Below are positions 1 to 64,000 of a DNA stretch of 64,000 nucleotides, piece after piece. Position numbers and translations under genes: made by a program. The stretch comes from Kutzneria viridogrisea. Its GTDB lineage: Bacteria > Actinomycetota > Actinomycetes > Mycobacteriales > Pseudonocardiaceae. Numbering within the stretch: the first letter of the stretch is position 1; each line of letters begins with the position of its first letter. The DNA lies in NCBI GenBank assembly GCA_014138725.1, contig JACJID010000004.1:248001-312000 (forward strand). The letters are read 5' to 3'. The notes below the pieces were generated by a model. The model saw nothing but the letters and a program-made list of their open reading frames with translations, made no database searches and was not told the origin of the DNA.

Positions 1-3000
1 GTGGGAGCGGTCGCTGATGTCCCACAGGGTCACGAAGTCCCCGCTGTCGGTGAACCTGCCGATCGCGAGCAGGCGCCCGTCGGTGCTGAACGAGCGCGGG
101 GACTCCGCCAGCTTGCTCGCGAAACTCGCGAGCGGCTGCGGTCTGTCCAGCGAGCTGATGTCCCACAGCTTGCTCTCCCCCGAGCTGGACTGGGTGGCCA
201 GCGTGCGGCCGTCCGAGGACAGTGCGGGCGCGAGGGCGTCGGTCAGTTCCGCGCGCTGCACGGGCTTGCCCGGATCGCTGAGGTCCCACAGCCGGATGGT
301 CCGGGAGTCGACGGTGGTGACGAGCACGCGCCCGTCCCGGCTCAGCCGCAGGAACGGCACCTCCGCCGATCCACCGGGCAACGACCCGAGCCGACGTGGC
401 GCACGGGGATCGGCCACGTCCCACAGCGACACGGACTTGTCCTCGAACGAGCTGACCAGCAGGTGCCCGACCTGGGCGAATTCCGCCGACACGGCAGCGC
501 CGCCGCCGGGGACGACACCCACCGGGCCACCGGCGTCCGGCTTGCCCAGGTCCCACAGCGCGGTCCCGCCGCTGGCACGCGTGGCGAGCAGGCGGCCACT
601 GGCATCGACCGAACCGAAGTTCATGCCCTGGGCCCCGTGCTGCCGCGCGCTCTGCGGCAGGTCCTGCACGGTGACGATCCCGTCCTCCGCACCGGTGGCC
701 AGCTCGCGGCCGTTCGGGCTGAACACCACGGTGGTGATCGGCGCGGAATGCCCTGGCAGCACGGTGATGACGGCGGGGTGGGCCGGGTCGGACACGTCCC
801 ACCAGCGTGTGGTCAGGTCGACCCCGCCGGTGGCCACGGTGCGCCCGTCCGGGCCGAAGGCCGCTGAGGTGATCACCCCCGAATGACCCGCCAGCAGTGA
901 GACCTGCCTGGCGTGCCGTGGATCGGACACGTCCACCAGCCGCGCGGTGTTGTCGCTGGCCGCGACGAGCAGCAGGCGCCCGAACGGGCTGAACGCGATC
1001 GACATGACCGGGCCGCTGCCCGCCTCGATCGTGCCCACCTCCACCGGGTGCCGCAGGTCGGACACGTCCCACGCGGTCACGCTGCCCATGCCCGCGGTGA
1101 TCAGCAGGTGACCGTCCCGGCTGAACGCCACCGCGTTGTACGAGGCGCTGATCTCGGACAGCGGCTTGATCGCGGTGGGGTCGGAGACGTCCCACAGCCG
1201 CACGGTGTTCCCGCTGCTGGTGGCCGCCAGCGTGCGGTCGTCGGGGCTGAACTCCGAGGCGAGCCGGATGTAGGCACCGGCCGCCTCCGCCGGGGTCGGT
1301 GCCGCGAACACGGTCCGCGGCGCGCTGGGGTCGGTCACGTCCAGCAGGCTCGCGGTGCCGTCGTTGTGGCTCATCGCGAGCAGGCGCCCGCTGTGGCTGT
1401 ACGCGAGCGACCCGGCTGTGCCGGCACCGGTCACCGTGGCGGTGGTCCTGGGGTGGTGCGGGTCGCCGACATCGCGTAGCCGCACGGTGCGGTCGCCGCC
1501 CGCAGTGGCGAGTTGATGCCCGTGCGGGTTGAACGCGACGGCCCGGACCGGCGCGTTGTGGTCGGTCAGCCGGCTGGCGTAGGGCTGGGCGAGCGCGTTG
1601 AGCACCCCGCTGCGGGTGCGCGCCGAGTCCTCGATCCGGTACGCGGCCACCGCGAGCTGTGCGGCCAGGGCCGGGTTGCTGGCGCGCTGCGCGTTCGCCT
1701 CGCTCAACGCACCCTGCACGAGGGCCTGGTCCCGCTGACGGGTGTTGGCGTCCTGCATGTGCACGAAGCCGACCACGCTGACGACCGCCACCACCAGCAG
1801 CACGCTGAGCAGGCTGACCAGTTGCCGCAGCCGCCGGGTCCTGCGCCGGGAGTGGAACAGCTCGTCCGCCTCCGCGGCCAGGCTCGCGTCCAGGAAGGCC
1901 CGCTCCCGCGCGGTCAACTCCGAACCGTGCGCCTGCGACCAGTCCCGTGCCCGCGCCAGCCTGGTGCCGCGGAACAGCACGCCGGGGTCGTGCCGCAACG
2001 ACTCCCAGATTTGGGTGGCCTCGGTGAGCTGGCGGTGCACGCGCAGCGCCTCGCGGTCCGCGGCCAGCCAGTCGCGCAGACGCGGCCAGCAGCGGATCAG
2101 CGCCTCGTGGGCGACCTGCACGCTGTGCTGGTCCACCGTCAGCAGCCGGGCGCTGACCAGCGCGTCGAGCACCTGCCGGGTGCCCGGGTCGGCCAGGTCG
2201 AGTTCCTCGGTGCGGACCCGGCGTGCGGTGTCCTCGGTACCCTCGCCGAGCGCGATCAGGCGCAGGAACAGGCCGCGCGCGATCTCCTGCTGCCGAGCGG
2301 AGAAGCCGCGGTAGGTGTCCTCGGTGGTACGGGCGATCGCGTGGTGGATCCCGCCCGCCGCCTCGTAGCCCGCCACCGTCAGCGCGATGCCCTGCCGACG
2401 GCGCCAGGTCTCCACCAGCGCGTGCGAGACCATCGGCAGCACCGCTGGCTGTGCCGCGGCGTCGGCCATGATCCGCGCCACCAGTGCCGACTCCACCTGG
2501 CAGCCCGCGCGGACCGCGGGCTGGCTGATCGCCTGGCGCAGTTCCTCCGGGGCCATCGCACCGAGCAGCAGCTGGCCCTCCGCGAGGGCCTCGACCAGCT
2601 CCGGGTACTGCCCGACGTGGCCGAGGAAGTCCGCCCGCGCGCCGAGAACGACCCTGGCCCGGCTGGTGGCGGACCGCGTGGCCGCGACCAGGGCGGCCAC
2701 GAACGCGGACCGCTCCACGGGGTCCTGGCAGAGGGTGAAGACCTCCTCGAACTGGTCGACCACCAGCACGAGGTCCGTCTCCTGCGACTGGGCGGCCAAC
2801 ACCTGTCTGATCCTCAGGTGCAGGTTCACCGGGTCCGCCGCGAACTCCGTGTGCAGCTCGGCGGCCGGTTCACCGGCGAAGGCCGCGAGCGCCACCGCGC
2901 ACTCCTCCAGCGGGTGCGGCCCCGGGGTGAACACCAGCACCGGCTGGCCCGCGCCGGTCAGCGCGGCGACGAGCCCGGCGTGCAGCACCGAGGTCTTGCC

Positions 3001-3426
3001 CGAGCCCGAAGCGCCGAACAGGCCGGTCAATCGCCGGTCGCCCACCCGGCGGAGCAGGGTCTGGACGATCCGCTCCCGCCCGAAGAACCGGTCGGCGTCC
3101 TCGGCTCGGAACGCGGCCAGCCCGGCGTAGGGCGCGTCGTCCTGTGCGGGCGCTGGAGCGGCCTCGCCGGAGGCCAGTTCCTGCCAGCGCGCCTGCCACT
3201 CCTCGGTGTCCCCGTCACAGCCGCGCACGTAGGCCAGGGTCACCGCGAGCGTGGGCAGCTTGCGGCCCGCCACGGCATCCGAGAGTGCGGCCGGTGAGTA
3301 GTGCGCGAGCCTGGCGAGCTGGCGGTAGGTCGGGCTGCCCGCCTTCTCACGTAGCTGTCGCAGGTCGGCCGCGAACCTCAGCAGCGCGGTGTCCTGCGAG
3401 CTCAGCGGGCGTTCGCCACGCGGCAT
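1..3426 (-). CDS. HTH / nSTAND NTPase / WD40-repeat protein (3' end outside window)
   Basis: Partial gene, open to the window edge; at least 1142 codons. The ATG at 3426 begins MPRGERPLSSQD. Order of parts: an Xre-like helix-turn-helix (about residues 15-65), a conserved linker (PYAGLAAFRAEDADRFFGRE), a P-loop (GASGSGKTS), a Walker B (LVLVVDQFEEVFTL), a predicted single membrane segment after an Arg-rich stretch, then many WD40 blades with repeated LWDVSDP signatures. It is a close paralogue of the complete gene at 16685-20449. Proteins of this build are signal-transducing STAND NTPases: the propeller is thought to sense a ligand and the NTPase to oligomerise. The target is not visible here. 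They are common in actinomycetes with expanded signalling, and some STAND proteins act in phage defence. There is no adjacent effector gene, so that role is not supported here. Confidence 0.88.
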   Translation of the reverse strand, partial: MPRGERPLSSQDTALLRFAADLRQLREKAGSPTYRQLARLAHYSPAALSDAVAGRKLPTLAVTLAYVRGCDGDTEEWQARWQELASGEAAPAPAQDDAPYAGLAAFRAEDADRFFGRERIVQTLLRRVGDRRLTGLFGASGSGKTSVLHAGLVAALTGAGQPVLVFTPGPHPLEECAVALAAFAGEPAAELHTEFAADPVNLHLRIRQVLAAQSQETDLVLVVDQFEEVFTLCQDPVERSAFVAALVAATRSATSRARVVLGARADFLGHVGQYPELVEALAEGQLLLGAMAPEELRQAISQPAVRAGCQVESALVARIMADAAAQPAVLPMVSHALVETWRRRQGIALTVAGYEAAGGIHHAIARTTEDTYRGFSARQQEIARGLFLRLIALGEGTEDTARRVRTEELDLADPGTRQVLDALVSARLLTVDQHSVQVAHEALIRCWPRLRDWLAADREALRVHRQLTEATQIWESLRHDPGVLFRGTRLARARDWSQAHGSELTARERAFLDASLAAEADELFHSRRRTRRLRQLVSLLSVLLVVAVVSVVGFVHMQDANTRQRDQALVQGALSEANAQRASNPALAAQLAVAAYRIEDSARTRSGVLNALAQPYASRLTDHNAPVRAVAFNPHGHQLATAGGDRTVRLRDVGDPHHPRTTATVTGAGTAGSLAYSHSGRLLAMSHNDGTASLLDVTDPSAPRTVFAAPTPAEAAGAYIRLASEFSPDDRTLAATSSGNTVRLWDVSDPTAIKPLSEISASYNAVAFSRDGHLLITAGMGSVTAWDVSDLRHPVEVGTIEAGSGPVMSIAFSPFGRLLLVAASDNTARLVDVSDPRHARQVSLLAGHSGVITSAAFGPDGRTVATGGVDLTTRWWDVSDPAHPAVITVLPGHSAPITTVVFSPNGRELATGAEDGIVTVQDLPQSARQHGAQGMNFGSVDASGRLLATRASGGTALWDLGKPDAGGPVGVVPGGGAAVSAEFAQVGHLLVSSFEDKSVSLWDVADPRAPRRLGSLPGGSAEVPFLRLSRDGRVLVTTVDSRTIRLWDLSDPGKPVQRAELTDALAPALSSDGRTLATQSSSGESKLWDISSLDRPQPLASFASKLAESPRSFSTDGRLLAIGRFTDSGDFVTLWDISDRSH

Positions 3427-3573
3427 CCGTCGTCCCCCTTTCGACGGATGCTCATTGTTCATACCGCGCTGTTCAGCGTCCACGGTTCGACCCTGGACAA
3501 CCCGTCTGCCGTACAGCGGAAACCCCTGCACCACGGACCAATGAGGAAGATCACATGAAGCGGGCCCGTCTCG

Positions 3574-5262
<1,689 letters not shown>

Positions 5263-5346
5263 TCAACATGATCCAGATCGAGAAAGCCTTGCACGACCGC
5301 CAAACGGAGGTCACAGGGGCCTGCCCGCGCAGCAGGGCAACGGTAG

Positions 5347-5769
5347 TCAGCCGATCACCCCCCGCAACCTCCTGCCGTTGAGCAGCCTGGGAATGATCGC
5401 GATCAGGCGGTCGGCCCGGTGCGGGGCCCACCGCCGCAGGTGCTCGGCGGCGACGCGTTCCCTGGGGTGCGCGGACCTGGTGCGCCCCACCGCGATCACG
5501 CTCCAACCGCACATGGCCAAGGGGTCGAAGCTGTCCACCTCGAAGGCGACCACGGCGTCGTTGGTGGCCTCGGCGAGCACCCCGCCCTCGACCACCCGGA
5601 CCAGGATGATGCCGCCGGAGAGCACGAAGGTGACCGGCAGCACCGCGGGCAGGGCTCGGTCGGTGAACACGATCCGGCCCAGCAGCGCGCCACCGAGCAG
5701 GCGGAGGCACTCGGCGCGGTCGAGAACCTCCATGCCCGATGAGTCCACAGTGGACTCGTTGAGACTCAC
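5347..5769 (-). CDS. pyridoxamine 5'-phosphate oxidase-fold (flavin/F420-binding type) protein
   Basis: Small split-barrel protein of 128-140 residues with the signature VLDRAECLRLL, then GRIVFTDRALPAVLPV. In actinobacteria such proteins are often in the DosR regulon and next to DosS homologues, as here. Substrate and cofactor cannot be read from the sequence. The start is uncertain: GTG 5769 gives 12 extra residues including NESTVDSSG, whereas ATG 5733 starts at MEVLDRAE but has no clear Shine-Dalgarno. A perfect 17-bp palindrome lies between the two starts (5741-5757), so if ATG 5733 is used the palindrome would sit in the 5' UTR. Confidence 0.82.
   Translation of the reverse strand: MSLNESTVDSSGMEVLDRAECLRLLGGALLGRIVFTDRALPAVLPVTFVLSGGIILVRVVEGGVLAEATNDAVVAFEVDSFDPLAMCGWSVIAVGRTRSAHPRERVAAEHLRRWAPHRADRLIAIIPRLLNGRRLRGVIG
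5741..5757. repeat. 17-bp palindrome GAGTCCACAGTGGACTC
   Basis: Perfect palindrome around a single central base, in the 5' part of the pyridoxamine-oxidase-fold gene. It contains the TCCACAGTGGA core that recurs at 18345, 40109, 51625, 52114 and 56917. Read on the coding strand it encodes Ser-Thr-Val-Asp. It may be a regulator site or a genome-wide word. Confidence 0.7.
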
Positions 5770-5854
5770 CCGACCAGGTTCGCCGGTTTCAGTACCGGCG
5801 GGTAGCGCCGGGTGGCACTCGAACCGGTGACCTTCGCCCCTATGATCCGAGGCC

Positions 5855-6694
5855 ATGACTGGGCGTGCGGTGGTGCTGGGTGGCGGCGGTGTGACCGGGA
5901 TCGCCTGGGAGATCGGGCTGCTCACGGGGTTGACCGAGGCCGGGGTGGACCTGCGCGCGGACCTCGTGGTCGGCACCTCGGCGGGTTCGGCCGTCGGCGC
6001 CCAGCTGACCAGCGGCACCCAGCTGCCCGAGCTGTTCGCCCGCCAGGTCGACCCGGCCAAGCAGGTCACCGAGATCCCCGCGGAGATCGACCCCGAGCAG
6101 ATGGCCCTGCTGTTCGCCGAGAGCATGGCGCAGAACGGGGACCCGCAGGAGTCGTGGCGACGGACCGGCGAGCTGGCGCTGGCCGCGAAGACCGTCGGCG
6201 AGGCCGAACGCCGGGCCGTGATCGCCCAGCGGGTGCCCAACCCCGAGTGGCCGTCCACGCGGCTGGCGCTGACCGCCGTCGACGCGTCCACCGGCGAGTT
6301 CGTGGTCTTCGACCGGGACAGCGGGGTGGACCTGGTGGACGCGGTGGCCGCCAGCTGCGCCGTACCGGGCGTGTGGCCGCCGGTGACCATCGGTGGGCGC
6401 CGCTACGTGGACGGCGGGGTGCGCTCCCCGGAGAACGCCGACCTGGCCGCGGGCAGCGAGCGGGTGCTCGTGCTGCGGGCGCTGCTCGTGCCCGACTACA
6501 ACCCGCTGGACGAGCAGGTGCGTGCGCTGACCGAGCAGGGCGCGAGCGTGCTGGTGCTGTCCCCGGACGAGGCCAGTCTCACCGCGATGGGCGTCAACGC
6601 GCTGGACCCCGCGGTGCGCGAGCCCACCGCGCGTGCGGGCCGCGAGCAGGGGCTGCGTGAGGCCGAGCGGGTGACCGCCCTGTGGCGGCCGTAA
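5855..6694 (+). CDS. patatin-like phospholipase family protein
   Basis: 279 residues. Near the N-terminus are the oxyanion-hole glycines (VLGGGGVTGIAWE) and the nucleophile elbow GTSAGS with the catalytic serine. The second half of the Ser-Asp dyad is the DGG motif in YVDGGVRSPENADLA. The family hydrolyses acyl esters of lipids. There is no signal peptide, so the protein is probably cytosolic or membrane-associated. It is divergent from the pyridoxamine-oxidase-fold gene with about 85 bp between starts. The start follows from the family pattern, in which the Gly-rich loop lies at the very N-terminus. The natural substrate is unknown. Confidence 0.9.
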   Translation: MTGRAVVLGGGGVTGIAWEIGLLTGLTEAGVDLRADLVVGTSAGSAVGAQLTSGTQLPELFARQVDPAKQVTEIPAEIDPEQMALLFAESMAQNGDPQESWRRTGELALAAKTVGEAERRAVIAQRVPNPEWPSTRLALTAVDASTGEFVVFDRDSGVDLVDAVAASCAVPGVWPPVTIGGRRYVDGGVRSPENADLAAGSERVLVLRALLVPDYNPLDEQVRALTEQGASVLVLSPDEASLTAMGVNALDPAVREPTARAGREQGLREAERVTALWRP

Positions 6695-6749
6695 CACTGC
6701 CCTCCTTCGGCGCAATCGGCCGGACATCCCTTGCTGCGACAATGATTTG

Positions 6750-6989
6750 GTGTCCCGATCGCGTGGCCTGCTGCGCAGGCTCATCGGCATGATGCACCAC
6801 GACCGCCCGGTGGCCGACCAGGCCCTCGTGCGGGCCCGCCTTGCCGAGATCGCCGAGCTCGTCGCCGCCGAGCACGCCATGGCCGAGGGCTGCCCCAGCG
6901 TGGACCAGGAGCTGCTGCTGATGGCCCAGGGCAGCCAGGCCCACCGGGCCCGGCGGCACGAGTGCCTGCGGCGGCGCAAACGGCGCTGA
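6750..6989 (+). CDS. small basic conserved-looking hypothetical protein
   Basis: 79 codons from GTG 6750 (TTG 6747 is the alternative). The product is His/Arg-rich with a helical core (MMHHDRPVADQALVRARL) and an Arg/Lys tail (ARRHECLRRRKRR). I do not recognise a family. GC3 is high as in its neighbours, which supports coding. It ends exactly where the convergent YggT gene ends (stops at 6989 and 6990), so there is no room for a separate terminator between them. Confidence 0.5.
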   Translation: MSRSRGLLRRLIGMMHHDRPVADQALVRARLAEIAELVAAEHAMAEGCPSVDQELLLMAQGSQAHRARRHECLRRRKRR

Positions 6990-7265
6990 CTACAGGCTGA
7001 AGGCGATCCCGCGCAGCACCAGCGCGAGCAGGAACACCGCGGTGAACGCCAGGTCGATCGACAGCCCGCCGGCCCGCACCGGGCGCAGCACCCGTCGTAC
7101 CGGTGCGATCACCGGCTCCGTCCAGGCGTGGGTCAGCGCGCGGGCCTTGCCGCCGCGCACGGAACTGTCGGGCAGCACGGCCAACCAGTCCAGCACCACG
7201 CGGACGACCAGCAACAGCAGGAACGCCGTCAGGGCGTACCCGAGCAAGGTTCCGATCAGGCTCAT
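6990..7265 (-). CDS. YggT family membrane protein
   Basis: 91 residues with two hydrophobic segments (about 4-31 and 68-90) flanking the cytosolic loop (VRGGKARALTHAWTEPVIAPVRRVLRP) that defines the YggT family. In actinobacteria YggT usually sits in the division cluster beside sepF and divIVA; here it is alone, so this may be a second copy. The family has been linked to osmotic tolerance and to membrane organisation at division. The start is ATG 7265. It is convergent with the small gene at 6750. Confidence 0.88.
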   Translation of the reverse strand: MSLIGTLLGYALTAFLLLLVVRVVLDWLAVLPDSSVRGGKARALTHAWTEPVIAPVRRVLRPVRAGGLSIDLAFTAVFLLALVLRGIAFSL

Positions 7266-7384
7266 GCCCGTACAACGGGCGGGACCGGCCCGGAAGTGTC
7301 CGGTACGCGATGTTCTCAGCCGATTGTCAGGGCGTACCGTGGGAGCCGTGATCGTGCCCGTCCTGGTGGACCTGGACGTGCTCC

Positions 7385-8044
7385 TCAGCGACTGACCAGG
7401 CCCGCGTCGTAGGCCAGCAGCCCGGCCTGGGTGCGGTTGGCGCAGTCCAGCTTCACGAGCATCTTGGAGACGTAGCTCTTCACCGTGGTCTCCGACAGGT
7501 GCAGCCGCGCGGCGACCTGGGCGTTGGACAGGCCCTCCCCGAGGCAGGTGAGGACCTCGTTCTCCCGCTCGGTCAACGCGGAGATCCGGGCCAGCGCACG
7601 CTCCTTGGCCACGTAGCCGGTGGCTGAGGCGGCCACGAGGCGGCGGGCCGCCGTCGGGGACAGCACGGTGTTGCCGTCGGCGGCCACGCACACGAGGCGG
7701 ATCAGTTCCTCGGGCGGTGTCGACTTGACCAGGAAGCCCGCGGCACCGGCGCGCAGGGCCCGCAGCACGTGCTGGTCGGCGTCGAAGGTGGTGAGCGCGA
7801 CCACGGCGGGCGGGGCGGGCAGCGCCACGATGTGCTCGATCGCGGTGACCCCGTCGACCTTGGGCATGCGCAGGTCCATCAGCACCACGTCGGGCTCGTG
7901 CCGCAGCACCGCCTCGACGGCCGCCGCACCGTCGTGCGCCACGTCGACCACGGTGAGCCGGTCCGAGGAGCCCAGGATCGTGCGCAGGTGCGCGCACACC
8001 ATAGGCTCGTCGTCGACCACCAGTACCCGCACGCAGTCGGTCAT
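7385..8044 (-). CDS. NarL/FixJ-type response regulator
   Basis: 219 residues. The receiver domain spans about 7-125 with the phosphorylation site in VVLMDLRMPKVDG and the conserved Thr/Lys further on (VVALTTF, FLVKSTPPEEL). A LuxR-type helix-turn-helix lies at the C-terminus (LTERENEVLTCLGEG, then LHLSETTVKSYVSKML). Its ATG overlaps the stop of the upstream kinase by one base (TGATG at 8042-8046), so the pair is translationally coupled. Target genes are not evident. Confidence 0.94.
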   Translation of the reverse strand: MTDCVRVLVVDDEPMVCAHLRTILGSSDRLTVVDVAHDGAAAVEAVLRHEPDVVLMDLRMPKVDGVTAIEHIVALPAPPAVVALTTFDADQHVLRALRAGAAGFLVKSTPPEELIRLVCVAADGNTVLSPTAARRLVAASATGYVAKERALARISALTERENEVLTCLGEGLSNAQVAARLHLSETTVKSYVSKMLVKLDCANRTQAGLLAYDAGLVSR

Positions 8045-9225
8045 CAGCCCTCCACAGTCGTGGTCTGCGCGGGCAGCACCGCGAGCAGCTCGAACCCGCC
8101 GTCGGCCAGCGGCCCCGCGGTGAGGCTGCCGCTGACCAGTTCGACCCGGTGCCGCAGCCCGAGCAGCCCGGTGCCGCCGCCGGTGCCGCTGAGTCCGGGG
8201 TCCTGGGTGAACCGCGGCACGGTGTTGCTGACGCTGAGCCGCACGGCGTCGCAGCCGTAACTCACGCGCACGTCGGCGATCGCGCCCCGCGCGTGCTTGC
8301 GCACGTTGGTCAGCCCCTCCTGCACGATCCGGTAGGCGGTGCGGGTGACCACCGGCGAGGCGTTGCCCGGCTGGCCGTCCACGGCGAACCGCACCTGCAT
8401 GCCCACCGACTCCGACTCGGCCACCAGCACCGACAGGTCGGGCACCTCGGTGGCGATGTCGGGGTTGCAGCCCGGGGTGGTGCGCAGCACCCCGACCAGC
8501 TCGCGCAGTTCGTCCAGGGCCTGGCAGCCGGTGGCCCGCAGTTCCTCGGCGCCGCGCCTGGTCCGCTCATCCTCGGCGGTGACGCCCATCGCGCCCGCCT
8601 GCAACACCATCAGGCTCACGCGGTGCGTCACGATGTCGTGCATCTCCCCGGCGAGCAGCATGCGTTCCTCCGCGCGGGCCTGCTCGGCGATCAGCCGCTG
8701 CTCGCGCTCGGCGCGCTCGGCCCGGTCGGTCAGCGCGTGCATGCGCTGCTGGCGGGCGCCGAGGTAGAGCCCGAGCAGCATCGGGTACAGGGTGAACAGC
8801 GCGCCGAGTGTCATCGTGACGAAGGAGCCGTGCCAGGGCCGCATCGCGACCACGACCATCAGCACCACGCTGAGCCGCACGACCCAGGACATCTGGCCGC
8901 GTTGCAGGCCGAAGGCGATGGCGAAGGGCGCGGACAGCGGCACCCACAGCGCGTCCATCTCGGTGACCGGCACGAACACGTCGGGCACGACCACCGCGGA
9001 GACCGCCATGAACGCCGAGGTCAGCGCGTTGAACACGAGCACGCCGACCGGGTGCCGCCGGTACCACAGCAGGGAGACGGCGGGCAGCACCTGGATGAGC
9101 GTGCTGGCCACGGCGGAGAACTCCCAGTCCGGGTCGATGATGAGCACCAGCACCACGATGATGTTCAGCACGATCGCGAAAGGCGTCAGGGTGGCCATGA
9201 CGTCTCGCCAGCGCGGCGCGGGCAT
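8044..9225 (-). CDS. sensor histidine kinase of the Streptomyces DesK/NarX type
   Basis: About 393 residues. Several hydrophobic segments occupy the first 150 residues (four to five membrane helices). A HisKA_3 helix follows with the acceptor His in LAGEMHDIVTHRVSLMV, and the ATPase ends with GTGLLGLRHRVELVSGSL. It pairs with the regulator that starts at its own stop. The start is uncertain: ATG 9225 (MPAPRWRDVMATLTPF) is preferred; GTG 9234 and ATG 9198 are in frame, and none has a strong ribosome site. The signal is unknown and there is no extracellular domain of note. Confidence 0.9.
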   Translation of the reverse strand: MPAPRWRDVMATLTPFAIVLNIIVVLVLIIDPDWEFSAVASTLIQVLPAVSLLWYRRHPVGVLVFNALTSAFMAVSAVVVPDVFVPVTEMDALWVPLSAPFAIAFGLQRGQMSWVVRLSVVLMVVVAMRPWHGSFVTMTLGALFTLYPMLLGLYLGARQQRMHALTDRAERAEREQRLIAEQARAEERMLLAGEMHDIVTHRVSLMVLQAGAMGVTAEDERTRRGAEELRATGCQALDELRELVGVLRTTPGCNPDIATEVPDLSVLVAESESVGMQVRFAVDGQPGNASPVVTRTAYRIVQEGLTNVRKHARGAIADVRVSYGCDAVRLSVSNTVPRFTQDPGLSGTGGGTGLLGLRHRVELVSGSLTAGPLADGGFELLAVLPAQTTTVEG

Positions 9226-9399
9226 GGCGGGCACGCTAACGGCTGGTGGCGGTACCGGCCCGCGCACAGGCACCGATTTAGGGTAACACCTACGAAAGTT
9301 GTTCCCCATTCACCTCTTTCGCCAGTGTCGATGGCACCCCGGATCCGGTTGGCTGGGGCCTCGTCCACAGCGGACCGGCGAGGGGAGGGCTGGTGCGCG

Positions 9400-10644
9400 T
9401 CAGCCGATGCGGGCGCGCACCAGTTCGGACTCGCGCAGTCCCTCCACGATGTCCAGCCCGCCGGGGGTGGCCGGATTCGGCCGCAGCACGAAGGACTCCC
9501 GGCTGGACGGGTAGTTGCTGGAGGAGAACATGAGCGGGGCACTCAGTCCGTTGGTGTCCACCTTCGTGGTCTCGTGGAACGCCTTCTGCACCCCGGCGCG
9601 GGTCAGGTCACCCGCGGCGCAGGCCCGGCGCAGGATCGCCGCGTAGCCGATGCCGACCACGTAGCCGTAGTCCATGGCCATGGACGGGCGGCCCTCGGGG
9701 AACTTCACCTTGTACGCCGAGGCCACCTCGCGGGCCCCGGGCAGGTCGGCGCCGAACGGGGCGATGGGCGAGGACACCAGCACGTTGCGCTGGAAGGCGG
9801 CGCCGAGCTGACCGGTGAGCACGGCCGGGTCGAAACCGGGGGCGCTGACCAGGACCGGCACCGAGTAGTTCAGCGCGGCGGCGGCGCCGACGGCCGAGGC
9901 GGTCTGCTGCGGGTAGGTGCTGATCAGCACGGCCTTGGCGCCCGCGGCCTTGAGCGCGGCCACCTGCGGGGCCAGGTCCTTCTGCGCGGAGGGCACCTGC
10001 ACCCCGCGTACGGTCAGCCCGAGCCGGTCGGCGGCGAACTGGGTCCCCTGTAGGGCGTTGCCGCCGTACTGCGGGTCGTCGTTGTAGATGTGCCCGATCA
10101 GGTCACCGCTGTGCAACTGCCCCTGGCGCACCACGTAGTCGATGGTGTTGATCACATCCAGGTCGTAGGTGGTGCCGACCACGACCATGTACGGGTTGCC
10201 GAGCAGGTCCTTGGACCAGGAGGTGGGCGCCACCATCACCTGCTGCTGCACCACGTCGGGCTGCAACCGGGCGGTGATGTCCGAGCCGAGCACCTGGAGG
10301 AAGCCCAGTACCTTCGGCTCCATCTCGAAGTACAGCTTGGCGGCCTTCTCCGTGTTGAAGCCGGAATCGCTGACCTGCAACTCCACCTTGCGCCCGCAGA
10401 CCCCGCCCTGCGCGTTGAGCTGGTCCACGTAGAGCTGGTTGCCCTCCACCACGGCCTTGCCCAGCGGTCCGAACGGGCCGGTCAGGTCGCTGAGCACACC
10501 CAGTGTGATCGTCGAGTCGGTGACCCCGGTGCCGGTGCGGACCGGCGGGGTGGCCGGTCCGCATGCGGCGACCGCCAGGACCGTCGCGCACAGCGCGAGC
10601 ACCCTGGCGGTCGGGTTCGTGGTCCATCGGAGTGTGGCAAGCAC
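9400..10644 (-). CDS. ABC transporter substrate-binding lipoprotein (branched-chain amino acid / LivK type)
   Basis: 414 residues. The N-terminus is a lipoprotein signal with a lipobox-like AVAAC ending at Cys28. The periplasmic-binding-protein type I fold begins ITLGVLSDLTGPFGPLGKA, followed by the typical NAQGGVCGRKVEL. No permease or ATPase genes flank it, so it is an orphan receptor that may serve a distant transporter or act as a sensor. The ligand is unknown; in this family it ranges from Leu/Ile/Val to amides and aromatic acids. The start is GTG 10644. A perfect GTAACGTTAC palindrome lies 25 bp upstream. Confidence 0.9.
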   Translation of the reverse strand: MLATLRWTTNPTARVLALCATVLAVAACGPATPPVRTGTGVTDSTITLGVLSDLTGPFGPLGKAVVEGNQLYVDQLNAQGGVCGRKVELQVSDSGFNTEKAAKLYFEMEPKVLGFLQVLGSDITARLQPDVVQQQVMVAPTSWSKDLLGNPYMVVVGTTYDLDVINTIDYVVRQGQLHSGDLIGHIYNDDPQYGGNALQGTQFAADRLGLTVRGVQVPSAQKDLAPQVAALKAAGAKAVLISTYPQQTASAVGAAAALNYSVPVLVSAPGFDPAVLTGQLGAAFQRNVLVSSPIAPFGADLPGAREVASAYKVKFPEGRPSMAMDYGYVVGIGYAAILRRACAAGDLTRAGVQKAFHETTKVDTNGLSAPLMFSSSNYPSSRESFVLRPNPATPGGLDIVEGLRESELVRARIG

Positions 10645-10668
10645 CCGAAGACCGTAACTTACTACTAG

Positions 10669-10678
10669 GTAACGTTAC
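10669..10678. promoter_or_regulatory. palindrome GTAACGTTAC upstream of the binding-protein gene
   Basis: The 65-bp gap between the sigma-factor stop and the start of the lipoprotein gene is AT-rich for this window and centres on this perfect 10-bp palindrome. Its size and place suit a TetR-type operator. No regulator gene is adjacent, so this is an inference from position. Confidence 0.35.
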
Positions 10679-10709
10679 TATGAGGTAGTTGAAAGAGCAG
10701 CCAGTTGCC

Positions 10710-11669
10710 TCAACTGGCCCACTCCAGCAGCGACTGACTGCGCTCGGTGGTCCGCAACTGGGCCAGCGCACCCTTCTCCAACTGGCGCACCCGCTCCCTG
10801 GTCAACCCGATGCGCTCGGCCACCTCCTGCAGGGTGCACGGGTTGCCGCCGTGCAGGCCGTAACGCAGGGTGACGATCAGTGCCTCCCGGCTGGGCAGGC
10901 TCTCCACCACCTCGCGGATCTGCAGGTTCATCTGCTCGCGCTCCACCGCCTCGGAGGCCTTGACCGACTCGGTGTCCTCGATCAGGTCCGAGATCGTGGT
11001 CTCCCCGTCGGCGCCCACGGTGGCGTCCAGGCTGGTCGCCTCGCGGCTGGCGCTGCGCAGTTCGAGCACCCGCTGCACCGACAGGCCCACCTCGGCGGCG
11101 ACCTCCTCCACGGAGGGCTCCCTGCCCAGCTTCAGGTTCAGCTGGCGGTCCGCCTTGGCGATCTTGTTGACCTGCTCCACCACGTGGACGGGCAGCCGGA
11201 TCACCCGCGTGGTCTCGGCAAGACCGCGCTCGATGGCCTGGCGGATCCACCACATCGCGTAGGTGGAGAACTTGAAACCCTTGGCGTAGTCGAACTTCTC
11301 GACCGCGCGGATCAGCCCGATGTTGCCCTCCTGGATGACGTCCAGGAACGGCAGCCCGCGGTGCGCGTACTTGCGCGCCGTGGAGACCACCAGCCGCAGG
11401 TTCGCGCGGACCATGTGGTCCTTCGCGCGCTCCCCGTCGGCGACCACCGCCGCCAGGTCCGCCGCGGAGCGACCGCCCAGCTCGCCGGTGCGCAGCAGCT
11501 CGGCGGCATAGACCCCCGCCTCGATACGCCGCGACAGGGCGACCTCTTCGGGTGCGGTCAGCAGCGGTGTGGAACCGATGTCGGACAGGTAGTGGCGGAC
11601 CAGGTCGGGCTCGCCCTGGGCGGAACCCCGAGTTGCCGCCCGCTGCCTGGGCGTGCGCACCTCCACCAC
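10710..11669 (-). CDS. group 2 RNA polymerase sigma-70 factor
   Basis: 319 residues from GTG 11669. Region 1.2 (EPDLVRHYLSDIGSTPLL), region 2 with the core-binding and -10 recognition helices (RLVVSTARKYAHRGLPFLDV, then FSTYAMWWIRQAIERG), region 3, and region 4 with the -35 helix-turn-helix (TLQEVAERIGLTRERVRQLE). There is no long acidic N-terminal extension, so it is a non-essential SigB/HrdD-like paralogue and not the primary sigma factor. AGGAGG at 11675-11680, 5 nt from the GTG, fixes this start over an upstream reading frame open to 11855. No anti-sigma factor gene is seen beside it. Confidence 0.93.
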   Translation of the reverse strand: MVEVRTPRQRAATRGSAQGEPDLVRHYLSDIGSTPLLTAPEEVALSRRIEAGVYAAELLRTGELGGRSAADLAAVVADGERAKDHMVRANLRLVVSTARKYAHRGLPFLDVIQEGNIGLIRAVEKFDYAKGFKFSTYAMWWIRQAIERGLAETTRVIRLPVHVVEQVNKIAKADRQLNLKLGREPSVEEVAAEVGLSVQRVLELRSASREATSLDATVGADGETTISDLIEDTESVKASEAVEREQMNLQIREVVESLPSREALIVTLRYGLHGGNPCTLQEVAERIGLTRERVRQLEKGALAQLRTTERSQSLLEWAS

Positions 11670-11674
11670 GACGA

Positions 11675-11680
11675 CCTCCT
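11675..11680 (-). promoter_or_regulatory. Shine-Dalgarno AGGAGG deciding the sigma-factor start
   Basis: On the minus strand AGGAGG is followed by 5 nt and then GTG GTG GAG. It argues against the start at 11855, which would add 62 residues of atypical composition. Confidence 0.75.
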
Positions 11681-11864
11681 TCGTCTGCGCCGGTCCCGCA
11701 CCACGGGCGCGGCTGTACGCCGCACTCGGTCGGTCCGGGAGAGCGGACCCCGGGTGCCGGTGGCACCTCTCGGTCGTCCGCTCCCTGTCCAACGCGGGAG
11801 GGAGACGTGGTATTCCGGAACTCGTGACGGCCCTTTCGGGGGTTCCCTGCGTCACACCCGCGAT

Positions 11865-12005
11865 TCAGCGGGCCGTCCGGCCCACCTTGTCCCTGAGCTG
11901 GTCCACGGTGACCGCGTCGTGCACGCGGTCCGCGCGGTGCCTGCCGTGCTCGGCTGTTCTGTCCTCCACGACGGTGTCCTGCTTGGTGTTCTGGTCCCCG
12001 TGCAT
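11865..12005 (-). CDS. putative 46-residue acidic/basic small protein
   Basis: Begins MHGDQNTKQDTVVEDRTAEH and ends DQLRDKVGRTAR. It is highly charged, with no membrane segment and no recognised family. A purine-rich GGGAAGGGG stretch upstream could serve as ribosome site. It lies about 195 bp upstream of the sigma-factor gene on the same strand, so it could share a transcript. Support is limited to codon composition and placement; it may be spurious. Confidence 0.4.
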   Translation of the reverse strand: MHGDQNTKQDTVVEDRTAEHGRHRADRVHDAVTVDQLRDKVGRTAR

Positions 12006-12331
12006 CGCCGCGCCCCTTCCCCGACTTCAGTGCTGCGACGTCTACTCCTTACCCCGTTCGCGCGGTTTCCACGCGGAAAACGCACGATCGGGTAAGTCGG
12101 TTCGCATGAATGGCCTACCTCCGAGTGGCGCAGTACACACCGGCGGGGCACGCGGCTCCGCGAACCTGCGGGGGTTCAGGACACGCGGAGCCACGCTGGA
12201 TCGACGCCGCCCGCACTCGGCTCGCGCTGCCCATCGGGGTGCGCGCCAACGCCGCGGATGTGAGGGGGGTCATCTCGCGCGGTGGCGCGGGCCTCGCGTC
12301 CACCTCGGGTGGAGCGGGCGTCGACCATCCA
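12006..12331. other. 326-bp intergenic stretch with inverted repeats
   Basis: No convincing gene. It holds an outer inverted repeat CTTACCC...GGGTAAG (12048-12096) around a GTTTCC/GGAAAAC core, which could be a regulator site between divergent promoters. It also holds a hairpin with 9-bp arms GGCTCCGCG/CGCGGAGCC (12154-12162 and 12184-12192). Confidence 0.5.
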
Positions 12332-12643
12332 TCACAACGTGGGGCAGGGCCCGGCTGTTCCCTCGGTGTCGCGGCTCACTGTCGCGTCGGGATCGTTCTC
12401 CGGGCTGGTGGCCTGTTCCGGGATGAAGACCACCGGCGTACCCGAGGGAGCCACACCTGAGGCGAGCTCCTTCAGCCGCGCGGTCAACAGCCCGATGAAG
12501 TCCTCGCGCTGCTTGTGCACCCACTCGTACCCCAGCAGCTGGTGCAGCTCGTGCGCGGTCAGGCACTGGATCTTCACGGCCAGTTCGGACAGCGCGAGAC
12601 TGTCGTACTCGGGCAGCGGCAGTGCTGATGAGCTGGATCGCAT
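12332..12643 (-). CDS. small DUF8129-like domain protein
   Basis: 103 residues. The segment LPEYDSLALSELAVKIQCL, followed by a predicted helical hairpin ending LLTARLKELASG, resembles the short domain found in many actinobacterial proteins of unknown function (from memory DUF8129), often written LPxYDxLxLxxLxxRLxxL. The rest is low-complexity. ATG 12643 is well supported by AGGAGGT 8 nt upstream. Function unknown. It is divergent from the CocE gene. Confidence 0.65.
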   Translation of the reverse strand: MRSSSSALPLPEYDSLALSELAVKIQCLTAHELHQLLGYEWVHKQREDFIGLLTARLKELASGVAPSGTPVVFIPEQATSPENDPDATVSRDTEGTAGPCPTL

Positions 12644-12913
12644 GACGGGTACCTCCTGCCCCTCTTGGGCCAGTACGCCCAGGGTGCACCAGGTCCCTAC
12701 CCCCGCGCTGCCCCGCCGAACCCCTGTTCACCAGCAACCACACTGTTGGAGCAGCGGAAATCCGCGAATTCGCCCGTTTGACGCGCGGTAGTCACCTGCG
12801 CACGGTCCGTCGAGCCCCTTGCCCCATCGGGCCGTCCCCGGGGCAGCGGCAGGCGCCCCATGCCGCCACCGCGACGCGCTGCCCGCCAGGGCCCGCTGTG
12901 GCAGGCTCACCGG

Positions 12914-14557
12914 ATGATGTTCGCGAGCCGTGTCCTGCAACGGCTGCTGAGGCTCCCCGCACCGCAGACGCGCCACATCGTGGTCCGCCGCGACCTGCCG
13001 ATCCCGGCCGCCGACGGGGTGACCCTGCTCGCCGACCACTGGGCACCCGCCAAGCCCGGCGGGCCGCTGCCAACGGTGCTGATGCGCTCCCCGTACGGCC
13101 GTCGCGGCCTGGCGGGCACCCTGCTGGCCCGCGCCTACGCCGAGCGCGGCTTCCAGGTGGTGCTGGCCAGCGTGCGCGGCACGTTCGGCTCGGGTGGCGG
13201 CGAGTTCCTGGCCATGCGCGAGGACCGCGAGGACGGGCAGGCCACCCTGGACTGGGTCACCCGCCAGCCGTGGTTCGACGGCAGCGTGCTGCTGGCCGGT
13301 CCCAGCTACCTGGGCTACACCCAGTGGGCGGTGGCCGCCGGTGCGCCGGCCTGCGTCAAGGGCATGGTCCCGCACGTGACCTCGGCCCGGCTGGCGCTGG
13401 CCTTCCTGCGCCCCGGCCGGATCGAGCTGGAGACCCTGCTGTCCTGGTCGGTCAGCACGGCGACCCAGGAGCGGCCGTTCGGCATGATCCGGTCCATCCT
13501 GGACGGTGCCAGGATCCGGCGGGCCATGCGGACGCTGCCACTGGCCGTGGCCGACCAGGTCGCGCTGGGCCGCCAGTGGCCGTTCTTCCAGGAGTGCGTG
13601 CACCACGACCGCGAGGACCCGTACTGGCGGCAGTGGGACCACAGCGCCGACGTGGCCTCGGTTTCCGTGCCGGTCAACACGATCGCGGGCTGGTACGACA
13701 TCTTCCTCGCCGACCAGTTGCGCGACTACCGGGCGCTGGTCGGCGCCGGGCGCAACCCCCGGCTGACCATCGGCCCCTGGGTGCACGCCTCGCTGGAGGG
13801 TGCCGGTGTCGCCGTGCGCGAGGCCGTGGACTGGGGTGGGGCGCTGTGCCGCGACCAGCCCGTGCCCGCCCGCAAACCCGTGCGGCTGCACGTGATGGGC
13901 TCCGGCCGGTGGCGCGAGTTCGACCAGTGGCCGCCCGCGGACCACCCCGCGCGCCGCTGGCACCTGGCACCCGGTGGCGGCCTGGCCGCCGCGCCGGTCG
14001 CCGACGCGGCGCCGAGCCGGTTCCGCTACGACCCGGCCCACCCCACGCCCTCACTGGGGGGCGCCCGGCTGGAGGCCCGCGGCGGAGGACGGGTCGACAA
14101 CGCCCCGCTGGAGCGCCGTGCCGATGTGCTGGTCTTCACCTCACCGCCGCTGGAGCGGGACCTGGAGGTGATCGGCGAGGTCGGCGCCGAACTGTGGATC
14201 CGCTCCGACCGGCCGAGCACCGACCTGTTCGTGCGGCTCTGCGTGGTCGACGAGCGCGGGCGGTCCACCAACGTCTGCGACGACCTGGTCCGCGCGGAGG
14301 TGGACGGGGTCACGAAGGTCGGCGTGGAGCTGTCGCCGACGGCACAGCTGTTCCGGCGCGGGCAGCGGATCCGGGTACTGGTCAGCGCCGGGGCCTTCCC
14401 GCGCTACGCCCGCAACCTGGGCGGCACCGAACCACTGCCGACCGGTACCCGCCTGTACCCCGCCACGATCGAGGTCTGGCACGACCCCGACCACCCCAGC
14501 GCCATCCTGCTCCCCACCGCGAGTCCCGCTCTCCGGCGCGCGAGTCCCGCCGACTAG
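12914..14557 (+). CDS. CocE/NonD family alpha/beta hydrolase (X-Pro dipeptidyl-peptidase S15-like)
   Basis: 547 residues from ATG 12914. The N-terminal alpha/beta-hydrolase part opens with IPAADGVTLLADHWAP and carries the nucleophile elbow GPSYLGYTQW, matching the GxSYxG of CocE; an acid and a His are expected further on (the segment TIGPWVHA fits the catalytic His). The C-terminal part is the jelly-roll domain of the S15/CocE group (LWIRSDRPSTDLFVRL). Members hydrolyse esters, amides or N-terminal dipeptides; the substrate cannot be read here. No signal peptide. The last 13 codons (ASPALRRASPAD) are encoded by the first two units of the 21-bp tandem repeat, so the native C-terminus may have been replaced. 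Confidence 0.88.
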   Translation: MMFASRVLQRLLRLPAPQTRHIVVRRDLPIPAADGVTLLADHWAPAKPGGPLPTVLMRSPYGRRGLAGTLLARAYAERGFQVVLASVRGTFGSGGGEFLAMREDREDGQATLDWVTRQPWFDGSVLLAGPSYLGYTQWAVAAGAPACVKGMVPHVTSARLALAFLRPGRIELETLLSWSVSTATQERPFGMIRSILDGARIRRAMRTLPLAVADQVALGRQWPFFQECVHHDREDPYWRQWDHSADVASVSVPVNTIAGWYDIFLADQLRDYRALVGAGRNPRLTIGPWVHASLEGAGVAVREAVDWGGALCRDQPVPARKPVRLHVMGSGRWREFDQWPPADHPARRWHLAPGGGLAAAPVADAAPSRFRYDPAHPTPSLGGARLEARGGGRVDNAPLERRADVLVFTSPPLERDLEVIGEVGAELWIRSDRPSTDLFVRLCVVDERGRSTNVCDDLVRAEVDGVTKVGVELSPTAQLFRRGQRIRVLVSAGAFPRYARNLGGTEPLPTGTRLYPATIEVWHDPDHPSAILLPTASPALRRASPAD

Positions 14558-14619
14558 CCCGCGAGTCCCGCTCTCCGGCGCGCGAGTCCCGCGCTGGGGG
14601 ACGTGAGTCCCGCGCTGGG
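14519..14619 (+). repeat. 21-bp tandem repeat, family A, five units
   Basis: GAGTCCCG begins at 14521, 14542, 14563, 14584 and 14605, an exact 21-bp period; consensus about GCGAGTCCCGCTCTCCGGCGC. The array starts inside the 3' end of the CocE gene and runs through its stop codon. Related arrays occur at 20543-20630 (minus orientation) and 43925-43980. Confidence 0.9.
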
Positions 14620-14641
14620 ACCTGCCCAGCCCGGGGCACAC

Positions 14642-14752
14642 CGCGTGTCGGCGCTTCCGGTACCGCGTGTCCTGCGCTCCGGCCCGTTCTCCCACCCCGT
14701 GGGAGAACAGGCGTCAAGCGCGAACACGCCGCACGCGGAGCGCCGACACGCG
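14642..14752. repeat. 111-bp nested inverted repeat, family B
   Basis: Ends are perfect 14-bp inverted repeats (CGCGTGTCGGCGCT at 14642-14655, its complement at 14739-14752). The centre is a second hairpin with arms TTCTCCCAC/GTGGGAGAA (14687-14695, 14699-14707). The same outer arms frame the element at 63841-63973. It could be a terminator structure or a MITE-like element; no target-site duplication was evident. Confidence 0.8.
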
Positions 14753-14827
14753 CCGACCAGGGGTGGGGCAGCGCTGGGCCGAACGTCGTGGGCGTGGCGG
14801 CAGAAGGACCAAACCGCGAGCCCCGTC

Positions 14828-14860
14828 TTGACAGCCGCTGTGGTCTAGTCCAATTGTATG
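14828..14860 (+). promoter_or_regulatory. chitinase promoter with DasR-like dre site
   Basis: TTGACA at 14828-14833 is a good -35. Overlapping its downstream side is TGTGGTCTAGTCCAAT (14839-14854), which matches the DasR responsive element consensus ACTGGTCTAGACCAAT at most positions, including the GGTCTAG core. The -10 is not clear. In Streptomyces, DasR represses chitinase and GlcNAc genes until aminosugar phosphates accumulate. The site lies 48 bp before the chitinase ATG. Confidence 0.75.
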
Positions 14861-14901
14861 TGACGAGGCGCCGCCACCCTCCTTCCCTGCGGGAGCACCA
14901 C

Positions 14902-16644
14902 ATGCGCTTGTCCAGAGCCCTACTCGCCGTGGCCGCGATCGCCGTGGCCACCACACCACTGACCGCCGCCGTGTCCCAGGCGGCACCGGCCGCCACCGCG
15001 CTGCCCGCCCACGTGTTCGCGCCCTACTTCGAGGCGTGGACCGGCGACAAGCCCGCGACGATCGCCCAGCAGTCGGGCGCCAAGCACCTCACGCTGGCCT
15101 TCCTGCAGGCCGCGACGAAGGGCTCGTGCACCGTCTACTGGAACGGCGACACGGGCATGCCGGTGGCGCAGTCCACCTTCGGCTCGGACATCGCCACGAT
15201 CCGGGCGGGCGGCGGGGACGTGATCCCCTCGTTCGGCGGCTACACCGCGGACAACACCGGCACCGAGATCGCCGACAGCTGCACCGACGTCAACCAGATC
15301 GCGGCCGCCTACGAGAAGGTGATCACGACCTACGACGTGCCCCGGCTGGACCTGGACATCGAGGACAACTCGCTGACCAACAGCGCGGGCATCGACCGCC
15401 GCAACAAGGCGATCAAGGTCGTGCAGGACTGGGCGGCGGCCAACGGGCGGTCGATCCAGTTCTCCTACACCCTGCCGACCACCACCCACGGGCTGGCCGA
15501 CAGCGGGCTGAACGTGCTGCGCAACGCGGTCAGCAACGGGGCGCGGGTCGACGTCACCAACATCATGACCTTCGACTACTACGACAACGCCACGCACAAC
15601 ATGGCCACCGACACGCAGACCGCCGCGCAGGGCCTGCACGACCAGCTCAAGCAGCTCTACCCGAGCAAGACCGACGAGCAGCTGTGGGGCTCCATCGGGG
15701 TCACCGAGATGATCGGCATCGACGACTTCGGCGCGGCCGAGACGTTCACGCTGGCCGACGCGCCGAAGGTGGAGAGCTGGGCGGTCAGCAAGGGCATCAA
15801 CACCCTGTCGTTCTGGGCCATCCAGCGGGACAACGGCAGCTGCGCGGGCACCGGCGGCTCGGACAGCTGCTCGGGCATCCAGCAGAACACCTGGGACTTC
15901 GCGCACACCTTCGAGCCGTTCACCAGCGGCAGCACTCCCCCGCCAGCCAACGACTTCTCGCTGGCACTGTCCTCGGCAACGGGCTCGGTCGACCCGGGCG
16001 GCTCGCTGTCGGCGACGGTGCAGACCGCCGTCACCTCGGGCTCGGCCCAGTCGGTCAGCCTGACCACCAGCGGCGCACCCTCGGGCGTCACCGCCTCGGT
16101 CAGCCCCAGCTCGGTCACCGCGGGCGGCTCGGCCACCCTGTCGCTGACCACGACCTCCGCCACGGCACCGGGTTCGTACACGATCACGGTCACCGGCACC
16201 ACGGCCTCGGGCAGCCACAGCGCGAGCTATGCGTTGACCGTCAACGGGTCCACCCCGCCGAACGGCTCGATCAGCAACGCGGGCCTGGAATCCGGCGCGC
16301 TCAGCCCGTGGACCTGCCAGCCCGGCGGCTCGGTGGTCGCGAGCCCGGCGCACTCCGGCACGCACGCGTTGCAGGCCGCCGCGAACGGCAGCCAGACCGG
16401 GGAGTGCAGCCAGACCATCACCGTCTCGCCCAACAGCTCACACAAGCTGACCGCCTGGGTGCAGGGCACCTTCGCCTACGTGGGCGTGAGCGGCGGGGCA
16501 ACCGCCAGCGCGTGGACCTCCTCCTCCGGGTGGACCCAGCTGACGGTGCCGTTCACCACCGGAGCCAGCGGCACGATCACGGTGTACGTGCACGGCTGGT
16601 ACGCGCAGGGCAGTGTCTACGCGGACGACTTCTCCGTGAGCTGA
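14902..16644 (+). CDS. secreted GH18 chitinase with C-terminal accessory domains
   Basis: 580 residues. A Sec signal peptide ends near residue 28 (AVSQAAPA). The GH18 barrel (about 32-340) has the catalytic DxDxE at D150-L-D152-I-E154 (LDLDIE), with Glu154 as proton donor. A Pro-rich linker, an Ig-like module of repeated Ser/Thr/Gly/Val strands (about 350-450) and a carbohydrate-binding-like module starting SISNAGLESGALSPW (about 453-580) follow. The enzyme should hydrolyse chitin or chito-oligosaccharides outside the cell. GGGAG precedes ATG 14902. Regulation by DasR is suggested by the upstream dre-like site. The catalytic domain resembles bacterial exo-type ChiC/ChiD relatives, but the mode of action is not readable from sequence. 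Confidence 0.93.
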   Translation: MRLSRALLAVAAIAVATTPLTAAVSQAAPAATALPAHVFAPYFEAWTGDKPATIAQQSGAKHLTLAFLQAATKGSCTVYWNGDTGMPVAQSTFGSDIATIRAGGGDVIPSFGGYTADNTGTEIADSCTDVNQIAAAYEKVITTYDVPRLDLDIEDNSLTNSAGIDRRNKAIKVVQDWAAANGRSIQFSYTLPTTTHGLADSGLNVLRNAVSNGARVDVTNIMTFDYYDNATHNMATDTQTAAQGLHDQLKQLYPSKTDEQLWGSIGVTEMIGIDDFGAAETFTLADAPKVESWAVSKGINTLSFWAIQRDNGSCAGTGGSDSCSGIQQNTWDFAHTFEPFTSGSTPPPANDFSLALSSATGSVDPGGSLSATVQTAVTSGSAQSVSLTTSGAPSGVTASVSPSSVTAGGSATLSLTTTSATAPGSYTITVTGTTASGSHSASYALTVNGSTPPNGSISNAGLESGALSPWTCQPGGSVVASPAHSGTHALQAAANGSQTGECSQTITVSPNSSHKLTAWVQGTFAYVGVSGGATASAWTSSSGWTQLTVPFTTGASGTITVYVHGWYAQGSVYADDFSVS

Positions 16645-16657
16645 CCCACGCGCCGAC

Positions 16658-16694
16658 GGCGGCCTGGCCTGCGCCTGGGGCAGGTCAGGCCGCC
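16658..16694. terminator. terminator between convergent chitinase and WD40 genes
   Basis: Inverted repeat with 15-nt arms (GGCGGCCTGGCCTGC at 16658-16672, partner at 16680-16694, one mismatch) and a 7-nt loop. It overlaps the stop codon of the minus-strand gene at 16685. No T-tract, as is usual in high-GC actinomycetes. Confidence 0.65.
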
Positions 16695-19600
16695 TCTGGG
16701 CACGGTGGTTCGTAGGGCAGACCGGGCAGGTACTGCTCCCACTGCGCCTGGGTCATGACCGGCCACACCAGGCGGCACTGCTGGGCGATGGCCAGGTCCA
16801 CGTCGGTCTCCCAGTGTCGGACCGTGTGGTCGGCGCTGGCGGTCACGACGGTGTGCCCGTCCGGGGTGAAGGCCACCGCGCGGATCGTGTCCCCGTGCGC
16901 GGCGATCGTCGCGATCTCCTTGGGAGCACGGCGATCCGTGAGGTCCCACAGCCGCAGGGTGTGGTCCTCGCCCACTGTGGCCAGCTGCCTGCCGTCCCCG
17001 GAGAAGGCCAGTGACAGCACGACGTCGCTGTGCCCGGACAGCTTGACCAACTCCGTGTTCGAGCCCAGGTCCCACAGCCGCACCGAGTTGTCCCGAGCCG
17101 CGACGGCCAGGGTGGAACCGTCCACTGTGTACGCACCGGCGCCGGAGGCGACACCGAGCGAGGCGGTCTTGCGCGGCGCGGTGAGATCGCTGGTGTCCCA
17201 CAGGGTGGTGTCCCTGTCGCTGCCGACCACCAGCGCGCGGGTCCTCGGGTTGAAGGCCACATAGGACACCAGGCCCTGCTTCGCGGGGACCTTGGCCACC
17301 TGCTTGGGGTGCTCGACATCGCTGAGGTCGAACAGTGAGGTGCCGACGGCCAGGACGCGGCTGTCGGCGCTCAACGAGATGGAGGTGCTGTCCAGCGGCA
17401 CCGTGATGCGCACCGGCCCGATGCCGCGGTCGAGGTCCCACAGCCCGACGACCTGGCTGTCGCCCGCGAAGAACGAGGCGGCGAGCAGGTGACCGGTGGC
17501 GCCGAACCCGACCGCGGTGCCACCGGCCCCGGGGCCCAGGCCCAGCGGTGTCAGCTGGCGGACGGAGTTCCCGTCCTGCAAGTGGATTCCGGCGTCGCGG
17601 TCCACGCGTGCCAGCATGCGTCCGTCCCCGCTGAGGGCTATCGCGTAGGTCTCCCCCTTGGTGCGCACCGGTTCCACGAACTGGTTCAGGTCCACCAGTC
17701 GCACCACCCGGTCGTGCGCGGCGATGGCCAGCGTGCTGCCGTCCTTGCTGGCGGCGATGGCCAGCGTGCGACCGCTGCCGGTCAGCGTGGCAAGCGCTTG
17801 CGGGGCATCGGGATCGGTCGCGTCCCACAACCGGACCGTGGAGTCGTCGCTGCCGGTGGCCAGCAGTCGGCCGCTGCCGACGAACTGCACCGAGCGGACC
17901 GCGTTGGCGTAGCCGGAGAGCGTGCCCACCGGTCGAGGGGACTCGCGGGAGCTGATGTCCCACAGCCGCACGGAGTTGTTCACCTCAGCGACGGCAAGTT
18001 CCCGACTGTCGGCGCTGAAGGCCACGGAGAAGGTGTAGTCGGGGCCGTCGGTGAGGCGCCGGATGAGCCTGGGCGAGGACGGATCAGCGAGGTCCCACAA
18101 CACAATGGCCTCGTGCCCCGACAAGTCCTGGGAGTCGACCGAGGCCAGCGTGCGCCCGTCCGGGCTGAACTGCACGAAGTACATCACGGTGCCGAGCTTG
18201 GGCAACTCCGGGCGCGGGCTCAGCCGCGTCGGAGCGGTGACCTCCCACAGCCGCAGGGAATCCCCGTCGGGCTGGTAGCCAGCGGTGGCCAGCTGCTTGC
18301 CGTCCGGGGAGAAGCGCACCGAGAAGACCGCCTTCAGCTTACTGTCCACAGTGGACGACGCGCCGATGTGGTGCGGGTCGGACACGTCCCACAGGGTCAG
18401 CTTGCCGTCGTGCCCACCGGCCACCAGCGTGCGCCCGTCCCCGCTCCAGTCCAGGGACATCACGGCGCCGTGCGGACCGGTCAGCGCGGGCAGTTCTGCG
18501 GGATGGTGTGCATCGGTGATGTCCCACAGGTGTACCGAGGAGTCGTCGCCCGCACTGGCGAGGAAGTGGCCCTTCGGGTCGTACACCACGGTCTGTACCA
18601 ACGCGGAAAACCCGCCGAGCGTGGTCGAGTACGGAGTGGCCAGCGCGCCGAGCACGCTGCTGCGGGAGGCCACCGAAGGATCGAGCCGGTAGGCCGCGAT
18701 GCCCAGTTGCAGCGCCAGCGCCGGGTTCACCGCACGCAACTCGGCGGCCTGGCTCAGCACCTGCTGGGCCAGCGCGTGATCACGTTGCTGCGCGGTGCTG
18801 ATCGCGTTGGACACGGCGGCGACAGTGCTGATCGACACCAGCAGCAGCAAGATCACCAGCACGGCGGTCAGCTGGCGCAGTCGGCGCACCCGGCGGCGTT
18901 CCCCGGTGCGCTCGAGGTCCTCGGCCGCCGTACTCGCGTCCAGCAGTGCCTGTTCCTCGGCGCTGAGCGAGAACCCGCTCGACACGGCCCACGCCTGCGC
19001 GGTGGCCAGCCGGGTGCCGCGCAGCAGGCCGCTGGGATCGCGGTCCAGCGACCGCCAGGTCTGCGCCGCCTCGGTCAGCGCCCGGTGCGTTCGCAGGCCC
19101 TCGCGGTCGGCGTCCAGCCACTCGCGCAGCCTGGGCCAGCCGCGGATCAGCGCCTCGTGCGCGATCTCCACGAACTCGGCGTCCACGGTCAGCAGCCTGC
19201 GCTGCGCGAGGTGCTCCAGCACCGCGGTCATGTCCTGCCCGGTGCCGAGTTCGGCGCGAGCGGCCCGGCGCTTGGTGTCCTCGGTGCCCTCGCCCAGGGC
19301 GGTCAGCCGCAGGAACAGTTCCCGGGCAACACGTTGCCGCCGCGGGGTCAGCTCCTCGTGCGCGGCGTCGGCGGTCCGGGCGATCGCGCGGGAGATGCCG
19401 CCCGCCTCGCGGTACCCGCTCAGGGTGAGCGCGCAGCCGCGCCGCCGCCGCCAGGTCTCCAGCAAAGCGTGCGACACCAACGGGAGCGCGCCTGGTTGAC
19501 CGGTGGCGTCGGCGATCACCTCCGCGAGCAGCCCACCCTCCACCGTGTACCCGGCGCGCACCGCGGGCCGCGTGATCGCACTGCGCAACTCGTCGGTGCT

Positions 19601-20449
19601 CATCGGCCCGATCAGCAACTGGCCGTCGCGCAGCGCCCGCGCCAACTCCGCGTGCCGCGCGCAGTGCGGGTAGAAGTCGGCGCGCACGCCCACCACGACC
19701 CGGGCCCGGCTGGTCTCCGCCTGGGCCGCGAGCAGCAGCGCCTCGATGAACCGCGCGCGCTCCGCGGGGTCGCGGCAGAGCGTGAAGACCTCCTCGAACT
19801 GGTCCACCACCAGCAACAGGTCCTGCTCGGCCACGACCTCGCGGGCCCACAGGTGCAGTGCGGCCGGGTCGGCGGTCAGTTCCTCGGCGAGAGCGGCCGG
19901 TGACCTGCCGGTCAGCCCGGACATGCGCACCGCGCACTCCTCCACCGGGCGTGGACCGGGGGTGAACAGCACCACGCTGGCCGGATCGGACGCGCCCGCG
20001 ACCAGGCCCGCACGCAACACCGAGGACTTGCCCACCCCAGAAGCCCCGAACACCGCGGTGAACCGCTGCCTGGCCACCTTGCCCCGCAGGTCCTCGGTCA
20101 CCGCCTCCCGCCCGAAGAACCGTTCCGCGTCCGCGGGCTGGAACGCGGCCAGCCCGGCGTAGGGCGGTTCGGCCCCGTCGGCGGGCTCAGGCTCCTGCAA
20201 CTCGTGCCAGCGCTGCTCCCAGTCGGCGACCGGCCCGCCGCAGGCCCGCACGTAGGCGAGGGTCACCGCCAGCGTCGGCAGCTTGCGCCCCGCCGCCGCT
20301 GCCGAGAGCACGGTCGGCGAGTAGTGCGCGTGCCTGGCCAACTCGCGGTAGGTCGGCTGCCCGGCTTGCCTGCGCAGTTCCCGCAGGTCAGCGGCGAAGC
20401 GCAGGACCGCGCTGTCCCCCTCCTCGAGCGGCCGCTCCTGACGAGCCAT
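16685..20449 (-). CDS. HTH / nSTAND NTPase / WD40-repeat membrane protein
   Basis: 1254 residues from ATG 20449 (preceded by GGGGGTGAG). Parts: HTH about 15-65; linker PYAGLAAFQPADAERFFGRE; P-loop GASGVGKS at 135-142; Walker B LLLVVDQFEEVF at 209-220; helical NTPase extension to about 510; Arg-rich stretch then one membrane helix at about 525-547; WD40 blades from about 600 to the end (repeated VRLWDx and FSPDGRxLA units, probably two propellers). The C-terminus is short after the last blade (LPGLPYEPPCPEAA). It is a paralogue of the gene at 1-3426, colinear over the whole shared length. The topology places the HTH/NTPase and the propeller on opposite sides of the membrane, suggesting a one-component membrane signalling protein. 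Ligand and output unknown. Confidence 0.92.
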   Translation of the reverse strand: MARQERPLEEGDSAVLRFAADLRELRRQAGQPTYRELARHAHYSPTVLSAAAAGRKLPTLAVTLAYVRACGGPVADWEQRWHELQEPEPADGAEPPYAGLAAFQPADAERFFGREAVTEDLRGKVARQRFTAVFGASGVGKSSVLRAGLVAGASDPASVVLFTPGPRPVEECAVRMSGLTGRSPAALAEELTADPAALHLWAREVVAEQDLLLVVDQFEEVFTLCRDPAERARFIEALLLAAQAETSRARVVVGVRADFYPHCARHAELARALRDGQLLIGPMSTDELRSAITRPAVRAGYTVEGGLLAEVIADATGQPGALPLVSHALLETWRRRRGCALTLSGYREAGGISRAIARTADAAHEELTPRRQRVARELFLRLTALGEGTEDTKRRAARAELGTGQDMTAVLEHLAQRRLLTVDAEFVEIAHEALIRGWPRLREWLDADREGLRTHRALTEAAQTWRSLDRDPSGLLRGTRLATAQAWAVSSGFSLSAEEQALLDASTAAEDLERTGERRRVRRLRQLTAVLVILLLLVSISTVAAVSNAISTAQQRDHALAQQVLSQAAELRAVNPALALQLGIAAYRLDPSVASRSSVLGALATPYSTTLGGFSALVQTVVYDPKGHFLASAGDDSSVHLWDITDAHHPAELPALTGPHGAVMSLDWSGDGRTLVAGGHDGKLTLWDVSDPHHIGASSTVDSKLKAVFSVRFSPDGKQLATAGYQPDGDSLRLWEVTAPTRLSPRPELPKLGTVMYFVQFSPDGRTLASVDSQDLSGHEAIVLWDLADPSSPRLIRRLTDGPDYTFSVAFSADSRELAVAEVNNSVRLWDISSRESPRPVGTLSGYANAVRSVQFVGSGRLLATGSDDSTVRLWDATDPDAPQALATLTGSGRTLAIAASKDGSTLAIAAHDRVVRLVDLNQFVEPVRTKGETYAIALSGDGRMLARVDRDAGIHLQDGNSVRQLTPLGLGPGAGGTAVGFGATGHLLAASFFAGDSQVVGLWDLDRGIGPVRITVPLDSTSISLSADSRVLAVGTSLFDLSDVEHPKQVAKVPAKQGLVSYVAFNPRTRALVVGSDRDTTLWDTSDLTAPRKTASLGVASGAGAYTVDGSTLAVAARDNSVRLWDLGSNTELVKLSGHSDVVLSLAFSGDGRQLATVGEDHTLRLWDLTDRRAPKEIATIAAHGDTIRAVAFTPDGHTVVTASADHTVRHWETDVDLAIAQQCRLVWPVMTQAQWEQYLPGLPYEPPCPEAA

Positions 20450-20541
20450 TCTCACCCCCAGTGACGGCGCACAGTGTCGCGGGCAGGGGGCAGGGCCGTC
20501 CAGCGGCTTGCGCCGGTGCGGGCGCGCACGGCACCGGAACG

Positions 20542-20630
20542 TGGGACTCGCGTGCTGGCGGGCGGGACTCGCCGACCAGTAGACGGGACTCGCGCGCCGG
20601 TGAGCGGGACTCGCCGGGCACAAGGCGGGG
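20542..20630 (-). repeat. 21-bp tandem repeat, family A, four units plus a degenerate fifth
   Basis: On the plus strand GGGACTC begins at 20543, 20564, 20585 and 20606, an exact 21-bp period; a degenerate unit overlaps the xylB stop. In the direction of xylB transcription it reads GAGTCCCG, like the other two arrays, and begins 18 nt after the stop codon. Confidence 0.88.
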
Positions 20631-22007
20631 CTACACGTCCTGGCGGGGGAGAGTGAGGTCGCGGGCGGTGGCGTAGCGGGCGCGGACCTCGGGTGCGGGC
20701 TCGGCCTCGTGGGTGCGGGCGGTCAGGGCGCTCCAGCGCGGGGGCTCGTCCGTGCCCAGCAGGGCCCAGGCGGCCTGCCTGGCAGCTCCGTCGGCGACGA
20801 ACTCGCTGGGTTCGGGCACGACCACGGGGCAGCCGAACACGGCGGGCGCGATGCGCCGGACGGCCTCGGCACGGGCGCCGCCGCCGACCAGCAGCACGCG
20901 GCGCACGGGAACGCCTTGGGCCACCAGGGCGTCCACGGCGTCGGCGAGGCTGCACAGCAGGCCTTCCACGGCGGCGCGGGCCAGGTGGGCGGGGGTCATG
21001 GTGTCCAGCCGCAGCCCGTGCAGCGAGCCGGTGGCATCGGGGCGGTTGGGCGTGCGCTCCCCCTCCAGGTAAGGCACGAGCACCAGCCCGTCGGCGCCGG
21101 TGGGGGCGGTCAGGGCCAGCTGGGACAACTGGTCCAGGTCCACGCCGAGGGTGCGTGCGGTGGCGTCGAGCACGCGGGCGGCGTTCAGGGTGCAGACCAG
21201 CGGCAGGAAGCCGCCCTGGGCGTCGGCGAACCCGTTGACGGTGCCGGTGGCATCGGCGCTGGGTGCGTCGCTGCGGGCGAAGGCGGTGCCCGAGGTGCCG
21301 ATGGACACCACCACGTCACCGGGTTCGGCCTGCACGCCCAGGCAGGCGGCGGCGTTGTCCCCGGCACCGGCACCGAACCGGCCGTGCAGGGAGTCGGGCT
21401 CGGCGACCTCCGGAACGCGCACGGAATGGCCAAGCGCCAATTCGAGCAGGTCCTCGCGGTATTTCCCGGTGAACGGCGACCAGTAGCCGGTGCCGCTGGC
21501 ATCGCTGCGGTCGGTCAGGAAGGTGTCAAGACCCGACAGCCGCCAGGTGAGCCAGTCGTGCGGCAGGCACACGGTGGCGGTGCGGGCGGCGTTGTCCGGT
21601 TCGTGGCGGGCCAGCCAGCGCAACTTGGCCACGGTCAGCGAGGCCACCGGCACGCTGCCCACGGCCTGCGCCCAGGCCTGCGGCCCACCGAGGTCCGACA
21701 CCAGGTCGACCGCGGCGGCTGCCGACCTGGTGTCGTTCCACAGCAGCGCGGGCCGAACGGTGCGCCCGTGGGGGTCCAGGCACACCATGCCGTGCTGCTG
21801 CCCGGCGACCGAAACGGCCGCCACGTCCTCGAGCCCACCCGCGTCCGCGGTGGCCTGCCGCACCGCCTGCCACCACGCCTCGGGGTCGACCTCGGTGCCC
21901 GAGGGGTGCGCCGCCCGGCCCTGCCGGACCAGTTGCCCGCTCTCGGCGTCACGGATCACGAGCTTGCACGACTGCGTGGACGAGTCGAAGCCCGCGACCA
22001 GTGCCAT
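20631..22007 (-). CDS. xylB: xylulokinase
   Basis: 458 residues of the FGGY carbohydrate kinase family: [12 protein letters not shown] at the N-terminus (phosphate loop), [27 protein letters not shown], the catalytic Asp in [24 protein letters not shown], and the C-terminal ATP-binding [16 protein letters not shown]. It phosphorylates D-xylulose to xylulose-5-phosphate for the pentose-phosphate pathway. It follows xylA with 11 nt between genes and has a strong site (GAGGAGGAA) before ATG 22007. No xylose transporter or regulator gene lies in the window. Confidence 0.95.
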
Positions 22008-22018
22008 GCCGTTCCTCC

Positions 22019-23176
22019 TCAGCGCGCGCCGAGCGCGTGTTCCAGGGCCAGTTGGCTCAGCTCCACGAAACCGTAGCCCTTCTCGCCCGCGGCCCGCGGA
22101 TCGAACTCGTTGTCCGCCAACAGGTCCCGGTAGGTTTCCCCGCGGCGCAGGGTGGGGATGGACAGCTGGGCGACCTTGCTGGTCTCCAGCGCGCGGTGCA
22201 CCTCGGGGTCGGCGCGGAAGGCCGCTGCCCGCTCGCGCAGCAGCAGGTAGGTGCGCATGTTGGCGGCGGCGCTGGCCCACACCCCGGCCCGGTCCTCGGT
22301 GCGCAGCGGCTTGTAGTCGAAGTGCCGGGGGCCGTGGTAGCCCCCGTGTTCGAGCAGGTCGACCAGGAAGAAGGCGGACAGCAGGTCGCCATGGCCGAAG
22401 ATCAGGTCCTGGTCGAAGCGGGGACCGCGCTGGCCGTTGAGGTCGATGTGGAACAGCTTGCCCTGCCACAGGGCCTGGGACACCCCGTGCACCACGTTGA
22501 GCCCGGCCATCTGCTCGTGGCCGACCTCCGGGTTGACCCCGACCAGCTCCGGCCGGTCCAGGGAGGAGATGAACGCCAGCGCGTGCCCGATGGTGGGCAG
22601 CAGGATGTCCCCGCGCGGCTCGTTCGGCTTGGGCTCCAGGGCGAACCGGATCGGGTAGTGCTGGTCGGTCACGTACTGGGTGAGGATGTTCATGGCCTCG
22701 CGGTAGCGCTCCAGCGCGGCGCGCACGTCCTTGCCCGCGTCGGTCTCCGAGCCCTCCCTGCCGCCCCACAGCACGTAGGTCGCGGCGCCGAGTTCGGCGG
22801 CCAGGTCCAGGTTGCGCAGCACCTTGCGCAGCGCGAACCGGCGCACGGAGCGGTCGTTGCTGGTGAGGCCGCCGTCCTTGAACACCGGGTGGCTGAACAG
22901 GTTGGTGGTGGCCATCGGCACCACGAGCCCGGCGGCGTCCAGTGCCTTGCGCCAGCGGGCGATCCGGTGCGTGCGGTCGGCCTCGTCGGCGCCGAACGGG
23001 ATCAGGTCGTCGTCGTGGAAACTCACCCCGTAGGCGCCCAGCTCGGCCAGCCGCTGCACGGCCTCCACCGGGTCCAGTGCCTCGCGGGTCGGGTCGCCGA
23101 ACGGGTCGGCCCCGCGCCAGCCGACCGTCCACAGCCCGAAGCTGAACCTGTCCGCAGGGGTGGGCGTGCTGGTCAT
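22019..23176 (-). CDS. xylA: xylose isomerase
   Basis: 385 residues, the size of actinobacterial class I xylose/glucose isomerases. The catalytic His lies in [10 protein letters not shown]; metal ligands are in [25 protein letters not shown] and [16 protein letters not shown]. It converts D-xylose to D-xylulose in the cytosol and is first gene of the xylA-xylB operon. ATG 23176 is preceded by GGGAGGACC. A candidate XylR operator lies just upstream. Confidence 0.97.
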
Positions 23177-23192
23177 CGAGGTCCTCCCTGAC

Positions 23193-23213
23193 TTAGTTCA
23201 GCGGCCATACTAA
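23193..23213. promoter_or_regulatory. candidate XylR (ROK family) operator
   Basis: TTAGT (23193-23197) and ACTAA (23209-23213) form an inverted repeat with an 11-nt spacer, 17 nt upstream of xylA. ROK-type XylR proteins bind TTAGT...ACTAA-type sites. The regulator gene itself is not in the window. Confidence 0.45.
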
Positions 23214-23289
23214 AAGGGGCGTGCAGGAATCTGCAACGGTCCGTGACTCTTTGTTGCCCAGTCACGGGATGCGCCCCAACCCTGTTGCC

Positions 23290-23940
23290 ATGGAACCACT
23301 CGACAGACGCACCCTGCTGCGGATGCTCGCCGCCACCGGGGCCGCCGTGGGCGCGGGCGCACTGGGCACCGCCCCGGCCTTCGGCACCGAGCAGGCCGCA
23401 CCGACCATCTCCAGCTGCGCGACCTGGGGCGCCCGCGCGGCCACGGAGTCGATCACGGTGCTCAACTCCCGGCCGACCAAGATCCTGGTGCACCACACCG
23501 ACACCCCGAACAGCACCGACTACAGCCAGGCGCACGCCTTCTCGCTGTCCCGGTCCATCCAGGACCACCACATCGACGACAACCACTGGATCGACACCGG
23601 GCAGCACTTCACCAACAGCCGGGGCGGCTACGTCACCGAGGGGCGGCACCAGAGCCTGGCCGCGCTGCGCGACGGGCACAAGATGGTGCGCGCGGCGCAC
23701 TGCCCCGGCCAGAACGACATCGCCATCGGCATCGAGAACGAGGGCAACTACATGTCCACGCAGCCACCGGCGAAGCTCTACAGCTCGCTGGTGTCCCTGT
23801 GCGCCTACATCTGCACCCAGTACGACATCAAGCCGACCGCGATCTACGGCCACCGCGACTACTACAACACCGACTGCCCCGGGGACGTGCTCTACAAGAT
23901 GCTGCCCCAGCTCCGCAAGGACGTAGCCGCCAAGCTCTGA
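23290..23940 (+). CDS. Tat-exported N-acetylmuramoyl-L-alanine amidase (amidase_2 / PGRP fold)
   Basis: 216 residues from ATG 23290 (ATG 23269 is in frame). The N-terminus DRRTLLRMLAATGAAVGAGA is a twin-arginine signal. The amidase_2 domain shows the zinc ligands: His in ILVHHTDT, a His in the last third within YGHRDYYNTDCPG, and the Cys of the same motif. Such enzymes cut the amide bond between MurNAc and the stem peptide. It is followed after 16 nt by a second predicted cell-wall enzyme, so the two are likely co-transcribed. Targets could be self or competitor peptidoglycan. Confidence 0.9.
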   Translation: MEPLDRRTLLRMLAATGAAVGAGALGTAPAFGTEQAAPTISSCATWGARAATESITVLNSRPTKILVHHTDTPNSTDYSQAHAFSLSRSIQDHHIDDNHWIDTGQHFTNSRGGYVTEGRHQSLAALRDGHKMVRAAHCPGQNDIAIGIENEGNYMSTQPPAKLYSSLVSLCAYICTQYDIKPTAIYGHRDYYNTDCPGDVLYKMLPQLRKDVAAKL

Positions 23941-23956
23941 CCTCAGGAGGACCACC

Positions 23957-24460
23957 ATGTTCCGCGGACGAACCCTGCTCACGTCCGGAATCACCGCTCT
24001 CGGTTTGACACTCGGTGCCACCGTTGCCGTGGCGGCGCCCGCCGCACCCCAGGCGGCGTCCTGCTCCAGCCCGGCGACCAGCAACCCGCGCACCTGCGCG
24101 CAGGCCGTGTCCTGGGCCAAGAGCCACGTCGGCGCCACCAGTTCCGACTACGACCACCGCTGCGACCACGTGGTGGGCCTGGCCTACGGCCGCTCGGCCA
24201 GCGGGCACGCCAGCGCCGCGCAGCACTGGAGCTCGACCCCCGCCAAGTACAAGCACACGGGCACCGACGTACCCGCGGGCGGCCTGGCCTTCTTCAGCAT
24301 CCCCAACAGCCCGTACGGGCACGTCATGATCTCCATCGGCGGCGGCGAGTTCGTCTCCAACGACATCGTGGCCAAGGGCAGGCTCAGCAAGACGACGATC
24401 GGCACCGTCCAGAGCAGGTGGGGCGGTCACTACCTGGGGTGGAGCAACCCCTGGTTCTAA
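23957..24460 (+). CDS. secreted NlpC/P60- or CHAP-like cysteine hydrolase
   Basis: 167 residues with a Sec signal peptide ending near AVAAPAAPQA. The compact domain has a candidate catalytic Cys in YDHRCDHVVGLAYG and a His in SPYGHVMISIGGGEFVSND, the order expected of papain-like peptidoglycan endopeptidases; the match is loose, so the exact family is uncertain. AGGAGG lies 7 nt upstream of ATG 23957. With the amidase before it, it forms a secreted two-gene murein-hydrolase unit. Confidence 0.75.
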   Translation: MFRGRTLLTSGITALGLTLGATVAVAAPAAPQAASCSSPATSNPRTCAQAVSWAKSHVGATSSDYDHRCDHVVGLAYGRSASGHASAAQHWSSTPAKYKHTGTDVPAGGLAFFSIPNSPYGHVMISIGGGEFVSNDIVAKGRLSKTTIGTVQSRWGGHYLGWSNPWF

Positions 24461-24498
24461 GGATTCCGTTGCATACGCGTCCTTGATATGCGATAAAC

Positions 24499-24523
24499 GT
24501 AGTCATGTCCGGTACACGACTAC
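24499..24523. promoter_or_regulatory. inverted repeat GTAGTC-N13-GACTAC before the aminotransferase
   Basis: Lies in an AT-rich stretch (24461-24545) 38 bp upstream of the aminotransferase ATG. The arrangement suits an operator of a dimeric regulator; the cognate regulator is unknown. Confidence 0.4.
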
Positions 24524-24560
24524 TGATTCAGTGGCGCGAGCGGCGTCTGGCAGGAGAGCC

Positions 24561-25934
24561 ATGAGCAACACCCCAGACGCGCGGCGACTGTCCGACGCCG
24601 CCCGCGACCACCTGTGGATGCACTTCACCCGGCACGGCGGGACCGAGTCCGAGATCCCGGTGATCGTGCGCGGCGAGGGCGCGTACGTGTGGGACGCGCA
24701 CGGCCGCCGCTACCTCGACGGGCTGGCCGGGCTGTTCGCGGTCAGCGTGGGCCACGGCCGCGAGGAGCTCGCCGAGGCCGCCGCCAAGCAGACCCGTGAA
24801 CTGGCGTACTTCCCGCTGTGGGGCACCGCGCACCCGACCGCGGTGGAACTGGCCGAGCGGCTGGCCACCGACGCGCCCGGCGACCTCAACCGCGTGTTCC
24901 TCACCGTCAGCGGCGGCGAGTCGGTGGAGACCGCGTGGAAGCTGGCCAAGCAGTACTACAAGCTGGTCGGCAAGCCCACCAAGCACAAGGTGGTCAGCCG
25001 GGCGCTGGCCTACCACGGCACCTCGGCGGGCGCCCTGTCGATCACCGGCCTGCCCGGTGCCAAGCAGGACTTCGAGCCGCTGGTGCCCAGCACCTTGAAG
25101 GTGCCCAACACCAACTTCTACCGTGCCCCCGAGCACGCGGACGACTACGTGGCGTTCGGGCGGTGGGCCGCCGACCAGATCGAGCAGGCCATCGTGCTGG
25201 AGGGCCCGGACACCGTGGCCGCGGTGTTCCTGGAGCCGTTGCAGAACACCGGCGGCTGCTTCCCGCCACCGCCCGGCTACTTCGAGCGGGTGCGCGAGAT
25301 CTGCGACACCCACGACGTGCTGCTGGTCTCCGACGAGGTGATCTGCGCCTTCGGCAGGCTGGGCCACGACTTCGGCGCCAAGCGGTACGGCTACCAGCCG
25401 GACATGATCACCACCGCCAAGGGCCTGACCTCGGGCTACGCCCCGCTGGGCGCGGTGCTGGCCAGCGACCGGCTGATGGAGCCGTTCCTGCGGGGCACCA
25501 CCACGTTCATGCACGGCTCCACCTACGGCGGGCACCCGGTGTCCTGCGCGGTGGCCATGGCCAACCTGGACATCATCGAGCGCGAGGGCATCTACGACCA
25601 CGTGCGGGCCAACGAGCAGGCGTTCCGGTCCACCCTGGACAAGCTCCACGACCTGCCCATCGTCGGGGACGTGCGCGGCGCGGGCTTCTTCTACGGCATC
25701 GAACTGGTCAAGGACAAGGCCACCAAGGAGACCTTCACCGCGGAGGAGTCCGAGCGGGTGCTGCGCGGCTTCCTGTCCACCGCGCTGTTCGACAACGGCC
25801 TGTACTGCCGGGCCGACGACCGGGGCGAACCGGTGGTACAGCTGTCCCCGCCGCTGATCTGTGAGCAGAGCCACTTCGACGAGATGGAGCAGGTCCTGCG
25901 CTCGGTGCTCACCGAGGCGTGGACCAAGCTCTGA
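24561..25934 (+). CDS. class III PLP-dependent aminotransferase (omega-amino acid / aspartate aminotransferase family)
   Basis: 457 residues from ATG 24561, with AGGAGA 6 nt upstream. Fold type I PLP enzyme: GGESVETAWKLAKQYYK for phosphate binding, the Asp in LLVSDEVICAFGR for the PLP pyridine nitrogen and the Schiff-base Lys in TTAKGLTSGYAPLGAV. The family transfers amino groups from omega-amino acids, polyamines or beta-alanine to pyruvate or 2-oxoglutarate. The neighbours do not narrow the substrate. The gene stands alone with its own candidate operator and a hairpin after it. Confidence 0.92.
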   Translation: MSNTPDARRLSDAARDHLWMHFTRHGGTESEIPVIVRGEGAYVWDAHGRRYLDGLAGLFAVSVGHGREELAEAAAKQTRELAYFPLWGTAHPTAVELAERLATDAPGDLNRVFLTVSGGESVETAWKLAKQYYKLVGKPTKHKVVSRALAYHGTSAGALSITGLPGAKQDFEPLVPSTLKVPNTNFYRAPEHADDYVAFGRWAADQIEQAIVLEGPDTVAAVFLEPLQNTGGCFPPPPGYFERVREICDTHDVLLVSDEVICAFGRLGHDFGAKRYGYQPDMITTAKGLTSGYAPLGAVLASDRLMEPFLRGTTTFMHGSTYGGHPVSCAVAMANLDIIEREGIYDHVRANEQAFRSTLDKLHDLPIVGDVRGAGFFYGIELVKDKATKETFTAEESERVLRGFLSTALFDNGLYCRADDRGEPVVQLSPPLICEQSHFDEMEQVLRSVLTEAWTKL

Positions 25935-25963
25935 GCCCGACTTGTGACGGGTACCGACCTGTG

Positions 25964-26000
25964 CCCCGGTCACTGAGGATGAATGCCTCAGTGACCGGGG
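25964..26000. terminator. 15-bp perfect hairpin after the aminotransferase gene
   Basis: Arms CCCCGGTCACTGAGG (25964-25978) and complement (25986-26000) with a 7-nt loop. It ends 10 nt before the next ATG and abuts that gene's ribosome site (GAGAGGGA), so it could terminate the upstream gene and also influence translation of the peptidase. Confidence 0.7.
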
Positions 26001-26010
26001 AGAGGGACGA

Positions 26011-27390
26011 ATGCGTCGTTTGTTCAGAGTGCTGACCGCGGCCGCGCTGGCCGTGGCCTCGTTGGCGGTGGCCGCCCCCACGGCGGGTGCGGCCACCGAC
26101 GACATCCTGGAGAAGCTCAGGGCGGTGCCGGGGCTGACCGTCGAGTCGGAGCAGCCCGCTCCGGCGCCCTACCGCTTCTTCGTGCTCAGCTACACCCAGT
26201 ACGTGGACCACAGGCACCCCTCGGCGGGCACCTTCCAGCAGCGGCTGACGCTGATGCACCGGGCCACCGACCGGCCGATGATCCTGCACACCACGGGCTA
26301 CAACATGCCGGCGGGCCCGTTCCTCTCGGAGCCGACCAAGCTCACCGAGGCCAACCAGATCTCGGTGGAGCAGCGCTTCTTCACCCCGTCCCGCCCGCAA
26401 CCCGCGGACTGGTCGGACCTCAACATCTGGCAGGGGGCCACCGACCACCACCGCATCGTCGGCGCGCTCAAGGCGATCTACGGCGGCAGGTGGATCTCCA
26501 CCGGGGCCAGCAAGGGCGGCATGACCTCGGTCTACCACCACCGGTTCTACCCCGGTGACGTGGACGGCTCGGTGGTCTACGTGGCACCGGACGACGTGAA
26601 CAACGACGAGGACTCGGCCTACGACCGGTTCTTCGCCAAGGTGGGCAGCGACCAGTGCCGCACCGACATGCACACGTTGCAGATCGAGGCACTGCACCGC
26701 AGGGACAAGCTGACCGCGCTGTTCGCCGACTGGGCCAAGGCCAACAAGCAGACCTTCACCCTGGTCGGCGACGTGGACCACGCGCTGGAGTACCTGGTTG
26801 CCGAGGCGCCGTGGGCGTTCTGGCAGTACAGCAAGGCCGCCGACTGCGCGAGCATCCCGAAGACCACCGCCAGCGACGCCGAGGTGCTGGGCTGGTTCGA
26901 CAAGGTCAACGGGTTCAGCGGCTACACCGACCAGGGCAACGAGAAGTTCGTGCCGTACTACTACCAGGCGGCCACCCAGCTCGGGTACCCGAAGGTGCGC
27001 TACGACCACCTCAAGCGCGAGCTGCGCTACCCGCCGAGCACGGCGCGCACCTTCGTGCCCAAGGAGATCAAGATCTCCTTCGACCCGTTCACGATGCTGG
27101 ACATCGACCTGTGGGTGAAGTTCAACTCCAGCCACTTCATCTTCGTGTACGGGCAGAACGACCCGTGGGGTGCCGAGCCGTTCCGGCTGGGTCCGGGCAC
27201 CAGGGACTCCTACTGGTACCAGGCGGTGGGCGGCAACCACGGCTCCAACATCGCGCAGCTGACCAGCGCCGAGAGCACCCAGGCCACCGCGGCGCTGCGC
27301 CGCTGGGCCGGGGTCACCGCCCCGGCCAGGCCCACCGTGGGCGCCGAGCTGAACACCGCACTGGACAAGGAGTTCAGCCTGCGGCGTTGA
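26011..27390 (+). CDS. secreted S37-type prolyl/tripeptidyl aminopeptidase
   Basis: 459 residues with a Sec signal peptide (cleavage near PTAGAATDD). The nucleophile elbow is TGASKGGMTSVYHHRFYP, the signature of the PS-10/S37 peptidases of Streptomyces; the acid and His are probably in VYGQNDPWGAE and GGNHGSN. These enzymes release tripeptides or prolyl peptides from protein N-termini outside the cell. The length fits the family. The ATG directly follows a strong hairpin. It ends at a bidirectional terminator shared with the convergent sulfatase. Confidence 0.9.
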   Translation: MRRLFRVLTAAALAVASLAVAAPTAGAATDDILEKLRAVPGLTVESEQPAPAPYRFFVLSYTQYVDHRHPSAGTFQQRLTLMHRATDRPMILHTTGYNMPAGPFLSEPTKLTEANQISVEQRFFTPSRPQPADWSDLNIWQGATDHHRIVGALKAIYGGRWISTGASKGGMTSVYHHRFYPGDVDGSVVYVAPDDVNNDEDSAYDRFFAKVGSDQCRTDMHTLQIEALHRRDKLTALFADWAKANKQTFTLVGDVDHALEYLVAEAPWAFWQYSKAADCASIPKTTASDAEVLGWFDKVNGFSGYTDQGNEKFVPYYYQAATQLGYPKVRYDHLKRELRYPPSTARTFVPKEIKISFDPFTMLDIDLWVKFNSSHFIFVYGQNDPWGAEPFRLGPGTRDSYWYQAVGGNHGSNIAQLTSAESTQATAALRRWAGVTAPARPTVGAELNTALDKEFSLRR

Positions 27391-27396
27391 GTTCGT

Positions 27397-27433
27397 GCTG
27401 CCGGGCCGGTCACGTGCTGACCGGCCCGGCAGC
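27397..27433. terminator. bidirectional terminator, 16-bp perfect stem
   Basis: Arms GCTGCCGGGCCGGTCA (27397-27412) and complement (27418-27433), loop of 5 nt, midway between convergent stop codons at 27390 and 27443. Confidence 0.85.
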
Positions 27434-27442
27434 CGTGCCGGA

Positions 27443-28981
27443 TCAGTGCGCCTGGTGTGCGGCGCTCCAGCAGGCGTCCTGGCCGTGGCAGGCGGACATG
27501 GCCTGCAACGCGTTGTGCAGCATCGTCAACGTCGCTGCTGGGAGCTTGCTCGCGGTGTTGTGCAGCTCCGAGGGATCAGTGCGGCGGTCGTAGTACTCCT
27601 TGGCGCCACCGGTGTACTCGACGTAGGTGTAGTCGGCTGTGCGCAACGCCTGGTAGCTCGGCGGGTTGCCGCTGTTGGCCGCCGGGAAGTCCGGGTCCTC
27701 GGGGGTGGTGTCCGGCCCGTGGTGCTCCACCAGTGCGGCCGTGCGCCAGTCCGGTGGGCTCTGCCTCCTGAGCAACGGAACCAGGCTGTTACCGTCCACT
27801 GAGGATGGTGTGTCGGCCTTGCCCAGCTCCGCGAAGGTCGGGCGCAGGTCGATGTTCTCCACGGGAGCCGCCACCGTGCGCCCGGCCGGGATTCCCGGCC
27901 CGGAGACCACCAGCGGCACGCGCACGTCGGTGTCGAAGGCGGTCATCTTGCCGGGGGTGAGCCGGTACTCCCCCATGTGGTAGCCGTTGTCGGAGCTGAA
28001 CACGATCTCGGTGTTCCCGGCGACCCCCGCCTTGGACAGCGTGTCCTCGATCGAGGCGATCATCCGGTCCACCGACTGCACCGCCTGCACCCGCTTGCGG
28101 AAAGCGGTGTCGATCTTCTGCTTCTCCTTGTCGGTCAACGGGGTGCGGTCGGCGAGCCAGGCGGGGGCGTCGCTGGGCAGGGTGTCGTAGGCCGCGCCCT
28201 GCGGTGCCTTGAGCCCGGGGAAGGACGAGGCGTCCTGCGGCGCGGGGGTGTACGGGGCGTGCGGGGCGAAGCTGGCCACCTCGAGGAAGAACGGCGAGTG
28301 CGCCGTGGCCGAGGAGGTGATGAAGTCCGAGGCCTTGCCGCTGAGCACGTCGGTGAGGTAGTCCTTGGGCTGGGAACCGTGGTGCACGACCTTGTGGTTC
28401 TCGTTGAGGTCGTAGTCGAACTCCGGGTACCCGTTGCCCGCCACGTCCCACTCGTCCCAGCCCGGTGGCACGTAGTTGGCCTGGCCATCCACGGTGCCGC
28501 CCGGCTGGTAGCCGTTGAGGTACTTGCCCATCATGCCGGTGCGGTACCCGGCGTGCCGCAGGGAGGTCGCGGTGGTGTCGTTCTCCTCCCCCTTGCCGTT
28601 GAAGGTGCCGAACCCGCCGTCGTCACCGCCGTTGGTGTAGATCCCGGTGTTGTGCGGGAACCGGCCGGTGAAGATCGAGGACCGCGAGGGGCAGCACAGC
28701 GAGTCGGTGACCGTGTAGTTGCTGAAGGAGGTGCCCGCCTTGGCCAGTTCCTGCACGTGCGGCATGTACTGCACGAGATTGGTGGCCAGGTCGTCGGTGA
28801 GCACGAACACGATGTTGGGCTTGGCCTGCTCGGCCGACGGCGCGGCCTGCGCCCCGGGCAGGGCGCACGCGGCGGCCCCCAGGCCCACCGCGAGCACCAG
28901 CGCCGTCACCGCGGCGATCAGGCGGGTACGCCGGGGAGGCGCACCGCCCGCAACCGTCCAAGACCTTCCTCGAATGTCCAT
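27443..28981 (-). CDS. secreted type I sulfatase (formylglycine-dependent)
   Basis: 512 residues. An N-terminal signal/anchor follows an Arg-rich stretch (PPRRTRLIAAVTALVLAV); Cys39 could be lipidated but the lipobox is weak. Metal-binding Asp63-Asp64 occur in IVFVLTDDL. The formylglycine site is SLCCPSRSS: Cys96, Pro98 and Arg100 match CxPxR, and Cys96 would be oxidised by FGE. Late metal ligands are in FSSDNGYHMGEY. The substrate is a sulfate ester of unknown type; relatives act on glycans and sulfolipids, and some act as phosphonate or choline-sulfate hydrolases. The neighbouring carnitine-type operon is on the same strand but 46 bp upstream, with its own stop. Confidence 0.92.
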   Translation of the reverse strand: MDIRGRSWTVAGGAPPRRTRLIAAVTALVLAVGLGAAACALPGAQAAPSAEQAKPNIVFVLTDDLATNLVQYMPHVQELAKAGTSFSNYTVTDSLCCPSRSSIFTGRFPHNTGIYTNGGDDGGFGTFNGKGEENDTTATSLRHAGYRTGMMGKYLNGYQPGGTVDGQANYVPPGWDEWDVAGNGYPEFDYDLNENHKVVHHGSQPKDYLTDVLSGKASDFITSSATAHSPFFLEVASFAPHAPYTPAPQDASSFPGLKAPQGAAYDTLPSDAPAWLADRTPLTDKEKQKIDTAFRKRVQAVQSVDRMIASIEDTLSKAGVAGNTEIVFSSDNGYHMGEYRLTPGKMTAFDTDVRVPLVVSGPGIPAGRTVAAPVENIDLRPTFAELGKADTPSSVDGNSLVPLLRRQSPPDWRTAALVEHHGPDTTPEDPDFPAANSGNPPSYQALRTADYTYVEYTGGAKEYYDRRTDPSELHNTASKLPAATLTMLHNALQAMSACHGQDACWSAAHQAH

Positions 28982-29026
28982 GCCAGCGAAAGCTAGTGCC
29001 GCTGGCTGAAGGAGAGCTGATGGCGC

Positions 29027-30805
29027 TTACCCGGCGAGCAGGTCCTGCAACTGCTTGACGGCACGGGTGAGTTCGTCGGCGAAGCGGTGCATCTCCTCGG
29101 CGACGTGCCGCGGCGTGCTCAGGTAGAGGTTCCAGCGGTCGGGCAGCAGCACGTAGGCGACCCCGATGCACTGCGGGCTGGTCGAACCGAACCCGAAGTA
29201 CTGGATGTTGTTGGACGGCGCGGAACTGGTGCTCAGGTAGTCGTCGCGCATGACCAGCCAGCCCGGCGAGCTGTACAGGGCCGGTGCCTGCTGCACGCCA
29301 CGGCGCTTCTGGATCAGTTGCAGCTCCCACAGGTGCTGCTCCGGCGCGTCGCCCGCCTGGCATTCCTTCGCCCGCGCCACGTGCTTGGCCGCCGCAGCCC
29401 GCAGCGCCTCCCGCCGCGCGTCGGCGGAGCGGTCCGGGTCGTCCATGGCCGCGACGAACGCCAGCACCTCGGGGGTGACCACACGCATCGCCTCGGTGCG
29501 GCCGTTGCGGTACTGCCGGGTCGCGATGGACTCGTAGGTCGCGCCGGTCAGTCCCTTGGCCCGCTTGTGCGCGAGCTGGTAGGCCATCTGCGCGAAGGCG
29601 TCCGGCGACATCCCGAGCTGCTTGGCGCGGTTGGCGCCGAAGTCGAACGACACGGTCTTCGTGGCCGTCGCGTCCGCGTACGCGGCGAAGGACTTGCCCG
29701 CCTCACGGGCGTCCTCGCGCAGCGCGTCGTCCACTGTGAACTCGACCGGCGCGAACGCCGGGACCCCGCTGGCCGCCTCGCGCGCGGACCGCTGCCCGCT
29801 CAGCAGCGCGTCGGTGAACGCGAGGATCGTGGTCCCGTCCAGCTCGCAGTGCTCGACGTTGATCCCCGCGTTGCCGTCCTGGAACACGACGAACGAGACG
29901 GCCTTGTCGAACCACCGGTTCCCGCTGTCGCCGTGCAGCAGTTCGTCGCACGCCTGCTGGGTGTCCGCGGGCGCGAAGTCCTCAAGGCACAGGCAGAACA
30001 ACGCCGTCTCGATGGTGTCGAGCGCATCGGCGTTGCCCGCGGCCAGCAAGGCCGCCCTGCTCGAGGCCCAGTCCGCGCGCGCCTTGGTCGTGAAGTGCCC
30101 GGCCGCTGCCGCGCGGTCCTCGACGACCTGGCCCGACTCCTGGATCGCGCGCAGCCCGGCCGCGATCTGCTCCGGGGTGTGCGGGCGTCCCACCGGGTCC
30201 AGCACCTCCATCCGGAACGGCGTGTCCCGGAAGAACACCACGATGTGCCGCGCGCCCGAGGGACCCGGCCAGTCCTCGCGGTACGGGGTGCGCGCGGTGT
30301 CCAGCACCTGGCCCGGAATCCGCGTCGCGGAGAACAGGAACTTGTGCTGCACCATCGATTGCGGCTGTCCGCGCAGGACCACCGGGGCGAGCAGTTCCTC
30401 GTCCAGCTTGAGCTTGTGGTCGACAGCGGAGGCGACCAGCTCGGCCGCGCGCTCGACCTGTCCGAGCGGGGACTGCTTGAACAGGAAGAAGAAGTTGGCG
30501 TTGAGCGCGATCCGGTCCCTGCGGCCGAGGTAGCGGTACGGCCAGAACGTGTCCAGCCAGCTGTGCACACCCGCGGACCGGTCGTAGGCCTCCAGCGCGG
30601 ACTGGAGTTCATGGGCTGGGCTGTCCGGCGCCAGGAAGTCCGCGACGGCCGCTTCGGTCTCCGCCAGCTGCTCAGGGGTCAGCAGCGGGGCGCACCACTC
30701 CAGGAAGCGGCGGCAGGTGTCCTCGAGCGTGGGCAACGGGACCCGGGGCAGTCCCTCCTCGTTGCCGAAGGTGCGGGTGGACCACTCCGGACTGCTCACG
30801 GTCAT
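29027..30805 (-). CDS. choline/carnitine O-acyltransferase family enzyme
   Basis: 592 residues, full length for the family. Family hallmarks are present: catalytic His319 in GINVEHCELDGT, the TYESIATRQYRNGRTEAMR block (423-441) that contacts CoA and carnitine, and the Ser-Thr-Ser motif 525-527 in DDYLSTSSAPSNN. Enzymes with these motifs move acyl groups between CoA and the hydroxyl of carnitine or choline. They are standard in eukaryotes and uncommon in bacteria. There is no targeting sequence, so it is cytosolic. Its ATG overlaps the stop of the methyltransferase by 4 nt. With an oxygenase and a methyltransferase upstream, I infer it acylates a hydroxylated, probably N-methylated amino acid. 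Confidence 0.93.
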   Translation of the reverse strand: MTVSSPEWSTRTFGNEEGLPRVPLPTLEDTCRRFLEWCAPLLTPEQLAETEAAVADFLAPDSPAHELQSALEAYDRSAGVHSWLDTFWPYRYLGRRDRIALNANFFFLFKQSPLGQVERAAELVASAVDHKLKLDEELLAPVVLRGQPQSMVQHKFLFSATRIPGQVLDTARTPYREDWPGPSGARHIVVFFRDTPFRMEVLDPVGRPHTPEQIAAGLRAIQESGQVVEDRAAAAGHFTTKARADWASSRAALLAAGNADALDTIETALFCLCLEDFAPADTQQACDELLHGDSGNRWFDKAVSFVVFQDGNAGINVEHCELDGTTILAFTDALLSGQRSAREAASGVPAFAPVEFTVDDALREDAREAGKSFAAYADATATKTVSFDFGANRAKQLGMSPDAFAQMAYQLAHKRAKGLTGATYESIATRQYRNGRTEAMRVVTPEVLAFVAAMDDPDRSADARREALRAAAAKHVARAKECQAGDAPEQHLWELQLIQKRRGVQQAPALYSSPGWLVMRDDYLSTSSAPSNNIQYFGFGSTSPQCIGVAYVLLPDRWNLYLSTPRHVAEEMHRFADELTRAVKQLQDLLAG

Positions 30806-31644
30806 CCTCGTTCTCGAAGGGTGCTCAGGGCGGACTCCAGCCCGGTGGCGGCGCCGTGCGGCCAGGACAGGTGGAGCTGGGCGTACAGCCAGCCCTCCGT
30901 CTCCAGCCCCTGCGGATCCACCCCGGCTGTGGACAGCGTGTCCAGGATCTGCGCCTGTTCCTCCGCGGAGGCGAAGCGGCGCTGCTTGAACACGCCGTGG
31001 ATGCTAGCGGTCTGGTATCCCAGTTCGGCCAGGCCCTCCGCCACCGGTTCGTAGGGGAACATCCGCAGCACGAAGTGCGCCATCCACGGCCGTGCGCCGC
31101 GTGCGATGCGGGTCAGCGTCTTCTCGGTGACGTACCCGACGCAGCCGGTGGACACGACGAGGTCGACCTCGTCCAGGAGGTCCTGCTGCTCGGGGTCCGG
31201 TTCGTTGGCTTCGAGGTCGGCTGGGATCGTCTCGTCGAGAAAACCCGCGGCGTGCGCGTACTCCAGCGCCGGTACCGAGGCGTCGAGGCCGACGAACCGC
31301 ACGCCGGTGGCCCCGCCGTTGGACCGCACCAGCTGGCGGTCGCGCGCGAGCAGCTCCTCGTGGTCCAGCGAATCCGCTTCGCCGTAGTGCTCGAACAGTT
31401 CGTCCATCGTCGTGTCGCACCGGTTCAGCACCCCGTTGACCCCGTAGGAGCACCCGACGTCGAGCACGGTCGGTTCGGCGACCTGCTGGTCCTCGCGGTA
31501 GCTCTCGATCAGCGTGCTGAAGTACGGCTTGGCCAGTTGCGGGATCTGGTAGTCGAGCCCGCGCAGGGTGCCGAAGAACGCGCGGGGATCGGGTGCGGTG
31601 TAGATGTCGTCGAAGGAGATCTTGCCGGTCTGGTCCAAGGGCAC
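30802..31644 (-). CDS. class I SAM-dependent methyltransferase
   Basis: 280 residues. Motif I is VLDVGCSYGVNG (about 60-71), followed by VRFVGLDAS (ribose-binding acidic strand) and VDLVVSTGCVGYV as the motif IV strand. A long helical N-terminal stretch (IYTAPDPRAFFGTLRGLDYQ) probably closes over the substrate. It shows neither the EgtD nor the trimethyllysine SET-type pattern. Second gene of a three-gene operon: 15 nt after the oxygenase and overlapping the acyltransferase by 4 nt. A natural guess is methylation of an amine, or of the oxygenase product, to give a betaine; an O-methyltransferase is equally possible from sequence alone. Confidence 0.88.
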   Translation of the reverse strand: MPLDQTGKISFDDIYTAPDPRAFFGTLRGLDYQIPQLAKPYFSTLIESYREDQQVAEPTVLDVGCSYGVNGVLNRCDTTMDELFEHYGEADSLDHEELLARDRQLVRSNGGATGVRFVGLDASVPALEYAHAAGFLDETIPADLEANEPDPEQQDLLDEVDLVVSTGCVGYVTEKTLTRIARGARPWMAHFVLRMFPYEPVAEGLAELGYQTASIHGVFKQRRFASAEEQAQILDTLSTAGVDPQGLETEGWLYAQLHLSWPHGAATGLESALSTLRERG

Positions 31645-31659
31645 GGGCTGGCTCCTGAC

Positions 31660-32517
31660 TCAGTCGAGCAATGCGTCGCCACGGACGGATCCGGCCAGGT
31701 GTGCGGGCAGCACCCGGCCGAACAGCTGTCTCGTGCGCTCCGGGCTGCCCACCACGCCGGGGCGCTCGCTGTAGGCGAAGATCGCCGAATGGCGGGCGAG
31801 CGCACCGTGCACCGCCGTGACCCGGTGCAGCGAGTACCGGCCGAGGAACAGCTGGAGATCGCCGGGGCGCAGGTCGAGCTGGCGCACGAGGTCGCTCTTT
31901 CCGGCCAGCGCCGCCCGGACCGCGTCCAGGTTCTCGTCGGTGGCCGACCGGATGTTCGGGCAGTACTCGAACCGCCCGCCGCCCCCGGCCTCCTGGGTGA
32001 GCATGCTGACGGTGAACTCGTTGGTGTCGAAGTGCCACGGGTGCGCGCGGCCCGGCTCGATCACGTTGAGCGTGAGCCCGGACAGCGGGTCGGCGAGTTC
32101 GTGCAGCGCGGGCTGGCTGAAGCAGTCGGCGACGAACCGCTGGAACACCGGGCTGGTGTAGAGCTGCTGGATGATCGCGGTCGCCGGGATGTGGTCGCGC
32201 GCCACGAAGGCGTTGCCGCGCTCCATGATCGTGCGACCGGGGTGGTCCTCGGGCAGCGGGGTGTCCAGCGCGATGTTGTACGCGTTGACCCGTTCCACCT
32301 TGGCGTAGGCGTGCGGCGCGAAGGCCGCGCACTCGGTGCGCAGCAGGTCCTGGAACTGCGGGCGCATGAAGTCCCTCAGCACGCTGCACCCGAGCTCGCG
32401 CAGTTCGGCTCTGCTGCGGTCGACGATTTCCCGCCACGCCGCGCTGCCCACCTCGGTGAGCGGATATCTGTCGGTGTCGAGGAAATCGAGGGCGGTCACG
32501 GCGTCAGCAGTGCTCAT
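31660..32517 (-). CDS. Fe(II)/2-oxoglutarate oxygenase, BesD/HalD (ArpA)-like, hydroxylase type
   Basis: 285 residues. The iron triad is His162-x-Asp164 (HPWHFDTNEFTVSMLTQ) and His231 (GRYSLHRVTAV), with Arg242 as the likely 2-oxoglutarate ligand. The whole C-terminal half follows the pattern of the BesD/HalD amino-acid halogenase family. Halogenases of that family have Gly in place of the Asp to leave room for chloride; here the Asp is present, so hydroxylation is predicted. Known relatives act on free amino acids such as lysine. First gene of the operon, transcribed away from the rifamycin-resistance genes. ATG 32517 lies after a poor ribosome site (CGAGAGGACGTCG). Confidence 0.9.
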   Translation of the reverse strand: MSTADAVTALDFLDTDRYPLTEVGSAAWREIVDRSRAELRELGCSVLRDFMRPQFQDLLRTECAAFAPHAYAKVERVNAYNIALDTPLPEDHPGRTIMERGNAFVARDHIPATAIIQQLYTSPVFQRFVADCFSQPALHELADPLSGLTLNVIEPGRAHPWHFDTNEFTVSMLTQEAGGGGRFEYCPNIRSATDENLDAVRAALAGKSDLVRQLDLRPGDLQLFLGRYSLHRVTAVHGALARHSAIFAYSERPGVVGSPERTRQLFGRVLPAHLAGSVRGDALLD

Positions 32518-32561
32518 CGACGTCCTCTCGCGAGGTGAAGCAGCAGCGCTTTCCCTGATCG

Positions 32562-32903
32562 TCAGAAAACGTTTAGCACATGATCATCCTGGCAGCCCTG
32601 GAGTTGTGATCGGTCGCACACGGCAACTGTTTTGGAAATCAGCGCGCGGGGAGCTCGCTGGCGGCGCTGTGTGGACGGTGCCCTCAGAATGGGCGATGAG
32701 GAACAGTGGACAGCCCGGTGTCGCGCAGCAGGAAAGGAGATCAGCTCCTGACCGCCCGCCGGGCTGTGCGCGTTGGCCGTGGCGAGCCCGCCGAAATCCA
32801 GAAGCAGCAAGGAATTGTCACCTTCGTACAAGGCGGACCCGTCCCCGCACTCCCCTGAGGCCGTCAAGTCATCGGCCACGCCCAGGTTCGAGCCGTCCGG
32901 CAT
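32562..32903 (-). CDS. doubtful small ORF or gene remnant in divergent region
   Basis: 113 codons. The first 60 residues (MPDGSNLGVADDLTASGECG...) look protein-like, and the frame stays open upstream for another 22 codons (WAASFPIPGTPVALTS) without a start before a TAA. The remainder is Arg/Ser/Cys-rich and unconvincing. It could be the remnant of a gene whose 5' end was lost or frameshifted. No family recognised and no ribosome site. Confidence 0.25.
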   Translation of the reverse strand: MPDGSNLGVADDLTASGECGDGSALYEGDNSLLLLDFGGLATANAHSPAGGQELISFPAARHRAVHCSSSPILRAPSTQRRQRAPRALISKTVAVCDRSQLQGCQDDHVLNVF

Positions 32904-32983
32904 CGAGGTGAGCGCGACTGGTGTGCCCGGGATCGGAAAGGAGGCTGCCCACTCCCCTCCATGTTCAACTTATAGCGCACCGG

Positions 32984-33002
32984 GGGGCTTGCGGCAAGGC
33001 CC
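32984..33002 (+). promoter_or_regulatory. rifamycin-associated element (RAE)
   Basis: GGGGCTTGCGGCAAGGCCC is identical to the 19-bp RAE described upstream of rifamycin-inactivating enzymes (phosphotransferase, monooxygenase, glycosyltransferase) and of helR in actinomycetes. It ends 60 bp before the glycosyltransferase start. TTGCGG inside it (32989-32994) could be a -35 paired with CAGAAT at 33014-33019 (19-nt spacer); alternatively TATAGC at 32971 is the -10. Confidence 0.9.
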
Positions 33003-33062
33003 CGGTGATGCCTCAGAATCCTCGGGCCAAGGCCACAACCTGCGGAAACTGGGGGTAGCGGA

Positions 33063-34298
33063 GTGCGGGTGCTGTTGTCGACGTACGGATCACGGGGGGA
33101 CGTCGAGCCGCTGGTGGGTCTCGCGGTGCGCCTGATGGAACTCGGCGCGCAGGTGCGGGTGTGCGCGCCGCCGGACGAGGACTTCGCGCGGCGGCTGGCC
33201 GGTATCGGGGTGCCGCTGGTGCCGGTGGGCCCCTCGGCGCGCGAGCTGACCCTCGCGGCACCGCCACCATCCTCCCTGTCCCAGCGCGCGGCCAAGTTGA
33301 TCGCCGACCAGTTCGAGGCGGTCACCGCGGCGGCCGAGGGCTGCGACCTGCTGGTGGCGACCGGCATGCTGCCGGCCGTGGCCGGTGCCCTGTCGGTGGC
33401 CGAGAAGCTGGACCTCCGATCGGTGTTCGTGGCCTTCCAGAAGATCGTCCTGCCCTCGCCGCACCACCCGCCGCTGGCCTACCCCGGCCACCCGCTGCCG
33501 CCGGGGATCACCGACAACCGCGTGCTGTGGGATCTGGACGTCCAGGTCACGACCGCGCTGTTCGGCGAGGCGCTCAACACCAACCGGGTGTCCTTCGGCC
33601 TGCCCCCGGTGGCCGGGGTTCGCGACTACGTCCTCGGCGACCGGCCGTGGCTGGCGACGGATCCGGTCCTGGACCCGTGGCAGGAGACGGCGGAACTCGA
33701 CGTGGTGCAGACCGGCGCGTGGCTGCTGCCCGACACTCGCCCGCTCCCGGAGGACCTGGTGGCCTTCCTGGACGCGGGCGCGCCACCGGTGTACGTGGGC
33801 TTCGGCAGCATGCCCATGCACAGCTCGACCGACCCGGCCCGGGTGGCCATCGAGGCGGTCCACGCGCAGGGCCGTCGCGTGCTCGTGTCCCGAGGCTGGG
33901 CCGAGCTGGCCCAGATCGACGGACAGGACGACTGCTTCGCCGTCGGCGAGATGAACCACCAGGCGCTGTTCCGCCGGGTGGCCGCCGTGGTGCACCACGG
34001 CGGCGCGGGCACCACGACCACGGCCGCCCAGGCAGGTGCCGCCCAGGTGGTGGTCCCCCAGGCGGGTGATCAGCCGTACTGGGCGGGTCGGGTGGCCGAG
34101 TTGGGCATCGGCGCGGCGCACGACGGGCCGATCCCGGGCTTCGAGTCCCTGTCGGCCGCGCTCCGGACGGCCCTGACCCCGCAGACCCGCGCGCGAGCGG
34201 CCGCCGTGGCCGGGATGATCCGTACCGACGGGGCCGTGGTCGCCGCGCAACTGCTGCTCGACATGCACAACCGAGAGAAGCCACCAGTGCCCGCGTGA
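33063..34298 (+). CDS. rgt: GT1 glycosyltransferase, probable rifamycin glycosyltransferase
   Basis: 411 residues from GTG 33063. GT-B fold of the MurG/vancomycin-GtfB/macrolide type: N-terminal acceptor domain from VLLSTYGSRGDVEPLVGLA, and a C-terminal nucleotide-sugar domain with VYVGFGSMP, VHHGGAGTTTTAAQAG and VVVPQAGDQPYWAGRV. No membrane segment. Members transfer a hexose from UDP- or dTDP-sugar to small molecules. The perfect RAE upstream and the HelD-type gene downstream make rifamycin the likely acceptor: Rgt enzymes glucosylate the C23 hydroxyl and inactivate the drug. From sequence alone it could also be a GT1 for another natural product. The stop is 53 bp before the helR start. Confidence 0.85.
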   Translation: MRVLLSTYGSRGDVEPLVGLAVRLMELGAQVRVCAPPDEDFARRLAGIGVPLVPVGPSARELTLAAPPPSSLSQRAAKLIADQFEAVTAAAEGCDLLVATGMLPAVAGALSVAEKLDLRSVFVAFQKIVLPSPHHPPLAYPGHPLPPGITDNRVLWDLDVQVTTALFGEALNTNRVSFGLPPVAGVRDYVLGDRPWLATDPVLDPWQETAELDVVQTGAWLLPDTRPLPEDLVAFLDAGAPPVYVGFGSMPMHSSTDPARVAIEAVHAQGRRVLVSRGWAELAQIDGQDDCFAVGEMNHQALFRRVAAVVHHGGAGTTTTAAQAGAAQVVVPQAGDQPYWAGRVAELGIGAAHDGPIPGFESLSAALRTALTPQTRARAAAVAGMIRTDGAVVAAQLLLDMHNREKPPVPA

Positions 34299-34351
34299 AC
34301 CGCGCGGGAAGGTCCAGACCTTGCCGATCAGCTAGCCGCCGTGAGGGGAAT

Positions 34352-36520
34352 GTGTCAGCTCAGGGGTACGAAGAGGAATTGCGGTCCGAACGCGGTTACG
34401 TGGCCGGGCTCTACGCGCGGCTGGACGCCGAGCGCGCGCGGGTCAAGCGCGGGTACACCGCGGCGCTGGCGGGAAACGGCGGGACGCTGCTGGAACGTGA
34501 CGACGAGGTGCGCACGCTGGCCCGGGAGGTGCGGCGGCTGGACGTGGCCGACGACGGGCTGTGCTTCGGCCGGTTGGACACCATCTCGGGCGAGCACTCC
34601 TACATCGGCCGGATCGGCCTGTTCGACGAGCAGAACGAGTACGAGCCGGTGCTGCTGGACTGGCGGGCACCGGCCTCGCGCGCGTTCTACGTGGCCACCG
34701 GCGCGAACCCGGAGAACATGCGTCGGCGCCGCCAGTTCCACACCCGCGGGCGCCAGGTGCTCGACTTCACCGACGAGGTGCTCGGCCGTCCCGGCGAGGG
34801 CGAGCGCGGGGACGCGGCCCTGCTCGCGGCGGTCAACGCGCCGCGCGGGGACGGGATGCGCGACATCGTGGCGACGATCCAGGCCGAGCAGGACAGGATC
34901 ATCCGACTGGACCACCCCGGGGTGCTGGTCATCGAGGGCGGACCGGGCACCGGCAAGACCGTGGTGGCCCTGCACCGGGTCGCGTACCTGCTCTACACCC
35001 AGCGGGAGCGGATGGAGCGGCACGGGGTGCTCGTGGTCGGGCCCAACCCCGCGTTCCTGAACCACATCAGCCGCGTCCTGCCCTCGCTGGGCGAGTCCAA
35101 CGTGGTGTTCACGACCACCGGCGACCTCGTGCCCGGCCTGCACGTCACCGCCGAGGACACCCCGGAGGCCGCGCGGCTCAAGGGTTCGCTGAAGATCCTC
35201 GACGTGCTCGCGGCGGCGATCGCCGACCGGCAGCGGCTGCCGGAGGACCCGCTGCCGATCGAGTTGGCGGGCATCCCGCTGCGGATCGACGCCGCGACCG
35301 CGGAGTGGGCCAGGGACGAGGCACGGGCGAGCGGGCAGCCGCACAACGACGCGCGCTCGGTGTTCACGGAGATCATCACCTACGTGCTCACCGAACGGGC
35401 GATAGGCCGGATCGGCAAGGGCTGGCTGACCAGATCGGACCGCGACGCGTGGGAGAAGATGCGAGCGGACCTGCTCAAGGACCTCGCGGAGGACGAGAGG
35501 TTCACCGCGGCGCTCGACGAGCTCTGGCCGGTGCTGACGCCGCAATCCCTGTTGGCGCCGCTGTACACCTCTCGTGAACGGCTGCGCGCGGCAGGCGCCG
35601 ACGAGGCGCTGTGGCGCGCCGAAGGCGAGGCCTGGACGGTGTCGGACGTGCCGCTGCTCGACGAACTGGTCGAACTGCTGGGCCGCGACAAGTCGGTCGA
35701 CCAGGCTGCCGAGCAGGAGCGCAAGGCCGAGGCCGAGTACGCCGCCCGCGTGATGGACAGCCTCGTCAAGCGCGAGGACATGATGGACGACGAGGACCAC
35801 CTGTTCGCCCACGACCTGATCCAGGCCGATGAACTGGCCGACCGCTTCCTGGAACGCGACACCAGGGAACTGGCCGAACGCGCCGCCGCGGACCGGGAGT
35901 GGACCTACCGGCACGTCGTGGTCGACGAGGCCCAGGAACTGTCCGAAATGGACTGGCGGGTGCTGATGCGGCGCTGCCCCGGCCGGTCCTTCACGGTGGT
36001 CGGCGACCTCGCCCAGCGCCGGTCGGCGGCCGGGGCGGCCTCCTGGGACAGCATGCTGGAGCCCTACGTGCCCGGCCGCTGGGCCTACCGGTCGCTGTCG
36101 GTGAACTACCGCACCCCTGCGGAGATCATGACCGTGGCCGCCGCGGTGCTCGCCGAGTTCGCGCCCGAGGTCCAGGCACCGGAGTCGGTCCGCGCCTGCG
36201 GGGTCCAGCCCTGGTCCAGGCGGGTCACCGAGGAGGAACTGCCCGCTGCCATCGAGGAGTTCGTCCGGGCCGAAGCCGGTCGCGAGGGCACCAGCATCGT
36301 GATCGGGCCAGCCGGTGTGCCGGGCACGGTGCCGGCCTCGGAGACCAAGGGCCTGGAGTTCGACGCCGTCCTGGTCGTGGACCCGGAACGGATCCTCGCC
36401 GAGGGTCCGCGCGGCGCGGCCGAACTCTACGTGGCGCTCACCCGCGCCACCCAGCGCCTGGGCGTCCTGCACCAGGGCCCGTTGCCGGAAGTCCTCACCG
36501 GACTCGCCGAGACCGCGTAG
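34352..36520 (+). CDS. helR: HelD-family RNA-polymerase recycling ATPase, probable HelR
   Basis: 722 residues from GTG 34352 (GAGGGGAA before it). An N-terminal coiled-coil arm (about 5-65; ERGYVAGLYARLDAERARVK) would enter the secondary channel of RNA polymerase. UvrD-like ATPase motifs follow: Walker A GGPGTGKT at 196-203, Walker B VVVDEAQELSEMDW, motif III VVGDLAQRRS, motif V ETKGLEFDAVLVVDP and motif VI YVALTRATQRL. HelD proteins release stalled polymerase from DNA. The HelR branch, induced through an RAE, displaces rifamycin from polymerase and gives tolerance. The RAE two genes' distance upstream and co-direction with the glycosyltransferase support HelR over housekeeping HelD. Confidence 0.9.
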   Translation: MSAQGYEEELRSERGYVAGLYARLDAERARVKRGYTAALAGNGGTLLERDDEVRTLAREVRRLDVADDGLCFGRLDTISGEHSYIGRIGLFDEQNEYEPVLLDWRAPASRAFYVATGANPENMRRRRQFHTRGRQVLDFTDEVLGRPGEGERGDAALLAAVNAPRGDGMRDIVATIQAEQDRIIRLDHPGVLVIEGGPGTGKTVVALHRVAYLLYTQRERMERHGVLVVGPNPAFLNHISRVLPSLGESNVVFTTTGDLVPGLHVTAEDTPEAARLKGSLKILDVLAAAIADRQRLPEDPLPIELAGIPLRIDAATAEWARDEARASGQPHNDARSVFTEIITYVLTERAIGRIGKGWLTRSDRDAWEKMRADLLKDLAEDERFTAALDELWPVLTPQSLLAPLYTSRERLRAAGADEALWRAEGEAWTVSDVPLLDELVELLGRDKSVDQAAEQERKAEAEYAARVMDSLVKREDMMDDEDHLFAHDLIQADELADRFLERDTRELAERAAADREWTYRHVVVDEAQELSEMDWRVLMRRCPGRSFTVVGDLAQRRSAAGAASWDSMLEPYVPGRWAYRSLSVNYRTPAEIMTVAAAVLAEFAPEVQAPESVRACGVQPWSRRVTEEELPAAIEEFVRAEAGREGTSIVIGPAGVPGTVPASETKGLEFDAVLVVDPERILAEGPRGAAELYVALTRATQRLGVLHQGPLPEVLTGLAETA

Positions 36521-36532
36521 CACTCTGGCGCA

Positions 36533-36567
36533 CCGCCGGGCCGACCGCGCACTGGTCGGCCCGGCGG
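36533..36567 (+). terminator. terminator after helR, 14-bp perfect stem
   Basis: Arms CCGCCGGGCCGACC (36533-36546) and complement (36554-36567), 7-nt loop, 12 nt after the helR stop. Confidence 0.85.
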
Positions 36568-36573
36568 CACGGG

Positions 36574-36740
36574 CTAGTGCGGTGTCCGGCGCCCGTCGTC
36601 GGTGCTGCCGCGCCCAGGCGGCGCCTCGCCGCACCGCCCCCGCGCCCCCGTACACCCAGTACGAGGACACGGGGGCGGCACGCCGATCCATCCACCTGGA
36701 TCACGACATCACCCGACGACGGTCTTGGACACCGCACTAG
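36574..36740. mobile_element. 167-bp MITE with TA-flanked terminal inverted repeats
   Basis: The ends are perfect 14-bp inverted repeats, CTAGTGCGGTGTCC (36574-36587) and its complement (36727-36740); after a short divergent gap a second block CCGTCGTCGG (36593-36602) is again mirrored (36713-36722). TA dinucleotides at 36575-36576 and 36738-36739 fit the TA target duplication of IS630/Tc1-type transposons, with GTGCGGTGTCC as the true terminus. There is no transposase; it would need one supplied in trans. It lies between the helR terminator and the 3' end of the glycosidase gene, whose TAG stop is formed from the element's edge. Confidence 0.8.
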
Positions 36741-38785
36741 GGTCGAGGCACCCACACCTCGAACTCGGACAGGCCCCAGCCGGTGCCCCCGCCACGGTTG
36801 GGCGCCACCACGCGCAGCCCGGTGGTGCTGACCGGCGGGAAGCTGACCACCGTCATGGCGTTGCCCACCGGCGCGGACCGCGTTGTCAGGTCAGCCCAAC
36901 CACTGCCGGTCCGGTACTGCACGGTGAAGTTCGCCGGGACCTGCACCCCTCCCCCATCGTCGTAGAACCAGAGCCGGAGCTCGTCGACGGTCACCGGGTT
37001 ACGCAGGTCCACCGCGTAGCTGTCGGTGGGGTTGGGTGAGGCGTAGCTGGTCCAGCGGCTGTTCTCCGGGATGCCGTAGCGGAAGACGATGCCGTCAACG
37101 GCGTTCCACGGGTTGTCGTACGGCGAGGTGTAGCTCGCGCTGGGCTGCGAGCCGGTGGCCGACCGCTGGCTGTTGGTGGCCACGTTCACCAGGTTCGACC
37201 TGGGCTGCACGACGGTTGGTCCAACATGGACGGTCACCGGTTCAAGTCCACTCCGGACAGTGGCGAGCCTGCCGTCCACGTACACGTGCAGACCCGGTCC
37301 CTGGCCGTAGCGCGAACCGGTGCGGTCCCACAGGACCGTCACGTTGTGCCCGTGGTACGGCGTGTTCTCCAGCGCGAAGTAGTCCCAGCTGGCCGGGGCC
37401 AGCGGCCTGACCGTCAGCGTGTCACCGGCCTGGCCGCGCAGGCCGATCAGCCCGGAGATGACGTTGTCGTTGTACGTGGAGTGGTTGTAGTCCTCGCTGT
37501 GGTTGACCCCGTCGTAGATCCACCGCGCCTGGTCGGGGTCGTGCGCCTCGGCCACGTACGGCTTGCCGTCCTTGTACTGGGTGGCCGCGTAGGTGTGCAG
37601 CAACGACACGTAGTCGGCCGCGGTGATCACTCGCTGCGAGGGGTAGTCCTGCAACAGGTTGGCGAGCCCGGTCAGCGTCTGCGCCGTCTCGTACGGCCAG
37701 GACGGGCCGTCCCAGCGGCAGCAGTTGGCCGCCTCGTGCATGAACCACTTGCTGCGCCGCTCGGTCGTGGTGGGTCCGTAGGCGGCGCGGAAACCGTTGG
37801 GGTCCAGCAACTGTGCGAAGGCCGTGGCGTCCGAGGGCTGCGGCATGTCGAACATCCACGGCACGAAGCCCATTTCCTCGCGGGTGCCCAGCAGCGCGTG
37901 CGAGGGGTTGTTGTCACGGGGCATGTCGTAGAAGAACTGCCTGGCCGGGTCCCACAGGTGCGCCTGCATGGCGGTGCGCAGGCGGTCCGCACGGCCGTCG
38001 AACTCGGCGGCCGTGGCGTGGTCGCCGGTCAGCTCGGAGATGCGGGCGATCGCCCGCGCGTCCCCGTACTGGTAGGCGTTGATCGTCGGCCGGAAGCCCG
38101 CGCCCCCGTGGTAGGGGTCGGCGGATTCGTAGGAGGAGGGTGAGAACTCGGTGGCGTCCCAGACCGGGACCTGCCAGTACAGGCCGAGCCCCTGGTCGAA
38201 GTGGTTGGCCCAGCCGTCGTACTGGCTGATCAGCGCCTGGCGCTCGGCGGCGGTGAACGCGGCGTCGCCCGCGGCGAGGTACTGCTGCCACACGGCGTTG
38301 GCCGCCCAGAAGCTGTACTCGTGCGCCCAGTCCGCGGCGTCCTTGTTCAGCTCCTCGGTGCGCGGCTTGGCGAACTGGCCGGGGCCGTGCAGCCAGTAGT
38401 CGATGTCGTCGCGGACGTAGCTCTGGTCGCGCAGCCAGCGGCCCTCGGTGATCTGGTGACCGGCGGCGGCCACCACTCCCCCGTACGGCGCCCCGTAGCT
38501 GACCGGGTTCAGGAACTCGCTGGACAGCCAGCCGTACTGGGTCCCGGTGTAGACCAGGTGTTCCCGGTAGGTCTGCCACCGGTAGTAGTACACGTCCTGG
38601 ACCTGTTTGTCCGGTACCTCCAGGAACGGGATGTTGCGCTGGTACCAGCCCGGGTCGTCCACCTTGCCGAGCAGGGCCGGGTGGTCGAGGAAGGCGGTGG
38701 CGCCCGCCTCAGCGGCCGTGGCGGGCGCCACCCCGACGGTGCCGAGCACCGCCGCCAGCAGAACGGTCAGGACAGCACGCGCCAC
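36737..38785 (-). CDS. secreted (alpha/alpha)6-barrel glycosidase (MGH1-like) with C-terminal discoidin-like domain
   Basis: 682 residues from GTG 38785, with GGAGG 7 nt upstream. Signal peptide (cleavage near ATAAEAGA). The large helical domain (about 30-500) has glycosidase-type acidic clusters (YVRDDIDYWLHGPGQ, EAANCCRWDGPSWPYET, NHSEDYNHSTYNDN), resembling MGH1/GH63-like alpha-toroid enzymes. A beta-sandwich of F5/8-discoidin type (about 545-682) ends FEVWVPRP. The start overlaps the 3' end of the upstream glycosidase-like gene by 19 nt, so the two are coupled. The stop TAG at 36739-36737 is made of the MITE's terminal bases. Substrate unknown. Confidence 0.82.
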   Translation of the reverse strand: MARAVLTVLLAAVLGTVGVAPATAAEAGATAFLDHPALLGKVDDPGWYQRNIPFLEVPDKQVQDVYYYRWQTYREHLVYTGTQYGWLSSEFLNPVSYGAPYGGVVAAAGHQITEGRWLRDQSYVRDDIDYWLHGPGQFAKPRTEELNKDAADWAHEYSFWAANAVWQQYLAAGDAAFTAAERQALISQYDGWANHFDQGLGLYWQVPVWDATEFSPSSYESADPYHGGAGFRPTINAYQYGDARAIARISELTGDHATAAEFDGRADRLRTAMQAHLWDPARQFFYDMPRDNNPSHALLGTREEMGFVPWMFDMPQPSDATAFAQLLDPNGFRAAYGPTTTERRSKWFMHEAANCCRWDGPSWPYETAQTLTGLANLLQDYPSQRVITAADYVSLLHTYAATQYKDGKPYVAEAHDPDQARWIYDGVNHSEDYNHSTYNDNVISGLIGLRGQAGDTLTVRPLAPASWDYFALENTPYHGHNVTVLWDRTGSRYGQGPGLHVYVDGRLATVRSGLEPVTVHVGPTVVQPRSNLVNVATNSQRSATGSQPSASYTSPYDNPWNAVDGIVFRYGIPENSRWTSYASPNPTDSYAVDLRNPVTVDELRLWFYDDGGGVQVPANFTVQYRTGSGWADLTTRSAPVGNAMTVVSFPPVSTTGLRVVAPNRGGGTGWGLSEFEVWVPRP

Positions 38786-41286
38786 AGGTGGTCCTCCGTC
38801 CCGTTGTCAGCGTACTGCGTGACCTGCGCGGAGTCGGCCATCGACTGGTCCTGCACCGCCAGCACCTTGCCGCTGCGCTGGTTGACGATCTTCGACCAGC
38901 CGCCGCCCGCGTCCACGATGCGCCACACGTGGTCCGGGGTCCCGTTGTCCACGTACTGCTGCACGTGCGCACCGTCCTCAGTGGACTGGTCGTGCACCGC
39001 GAGCACCTTGCCGCTGTGCCGGTTCACGATGTGCACCGTACCGTCCCCGTTGGGCGTGATCGCCCACAGGTGGTCGGTGGTGCCGTTGTCGGCGTACTGC
39101 GTCACCTCGGCGCTGTTGGCCAGCGACATGTTCAGCACCGACAGCACCTTGCCACTGTGCTTGTTCTGGATGCGCACCCACTTGGTGGGCCCGGATGCCT
39201 TGCTGGGCAACAGGGCGAGCATGCCGCCGACCACGGGGCGCGCGGCGAACCCGCGCTCGTTGCCGCTGGCCACCACGTACCAGTCCGACAGCGGGGAGTG
39301 CCCGCTCGTGCCGTTGGCGAAGTTGTAGACCCCGTTGATCAGCGTGTCGCGCACCGGGTACGCGGCCAGCCAGGCGGCGGTCCAGACCTCCCAGTCACCC
39401 TTGGTGTAGTCGTTGCGCGGATCCAGGACCACCCCGTAGGCACCGGCGTTGCGCTGGTACCAGGCGGCCTCCTGGACCGCGACGCCCTCGGGCACCAGGT
39501 CCAGCCCCAGCAGGGCGTCGGGATAGCCGTTGTACTTCAGGCTCCACGTGTTGTCCTTGTCGTAGGCCAGCTTCAGGTGGTCGCCCGCGTTGTCCTGGGC
39601 CTTGTCGAACCACTGGCTGATGTAGGACCGCGCGGTGGACAGGTAGTGCTGGGCGTCGGCGGTGTTTCCGTTGGCCGTGGCCACGATGCTCATCGCGCCG
39701 ATGCCCACGATGCCCTTGAGCGCGAGGTTCACACTGTGCGCGATGAACCCGGTGAAGTCGTCGGTCTGGTTCTGGTAACCGGGGTCCAGCGCGTTGCCGA
39801 TCAGGTACTCCGCCCACTGGCGCAGGATCCGGTAGTGCGCGGCCACGAAGGACCGGGCCTGCTCGGCGGGCAGGTGCTGGACCAGGGCCGCCGCCATGAT
39901 CAGCATGTTGGCCGACTCCTCGACCGGCATGTCCTCCTCGTTGCCGTCGTTGTGGCCGGTGGCGTTGGGGTAGCTGGAGCCCAGGTCGTGCACGGCGAAG
40001 GTCTTGGGCCAGCCGCCGCGCTCGCTGTAGTCCAGCACCGGCTCCAGCATCAGCCGCAGGTAGTCCGGGCTCAGGTAGAGCATCGCCGGGAAGGCCGGAT
40101 AGGTGACGTCCACAGTGGACACGTTGCCGTCGGAGGAGATCTCCTTGAGCATGGCCCACGGCGAGCCGTCGCGGTCCACCAGTTCGGTGCCCGCCAGCGC
40201 CTGCCGCACGGCCAGCGCGCAGACCGCCGCGTACTTGTCCCCCGCGGCGGCGCGGGCATCGGCGGCGACCCGGTCGTCCAGTGCGGTACCGCGCTGGCTG
40301 GCGGTGGCCTGGTCGGCGACGAACCAGTCCAGCATGGCGGTCCAGTCACCCCAGTAGTGCCGCCACCACGGGTTGAGCTGGGTGCCGAGGTAGCTGACCG
40401 CGGGCGTGCGCACGTGACCGAGCACAGCGGTGCGGCTGACCGGCGTGCCGCCGACCGTGCCCAGGTCGTAGTTCAGGCCCAGCACCGGCCAGCGGTCGGA
40501 GATCGCGCGCGGCTGGGCGGTGTCGCTGGTGCCGGGCAGCGCGCCGGAGTTGGCGGCGTTGCCGCGCACCACGGTGTCCTGGCCCGCCTGCCAGGTCAGG
40601 CCCGGCGCGCTCACCCCGGCCAGCACGACCGTGCCCCAGGAGGCCTGGTCCCCGTGCTCGGCCAGCACGGTGGGCGTGGCCGGGGTGAAGGTCAGCGCGG
40701 TGGTGGCACCGGTCTGCCGCTGCGACCAGGTGACCTGCTGGGCGTTGTCCCCGTGTGCCCACTCGGCGGAGATGTCCAGGTAGAGGCTGACCCTGTGCGA
40801 ACGGCCGTCCGAACTGGCCGCGCTGAGCGTGACGTAGCTCAGCGGCACCGACTGGCGTCGCAGGTCCGCGGGGTCCACCGGGGAGAAGAACGTGACGGTC
40901 AGCGTGATGCCGCCGCCGGTCAGCGTGTAGATCGACCGGGTCGCGGTGACCTGTAAGGAGGTCTGCCGCATGGTGGCCAGCCCCATGCCCGGTGCGCCCG
41001 CGAAGACGTACGGGGTGCCGTCCACGCGGACGATCCCGCACAGCGCGGCGGTCCGGCCGTTCCAGAAGCTCGACCAGGTACCGGGCAGGGTGTCGGCGCG
41101 CTGCCAGGTGGACAGGTACATGGAGCGCACGGCCAACGGGGTGGCGGGTGGGCGGATCGGGGCGGGAGCCAGCGGTGCCGCTGCGGTCAGCGGGGCCCCG
41201 AAGGCGGGCACGCCGAGCGCCGTCCCGGCGGCCAGCAACCCGGCGAGGCGGAGCACGGTACGGCGGTCAACGGTGTCCATGCCCAT
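38767..41286 (-). CDS. Tat-exported glutaminase-like (DUF4965/DUF5127/DUF1793) protein with C-terminal ricin-type lectin repeats
   Basis: 839 residues. Twin-arginine signal DRRTVLRLAGLLAAGTALG. A beta-rich N-terminal domain (about 50-300) and an (alpha/alpha)6 domain (about 300-690; AVHDLGSSYPNATGHNDG, then MPVEESANMLIMAAA) follow the glutaminase A-like arrangement that CAZy now groups with glycosidases. The C-terminus has three repeats of about 43 residues (SGKVLAVHDQSTEDGAHVQQ type) forming a ricin-B-like beta-trefoil for sugar binding. Together with the downstream MGH1-like enzyme it probably degrades an extracellular glycan. A LacI-type operator lies upstream. ATG 41286 or the internal ATG at 41280 may be the start. 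Confidence 0.85.
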   Translation of the reverse strand: MGMDTVDRRTVLRLAGLLAAGTALGVPAFGAPLTAAAPLAPAPIRPPATPLAVRSMYLSTWQRADTLPGTWSSFWNGRTAALCGIVRVDGTPYVFAGAPGMGLATMRQTSLQVTATRSIYTLTGGGITLTVTFFSPVDPADLRRQSVPLSYVTLSAASSDGRSHRVSLYLDISAEWAHGDNAQQVTWSQRQTGATTALTFTPATPTVLAEHGDQASWGTVVLAGVSAPGLTWQAGQDTVVRGNAANSGALPGTSDTAQPRAISDRWPVLGLNYDLGTVGGTPVSRTAVLGHVRTPAVSYLGTQLNPWWRHYWGDWTAMLDWFVADQATASQRGTALDDRVAADARAAAGDKYAAVCALAVRQALAGTELVDRDGSPWAMLKEISSDGNVSTVDVTYPAFPAMLYLSPDYLRLMLEPVLDYSERGGWPKTFAVHDLGSSYPNATGHNDGNEEDMPVEESANMLIMAAALVQHLPAEQARSFVAAHYRILRQWAEYLIGNALDPGYQNQTDDFTGFIAHSVNLALKGIVGIGAMSIVATANGNTADAQHYLSTARSYISQWFDKAQDNAGDHLKLAYDKDNTWSLKYNGYPDALLGLDLVPEGVAVQEAAWYQRNAGAYGVVLDPRNDYTKGDWEVWTAAWLAAYPVRDTLINGVYNFANGTSGHSPLSDWYVVASGNERGFAARPVVGGMLALLPSKASGPTKWVRIQNKHSGKVLSVLNMSLANSAEVTQYADNGTTDHLWAITPNGDGTVHIVNRHSGKVLAVHDQSTEDGAHVQQYVDNGTPDHVWRIVDAGGGWSKIVNQRSGKVLAVQDQSMADSAQVTQYADNGTEDHLWRVLS

Positions 41287-41301
41287 ATGGGAGCGCTCTC
41301 T

Positions 41302-41315
41302 TTACAACGTTGCAA
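41302..41315. promoter_or_regulatory. LacI-family operator TTACAACGTTGCAA
   Basis: 14-bp palindrome with one mismatched pair and the central CG typical of LacI/GalR operators, 16-29 nt upstream of the glutaminase-like gene. It suggests sugar-dependent repression of the two-gene glycosidase operon. No LacI gene in the window. Confidence 0.6.
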
Positions 41316-41354
41316 GAGGCCTTTCGGAGCAAGCAGCAGGACAGAGCAGGACAA

Positions 41355-41984
41355 CTACGCGCGGGCCTGGAACGCCTCGGCCACGGCGTCACGGACCGCC
41401 GCCTCGGCGGGAGCGGTCACGCCGCGTTCGGCGGCCAGCTCGGCCAACGAGGTCATCGCGACCTCCGGCAGCCCGCAGGCCGTGAACGCCTCGAACGCGG
41501 CCAGGTCGGAGGTCACGTTCAACGCGAAGCCGTGACTGGTCACCCCGCCGCGGATGCGCATCCCGATCGAGACCAGCTTGCGGTGGTCCGGGGTCCACAC
41601 CCCGACCAGGCTCTGCGCGCGCGGCGGGGTGTCCCGGCGGATCGCGGCGACCCCCAGTGCGTGCAGCGCCCGGATCAGGCCGTCCTCCACCCAGCGCACC
41701 ACGTCGGCCGGTCCTCGTTCCCGCAGGTTCACCACGAGGTAGCCGATCAGCTGCCCCGGCCCGTGGTAGGTGGCCTGCCCACCGCGGTCCACCGGCACCA
41801 GCGGGATCGCGCCGGGCGCGGGCAGTTCCGCCGCCGGGGTGCGCGCGCCGTAGGTGATCACCGGCGGGTGGTTGAGCAGCACCAGCCGGTCGGCGATCAG
41901 CCCCTGCTGCCGCTGCCGCACCCACCCGGCCATCTCCGCGATCGCCTGCCCGTACTCGACTTGCCCGAGATCGACCCGCTGCAC
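41355..41984 (-). CDS. lipB: octanoyl-[acyl-carrier-protein]:protein N-octanoyltransferase
   Basis: 209 residues from GTG 41984. The LipB signature is RGGQATYHGPGQLIGYL; the catalytic Lys is in RKLVSIGMRIRGGVTSHG and the catalytic Cys in FTACGLPEV. LipB moves octanoyl from ACP to the lipoyl domains of 2-oxo-acid dehydrogenases and GcvH, the first step of lipoate attachment. In most actinobacteria it is next to lipA; here lipA is absent and the neighbours are a peptidase and glycosidases, so the local context is unusual. Confidence 0.95.
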   Translation of the reverse strand: MQRVDLGQVEYGQAIAEMAGWVRQRQQGLIADRLVLLNHPPVITYGARTPAAELPAPGAIPLVPVDRGGQATYHGPGQLIGYLVVNLRERGPADVVRWVEDGLIRALHALGVAAIRRDTPPRAQSLVGVWTPDHRKLVSIGMRIRGGVTSHGFALNVTSDLAAFEAFTACGLPEVAMTSLAELAAERGVTAPAEAAVRDAVAEAFQARA

Positions 41985-42019
41985 GGCACCAGCCTAGGGT
42001 CCGCCGGAGCGCACGGGTC

Positions 42020-42721
42020 TCAGGCCAGGTCGAGCAACTCCTCGTGGAAGCCGCCGAACCCGCGCTCCCGGTCCACCAGGTGAACCTCCAGGATCCAGTG
42101 CGCGGTCTGCCCGTTGCGATCGGTGCGCCGCATCGGCTTGTCGCTGCCGGGGGCGATGTAGGACTCGATCTTGGCGCCGTCGATCTTCTCGTGCGGGAAC
42201 TGGCCGACCAGGTGCCCGGCGATCTCCCCGCCGAACTCCCAGCCTGCCTGCTCGGCCAGCGTGCGGACCTGCGCGTACAACTGCTCGCCGGTCACCTCCG
42301 GGTGCTGCTCGAAGTAGGCCCGCCCCGCGTCGAAGACCACCGGCAGGGCCGCGCACAGCCGGTGCTTGGCCGGGTCCTCACCCAGCACGTAGGTGCGGCC
42401 GAAGTCCGCCTCCCACTGCTCGAAGATCGGCCCGAAGTCGCAGAACACGATCTCGTCCTCGGCCAGCACCCGGTCCGGCGGGTTCTCCCGGTAGGGCAGC
42501 AGGGTGTTCACCCCAGCCCGCACGATCCGCTTGTGCCAGTAGCGGTGCACCCCGAACATCTCCCCGGCCAGGTCGCGGATCGCCGCGCTGGCCTGGCTCT
42601 CGCGCACCCCCGGCGCCAGGATGCCGCGCGCCCGCACCTCGGCGAACAGCCGCGCGGCCTTGTCCTGGGCGTCAAGCAGCCGGGCGGCGCGCTCCGCCTC
42701 GTCCTCGATCAACTCGGTCAT
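42020..42721 (-). CDS. M24 family metallopeptidase (Xaa-Pro aminopeptidase-like)
   Basis: 233 residues from ATG 42721. A short pita-bread enzyme without the N-terminal domain. The five metal ligands are readable: Asp in VFCDFGPIF, Asp in EADFGRTYV, His in AGHLVGQFPH, Glu in WILEVHLVD and Glu in FHEELLDLA. Expected activity is removal of N-terminal residues, often before proline, or a related non-peptidase hydrolysis. Lies 35 bp upstream of lipB on the same strand and may be co-transcribed. Beyond its 5' end the sequence turns into gene fragments. Confidence 0.9.
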   Translation of the reverse strand: MTELIEDEAERAARLLDAQDKAARLFAEVRARGILAPGVRESQASAAIRDLAGEMFGVHRYWHKRIVRAGVNTLLPYRENPPDRVLAEDEIVFCDFGPIFEQWEADFGRTYVLGEDPAKHRLCAALPVVFDAGRAYFEQHPEVTGEQLYAQVRTLAEQAGWEFGGEIAGHLVGQFPHEKIDGAKIESYIAPGSDKPMRRTDRNGQTAHWILEVHLVDRERGFGGFHEELLDLA

Positions 42722-42743
42722 GGTGCCGACGGTAGCCGCGACC

Positions 42744-42908
42744 TCAGATGTTGGTGCTGTTGGGGATCTGTGCGGGCCGCAGGTAGCGGTAGGGCCGACA
42801 GCGGCGCCGGTTGCGGGCCACGAACCCCTCCTCGATGCCGACCAGGGTGGTGCGGAAGCGCTGCTGCGCACCGGACACGTCGAACTCGCCATCTGCTGTG
42901 AGCTGGAC
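42744..42908 (-). pseudogene. C-terminal remnant of an unrecognised gene
   Basis: About 54 codons with natural-looking composition end at the TGA at 42744-42746: it starts near PVVQLTADGEFDVSG and ends ARNRRRCRPYRYL followed by RPAQIPNSTNI. Upstream on the minus strand the frame continues but reads as antisense to a TPR fragment and ppk2, and is not credible. I read this as the 3' end of a gene truncated by recombination. Family not recognised. Confidence 0.4.
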
Positions 42909-43100
42909 CACCGGCACGGCGAGGCGTCCACACTGGACAACATCGGGATCACCCTGCTGGCACTGGGCCGTCCGGCCGAGGCGGTCACCGCGCACGAACG
43001 GTCGATCGCGATCTACCGGGAGACCGGGGACCAGCACGGCGAGGCGCTCGCCCTGCACAACCTGGCCCGAGCCGCGTTGGCGGCGGCGGGCGGTCCGTAA
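42882..43100 (+). pseudogene. TPR-domain fragment (AfsR/SARP-type TPR tail)
   Basis: Encodes two tetratricopeptide units typical of the C-terminus of NB-ARC/AfsR-like regulators: HRHGEASTLDNIGITLLALG and DQHGEALALHNLARAALAAA, ending in TAA at 43098. No start, no upstream domains and overlap with the minus-strand remnant show it is a 5'-truncated gene. It stops 13 nt before the ppk2 ATG. Confidence 0.75.
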
Positions 43101-43113
43101 TACGTTGCCGAAC

Positions 43114-43908
43114 ATGGGTGATCGGCTGGACAAGAAGCTGTACGAGGCGGAGCTGTACCGGTTGCAGGCCGAGCTGGTGAAGATGCAGGAGTGGGTGCGT
43201 GGCTCCGGCTCGCGCCTGGTGGTGCTGTTCGAGGGCCGGGACGCCGCGGGCAAGGGCGGCACGATCAAGCGGGTCACCGAGTACCTCAACCCCCGCGTGG
43301 TGCGCATCGCGGCGCTGCCCGCGCCCACCGAGCGCCAGCGGACCCAGTGGTACTTCCAGCGCTACGTGGAGCACCTCCCCGCCGCGGGTGAGATCGTGCT
43401 GTTCGACCGCAGCTGGTACAACCGCGCCGGGGTCGAGAAGGTGATGGGCTTCTGCACCCCCGGGGAGCACCAGCGATTCCTCGACCAGTGCCCGGTGTTC
43501 GAGCGGCTGCTCATCGAGGACGGCATCCTGCTGCACAAGTACTGGTTCTCGGTCAGCAAGAAGGAGCAGCACCGGCGGTTCCAGGACCGGCTGGGCGACC
43601 CGATGCGGCGCTGGAAGCTGTCCCCGATGGACCTGGAGTCGATCAAGCACTGGCAGGACTACTCCAAGGCCAAGGACGAGATGTTCAGCCGCACCGACCT
43701 GCCGTACTCCCCGTGGATGGTGGTGGAGAGCGAGGACAAGCGGCGGGCCCGCATCAACATGATCGCGCACCTGCTGTCGGCCGTGCCCTACACCAAGGTG
43801 CGCGCGCCCGAGCTCAAGCTGCCCAGGCCCGGCAAGGACGGCGACTACCAACGCCCCGCCCCGGAGACCCAACACCACGTCCCCGACCACGCCGCCACCC
43901 TGAGCTGA
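43114..43908 (+). CDS. ppk2: polyphosphate kinase 2
   Basis: 264 residues from ATG 43114. PPK2 one-domain type: Walker A FEGRDAAGKGGTIK, lid Arg residues (PTERQRTQWYFQRY), Walker B LFDRSWYNRAGVEKVMG, and the conserved SPMDLESIKHW and YSKAKDEMF. It transfers phosphate between polyphosphate and nucleoside mono- or diphosphates, usually toward NTP synthesis. Cytosolic. There is no obvious promoter in the 13 nt after the TPR fragment; transcription could start inside the remnant. The 3' side carries three units of the 21-bp repeat and a long hairpin. Confidence 0.95.
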   Translation: MGDRLDKKLYEAELYRLQAELVKMQEWVRGSGSRLVVLFEGRDAAGKGGTIKRVTEYLNPRVVRIAALPAPTERQRTQWYFQRYVEHLPAAGEIVLFDRSWYNRAGVEKVMGFCTPGEHQRFLDQCPVFERLLIEDGILLHKYWFSVSKKEQHRRFQDRLGDPMRRWKLSPMDLESIKHWQDYSKAKDEMFSRTDLPYSPWMVVESEDKRRARINMIAHLLSAVPYTKVRAPELKLPRPGKDGDYQRPAPETQHHVPDHAATLS

Positions 43909-43924
43909 GCTGGCCCCCACCCGC

Positions 43925-43980
43925 GCGAGTCCCGGCCAGGCGAGCGCGAGTCCCGCTCACCCGCGCGCGAGTCCCGGCCA
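43925..43980 (+). repeat. 21-bp tandem repeat, family A, three units
   Basis: GAGTCCCG begins at 43927, 43948 and 43969: exact 21-bp period, same strand as ppk2, first unit 18 nt after the ppk2 stop. Confidence 0.9.
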
Positions 43981-44011
43981 GCGACGGGCCGCCGCCGCCC
44001 CCACACGCCGT

Positions 44012-44054
44012 GAAGGTGGCTTTCGCTGCGTTGAGCGCAGTGAAAGTCACCTTC
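44012..44054. terminator. long imperfect hairpin, family C
   Basis: 19-nt arms (GAAGGTGGCTTTCGCTGCG and a partner at 44036-44054) with a 5-nt loop. The two mismatches would be G-U pairs in the plus-strand RNA. It lies between the convergent ppk2 and PucR genes and shares its layout with the perfect hairpin at 57930-57982. Confidence 0.75.
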
Positions 44055-44082
44055 CGGGCGGCCCACGCCCCCGGCCCCGGGG

Positions 44083-45375
44083 TCAGCTCGGTTCGGGCTC
44101 GTCGAGGACGTCGCCGGTTCGGTCGCCGAGCAGGTGCTGGGCGCGCAGGGCGACCTCCATCTCGAACCGGTCGTGGCTGTTGCGCAGGCGGGCCCCGAAC
44201 AACTCGTCCAGCTTGCGCAGGCGGTAGCGCACCGTCTGGGGGTGCACCTCCAGCCGTTCGGCGATCTTCGGGGCGCTGCCGCCGGTCTCCAGCCACACGG
44301 CCAGGGTCTCCACCATCCTGGCGCGCTGCTTGACGGTCAGCCCGCGCAGCGGGGCGAGGCTCTGCTTGGCCAGCTCGTTCATCAGCAGCTCGTCGGCGAG
44401 CAGCCAGAGCGTGGACAGGTGGTCCCGGCACCAGGTCAGCGGCACGTCGGGCAGCAGCCCGCGCTGGACCAGGCCGATCGCCCGCCCGGCCCAGTGCTGG
44501 GACGCGGCGGCCTCGGTCAGCCGCACGCGCGGTCCCACGGCGGCCCGCCAGCCGGGGAGGGCGCTCGCGAGGTCGACCAGGTCCCGCTCCGGGTCCGCGG
44601 TGAGCAGCACGGGGGTGGTCCGGTCCAGGTCGTGGATCACCTGGTCGGGCAAGGTCGGGGCGGCGATGCCGTGGTGGTCGGGCTTGGGTTCCACGACCAC
44701 CACGCTCAGGTGCGTGGGCAGCGGCCAGCGTGCCTCCTCGGCCAGCTGCGCCACATCGCGGGGCAACGCGCCGGGGTCGCACAGGATGACCTCGATCAGC
44801 CGCCTGCGCATGCGCTCCTTGGCCCCGCTGGCCTGGGTCCGCGCCTCGGCGTAGCCCTCGGCCGACATCACCGAGATCTCCTCGCAGTAGGCGAAGATCG
44901 CCTCGGCGAGGCGGCACAGCGTGCCGGTGGCCAGGCCCTGCGCCTGGCCGATCTGCGAACAGCGCCGCCAGGCCACGCGGGTGCCGATGCGGTACGCGGT
45001 CTGCACGCATTCCAGCGGGCGGCCCTCGTGGAACTCGATCTTGCCGACGTGCTTGTAGAGGTTCGCCCAGTCTCCCTGAGGGACATTCGGATTGCCCACG
45101 CTGTCAATGCAGTGCAGGATCGACTGCCGCACGGCCTCGGTGAGAATGCGGCCGAACTTGCCCTCCACCGGCCGGTTGTACTCCGGCACACCGCGCTGGA
45201 TTTCGCGCAGCACCTCGATGCTCAGCCTGGTCGCGTACGGCCGGAACAGCGAGGCGATGTGCAGCGGGAACGAGCCCAGGATCTTCGAGGTGGTCGGCGA
45301 TCCCACGGGTGTGACCGGAACGTCCTCGGGTGCACTAGGAACGGCGAGAGTGCGACTGCCAAGATCTGTGACCAT
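44083..45375 (-). CDS. PucR/CdaR-family transcriptional regulator
   Basis: 430 residues. The N-terminal helical region is a RsbRD-like sensor (LREIQRGVPEYNRPVEGKFG). A GGDEF-like degenerate middle domain (TPVLLTADPERDLVDLASAL) leads to the C-terminal PucR helix-turn-helix (IAERLEVHPQTVRYRLRKLD). Members regulate catabolic or secondary-metabolism genes. The genes around are a polyphosphate kinase and a PKS operon, so its target is not obvious; control of the polyketide operon, downstream in the same orientation, is possible. ATG 45375 fits the promoter at 45415-45444. Confidence 0.88.
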   Translation of the reverse strand: MVTDLGSRTLAVPSAPEDVPVTPVGSPTTSKILGSFPLHIASLFRPYATRLSIEVLREIQRGVPEYNRPVEGKFGRILTEAVRQSILHCIDSVGNPNVPQGDWANLYKHVGKIEFHEGRPLECVQTAYRIGTRVAWRRCSQIGQAQGLATGTLCRLAEAIFAYCEEISVMSAEGYAEARTQASGAKERMRRRLIEVILCDPGALPRDVAQLAEEARWPLPTHLSVVVVEPKPDHHGIAAPTLPDQVIHDLDRTTPVLLTADPERDLVDLASALPGWRAAVGPRVRLTEAAASQHWAGRAIGLVQRGLLPDVPLTWCRDHLSTLWLLADELLMNELAKQSLAPLRGLTVKQRARMVETLAVWLETGGSAPKIAERLEVHPQTVRYRLRKLDELFGARLRNSHDRFEMEVALRAQHLLGDRTGDVLDEPEPS

Positions 45376-45414
45376 GGTTCAACCCCAATGCCCGGAAAAC
45401 CTCCAGCCTCGGCA

Positions 45415-45444
45415 AGGCTATTTTCGCGCACTGACAAGTGTCAA
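45415..45444 (-). promoter_or_regulatory. sigma-70 promoter for the PucR gene with TGACA-N2-TGTCA repeat
   Basis: On the minus strand TTGACA (45444-45439), 18-nt spacer, TAGCCT (45420-45415). An inverted repeat TGACA-AG-TGTCA (45432-45443) overlaps the -35 and may be an operator, possibly autoregulatory. The whole gap 45376-45540 is AT-rich for this genome. Confidence 0.6.
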
Positions 45445-45540
45445 TACTCGCGTGAACGGGAATGTTTTTCCATTTCCCCCCGCAGTGTGACAGAAGTCGA
45501 TTACTGTGCACTGAGCTGAGCAAGCGCTCACCGGTAGTTG

Positions 45541-46482
45541 TCACCCGAGTCGCAACCCGGCGGCGAGCATCGGCCAGGCCTTGTGCAGCTCGCGCTCCCA
45601 GTACGGCCAACTGTGCGTGCCCCCGCCGTAGAAGTCCGTGGTGACGGGCACACCGCCCAGGCGCAGCGCGGCCACGAACGCCTGCGAGGACACCTGGGCG
45701 ACCGGCTCGATCAGATCGGCCCCGGTCGGCGGGTCCAGCGGACCGGGAAAACCGTTTCCACAGGACACGAAGAGCGCGGTGCCACGCAGCTTGTCCACGT
45801 GCGCGCTGGGGTTGTGCTCGGCCCAGGTCTGGTAGTTGAGGAACTCGTTGCCCCACAGGTCCCAGGGGCCGTAACCGACCCGCGCCAGCACGCTCTGGAT
45901 GAATTCCGGCACGGCGGGCAGGGTCGTGTCCGGGATGCCGCTGAACGAGGCGGCCGCGGTGAACATGCCGGGATGCCGGAACGCGTAGGCCATGGCACCG
46001 TACCCGCCGATGGACAGCCCGGCCACGGCCATCGGGCCACCGGCCCGGTAGCCCTTGCGCAGGATCTGCAGCAGCTCGGTGAGGTGGAAGCTCTCCCAGT
46101 CCGGCACCGACTTGGCCCACTTCGAGTACATGCCCGCCTGCCCGTCGCTGGGCATGACCACCAGCACGTCCTTGTCCGCGGTGAACCGCTCCACGTCGGT
46201 GAACCTCGTCCAGGACTGGTAGTCGGCGACCTCGCAGCAGCCGTGCAACAGGTAGAGCACGGGCCAGGTGCGGTCGGGCTGGTCGTACCAGTGGGCGGGC
46301 AGCAGCAGGCGGACCGGGGCGCTGGTGCCCAGCGCGGGCGAGCTGATCGTCAGGTCGAGCGTGCGAGCGTCCACTTGGGACTGCACGACCACGCTGGCCC
46401 CGTCGTCGGCGGTAAGCGCTTGCTGCTGCGGCGCGACCGTGCCCACCCCGAGCAGCATCAGCGCTGCCAGCAGGCGGTTCAC
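45541..46482 (-). CDS. secreted esterase of the antigen 85 / esterase D type
   Basis: 313 residues with a short signal peptide. Alpha/beta hydrolase with the nucleophile elbow GLSIGGYGA (Ser157), the segment VLYLLHGCC and the catalytic His in GGGTHSWPYWERELH. This fold includes mycolyltransferases (antigen 85) and feruloyl or other esterases. Its ATG at 46482 overlaps the PKS stop by 4 nt, making it the last gene of the MFS-FAAL-PKS-esterase operon. Mycobacterial fbp genes likewise sit beside pks13 and fadD32. I infer that it transfers or releases the polyketide-derived acyl group outside the cell, but it may be a simple esterase. Confidence 0.85.
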   Translation of the reverse strand: MNRLLAALMLLGVGTVAPQQQALTADDGASVVVQSQVDARTLDLTISSPALGTSAPVRLLLPAHWYDQPDRTWPVLYLLHGCCEVADYQSWTRFTDVERFTADKDVLVVMPSDGQAGMYSKWAKSVPDWESFHLTELLQILRKGYRAGGPMAVAGLSIGGYGAMAYAFRHPGMFTAAASFSGIPDTTLPAVPEFIQSVLARVGYGPWDLWGNEFLNYQTWAEHNPSAHVDKLRGTALFVSCGNGFPGPLDPPTGADLIEPVAQVSSQAFVAALRLGGVPVTTDFYGGGTHSWPYWERELHKAWPMLAAGLRLG

Positions 46483-49400
46483 AGCGGCATCCTGGATTCC
46501 GCGGCCAGCGCCCCGGCCAGTCTGGCCCCCAGCACGTCCACGTGCGGTGGGTCGATCATCGACACGTGGTCACCGGGCACCCGGACCACCGACAGGTCGG
46601 CGCACAGGGCGTCCCAGCCCAGCGCCTCGTCGGTGCGCAGGTAGCGCGGGTCAAGTTCCACCGTCACCGGGTGCGGCTCCTCCGCGCGCAACAGCAGCAC
46701 TCTGCCTCCGTAGGGTCGTGGCCGGAAGCGTTCGGCCAATCTGGCGTCCACATAGGACGTGTACTGGTGGCGCAGCACCGCGGGGCTCATGCCGGGCACC
46801 TCGCCGAGCCTGGCCATGACCAGGCTGATCTGCTCGTCCTCGGCCAGTTCGGCCAGCTCCGGCGGCAGCGAGAAGTCCACCCCGTAGGTGCGCCGCACGT
46901 GCTCGGCGAACCGGGCGTAGCGGCGCAACACCAGTTGGTGCGCGGGTTCCTCGGTGGGCAGCGGCAGGATGCTGTCGATCAGCGCGACCAGTTCGACCCG
47001 CTCCCCCGCGTCGGTGAGCTGGCAGGCCGTCTCGTAGGCCAGGCAGCCGCCGAAGGACCAGCCCGCCAGCCGGTACGGCCCGCTGGGCTGGATCTCCCGC
47101 AGCAGCCGCACGTACTGGGCCGCCCGCTCGGGCACGGTGTCGTGCTCGTCGAGCCGCTCGAAGCCGTAGCAGGGCTGCTGCTCGCCCAGCAGTGCCACCA
47201 GCGGCCGGTACACGCTGGTCGGCCCGCCCGCCGGGTGGAACAGGAACAGCGGGGGCCGTCCGCCGGTGGCCCGCAGCGTGGTCACCGGCCCGTTGGCGCC
47301 ACTGTCCACGGTGTCCCGCAGGAAGTCGGCCATGCCCGCGATGGTCGGACGGGCCAGCAACCCCGCCGGGTCGGGGGCCTGCCCGGTCCGCTCGGCGATC
47401 AGTTCGCACAGCAGCCCGGGATCCCCGCCCGCGGCGAGAAAGTCCTCGTGCACGGTGAACTCCCGCTCGCCGAGCAACTGCCGCCACAGCTGGGCCACCC
47501 AGCGCTCGGCCGGGTCGCGCGGCCCGATCACCGTGGTCGGTGGCCTGCCGATCAGGTGATCGGTGATCTCATTGACACTTGCGCCGCGTAGCAACAAGGT
47601 GATCGGCAGGGCCTCGCCGAAATCCCGTTCCACCGCGGCGCGGGCGCGCATCGCCATGAGCGAGTCCATGCCCAGCCTGGTCAGCGGCGCCGACGGGTCG
47701 ACCCGGTCCACGGACAACCCGGTCAGCGCGGCGATCTGGACGCACAGTCGGTCCAGCACGAGCGCGCGGGCGTTCGGCGCGTTGGGGCTGGGCGGGGACC
47801 ACTCGGCGCTGCCCCGCCGCTCCCCCTTGGTCAGCGCGGCCAGGAAGGGCCGGTCGGCCAACTCGGGGAACAGCTCCAGCGTGCTGGTGACGTCCAGCCG
47901 GGTCACGGTGGTGGCATGGCGTCCACTGGACAGCACGACCCCCAGCGCTTCCAGGCCCTCGGCGTGCCCGAGCGGTTCGAGCACCGGGTTGTCCCTGTCC
48001 GCACCCCACGGCCCCCAGTTGACGGTGGTCGCGGGCAGGCCGCGGGCACGGCGCCAGTGGGTGAACGCGTCCAGCCACGCGTTCGCGGTGGCGTAGGCGG
48101 CCTGCCCCGGTGATCCGAACACGCCGGCGGCGGAGGAGAACACCAGCCACCAGTCCAGATCCAGGTGCTCGGTCGCCGCGTGCAGCCGCAGCCCGCCCGC
48201 GACCTTGGGCCGCCAGACCCGTTCCAGGTCGGCGGGCCCCATGGTGGTGACGGCGTGGTCGTCCAGGACCATCGCGCCGTGCACCACACCGTGCAGTGGC
48301 AGGCCACCCTCAGTCGCGGCAGCCACCGCACGCTCGGCGATCCCGGGCGCCGCCAGGTCGCCCAGCACCACCGTGACCTCGATGCCCTTGGTGCGCAACG
48401 AGTCCACGTCCCGATCGGTTCGTCCACAGAGGACAACGCGCAGGGCGCCGCGCTCGGCGAGCCACCCGGCCACCCGCTGCCCCAGCCCGCCGAGCCCGCC
48501 GGTGATCAGGTAGGCGCCGGGCCGCACCACCGGGGCGGTGCCCGGGGTGACGGCCGTGCGCGCCAGCCTGGCCACGTAGCGGCGGCCCGCCCGCCAGGCC
48601 ACCTCGTCCTCGTCCCGGTCGGCGTGCAGCTCCGCGTAGAGGTCGCCGGTGGCCGTCTCGGCGTCCAGGTCCACCACGGTGGCGCGGAGTTCGGGGTGCT
48701 CGAAGGCCAGCACCCTGATCATCGCCCGCAGGCAGGCGGTACCGGGCACGAGCAGCTCGTCCTCGGTCAGCGCCGCCCCGTGCCGGGTGATCAGCCACAG
48801 CCGCGGCGGGTGGCCGCTGACCGAGCACAGCGTGCGCACCAGCCCGGACAGGGTGAGCAGCAGCGCGCGGGCGCGGTCGGCGGCGAGCTCGTCCTCGGCG
48901 GGACCGACCACCACCAGCAGGTCGGCGCGCTCGTCCAGGTGTTCCAGCACCGCGCCGAGTTCGTGCTCCCCGTCGGCGCAGGCCCAGATCAGGCTGTCCC
49001 CGCGCTCGCCGAGCCGGGAGGTCAGCCAGGCCGCTTCCACCGCCTGTTCCAGCTCGCCCTCGCTGAACAGCAGCCAGGTGCGCGGACGCGGATCGGGCTC
49101 CGGCAGGGGTTCGCTGGGCTGCCACCGGAGCTCGAAGCTCTTGTCGGTCAGCGGCACGGGCACCTCGGATCGGGGCAGCCGCCGCACGTACACCGCGGCG
49201 ATGTCCACCAGCACCGTTCCGTCATCCGCAACGAGTTGCACATCGCCCAACAGGCCCTCGCCCGCACTGTCGGTGCGGGCCACGCGGGCGTTGCACCGCG
49301 CAACGCGTTGCGGATCGCCCAACACCCGGACCGCCCCGAGGGACATGGGCAGGTACGCGCGGACCTCGCCGGCCAGCTCGCCCAGTGCCGCCGCCGCGAG

Positions 49401-52400
49401 GGCGTGCAGGCAGGCATCGGCCAGCGCCGGGTGCAGGCCGCAGCCCTGGTAGGCGGGAACCGCTTGCACCACAGCGGATGCGCGTCCGTCCTGGGCGCAG
49501 ACCGCGGTCAGCCCGCGGAACACCGGGCCGTAGACCATGCCCACCGCGGACAGCGCCTCGTAGAGGTCGACCTCCAGCGGGGTGCTCACCGGTTCCAGCG
49601 ACACGACCGCGGAGTCCGCCAGCGGGGACACGGTGGCCGTGGCGTGGTGCACCCAGCGCCCGTCATGCCGGGCCAGCACCGTGACCTCGCCGGTGGTCCG
49701 CACGGACACGGTGACCTCGGTACTGGGCGCGAGCACCAGCACCTGGTGCAGCTCAAGGTCGCTCACCACCACCGGTCCGCCGAAGACCGTGCGCCCGGCG
49801 CACAACGCCATCTCCAGGTAGGCTGTACCCGGCAGCACCGGCGTGCCGTGCACCTGATGGTCGGCCAGCCAGGCGAGCGAGTCGGTGCCGATATCGGCCT
49901 GCCACACGTGCCGGTCGCCCTCGGGCAACTCCACGTGCGCCCCCAGCAGCGGATGCTGGCCGGTGGGGGTGGTGCGGGCCGGTAGCCAGTGGCGCTCGTG
50001 CTGCCAGCGCGGGCCGGGCAGGTCGACCACGGGTGCGCTCGGGTACCGGCCGCGCAGCGCCTCGGGATGCCCCGACCTGTGTAGCGCCGCCAGGCTGGTG
50101 AGGAAGGTGGTCTGCTCGTCGGCGTCGCGGCGCAGGGTGGGCAGCGCGAGCACCGGCGCGGTCTGCTCCACGGCCAAGGTGGTCACCGGGTGTGGGGAGA
50201 CCTCCACGAACCGGGTGTGGCCCTCGGCAAGCGCGGCGCGGACGGCCTGCACGAGTCGCACGGGACGGCGCAGGTTGTCCACCCAGTAGTCGGCGTCGAA
50301 CCGCGGATCGTGCGACACCGTGGAGTGGAACGGGATGCGCGGGCTCGCGGTGCGCAGCCCGGTCAGCCGTTCGGACAGCTCGCCGAGGATGCCGTCCACG
50401 GCGGACGAGTGCCCGGCCACGGTGAAGTTCAGCTTGCGGGCCAGCCTGCCCTCGGCGGACAGCTCGGCCACGAGCGCGGTGATGCGGTCCACGTCCCCGG
50501 TGACGGTGCACTGCGTGGGCGAGGCGTAGACAGCCACCTCGATGTCGGGGTAACGCTCGGCGAGTTCCTGTTCGGACAGTTCCACCACGGCCATCGTGCC
50601 GCTGCCCGCACTTTCCACGCGGGACAACAACTCCGCGCGGGAGGTCATCACACGCAGGCCATCGACCAGGTCCAGTGCCCCGGCGACCACCGCGGCGGTG
50701 ACCTCACCCATGGACTGCCCGATCACCGCCGAGGGCTCGACCCCGTGCGCGCGCCACAGCTGCGTGAGCGCGAGCTGCACGCCGAACAGGGCTGGCTGGC
50801 ACTGCGCGATGTCCTGGGTCCGTACCTGTCCGCGCAACAGCTCGCGCAGGGAGAAACCGGCCTCCCAGGCGAAGACCGGGTCCAGGTCGTCCACCGCGTC
50901 GGCGAACGCGGGCTCGGTGGCCAGCAGCCCGCGCCCCATCTCGGCCCAGTGCGAGCCGTAGCCGGAGTACAGGAACACGACCCCTGCCGTCTCGCTGGCC
51001 GCAACGGGGTGCGCATCACGCAACTGGCGGGCCAGCTCGGCCCGGTCGTCGCCGACCACGGTCAGCCGGTGCTCGTGGTGGTCACGCCGACTGGCCAGCG
51101 CCGCGGCGACATGGCCCAGCGGAGCGCTGGACTCCGCCAGGAAATCGGCCAGGTCCACGGCGCGCTGACGTGCCGCGTCCTCGGTGTGCGCGCTCACGGC
51201 GAGCACCTCAGGGCAGTCCTGTGTGGACAGAACCGGACTGGCGGGCCGCTGCCACTCCGCGAGCACGACGTGCGCGTTGGTGCCGCCGAAACCGAAGGCG
51301 GAGACCCCGGCGCGCGCGAGCCCGCCGTAGCGCGGCCACTCGACGGGCTCGGTCACGACGCTCAGCGCGAGGCGGTCGAAGTCGATGTGCGGGTTGGGCG
51401 CGGTGTAGTTGCGCGTCGCCGGGATCAGCCCGTTGTGCAGGCCCAGCACCACCTTGATCAGGCCGAGCACCCCGGCCGCACCCTCCAGGTGGCCCAGGTT
51501 CGTCTTCACCGAACCGATCAGCAGTGGCCGGGAGCGGTCACGTCCCGGGCCGAGCACGGCACCGAGGGCACCGGCCTCCATCGGGTCGCCGAGCAGCGTG
51601 CCCGTGCCGTGCGCCTCGACGTAGTCCACAGTGGACGCTTCCACCGAGCACGAGTCGTACACCTTGCGCAGCAGCGCTTCCTGGGCCGCCGGGTTGGGGG
51701 CCATCAGCCCGTTGGACCGGCCGTCGGAGTTCGTCGCGCTGCCCAGGACCACCGCCAGCACGCGGTCGCCGTCCCGCTGGGCGTCGGCCAACCTCTTGAG
51801 CAGCACCACCCCGCAGCCCTCGCCGCGCACGATGCCGTCGGCGGAGGCGTCGAACGCCTTGCACCGGCCGTCCGCGGCGAGCAGGCCCGCGCGGTCGAAG
51901 GTGGCCGTGACGCCGGGGGTCAGCATCAGGTTCACCCCGGCGGCGAAGGCCAGGTCCGACTCGCCGTGTTGCAGGCTGCGCACCGCCTGGTGCACCGCGA
52001 CCAGTGAGGAGGAGCACGCCGTGTCCACCACCGAACTGGGGCCGCGCAGGTCCAGCACGTACGACAGCCGGTTGGCGATCACGCTGGGCGCCGCGCCGGT
52101 GGCCGACCAGGCATCCACAGTGGACGGATCGGCCATGCTCAGCGCGCCGTACTCGCTCGCGCTGGTGCCGACGAACACGCCGGTTCCGCTGCCGCGCAAC
52201 GAACTGGGCCGGATACCGGCGTGCTCCAGCGCGGCGTGCGCCACCTCCAGCAGGATGCGCTGCTGGGGGTCCATCAGCGCGGCCTCGCGGGGTGTGATGC
52301 CGAAGAAGCCCGCGTCGAACCCGGCCACATCCGCCAGGAACCCGCCCCGCCGCGGGACTTCCGCGTCCGGCCAACGATCCGCGGGCACCTCGCCGATCGT

Positions 52401-52763
52401 CTCGCCGCCGTCCAGCAGCAGCTGCCACAGCGCCCACGGAGACTCGATCCCACCGGGCAGGCGGCAGCCCAGGCCGATCACCGCGACCGGCTCGCCCGCT
52501 GCACCGGCCGTGACCGGGACGGCCGTGGCGGGCTCGCCGAGCAGCTCGGCGGCCAGCGAGGCGATGGTCGGGTTCTGCCACACCAGGGTGGCGGGCAGGG
52601 TGCGGCCCAGCACGGCGCCGAGGTCACCGGCCAGGGCCACCGCGTCGCGGGAGGACACGCCGTAGTCCTGGATCGGGCGGTCCACCGAGAGCCGGTCGGC
52701 CGGGATGCCCGTGCTGGCGGCCAGGTAGTCCAGCAGCCAGCGGCGCAACTCCTGCTGGTTCAC
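46479..52763 (-). CDS. type I polyketide synthase ACP-KS-AT-DH-KR-ACP-(inactive carrier)-TE
   Basis: 2094 residues. N-terminal ACP (1-75) with Ser38 in YGVSSRDAV, as in Pks13/FAAL-loaded PKSs. KS (about 91-510): Cys250 in VDTACSSS, His385 in EAHGTGT, His425 in KTNLGH. AT (about 595-880): Ser684 in GQSMGE, Arg709 for a dicarboxylic extender, VAGH at 782-785 where malonyl types have HAFH. DH (about 935-1200): H969-x3-G973-x4-P978 and Asp1116. KR (about 1410-1600): GGLGGLG, Ser1543/1544 and Tyr1557. No ER. ACP with Ser1701 (LGMDSL). A second carrier-like domain (about 1750-1820) has AAGGDPGLL, so the phosphopantetheine Ser is absent. TE: Ser1903 in GWSFGG, His2066. Predicted action: extend an acyl-adenylate-derived chain once or iteratively, reduce and dehydrate it, and release an alpha,beta-unsaturated acid or ester. 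Confidence 0.95.
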   Translation of the reverse strand: MNQQELRRWLLDYLAASTGIPADRLSVDRPIQDYGVSSRDAVALAGDLGAVLGRTLPATLVWQNPTIASLAAELLGEPATAVPVTAGAAGEPVAVIGLGCRLPGGIESPWALWQLLLDGGETIGEVPADRWPDAEVPRRGGFLADVAGFDAGFFGITPREAALMDPQQRILLEVAHAALEHAGIRPSSLRGSGTGVFVGTSASEYGALSMADPSTVDAWSATGAAPSVIANRLSYVLDLRGPSSVVDTACSSSLVAVHQAVRSLQHGESDLAFAAGVNLMLTPGVTATFDRAGLLAADGRCKAFDASADGIVRGEGCGVVLLKRLADAQRDGDRVLAVVLGSATNSDGRSNGLMAPNPAAQEALLRKVYDSCSVEASTVDYVEAHGTGTLLGDPMEAGALGAVLGPGRDRSRPLLIGSVKTNLGHLEGAAGVLGLIKVVLGLHNGLIPATRNYTAPNPHIDFDRLALSVVTEPVEWPRYGGLARAGVSAFGFGGTNAHVVLAEWQRPASPVLSTQDCPEVLAVSAHTEDAARQRAVDLADFLAESSAPLGHVAAALASRRDHHEHRLTVVGDDRAELARQLRDAHPVAASETAGVVFLYSGYGSHWAEMGRGLLATEPAFADAVDDLDPVFAWEAGFSLRELLRGQVRTQDIAQCQPALFGVQLALTQLWRAHGVEPSAVIGQSMGEVTAAVVAGALDLVDGLRVMTSRAELLSRVESAGSGTMAVVELSEQELAERYPDIEVAVYASPTQCTVTGDVDRITALVAELSAEGRLARKLNFTVAGHSSAVDGILGELSERLTGLRTASPRIPFHSTVSHDPRFDADYWVDNLRRPVRLVQAVRAALAEGHTRFVEVSPHPVTTLAVEQTAPVLALPTLRRDADEQTTFLTSLAALHRSGHPEALRGRYPSAPVVDLPGPRWQHERHWLPARTTPTGQHPLLGAHVELPEGDRHVWQADIGTDSLAWLADHQVHGTPVLPGTAYLEMALCAGRTVFGGPVVVSDLELHQVLVLAPSTEVTVSVRTTGEVTVLARHDGRWVHHATATVSPLADSAVVSLEPVSTPLEVDLYEALSAVGMVYGPVFRGLTAVCAQDGRASAVVQAVPAYQGCGLHPALADACLHALAAAALGELAGEVRAYLPMSLGAVRVLGDPQRVARCNARVARTDSAGEGLLGDVQLVADDGTVLVDIAAVYVRRLPRSEVPVPLTDKSFELRWQPSEPLPEPDPRPRTWLLFSEGELEQAVEAAWLTSRLGERGDSLIWACADGEHELGAVLEHLDERADLLVVVGPAEDELAADRARALLLTLSGLVRTLCSVSGHPPRLWLITRHGAALTEDELLVPGTACLRAMIRVLAFEHPELRATVVDLDAETATGDLYAELHADRDEDEVAWRAGRRYVARLARTAVTPGTAPVVRPGAYLITGGLGGLGQRVAGWLAERGALRVVLCGRTDRDVDSLRTKGIEVTVVLGDLAAPGIAERAVAAATEGGLPLHGVVHGAMVLDDHAVTTMGPADLERVWRPKVAGGLRLHAATEHLDLDWWLVFSSAAGVFGSPGQAAYATANAWLDAFTHWRRARGLPATTVNWGPWGADRDNPVLEPLGHAEGLEALGVVLSSGRHATTVTRLDVTSTLELFPELADRPFLAALTKGERRGSAEWSPPSPNAPNARALVLDRLCVQIAALTGLSVDRVDPSAPLTRLGMDSLMAMRARAAVERDFGEALPITLLLRGASVNEITDHLIGRPPTTVIGPRDPAERWVAQLWRQLLGEREFTVHEDFLAAGGDPGLLCELIAERTGQAPDPAGLLARPTIAGMADFLRDTVDSGANGPVTTLRATGGRPPLFLFHPAGGPTSVYRPLVALLGEQQPCYGFERLDEHDTVPERAAQYVRLLREIQPSGPYRLAGWSFGGCLAYETACQLTDAGERVELVALIDSILPLPTEEPAHQLVLRRYARFAEHVRRTYGVDFSLPPELAELAEDEQISLVMARLGEVPGMSPAVLRHQYTSYVDARLAERFRPRPYGGRVLLLRAEEPHPVTVELDPRYLRTDEALGWDALCADLSVVRVPGDHVSMIDPPHVDVLGARLAGALAAESRMPL

Positions 52764-54472
52764 GCGAACTCACCGGCCAGGTAGCGGGCGCGGCAGGCCG
52801 AACGGGACACCTTGCCGCTGGAGGTGCGCGAGACCCCGCCCGGTTCGAGCAGGAACACCTCGCGCACGGAGAGCCCGTGCTCGGCCGAGAGCGCCGTGCG
52901 CACCGCCATACCCACCTCCACCGGGTCGATCTCGGTGACGTGCCGGGACTTCTCGGCGACCACGACCACCCGCTCCCCCTCCGCGCCGGGCACCGAGAAG
53001 GCGGCCACGTTGTGCGGGCGGATCGCCGGATGGGCCTGCTCCACGGTCAGTTCCAGGTCCTGCGGGTAGTGGTTGCGGCCGTCCACCACGACCAGGTCCT
53101 TGATCCGGCCGGTGATGTAGAGCTCGCCCTCGTGCAGCACGCCGAGGTCCCCGGTGCGCAGCCAGTGCCCTCGGTGCTCGCCCGCCCTGGCGGCGGCGAA
53201 GGTGTCGTCGGAGGTCTCCGGGCGGCCCCAGTAGCCCACGCCCACGTTGTCCCCGCTGACCCACACCTCCCCGACGTGCCCGGTGGGCAGCTCGCGCAGG
53301 GTTCTGGGGTCCACCACGCACACCTGCTGGTCCGCGGGCCGCCCGCAGGAGACCAGCGGGGTGCCGCCGGGAACCGGGATCGCCACCCCGCCCGCGAGCC
53401 GCTCGCGGTCGAAGGCCGTCTGCCTGGGCGGGGTCCCGGCGGGTGTCACCGAGACCAGGACCGTCGCCTCGGCCAGGCCGTACGAGCAGCGCTGCGCCTC
53501 GGGACGGAACCCGCTCGCGGCGAAGGCCGTCCGGAAGCGGGCCAGCGCGGCGGGCTGCACCGGCTCACTGCCGTTGATCAGCGCGTGCACGGTGCCCAGC
53601 CGCAGCCGGGCCTTGGTGTGCTCGTCCACGCGGCTCGCGCAGTAGGAGTAGGCGAAGTTGGGCGCGGCGCTGATCGCGCCGGGGTTGGCCGACAGCGCCC
53701 GCAGCCAGCGCTCGGGGCGCTCGATGAAGGCCACCGGGTCCATGAACACCGAGCGCAGCCCGCCGACCACCGGGGCCGCGATGGACAGCACCAGGCCCAT
53801 GTCGTGGAACAGCGGCAGCCAGCTGACCGTGCAGTTGCGGCCGGTGGTCAGCCCGTAGCCGGTGACGCCCTGCCGCGCGTTGGCCACCACGTTGGCGTGC
53901 GTGATCATGACCCCGGCCGGGGTGCGCGTGGAGCCGGAGGTGTACTGGAGGTAGGCCAGGTCGTCCGGGTCCACGTGGAAGTGCTCGTGCTCCACGGCTG
54001 GCGGGATGGCGTCGATCGCGAGCACCGGGGTCGCCGAACCGAGGAAGCGGGTGACCCCGGGCAGCTCCGCGCGGGTGGTCAGCGCCAGAGAGGGGCGGCA
54101 GTCGGCCAGCACGGCGGTCAGCCGCCCGGTGTGGCCAGGCAGGTCGGGGCCGAACAGCGGCACCGCGATGGCGCCCGCGCGCAGCACGCCGAGGAACCCG
54201 GCCACGTACTCCAGGCCCTGCCTGGCCAGGATCGCGACCCGCTCGTCCCGGCCGACCCGGCTGGCCACCCAGGCCGCCACGGCACTGACCCGCTGGTCCA
54301 GCTCCTGCCAGCTCCAGGACACCGGCACGCCCTCGTGCCCCGCGGCGTGGTCCAGGTAGGTCACGGCCCGTTGGTCGCCCAGTATCGCCGCCCATTCCGC
54401 CAACAGCGCGGGCAGGCTCGTCCGCGCCCGAATGGCCGAGGACTCGTGCACGCTTTCATCGACCGTTGTCAC
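52760..54472 (-). CDS. fatty acyl-AMP ligase (FadD32-like FAAL)
   Basis: 570 residues of the adenylate-forming family: YLQYTSGSTRTPAGVMITHA P-loop, WLPLFHDMGLV, SYGLAEATVLVS, the hinge Asp in WLRTGDLGVLHEGELYITGR, and VVVDGRNHYPQDLE. A C-terminal Lys lies in SRTSSGKVSRSACR. The pattern is that of FAALs, which load acyl-AMP onto the Ser of an ACP without CoA. It overlaps both neighbours by 4 nt and would feed the N-terminal ACP of the PKS, as FadD32 does for Pks13. Chain length is not readable. Confidence 0.93.
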   Translation of the reverse strand: MTTVDESVHESSAIRARTSLPALLAEWAAILGDQRAVTYLDHAAGHEGVPVSWSWQELDQRVSAVAAWVASRVGRDERVAILARQGLEYVAGFLGVLRAGAIAVPLFGPDLPGHTGRLTAVLADCRPSLALTTRAELPGVTRFLGSATPVLAIDAIPPAVEHEHFHVDPDDLAYLQYTSGSTRTPAGVMITHANVVANARQGVTGYGLTTGRNCTVSWLPLFHDMGLVLSIAAPVVGGLRSVFMDPVAFIERPERWLRALSANPGAISAAPNFAYSYCASRVDEHTKARLRLGTVHALINGSEPVQPAALARFRTAFAASGFRPEAQRCSYGLAEATVLVSVTPAGTPPRQTAFDRERLAGGVAIPVPGGTPLVSCGRPADQQVCVVDPRTLRELPTGHVGEVWVSGDNVGVGYWGRPETSDDTFAAARAGEHRGHWLRTGDLGVLHEGELYITGRIKDLVVVDGRNHYPQDLELTVEQAHPAIRPHNVAAFSVPGAEGERVVVVAEKSRHVTEIDPVEVGMAVRTALSAEHGLSVREVFLLEPGGVSRTSSGKVSRSACRARYLAGEFA

Positions 54473-55698
54473 TGTGCCCCCAATACCTCGTGGCGGACAA
54501 AATCCTCGTGCAGAATTCGAGCGGCCAAGGCGGCTGCGGCCAGTTGGAGCACTGCGGCGGTAAGCAGTCCCGCGGTGTATCCGGCGGCCAATGCGGGGGG
54601 ATCAGCGGAACCACCCATCATCCACAGGGATCTGATCGCGAGCAGTACTCCACCGATCAGCGCCACCCCGGCGGCACTGGACAGTTCACGGGAGGCCGTG
54701 AGCATTCCGGCGGCCGTTCCGGCGTGCCGGTCGGCGAGCAGTCCCAGTGACCAGGAGGTCAGCGGCACGGTGAAGGCCGAGCCGAATCCGGTGAGCAGCA
54801 GGCCGGGCACGCGGGGGCCGATCTCGGGCAGGTGGTTGACCGCCGCGATGGCCAGCAGCCCCGTGGCGACCAGCAGCAACCCGCCGACCACGGTGCTGCG
54901 GGTGCCGAGCCGGTCCACGGCGCCGGGCACCAGCGGGGCGCCCAGCACCAGGGCCACGGCGACCAGGGCCAGCGGCAGGCCGGAACCGGTCGGGTCCAGG
55001 CCCACCCAGTCCTGGTGCACCAGCGGGGTGAAGAACACGACCCCACTGACGCCCAGCCCCCACAGCACCTGCACGAGCAGTGCGCCCTGGAACCGCCGCT
55101 GCCCGCGCAGCACCCGCACCGAGCTGCCGGAACCGCCCGCCGGGGTGCACCTCAGCAGGGGCAGCAGCGCCAGCGCGGCGAGCGCGAACGGCAGGTTGCC
55201 GTAGAAGATCCAGCTCCAGTGCAGGTACTGGCTGAACAGCCCGCCCGCGGCGGGACCGGCGGCCAGCGCGACCGCCAGCGCGGCGGTCCACACCGCGGTG
55301 CCGGTCGTGCGCCGCCGCTGCGAGCCCACACCGCGCAGCAGGCTGAGCGTGCCGGGCACCAGGAAGGCCGCCGCGCAGCCCTGCACGACCCGGCCCGCCA
55401 GCAGCGGGGGCGCGGTGCGGGCCAGCGCGGACAGCAGCGCGCCCGCGCCGAAGGCGACCAGGCCCCAGCCCAGGGTGGCGCGCTGCCCCCAGCGGTCGAT
55501 CAGCCCGCCGCTGACCAGCAGCGACAGCGCGAACGGAATCATGTAGGCCAGCGCGGTCCATTGCAGCTGACCGATACCCAGACCGAGTTCCCGGCCGATT
55601 GACGGTGCGGCGGCGGCGACAATCGTGTTGTCCAGGGCGGTAATGAATGCGACCAGCGCGGTAATGACCAGTACCGGCCACCAGCGAGGGGTATTCAT
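54469..55698 (-). CDS. MFS transporter (EmrB/QacA-type drug or lipid exporter)
   Basis: 409 residues with about twelve membrane helices. It begins WWPVLVITALVAFITALDNT and has the antiporter motif C-like region SIGRELGLGIGQLQWTALAY and motif A-like SGGLIDRWGQRATLGWG. First gene of the operon, overlapping FAAL by 4 nt. Predicted to export the PKS product or a precursor across the membrane to the secreted esterase. An MFS exporter here replaces the MmpL transporters of mycobacterial lipid loci. Confidence 0.92.
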   Translation of the reverse strand: MNTPRWWPVLVITALVAFITALDNTIVAAAAPSIGRELGLGIGQLQWTALAYMIPFALSLLVSGGLIDRWGQRATLGWGLVAFGAGALLSALARTAPPLLAGRVVQGCAAAFLVPGTLSLLRGVGSQRRRTTGTAVWTAALAVALAAGPAAGGLFSQYLHWSWIFYGNLPFALAALALLPLLRCTPAGGSGSSVRVLRGQRRFQGALLVQVLWGLGVSGVVFFTPLVHQDWVGLDPTGSGLPLALVAVALVLGAPLVPGAVDRLGTRSTVVGGLLLVATGLLAIAAVNHLPEIGPRVPGLLLTGFGSAFTVPLTSWSLGLLADRHAGTAAGMLTASRELSSAAGVALIGGVLLAIRSLWMMGGSADPPALAAGYTAGLLTAAVLQLAAAALAARILHEDFVRHEVLGAQ

Positions 55699-55895
55699 CG
55701 GTGATGACTCCCCTTCGCCGACGCCGATGTCCGACCTGTGGCCGGACGGTATCGACGCATCAAGGCAGAGACAAGATTTGCCGGTTCACAGGATGCTTTT
55801 TTGTCACCTGCTCATAGCGGCACACCACGCCTGCCGTGTGCACGCGCAAAAAAGCGTCACTGGGCGCGGGGCCCGGCCCGTGGTACACAGCGGGG

Positions 55896-56897
55896 GTGAG
55901 TGCACTGGAGCTCCGCCACCTCCGCACGATCTGCGCCGTGGCCGAGGCGCACAGCCTGACCAGGGCCGCCTCGGCGCTCGGCCTGACCCAGCCCGCGCTG
56001 GCCGCCCAGCTGCACCGGATCGAGGCGCTGCTGGGCGGCACGATCTTCGAGCGCACCGACACCGGCTGCCAGCCGACCAAGCTGGGCCGGGAGGTGGTGG
56101 CGCTGGCCACCCGGGTGCTGACCGGTGCCGAGCAGCTGGTCGCGCTGGCCCAGTCCGCGGGCCGCCGCAGGAGCGGGCTGGCGCTGGGCATCGAGCACAC
56201 CGGCTTCCTCGGCGACCTGCTCACCGAGCTGCGCGCCTTCGCCTCGCGCGGGCCGGTGCGGACCAGGACCGAGCTCTCGGCGGGCCCCCTGCTGCGCCTG
56301 CTGGCCCGCGACGAGCTGCACCTGGCCGTGTTCTACGAGTTCCCCGGGCTGACCGAGCAGCCGCCGCGCGGGGTCGAGCTGCGCGAGCTGATCAACCAGC
56401 CGCTGTTCCTGATGCTCGCGCAGACCCACCCCCTGGCCCGCCGCGCGCTGCTGGACCTGGGCGACGTGCGCGACCTGGCCTGGGTCACGCCCCCGCCGGA
56501 CACCGACAGCCTGCGCCGGGGCATCGACCTGGCCTGCGCGCGGTACGGGTTCACGCCCCGGCGCAGCCACTACGCGATGGACGCCCGCGCCGCCCGTGAC
56601 CTGGTGCGCGCCGGGAGCGCGGTGGCACTGGCCGCGCCGACCACGACCGACGGCGAGGGCGTGGTGGTGCGCAGGCTGCGCGACACCCCGCTGCGCTGCC
56701 GCCTCTACATGGCCACCCGCACCGAGGGCCCCTGCTCGGCGTACCGACGGGAGCTGTACGCCTGCGTGGCCAGGGCCTACCGGGCAGCGGTGGACCGGGC
56801 ACCGCTGTACGCCCAGTGGTGGGTGGAGAACCCCTCGGAGCACGCGGAGCTGGACGCCACAATCGCTGTGGACAGAACACTTTCCGATATGTCCTGA
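55896..56897 (+). CDS. LysR-type transcriptional regulator
   Basis: 333 residues from GTG 55896, with GGGGG just upstream as weak site. N-terminal winged HTH (LELRHLRTICAVAEAHSLTR, then LGLTQPALAAQLHRIE) and a two-lobed effector domain. Divergent from the MFS-FAAL-PKS-esterase operon with a 197-bp gap, the classical LysR arrangement, so it probably activates that operon and represses itself. The gap contains an A-tract (CGCAAAAAAGCG near 55847) and AT-rich DNA near 55780-55800. The effector may be the polyketide product or an acyl precursor. Confidence 0.9.
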   Translation: MSALELRHLRTICAVAEAHSLTRAASALGLTQPALAAQLHRIEALLGGTIFERTDTGCQPTKLGREVVALATRVLTGAEQLVALAQSAGRRRSGLALGIEHTGFLGDLLTELRAFASRGPVRTRTELSAGPLLRLLARDELHLAVFYEFPGLTEQPPRGVELRELINQPLFLMLAQTHPLARRALLDLGDVRDLAWVTPPPDTDSLRRGIDLACARYGFTPRRSHYAMDARAARDLVRAGSAVALAAPTTTDGEGVVVRRLRDTPLRCRLYMATRTEGPCSAYRRELYACVARAYRAAVDRAPLYAQWWVENPSEHAELDATIAVDRTLSDMS

Positions 56898-56910
56898 GTG
56901 GACCTCAGTC

Positions 56911-56933
56911 GTTCAGTCCACAGTGGACTGAAC
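56911..56933. repeat. 23-bp perfect palindrome after the LysR gene
   Basis: Arms GTTCAGTCCAC and complement around one central A; contains the TCCACAGTGGA core. It is the only fully intergenic copy of that core. It lies 14 nt after the LysR stop, so it may act as terminator. The rest of the 299-bp gap to the phosphatase gene shows nothing else I can name. Confidence 0.7.
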
Positions 56934-57196
56934 GTGCCCCGCCACCGCGGATCACCGCCGCGGGTGATCTCGACCACCGGCAGCGGGGCGTGGCCGCCCC
57001 GGCACGCGCGGTGGTGACCAGCGACCTCGATGTGCGGGCCACCGGTGCCCGGGCGTACCCTCCGGCGACCATCGGTAGTGATCCACTGCGGGGTTTCGTA
57101 GTATTCACCCGTGACGATGGTGTCCGCACAAGGGCGCCGCCATGCCGGCGGCCAGGCAGGGGAGCAACCGGCGATGAGCACAGGCGTCTTCGGATC

Positions 57197-57916
57197 ATGA
57201 CCTTCGTCCTGAACTTCGTCGCGCGCAGCGACCGCGGACTGGTCCGTACCAACAACGAGGACTCGGTGTACGCCGGGCCGCATCTGTTGGCGATCGCCGA
57301 CGGCATGGGTGGGCACGCGGCGGGTGAGGTCGCCAGCAAGGTGGTGATCGAGGCGCTGACCCCGCTGGACGGCCAGGATCCCGGCGAGGACCTGGTCGGC
57401 GCCCTGCGCGAGGCCATGCGGGCGGGCAACCGGGGCATCGCCGAGCAGGTGGCGGCCGATCCCGAGCTGGAGGGCATGGGCACCACGCTCACCGGCATCC
57501 TCTTCGCGGGCGACCGGCTCGGCCTGATCAACGTGGGTGACTCGCGCACCTACCTGGTGCGGGACCAGACACTCAGCCAGATCACCAGGGACCAGACCTT
57601 CGTGCAGTCCCTGGTCGACGAGGGCAAGATCACCGAGGAGGAGGCGCAGCACCACCCGCTGCGCTCGCTGATCCTGCACGCGCTGACCGGGCAGGACGAC
57701 GTGGAGCCCGCGCTGAGCGTGCGCGAGGCCAAGCCCGGTGACCGGTACCTGCTGTGCTCGGACGGGCTGTCCGACGTGGTGGTGGACGCCGAGATCGCCG
57801 AGGCCCTGTCCATCCTCGACCCGCAGGCCGCCGCCGACCGGCTGATCGAGCTGGCGCTGCGCGCGGGCGGCCCGGACAACGTCACGGTGATCGTCGCGGA
57901 CGTGGTCGAGGCCTGA
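57197..57916 (+). CDS. PP2C-family Ser/Thr protein phosphatase (PstP-like)
   Basis: 239 residues from ATG 57197. All PP2C metal-binding motifs are present: ARSDRGLVRTNNEDS, LLAIADGMGGHAAGEV, GTTLTG, LINVGDSRTYLV, LLCSDGLSDVV and GGPDNVTVIVADV. No transmembrane segment, so it is a soluble paralogue and not the membrane PstP of the pkn/rodA cluster. It dephosphorylates Ser/Thr-phosphoproteins, probably opposing a Pkn kinase encoded elsewhere. An ATG further upstream in the same frame exists, but the conserved N-terminus begins here. Confidence 0.94.
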   Translation: MTFVLNFVARSDRGLVRTNNEDSVYAGPHLLAIADGMGGHAAGEVASKVVIEALTPLDGQDPGEDLVGALREAMRAGNRGIAEQVAADPELEGMGTTLTGILFAGDRLGLINVGDSRTYLVRDQTLSQITRDQTFVQSLVDEGKITEEEAQHHPLRSLILHALTGQDDVEPALSVREAKPGDRYLLCSDGLSDVVVDAEIAEALSILDPQAAADRLIELALRAGGPDNVTVIVADVVEA

Positions 57917-57929
57917 GCGGTCCTGACAT

Positions 57930-57982
57930 GCCATGAAAGTGCCGTTCCTGGCGTTCAACGCCAGGAACGGCACTTTCATGGC
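57930..57982. terminator. 53-bp perfect hairpin, family C
   Basis: 26-bp perfect arms around a single central base; the left arm begins GCCATGAAAGTGCCGTTCCT. It starts 14 nt after the PP2C stop. This is far longer than a normal intrinsic terminator and is built like the element at 44012-44054. Confidence 0.85.
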
Positions 57983-58074
57983 ACGGGAGTAGCCCGCGGC
58001 CACACTGCCCGCGCACCGGTTGTGGTGGCCGGGCACATGTCGCGGGCCGGGCGGTCTGCCTAGCGTCTGCGGGC

Positions 58075-58782
58075 ATGACAGTTACCAGAACCGCGCTGGT
58101 CACCGGGGCGGGTTCGGGCATCGGGGCGGCGTGTGCCGCCGCGATGGCGGCCGAGGGCGCGCGAGTGCACGTGGTGGACCGGGACGCCGCGGCGGCGAGG
58201 CGGGTCGCCGCGGAGATCAACGGCGTGCCGCACGTGGTGGACCTCGCGGACCCGGCGGCGGTCGACGGGCTGCCCGCCGAGGTGGACGTCCTGGTCAACA
58301 ACGCGGGCGTGCAGCACCTGGCGCCGGTGCACGAGTTCCCGCCGGAGACCTTCGCGCTGATGCAGCACGTGATGGTCACGGCCCCGTTCCTGCTCGCCCG
58401 GCGCTGCCTGCCGCACATGTACCGGCGCGGCTGGGGCCGTGTGATCAACATCTCCAGCGTGCACGGCCTGCGGGCCAGCGCGCACAAGTCCGCCTACGTG
58501 GCCGCCAAGCACGGGCTGGAGGGCCTGAGCAAGGTCATCGCGCTGGAGGGCGCGGCGCACGGCGTGACCAGCAACTGCGTCAACCCCGGCTTCGTGCGCA
58601 CCCCGCTGGTGGCCGAGCAGCTGGCGGCGCGCGGTGAGCAGGACCTGCTGCGCCGATCGGCGGTCAAGGGGCTGATCGAGCCGGAGCACGTGGCGGCCCT
58701 GGTGAACTGGCTGTGCGGACCGGCATCGGCGCACGTCAGCGGAGCATCGATCCCCCTCGACGGAGCCTGGAGCGCATCATGA
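58075..58782 (+). CDS. 3-hydroxybutyrate dehydrogenase (SDR family)
   Basis: 235 residues. SDR fold with TGAGSGIGAACA (NAD binding), NNAG, the catalytic Ser in INISSVHGLRAS, and Tyr/Lys in SAYVAAKHG. The segments AGVQHLAPVHEFP and NPGFVRTPLVAEQLA are those of 3-hydroxybutyrate dehydrogenases. It oxidises D-3-hydroxybutyrate to acetoacetate with NAD. First gene of a three-gene operon in which each stop overlaps the next start by 4 nt. Confidence 0.9.
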   Translation: MTVTRTALVTGAGSGIGAACAAAMAAEGARVHVVDRDAAAARRVAAEINGVPHVVDLADPAAVDGLPAEVDVLVNNAGVQHLAPVHEFPPETFALMQHVMVTAPFLLARRCLPHMYRRGWGRVINISSVHGLRASAHKSAYVAAKHGLEGLSKVIALEGAAHGVTSNCVNPGFVRTPLVAEQLAARGEQDLLRRSAVKGLIEPEHVAALVNWLCGPASAHVSGASIPLDGAWSAS

Positions 58783-60074
58783 GCGGTAGCCCGAACATCG
58801 GCCGGATCGTCGCGGCGAGCCTGATCGGCACGACCGTGGAGTGGTACGACTTCTTCCTGTACGGCTCGGCCTCGGCGCTGGTGTTCAACAAGCTGTTCTT
58901 CCCCACCTTCGACCCGCTGACCGGCACGCTGCTGGCGCTGACCACCTACGCCATCGGCTTCGTCGCCAGACCCGTTGGCGGCCTGGTGTTCGGGCACTTC
59001 GGCGACCGGGTGGGCCGCAAGACCCTGCTGGTGCTGAGCCTGCTGCTGATGGGCGGCGCGACCTTCGCCATGGGCCTGCTGCCCACCTACGCCTCGGTGG
59101 GCGTGGCCGCTCCCCTGCTGCTGACCCTGTTGCGACTCGTGCAGGGATTCGCACTGGGCGGGGAGTGGGGCGGGGCGGTGCTGATCGTCTCGGAGCACGG
59201 TGATCCGCGCCGACGCGGGTTCTGGGCCTCCTGGCCGCAGGCCGGTGCCCCGGGCGGCAACCTGCTGGCCACGGCGGTGCTCGCGGTGCTGGCCGCCGTG
59301 CAGTCCGACGCCGAACTGCTGGCCTGGGGCTGGCGCGTGCCGTTCCTGCTGTCCGGGGTGCTGGTCGGCATCGGGCTGTGGATCCGCGTGTCCATCGCGG
59401 AGTCCCCGGTGTTCGCCGAGGCCGCAGCGCGTGCCGGGACCGCCGAGCGGGCGCCGATCGTTGCGGTGCTGCGCGGGCAGTGGCGTGAGGTGCTGGTCGC
59501 GATGGGCGCGCGGATCGGCGAGAACACCTCCTACTACGTGATCACCTCGTTCATCCTGATCTACGTGACCGAGTCCCTGAAGCTGCCCAAGTCGGTGGGG
59601 CTCAACGCGGTGCTGATCGGCTCGGCGGTGGAGTTCGCCGCGATCCCGCTGTGGGGCGCGCTCTCGGACCGGATCGGCCGCCGACCGGTCTCGCTGATCG
59701 GGGCGGTGGGCATGGTCGGCTGGGTGTTCGTCTTCTTCGCCCTGCTCGACAGCCGCTCCCCCGGCACGATCATCCTCGCCACCACCGTCGCCCTGCTGCT
59801 GCACGGCGCGATGTACGGCCCGCAGGCCGCGCTGTTCGCCGAACTGTTCGGCACCAGGGTCCGCTACTCCGGGGCGTCGATCGGCTACCAGTTGGCCTCG
59901 ATCCTGGCCGGTGGCCTCGCCCCGCTGATCGCCACCGCCCTGTTGCAGTCCTACGGCGTCTCGACCCCGGTCGCACTGTACGTCGCGGCGGGCGCACTGC
60001 TCACCGCGCTGGCGGTCGGCGTCGCCAGGGAGACGAAGGGCAGTTCGCTCGCGGAGCAACCCGTGACAGCATGA
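58779..60074 (+). CDS. MHS-family MFS metabolite:proton symporter
   Basis: 431 residues, twelve membrane helices. MHS signatures: IGTTVEWYDFFLYGSASALV in helix 1, ARPVGGLVFGHFGDRVGRKT in the helix 2-3 loop and RGFWASWPQAGAPGG. Relatives (ShiA, ProP, CitA) import organic acids or betaines. Coupling with a 3-hydroxybutyrate dehydrogenase makes uptake of 3-hydroxybutyrate or a related short acid the likely role. ATG 58779 overlaps the upstream stop (ATGA). Confidence 0.92.
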   Translation: MSGSPNIGRIVAASLIGTTVEWYDFFLYGSASALVFNKLFFPTFDPLTGTLLALTTYAIGFVARPVGGLVFGHFGDRVGRKTLLVLSLLLMGGATFAMGLLPTYASVGVAAPLLLTLLRLVQGFALGGEWGGAVLIVSEHGDPRRRGFWASWPQAGAPGGNLLATAVLAVLAAVQSDAELLAWGWRVPFLLSGVLVGIGLWIRVSIAESPVFAEAAARAGTAERAPIVAVLRGQWREVLVAMGARIGENTSYYVITSFILIYVTESLKLPKSVGLNAVLIGSAVEFAAIPLWGALSDRIGRRPVSLIGAVGMVGWVFVFFALLDSRSPGTIILATTVALLLHGAMYGPQAALFAELFGTRVRYSGASIGYQLASILAGGLAPLIATALLQSYGVSTPVALYVAAGALLTALAVGVARETKGSSLAEQPVTA

Positions 60075-61900
60075 GCCGCGTGGACGCAGAGCAGGTGTTG
60101 CACCTGTTGGAGCTGCTCGACCGGGAGGCACCGGTCGAGCAGCTCGCCCAGGTGCGGGCCGGTGCGGCGACGGCGATCGCGGTGCGGATCCGGCAGCGGC
60201 TGAGCCGCTACCACCGGCGTGCGGCCGGGTTGTCCGCCCTGTTCGACACCGCCAGCGACCTCGCCGGGTTGCAGGGCACCGACGCCGTGTTGCAGTCCAT
60301 CGTGCGGCGCGCGCGGATGCTGCTGCGCACCGACCTTGCCTACCTGACCTTCAACGACCCAGCTGCCGGGCTGACCTCGATGCGGGTCACCGCGGGCTCG
60401 ACTTCGGCCCTGTTCCAACAGGTTGTGCTCGGCATGGGTGAGGGCCTGGGCGGGCTCGTGGCGCAGACCGCCCGCCCCTACGCCACCGCGGACTACGCCG
60501 CCGACACGAGGTTCGACCACACCACGCCGATCGACGAGGCCGTCACCGACGAGGGTCTGGTCGCGATCCTCGGCGTGCCGCTGCGCCTGGGACAGCAGGT
60601 GCTGGGCGTGCTCTACGCCGGTGACCGGGCCGAACGCGAGTTCTCCACCGAGGAGGTGTCCCTGCTCAGCTCGCTGGCCGACCACGCCGCGATCGCGCTG
60701 GAATCCGCCCGCCTGCTGGAGGACTCGCGCACCGCGGGTGAGACCATCCGCGCGCACAACGAGGCGCTGCGCCGGGCCGAGGCCGCACACGACCGGCTGA
60801 CCGATCTGGTGCTGCGTGGCGGCGACAGCGATCAGATCGCCGCCGCGCTGGCGAGCGTGCTGGACGGCGGCATCATCGTGCACGACACCGGCGGCGTGGA
60901 GCTGGCGCGCTGTGGGACGCCGACGCGCCAACAGGATTCGGGGCTGGTGGCCGAGTCCGCGCGCAGCGGCCGTGCGGTGACCGGTGCCGGGCTGTGGGTC
61001 TGCGCGGTGCTCGCGGGTCCCGAGTTGCTGGGCAGCATCACCTTGTCCGGGCGGGAAGTGCTGTCCGACGCCGACCGCAGGCTGTTCGAGCGCGCGAGTG
61101 TGGTGACGGCGTTGTTGTTGCTGTTGCAGCGATCCGTCGCGGAGGCCGAGGACCGGGTACGCGGTGAACTGATCACCGACCTGCTCACGGCCCCGGACCG
61201 GGACCAGGCCGGGTTGCTGGCGCGTGGCCGCCGACTCGGCGTGGACCTGCGGGAGCGGCACTGCGTGGCGGTGGCCGAGGCCGCCGACCCGCGTCGCCTG
61301 CGGTCGGCGGCGGCACGGGCGCTTCCGGTGCACAGCCTGCTTGGTGTGCAAGGGGATCTGGTCGTGATGGTCGTCGGCGAGGACCAGCCGGGCACGCTCG
61401 CGCAGCGGCTGGCCAAGGAGTTGGGTGACGCACTGGACCAGCCGGTGACTGTGGGCGCGGCAGGTCCGGTGACCGGCCCGCCCGCATTGGCGCGTGCACA
61501 CACGGAGGCCGTGAAGTGCTTGCGCGCCATGGTGTCGCTGGGGCAGCGCGGTCGCGGATCGGACAGCGCCGGGCTGGGCTTCCTGGGCGTGCTGCTCGGT
61601 GATCCCGGTGACCTGAGCGGGTACGTGCGGTCCACGCTGGGGCCCGTGCTGGACTACGACGCCCGCCGCGGCACGGAGTTGGTGCGCACCCTGCGCGGCT
61701 ACTTCGCCTGCGGCGGCAACCTCAACCGCACCAAGGACGAGCTGCACGTGCACGTGAACACCGTGGTGCAGCGGCTGGACCGGGTCGCGGCCCTGCTGGG
61801 CGCGTCCTGGCAGGAGCCCGAGCGCGCGCTGGAGATCCAGCTCGCGCTCAGGCTGCACGAGATCGTGGCGACTACCAGACCCGGGCCTTGTACATCTTGA
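60071..61900 (+). CDS. GAF-domain PucR-type transcriptional regulator
   Basis: 609 residues. A GAF domain (about 65-205; ARMLLRTDLAYLTFNDPAAG and ILGVPLRLGQQVLGVLYAGD), a coiled-coil linker, a middle domain and a C-terminal PucR HTH (LNRTKDELHVHVNTVVQRLD). ATG 60071 overlaps the transporter stop, so it is translated with the operon it probably controls. The GAF domain may bind the imported acid. The 3' end overlaps the convergent gene at 61872 by 29 nt. Confidence 0.92.
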   Translation: MSRVDAEQVLHLLELLDREAPVEQLAQVRAGAATAIAVRIRQRLSRYHRRAAGLSALFDTASDLAGLQGTDAVLQSIVRRARMLLRTDLAYLTFNDPAAGLTSMRVTAGSTSALFQQVVLGMGEGLGGLVAQTARPYATADYAADTRFDHTTPIDEAVTDEGLVAILGVPLRLGQQVLGVLYAGDRAEREFSTEEVSLLSSLADHAAIALESARLLEDSRTAGETIRAHNEALRRAEAAHDRLTDLVLRGGDSDQIAAALASVLDGGIIVHDTGGVELARCGTPTRQQDSGLVAESARSGRAVTGAGLWVCAVLAGPELLGSITLSGREVLSDADRRLFERASVVTALLLLLQRSVAEAEDRVRGELITDLLTAPDRDQAGLLARGRRLGVDLRERHCVAVAEAADPRRLRSAAARALPVHSLLGVQGDLVVMVVGEDQPGTLAQRLAKELGDALDQPVTVGAAGPVTGPPALARAHTEAVKCLRAMVSLGQRGRGSDSAGLGFLGVLLGDPGDLSGYVRSTLGPVLDYDARRGTELVRTLRGYFACGGNLNRTKDELHVHVNTVVQRLDRVAALLGASWQEPERALEIQLALRLHEIVATTRPGPCTS

Positions 61901-62810
61901 CCGACTTCACCGTGCGGCTCCCCTTGTGCTCGAAGGAACCGATGGGCTGCCAGATGTTCACGGTGTCGGTGCACCAGTCGGGGGTCATGCCGGGCTTGGG
62001 CTGCGTGGTGAGCACCGTGCCATCGGCCATGCTGTTGATGCTCTTCACGCCCTTGACCGCGTGCGTGGCCACCTCCTTGTTCTGCGCCTTGCTGAACTCG
62101 TAGACGGCGCTGCCGGTGCTCACCCAGAGCAGGTCGGCGTTGGCAGGGTTGGGCACCAGGTCGTGCCCGTCCTTGGTGGGCAGCGCCCAGCTGCTGGTCC
62201 TGCTCAGCTTGGGCGCGGCGGGCGTGCCACCGACCTTGAGCGCGACCAACTCGTCATGACCGAGTGCCCACAACACCTTCCGGCCGCTGTCCCAGTAGAC
62301 GCCGTGCGCCTGGTCCAGGTCGTACTGCACGTACTTGCTCGCGGCCGGTCCCTGCGAGGCGGTGTAGACCCGCACGAACTTGCCGGTGCTGGAGGCCACC
62401 GCCACGTTGCCGTCGGGCAGCAGTTCGGCGCTGTGTGTGTTGCCGCCCGGCTTGCCGCCCCAGACCCGCTTGCCGCTGGGATAGCTCACCACGGCCGCCA
62501 GCCCCTTGGAGTCGGCGGTCACCACCACCTTGTGCCCGCTGCGGTCCGTGCGCAGCTTGGCCTCGGTCGGCGCACCCCAGTACCCGGTGAGATCGCCGAA
62601 GCCGTTGGCGGAACTGGGCTTCCAGGACCACTTCTGCGCACCGGCCGCGTTCCAGTCGGTCGCCGCCGCGTCGTACACGCGGATCGCTCCGCTGCCCGCC
62701 TGGTCGGTCACGGCGACCAGCTGCTGACTCGCCTGTGCCTGGGCCACGCCGGGCGCCGTGAGGCCGAGCGCGGTCGCGGCGACGAGCAGTACCTGCCTGA
62801 GTCTCCCCAT
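61872..62810 (-). CDS. secreted DUF6528-like beta-propeller protein
   Basis: 312 residues with a Sec signal peptide (cleavage near VAQAQASQQ). The mature part reads as repeated beta-sheet blades (AELLPDGNVAVASS, KFVRVYTA, GVYWDSGRKVLWALG), consistent with a six-bladed propeller; from memory this matches the DUF6528 family of actinobacteria. Function unknown; such proteins are extracellular and may bind ligands or substrates. Convergent with the regulator before it and divergent from the Lrp gene after it (62 bp between starts). Confidence 0.75.
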   Translation of the reverse strand: MGRLRQVLLVAATALGLTAPGVAQAQASQQLVAVTDQAGSGAIRVYDAAATDWNAAGAQKWSWKPSSANGFGDLTGYWGAPTEAKLRTDRSGHKVVVTADSKGLAAVVSYPSGKRVWGGKPGGNTHSAELLPDGNVAVASSTGKFVRVYTASQGPAASKYVQYDLDQAHGVYWDSGRKVLWALGHDELVALKVGGTPAAPKLSRTSSWALPTKDGHDLVPNPANADLLWVSTGSAVYEFSKAQNKEVATHAVKGVKSINSMADGTVLTTQPKPGMTPDWCTDTVNIWQPIGSFEHKGSRTVKSVKMYKARVW

Positions 62811-62872
62811 GGCGCCACCCTAACGCCGGTTCCGGTGACCACGGGGTGAACAGTCACGCTAGCGTTTGCCAG

Positions 62873-63838
62873 GTGGAGCCGCTCACCCTGGACGCGCTGG
62901 ACCGCCAACTGATGCACGCGCTGCAACTGGACGGGCGTGCCCCGTTCGCGCGCATCGCCGCCGTGCTGGTGGTCTCCGACCAGACCGTCGCGCGGCGCTA
63001 CCACCGGCTGCGCTCGGCGGGGGCCCTGCGCGTGCTCGGCCTGACCGCCGCCCGGCGGCTGGGCCAGGTGGACTGGTTCCTGCGGGTGCAGTGCGCCCCC
63101 GACGCCGCGACCACGGTCGCCGCCGCGCTGGCCCGGCGCGAGGACACGTCCTGGGTCAGCCTCACCTCCGGCGGCACGGAGATCACCTGTGTCGCCCGCG
63201 GCGCACAGGACACCGTGCTGCTGAGCAAGCTGCCCCGTTCGCCGCGCATCCTGTCGGTCACGGCGCACTGCCTGCTGCGCTCCATCGCCGGTCACGAGGC
63301 CGCCTGGCCGGGGCGGACGGCGGCGCTGTCAGCCGACCAGGTCGCCGCGCTCCAGTGGACCGGATCGTCCGAAGTGGACGTCACGCTCACCGAGCCGGAT
63401 CACGCGGTGCTGCGCGTACTGGCCGAGGACGGCCGCGCCGACCACGCACGGCTGGCCAAGGCGGGCGGCTGCTCGGAGTCCACCGTGCGCCGCCGACTCG
63501 ACCAGTTGCGCCGCGGCCAGGTCCTGTACTTCGACGTGGAGACCGACTCCCGGCTGTTCGGCTACCACAGCGAGTCCGTGCTCTGGCTCACCGTCGCCCC
63601 GGCGCAGCTGGCCACGGTGGCGCGGGCACTGGCCGGGCACGCCGAGATCGCCTTCGCCGCCGCGACCACCGGACCGTCCAATGTGGTCGCGTTCGCCGTG
63701 TGCCGTGACGCCGACGCGCTCTACACGTACCTGTCCGAACGCATCGGCGCCCTGCCCGGCGTGCTACAGGTCGAGACCGCGCCCATCGTCCGCTCCGCCA
63801 AACGCGCGGGCACTCTCCTGCTGCCCCACCCCCACTGA
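62873..63838 (+). CDS. Lrp/AsnC-family regulator with two HTH-ligand units
   Basis: 321 residues from GTG 62873, twice the length of a normal Lrp. First unit: LDALDRQLMHALQLDGRAPF and ALVVSDQTVARRYHRLR-like HTH with its RAM-like domain. Second unit: LTEPDHAVLRVLAEDGRAD, HTH CSESTVRRRLDQLRRGQVLY, then a RAM domain to LLLPHPH. Tandem Lrp proteins of this size occur in actinomycetes and regulate amino-acid or antibiotic genes. It is divergent from the DUF6528-like gene and may control it. The first HTH is somewhat degenerate. Confidence 0.88.
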   Translation: MEPLTLDALDRQLMHALQLDGRAPFARIAAVLVVSDQTVARRYHRLRSAGALRVLGLTAARRLGQVDWFLRVQCAPDAATTVAAALARREDTSWVSLTSGGTEITCVARGAQDTVLLSKLPRSPRILSVTAHCLLRSIAGHEAAWPGRTAALSADQVAALQWTGSSEVDVTLTEPDHAVLRVLAEDGRADHARLAKAGGCSESTVRRRLDQLRRGQVLYFDVETDSRLFGYHSESVLWLTVAPAQLATVARALAGHAEIAFAAATTGPSNVVAFAVCRDADALYTYLSERIGALPGVLQVETAPIVRSAKRAGTLLLPHPH

Positions 63839-63840
63839 CC

Positions 63841-63973
63841 CGCGTGTCGGCGCTTGCAGCACCGCGTGTCGGCGCTTCCGGTACGGCGTGTTCGCTTGTC
63901 CGGCAAGCCTTCTCACCAGCTGGGAAATCGCCCGCGAGGCGCCGACACACCGTACGCCGAGCGCCGACACGCG
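63841..63973. repeat. 133-bp nested inverted repeat, family B
   Basis: Outer arms CGCGTGTCGGCGCT (63841-63854) and complement (63960-63973) equal those of the element at 14642-14752. A second copy of the arm (63863 on) and GGCGCCGACAC (63938 on) are nested inside. It begins 3 nt after the Lrp stop. Sequence from 63974 to the window end shows no gene. Confidence 0.8.
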
Positions 63974-64000
63974 CGGTCCCGGGCTAGGCCACCGACTCGC

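What the first reader, a model, noticed from the sequence alone, without database searches (positions are those of the whole stretch)
29027..32517. Three-gene operon: amino-acid-type 2OG oxygenase, methyltransferase and carnitine-family acyltransferase
The genes are 15 nt apart and 4 nt overlapping, so they act together. The oxygenase belongs to a family acting on free amino acids and keeps the iron Asp (hydroxylase). The acyltransferase has the full choline/carnitine motif set, rare in bacteria. Hydroxylation, N-methylation, then O-acylation by acyl-CoA would give an acylated hydroxy-betaine, an acylcarnitine-like product. I know of no described bacterial pathway with this exact trio. The order of steps and the substrate are inference.
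Basis: partly seen in the sequence, partly recalled or inferred. Interest (0 to 1): 0.85.

Follow-up and report, generated by a model that had tools for sequence, protein, structure and literature searches.

The report
Conserved hydroxylase, methyltransferase, carnitine-type acyltransferase unit
Many actinobacteria carry a conserved set of two or three adjacent genes that probably adds a hydroxyl group, often methyl groups, and then a short acyl group to one small acid, giving an ester that resembles acylcarnitine but is probably not acylcarnitine; the substrate is still unknown.

Summary
The operon is real and is a conserved unit. In order: a HalD/BesD-family Fe(II)/2OG oxygenase (OX), a class I methyltransferase (MT) and a carnitine-type acyltransferase (AT). 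In two samples of 150 genomes OX and AT occur together: in 48 of 50 AT genomes of the window's family and in 16 of 16 of a Streptomyces-like genus. They are neighbours in all 64. I found no other gene that follows them across genera. MT is a frequent but optional partner: it lies between them in 45 of 64, is fused to AT in 4 of 80 other loci, and an MT of a second subfamily lies on the far side of AT in 3 of 64.

AT keeps its catalytic and most CoA residues but has Gln where carnitine acyltransferases have the carnitine-carboxylate Arg (92 of 92; a 30% outgroup has Arg), so carnitine is probably not the acceptor. OX keeps the iron Asp and two BesD carboxylate contacts, but two of BesD's lysine-ammonium contacts are not kept.

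Best reading: a small carboxylate is hydroxylated, methylated in most species, then O-acylated with a short chain: a carnitine-like ester. Substrate and role are unknown. My ten literature searches found no description. No structure could be computed.

The parts
31660..32517 (-). OX: HalD/BesD-family Fe(II)/2-oxoglutarate oxygenase, 285 aa; iron ligands H162, D164, H231; R242 as presumed 2OG Arg; predicted hydroxylase
   Evidence: Pfam HalD 39.5 bits; profile search finds HalB 7u6i, BesD 6nie, lysine hydroxylase 7jsd, HalD 7u6h; H162, D164, H231 and R242 in 81 of 81 aligned members plus 15 of 15 further relatives; motif roles read from the alignment, 2OG Arg recalled
30802..31644 (-). MT: class I SAM-dependent methyltransferase of an unnamed family, 280 aa
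   Evidence: Weak generic methyltransferase matches below cutoff (32 of 37 relatives match Methyltransf_25 at E<=0.1); conserved glycine motif DxGCSYGxN; trio MTs form one clade, 100/100
29027..30805 (-). AT: choline/carnitine-type O-acyltransferase, 592 aa; catalytic H319; Q490 in place of the carnitine Arg; F537 at the position of CrAT M564
   Evidence: Pfam PF00755 527.9 bits; alignment with human and mouse CrAT and CPT2; residue counts
32605..32620 (-). Possible operator TGTGCGACCGATCACA (inverted repeat TGTG-N8-CACA), upstream of OX
   Evidence: TGTG-N6..8-CACA in 38 of 80 upstream regions against 0.68 on average (maximum 3) in 50 Markov shuffles; found in 25 of 28 Amycolatopsis and 13 of 16 Streptomyces, 0 of 36 others; the sequences are related, so they are not independent
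32574..32580 (-). Conserved TGTGCTA, possible extended -10 element
   Evidence: In 56 of 80 upstream regions against 0.24 on average (maximum 2) in 50 Markov shuffles; promoter role inferred

Best explanation
OX and AT form a two-step core. OX hydroxylates a C-H bond of a small free carboxylate, and AT transfers a short acyl group from acyl-CoA to the new hydroxyl, giving an O-acyl ester. In most species MT methylates the same compound before or between these steps, which would give an onium (betaine-like) ester resembling acetylcarnitine but not identical to it. Shown here: the families, the catalytic residues, the obligate adjacency of OX and AT, the optional but repeated coupling of MT (between, fused, or a second subfamily on the far side), and the clade-specific Gln in the AT acceptor pocket. 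Inferred: that OX hydroxylates rather than demethylates, that its hydroxyl is what AT acylates, that MT acts on this compound, the short chain length, and the order of steps. Staged odds: OX and AT act in one pathway 0.95; AT acylates the hydroxyl made by OX 0.75; MT methylates that compound where present 0.75; the final product is an onium ester 0.5.
For: OX-AT co-occurrence 48 of 50 and 16 of 16, adjacent in 64 of 64. In 80 loci of named species OX is beside AT in 80 and MT between in 72. MT-AT single frames in 4 of 80 loci (L037, L047, L061, L062), 899-938 aa. An MT of a different subfamily on the far side of AT in G287, G315 and G346; the split between MT subfamilies has 100/100 support, with G287 and G315 in the tree and G346 in the earlier tree. 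Beyond the trio no ORF family was shared by more than 3 of 8 genera, and those few were at scattered positions. AT catalytic H319, D323, G324, S525, S527 in 92 of 92; CoA-site K395, D402, E425 in 81 of 81, equivalents of CrAT K423, D430, E453 named in passages of PMC11852590. OX D164 in 81 of 81.
Against: No activity, metabolite or structure was available; structure prediction never ran (26 busy answers). MT is absent from 11 of 48 pair genomes in the family sample and has no match beside the pair in 4 of 16 in the genus sample, so methylation is not essential. AT occurs without OX in G264 and G298, so AT can do something without OX, or use an imported acceptor. More distant OX relatives are paired with a formaldehyde-activating enzyme (5 of 22 loci read), which suggests demethylation in that subfamily. 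One of two CoA-phosphate lysines (CrAT K419) is not kept (A391, variable).
Confidence: 0.6

Rival explanations
1. Carnitine biosynthesis or use: MT trimethylates GABA or lysine, OX makes carnitine (as eukaryotic BBOX does), and AT is an ordinary carnitine acyltransferase.
For: Carnitine is a 3-hydroxy onium acid and AT is in the carnitine acyltransferase family. Six OX relatives sit beside 3-hydroxyisobutyrate-dehydrogenase-family genes, which fits hydroxylation beside a carboxylate. Tyr and Thr of the carnitine-carboxylate site (CrAT Y452, T465, numbers recalled) are kept in 92 of 92.
Against: The carnitine Arg is Gln in 92 of 92, whereas the outgroup AT L119 keeps Arg. Human and mouse CrAT and CPT2 also have Arg in the printed alignments. 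OX is a HalD relative and not a BBOX-type protein. [quoted passage not shown]
Confidence: 0.1
2. Carboxyl methylation: OX hydroxylates an amino or other acid, MT makes its methyl ester, and AT acylates the hydroxyl. Loss of the carboxylate Arg in AT would then reflect an esterified, neutral acceptor.
For: OX keeps two BesD carboxylate contacts (R100 in 87 of 88, H159 in 88 of 88) while AT lacks the carnitine Arg; MT is fused to AT in 4 of 80 loci.
Against: AT has Gln also in the aligned loci that lack MT; MT resembles no known carboxyl methyltransferase family at cutoff.
Confidence: 0.15
3. Oxidative demethylation: OX removes a methyl group from an onium compound as formaldehyde, MT puts methyls on, and AT acylates a hydroxyl that was already present.
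For: Five of 22 neighbourhoods of more distant OX relatives have OX directly followed by a formaldehyde-activating enzyme gene (L116, L158, L159, L162, L163).
Against: That subfamily is a separate clade, far from the trio OX, and differs at R100 and H159 and, in those rows, at N166. The nearer relatives are paired with beta-hydroxyacid dehydrogenase or DddP-like genes instead. No Fae gene was seen among the trio's shared neighbours.
Confidence: 0.1
4. Unrelated neighbours: the genes are adjacent for regulatory reasons only.
For: MT is optional and moved elsewhere in some genomes.
Against: OX and AT are adjacent in 64 of 64 pair genomes although the wider context is not shared across genera; MT-AT fusions and a second MT recruitment.
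Confidence: 0.05

Closest known systems
BesD, HalB and lysine hydroxylase of the HalD family (PDB 6nie, 7u6i, 7jsd)
   Same: Profile match E 1.8e-24 (HalB) and 2.3e-21 (BesD). Two carboxylate contacts of BesD (R77 and H137, chain numbering; PMC13244439 passage) align with OX R100 and H159.
   Different: The iron Asp is present where the halogenases have Gly. The ammonium contacts E123 and D143 align with L145 and T165. D239 and W241 lie beyond the aligned stretch and were not compared. A single-sequence search of OX found no PDB relative.
Carnitine acetyltransferase (CrAT) and carnitine palmitoyltransferase 2
   Same: Same fold family; best solved relatives; catalytic His, HxxxDG, TYES, GRTE and STS motifs and three CoA-site residues kept.
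   Different: Gln for the carnitine Arg; Phe-Gly-Phe where CrAT has Met-Phe-Phe and CPT2 Gly-Gly-Phe; gene is locked to a 2OG oxygenase.
Choline acetyltransferase
   Same: Same family and, as recalled, also without the carnitine Arg (Asn there).
   Different: Keeps the carnitine-type Thr (T437) in 92 of 92, where ChAT has Val as recalled; weaker match (E 4e-53 against 8e-68 for CPT2).
Eukaryotic carnitine pathway ending in gamma-butyrobetaine dioxygenase plus carnitine acyltransferase
   Same: Same logic: 2OG hydroxylation of a methylated onium acid, then O-acylation by acyl-CoA.
   Different: The oxygenase is from another family, the methyltransferase is optional, and the acyltransferase lacks the carnitine Arg.

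Membership tests
HalD/BesD-type Fe/2OG family (Pfam PF23169) | Profile score above the curated cutoff | tested here: met
   39.5 bits, cutoff 26
HalD/BesD-type Fe/2OG family (Pfam PF23169) | Halogenase signature: Gly in place of the iron Asp | tested here: not met
   Asp164 in 81 of 81 plus 15 of 15 relatives, aligned with Gly of BesD and HalB: hydroxylase branch, not halogenase
BesD-like lysine-specific enzyme | Acidic residues that bind the substrate ammonium (E123, D143 and D239 of BesD) | tested here: not met
   E123 aligns with L145 (80 of 81 Leu, 1 Tyr), D143 with T165 (79 of 81 Thr); D239 could not be compared
BesD-like lysine-specific enzyme | Arg and His that bind the substrate carboxylate (R77, H137 of BesD) | tested here: met
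   R100 in 87 of 88 trio or pair OX (1 Lys), H159 in 88 of 88; H159 in 0 of 21 other relatives
Choline/carnitine acyltransferase superfamily (PF00755) | Whole-length profile match and catalytic His in HxxxDG | tested here: met
   527.9 bits; H319, D323, G324 in 92 of 92
Carnitine-specific acyltransferases (CrAT, COT, CPT) | Arg that binds the carnitine carboxylate (CrAT R518; number and role recalled) | tested here: not met
   Q490 in 92 of 92; outgroup L119 has Arg
Carnitine-specific acyltransferases (CrAT, COT, CPT) | Activity with L-carnitine | not testable with these tools
   No assay
Known methyltransferase family | Score above a Pfam or NCBIfam cutoff | tested here: not met
   Best 19.8 bits against cutoff 30; no NCBIfam match at E<=0.1; no solved relative with a convincing score
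Known methyltransferase family | Rossmann methyltransferase fold by structure | not tested
   Structure prediction never started

The most novel reading that the evidence does not exclude
These actinobacteria make their own carnitine-like acyl carrier. OX (with MT) builds a hydroxylated onium acid that is not carnitine, and AT loads and unloads it with short acyl groups from CoA, buffering or exporting acyl groups as acetylcarnitine does in mitochondria. This would be a prokaryotic counterpart of the carnitine system with a different carrier molecule.
Probability: 0.15. Interest if true: 0.9.

Novelty: new variant of a known kind. Interest (0 to 1): 0.7.

Why it matters
A carnitine-type acyltransferase with an altered acceptor pocket, tied to a BesD-family hydroxylase in dozens of sampled genomes, points to a small ester that appears to be undescribed, made by Amycolatopsis, Actinomadura, Streptomyces, Saccharopolyspora, Frankia and others. 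It would give the HalD family a hydroxylase branch with a conserved metabolic partner, and it would be a rare bacterial case of carnitine-like chemistry. The unit is small, its members are culturable, and deletion plus LC-MS would identify the product.

Tried and rejected
Riboswitch upstream as a clue to the substrate: Rfam on window 32400-33200 gave only one chance match below its gathering score. Other conserved neighbours: only three ORF clusters reached 3 genera, at 29-53% identity and scattered positions; the search covered ORFs of 90 aa or more in up to about 10 kb on each side of 80 loci. Plasmid spread: no match to AT in PLSDB. Named methyltransferase family: none. Ectoine link: in G274 and G306 (and by similarity G363, same genus) the pair lies about 3 kb from ectB/ectD, but this is one genus, so I did not use it. 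Amino-acid permease next to AT in the two AT-only genomes G264 and G298: noted, same genus. DMSP as a substrate: suggested by DddP-like neighbours of OX relatives, but those scores are below the curated cutoff, so it is only a lead. A search for more LysR-OX-M24 sets in the class of G086 found none besides G086 (1 of 66); the class of G069 gave 13 of 296 genomes with OX relatives. Literature: ten searches found no paper on this gene set; the library holds only open-licence papers.

Not in the counts: one search found 230 relatives but returned only the best 80, so the 80-locus figures are for the closest relatives of AT. The 17th AT hit (G439, 31%) was left out of the 16 as an outgroup type. 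G366, the one OX genome without AT, is a 38% relative with a stop inside the match. In one search one row (L132) was read in the wrong frame; the tree was redone without that error and without G346 and some other rows. In one search the row G817d was dropped because my coordinates gave stops.
Full report
WHAT IS THERE. The window belongs to a 10.2 Mb genome (G000:C4:248001-312000) whose closest AT relatives are in Amycolatopsis. On the minus strand, in order of transcription, lie OX (31660-32517), MT (30802-31644) and AT (29027-30805), 15 nt apart and then overlapping by ATGA. OX belongs to Pfam HalD, AT to choline/carnitine acyltransferases, and MT only resembles generic methyltransferases below cutoff. 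NCBIfam has no match for any of them. A sulfatase gene follows AT on the same strand after 45 nt (27443-28981); it is not among the neighbours shared across genera.

THE UNIT IS CONSERVED. A genome-contig scan with AT found 230 relatives and returned the best 80. OX is beside AT in all 80, and MT lies between in 72. Between genera the proteins are on average 68% (AT), 60% (MT) and 68% (OX) identical over 68 loci. Around the unit, gene order is shared within a genus but not across genera: no ORF family was found in more than 3 of 8 genera. To avoid the bias of searching with AT, I searched 150 genomes of the window's family with each protein. AT is in 50, OX in 49 and both in 48, adjacent in 48 of 48. 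In 150 genomes of a Streptomyces-like genus, trio-type AT is in 16 and OX in the same 16, adjacent in 16 of 16. Hypergeometric p values are 1e-35 and 7e-22 but ignore shared ancestry. Exceptions are AT without OX in G264 and G298, and a 38% OX relative without AT in G366. In the window's own genus only 1 of 7 sampled genomes has AT, so the unit is patchy and is gained or lost as a block.

MT IS AN OPTIONAL BUT REPEATED PARTNER. Of the 64 OX-AT genomes, 45 have MT between the two, 3 have it on the far side of AT, 1 has it on another contig, and 15 have no MT match linked to the pair (11 of 48 and 4 of 16). Of the 8 of 80 named loci without MT, two genomes keep an MT elsewhere at 67-69% identity, four have only 36-45% relatives, and two have none at E<=1. 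In one of them (G218) the moved MT lies beside a short OX-like remnant (L097). In four loci (L037, L047, L061, L062) MT and AT are one open frame of 899-938 aa. A tree separates the trio MTs from a second subfamily with 100/100 support. The far-side MTs of G287 and G315 belong to the second subfamily, as does G346 in the earlier tree. Fusion and a second recruitment are the best evidence that methylation belongs to the same pathway.

ACYLTRANSFERASE. Against human and mouse CrAT and CPT2 the catalytic His and HxxxDG, TYES, GRTE and STS motifs are kept. H319, D323, G324, Y424, T437, S525, S527 and F539 are in 92 of 92 trio or pair members. CoA-site K395, D402 and E425 are in 81 of 81, while the second CoA lysine is not kept (A391, variable). 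The CrAT residues concerned are named in passages of PMC11852590. The residue aligned with the Arg of FDRHL is Gln490 in 92 of 92; the 30% outgroup L119 has Arg. That this Arg (CrAT R518) holds the carnitine carboxylate is recalled, not from a call. F537 aligns with CrAT M564, Gly in CPT2; that this position limits chain length is also recalled. I infer a short acyl donor and an acceptor that is not carnitine but may still carry an onium group (F539, CrAT F566, kept).

OXYGENASE. The profile finds HalB, BesD, lysine halogenases, lysine hydroxylase and HalD. The iron Asp is present where the halogenases have Gly. A passage of PMC13244439 lists BesD contacts: carboxylate to R77, H137 and W241; ammonium to D239, D143 and E123. 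By my count on the printed alignment R77 and H137 align with R100 and H159, kept in 87 of 88 and 88 of 88. E123 and D143 align with L145 and T165; the other two lie beyond the alignment. H159 is found in none of 21 OX relatives outside the unit. So OX probably binds a carboxylate but does not recognise an ammonium group as BesD does, which would suit a betaine but does not prove one.

RELATIVES OF OX. I read 22 neighbourhoods of OX relatives without AT. Three have an M24-family gene beside OX whose best NCBIfam match, where tested, is the DMSP lyase DddP, below its cutoff (L112, L113; L150 by similarity), and one has such a gene 3 kb away (L152). Six have a 3-hydroxyisobutyrate-dehydrogenase-family gene beside OX (four tested by Pfam). 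Five have a formaldehyde-activating enzyme gene beside OX. Seven have none of these. The trio OX clade (93/96) joins the DddP-linked clade (98/94), and the Fae-linked group is remote. These partners suggest small free acids, some of them methylated, as substrates of the superfamily. The Fae pairs are evidence for demethylation in that branch and count against assuming hydroxylation throughout.

REGULATION. Upstream of OX, TGTG-N6..8-CACA occurs in 38 of 80 and TGTGCTA in 56 of 80 upstream regions, against shuffle means of 0.68 and 0.24. The repeat resembles a CRP-type site, by recall. Related sequences share it by descent, so this is a lead.

MECHANISM AND LIMITS. Most likely: OX hydroxylates a small carboxylate, MT methylates it in most species, AT adds a short acyl group to the new hydroxyl. 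Family, residues, adjacency, fusion and co-occurrence are shown; substrate, order and product are inferred. No structure was obtained: all 26 submissions were answered 'busy'. Ten literature searches (listed in Tried and rejected) found no description of this set; [quoted passage not shown]

VERDICT. It is a new variant of known chemistry: known enzyme families in a combination I could not find described, with an altered acceptor site.

Noticed in passing
L116, L158, L159, L162, L163: HalD-family oxygenase genes directly followed by a formaldehyde-activating enzyme (Fae) gene in five genomes, suggesting a 2OG demethylase whose formaldehyde is captured on the spot.
   Followed up: partly
L112, L113, L150 (and L152, 3 kb apart): HalD-family oxygenase next to an M24-family gene; in L112, L113 and L152 its best NCBIfam match is DMSP lyase DddP, below cutoff (240-464 bits, cutoff 600). 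A divergent LysR gene lies upstream in L112, L113 and L150.
   Followed up: partly
L151, L153-L157: HalD-family oxygenase next to a 3-hydroxyisobutyrate-dehydrogenase-family gene in six loci of five genomes; four tested by Pfam.
   Followed up: partly
window 32574-32620: Conserved inverted repeat TGTG-N6..8-CACA and TGTGCTA upstream of the oxygenase, shared by many Amycolatopsis loci, the repeat also by Streptomyces; resembles a CRP-type site by recall.
   Followed up: partly
window 27443-28981: Sulfatase gene 45 nt downstream of the acyltransferase on the same strand; not among neighbours shared across genera.
   Followed up: no
L120, L121 (G264, G298): Trio-type acyltransferase without the oxygenase, directly behind an amino-acid permease gene: perhaps an imported acceptor.
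   Followed up: no
L122, L123 (G274, G306): The oxygenase-acyltransferase pair lies about 3 kb from ectoine genes (EctB in L122, EctD in L123 above NCBIfam cutoffs); G363 of the same genus looks alike by similarity.
   Followed up: no
L097 1318-1419 (G218): Moved methyltransferase with a 34-residue stretch resembling the end of the oxygenase just upstream, probably a remnant of the original unit.
   Followed up: no
window 34355-36517: UvrD-type helicase-like gene; resembles HelD/HelR RNA polymerase factors by recall only.
   Followed up: no
G000:C1:990815-991315 (L095): A weak second HalD-like match (28%, E 1.4e-7) elsewhere in the window's own genome.
   Followed up: no
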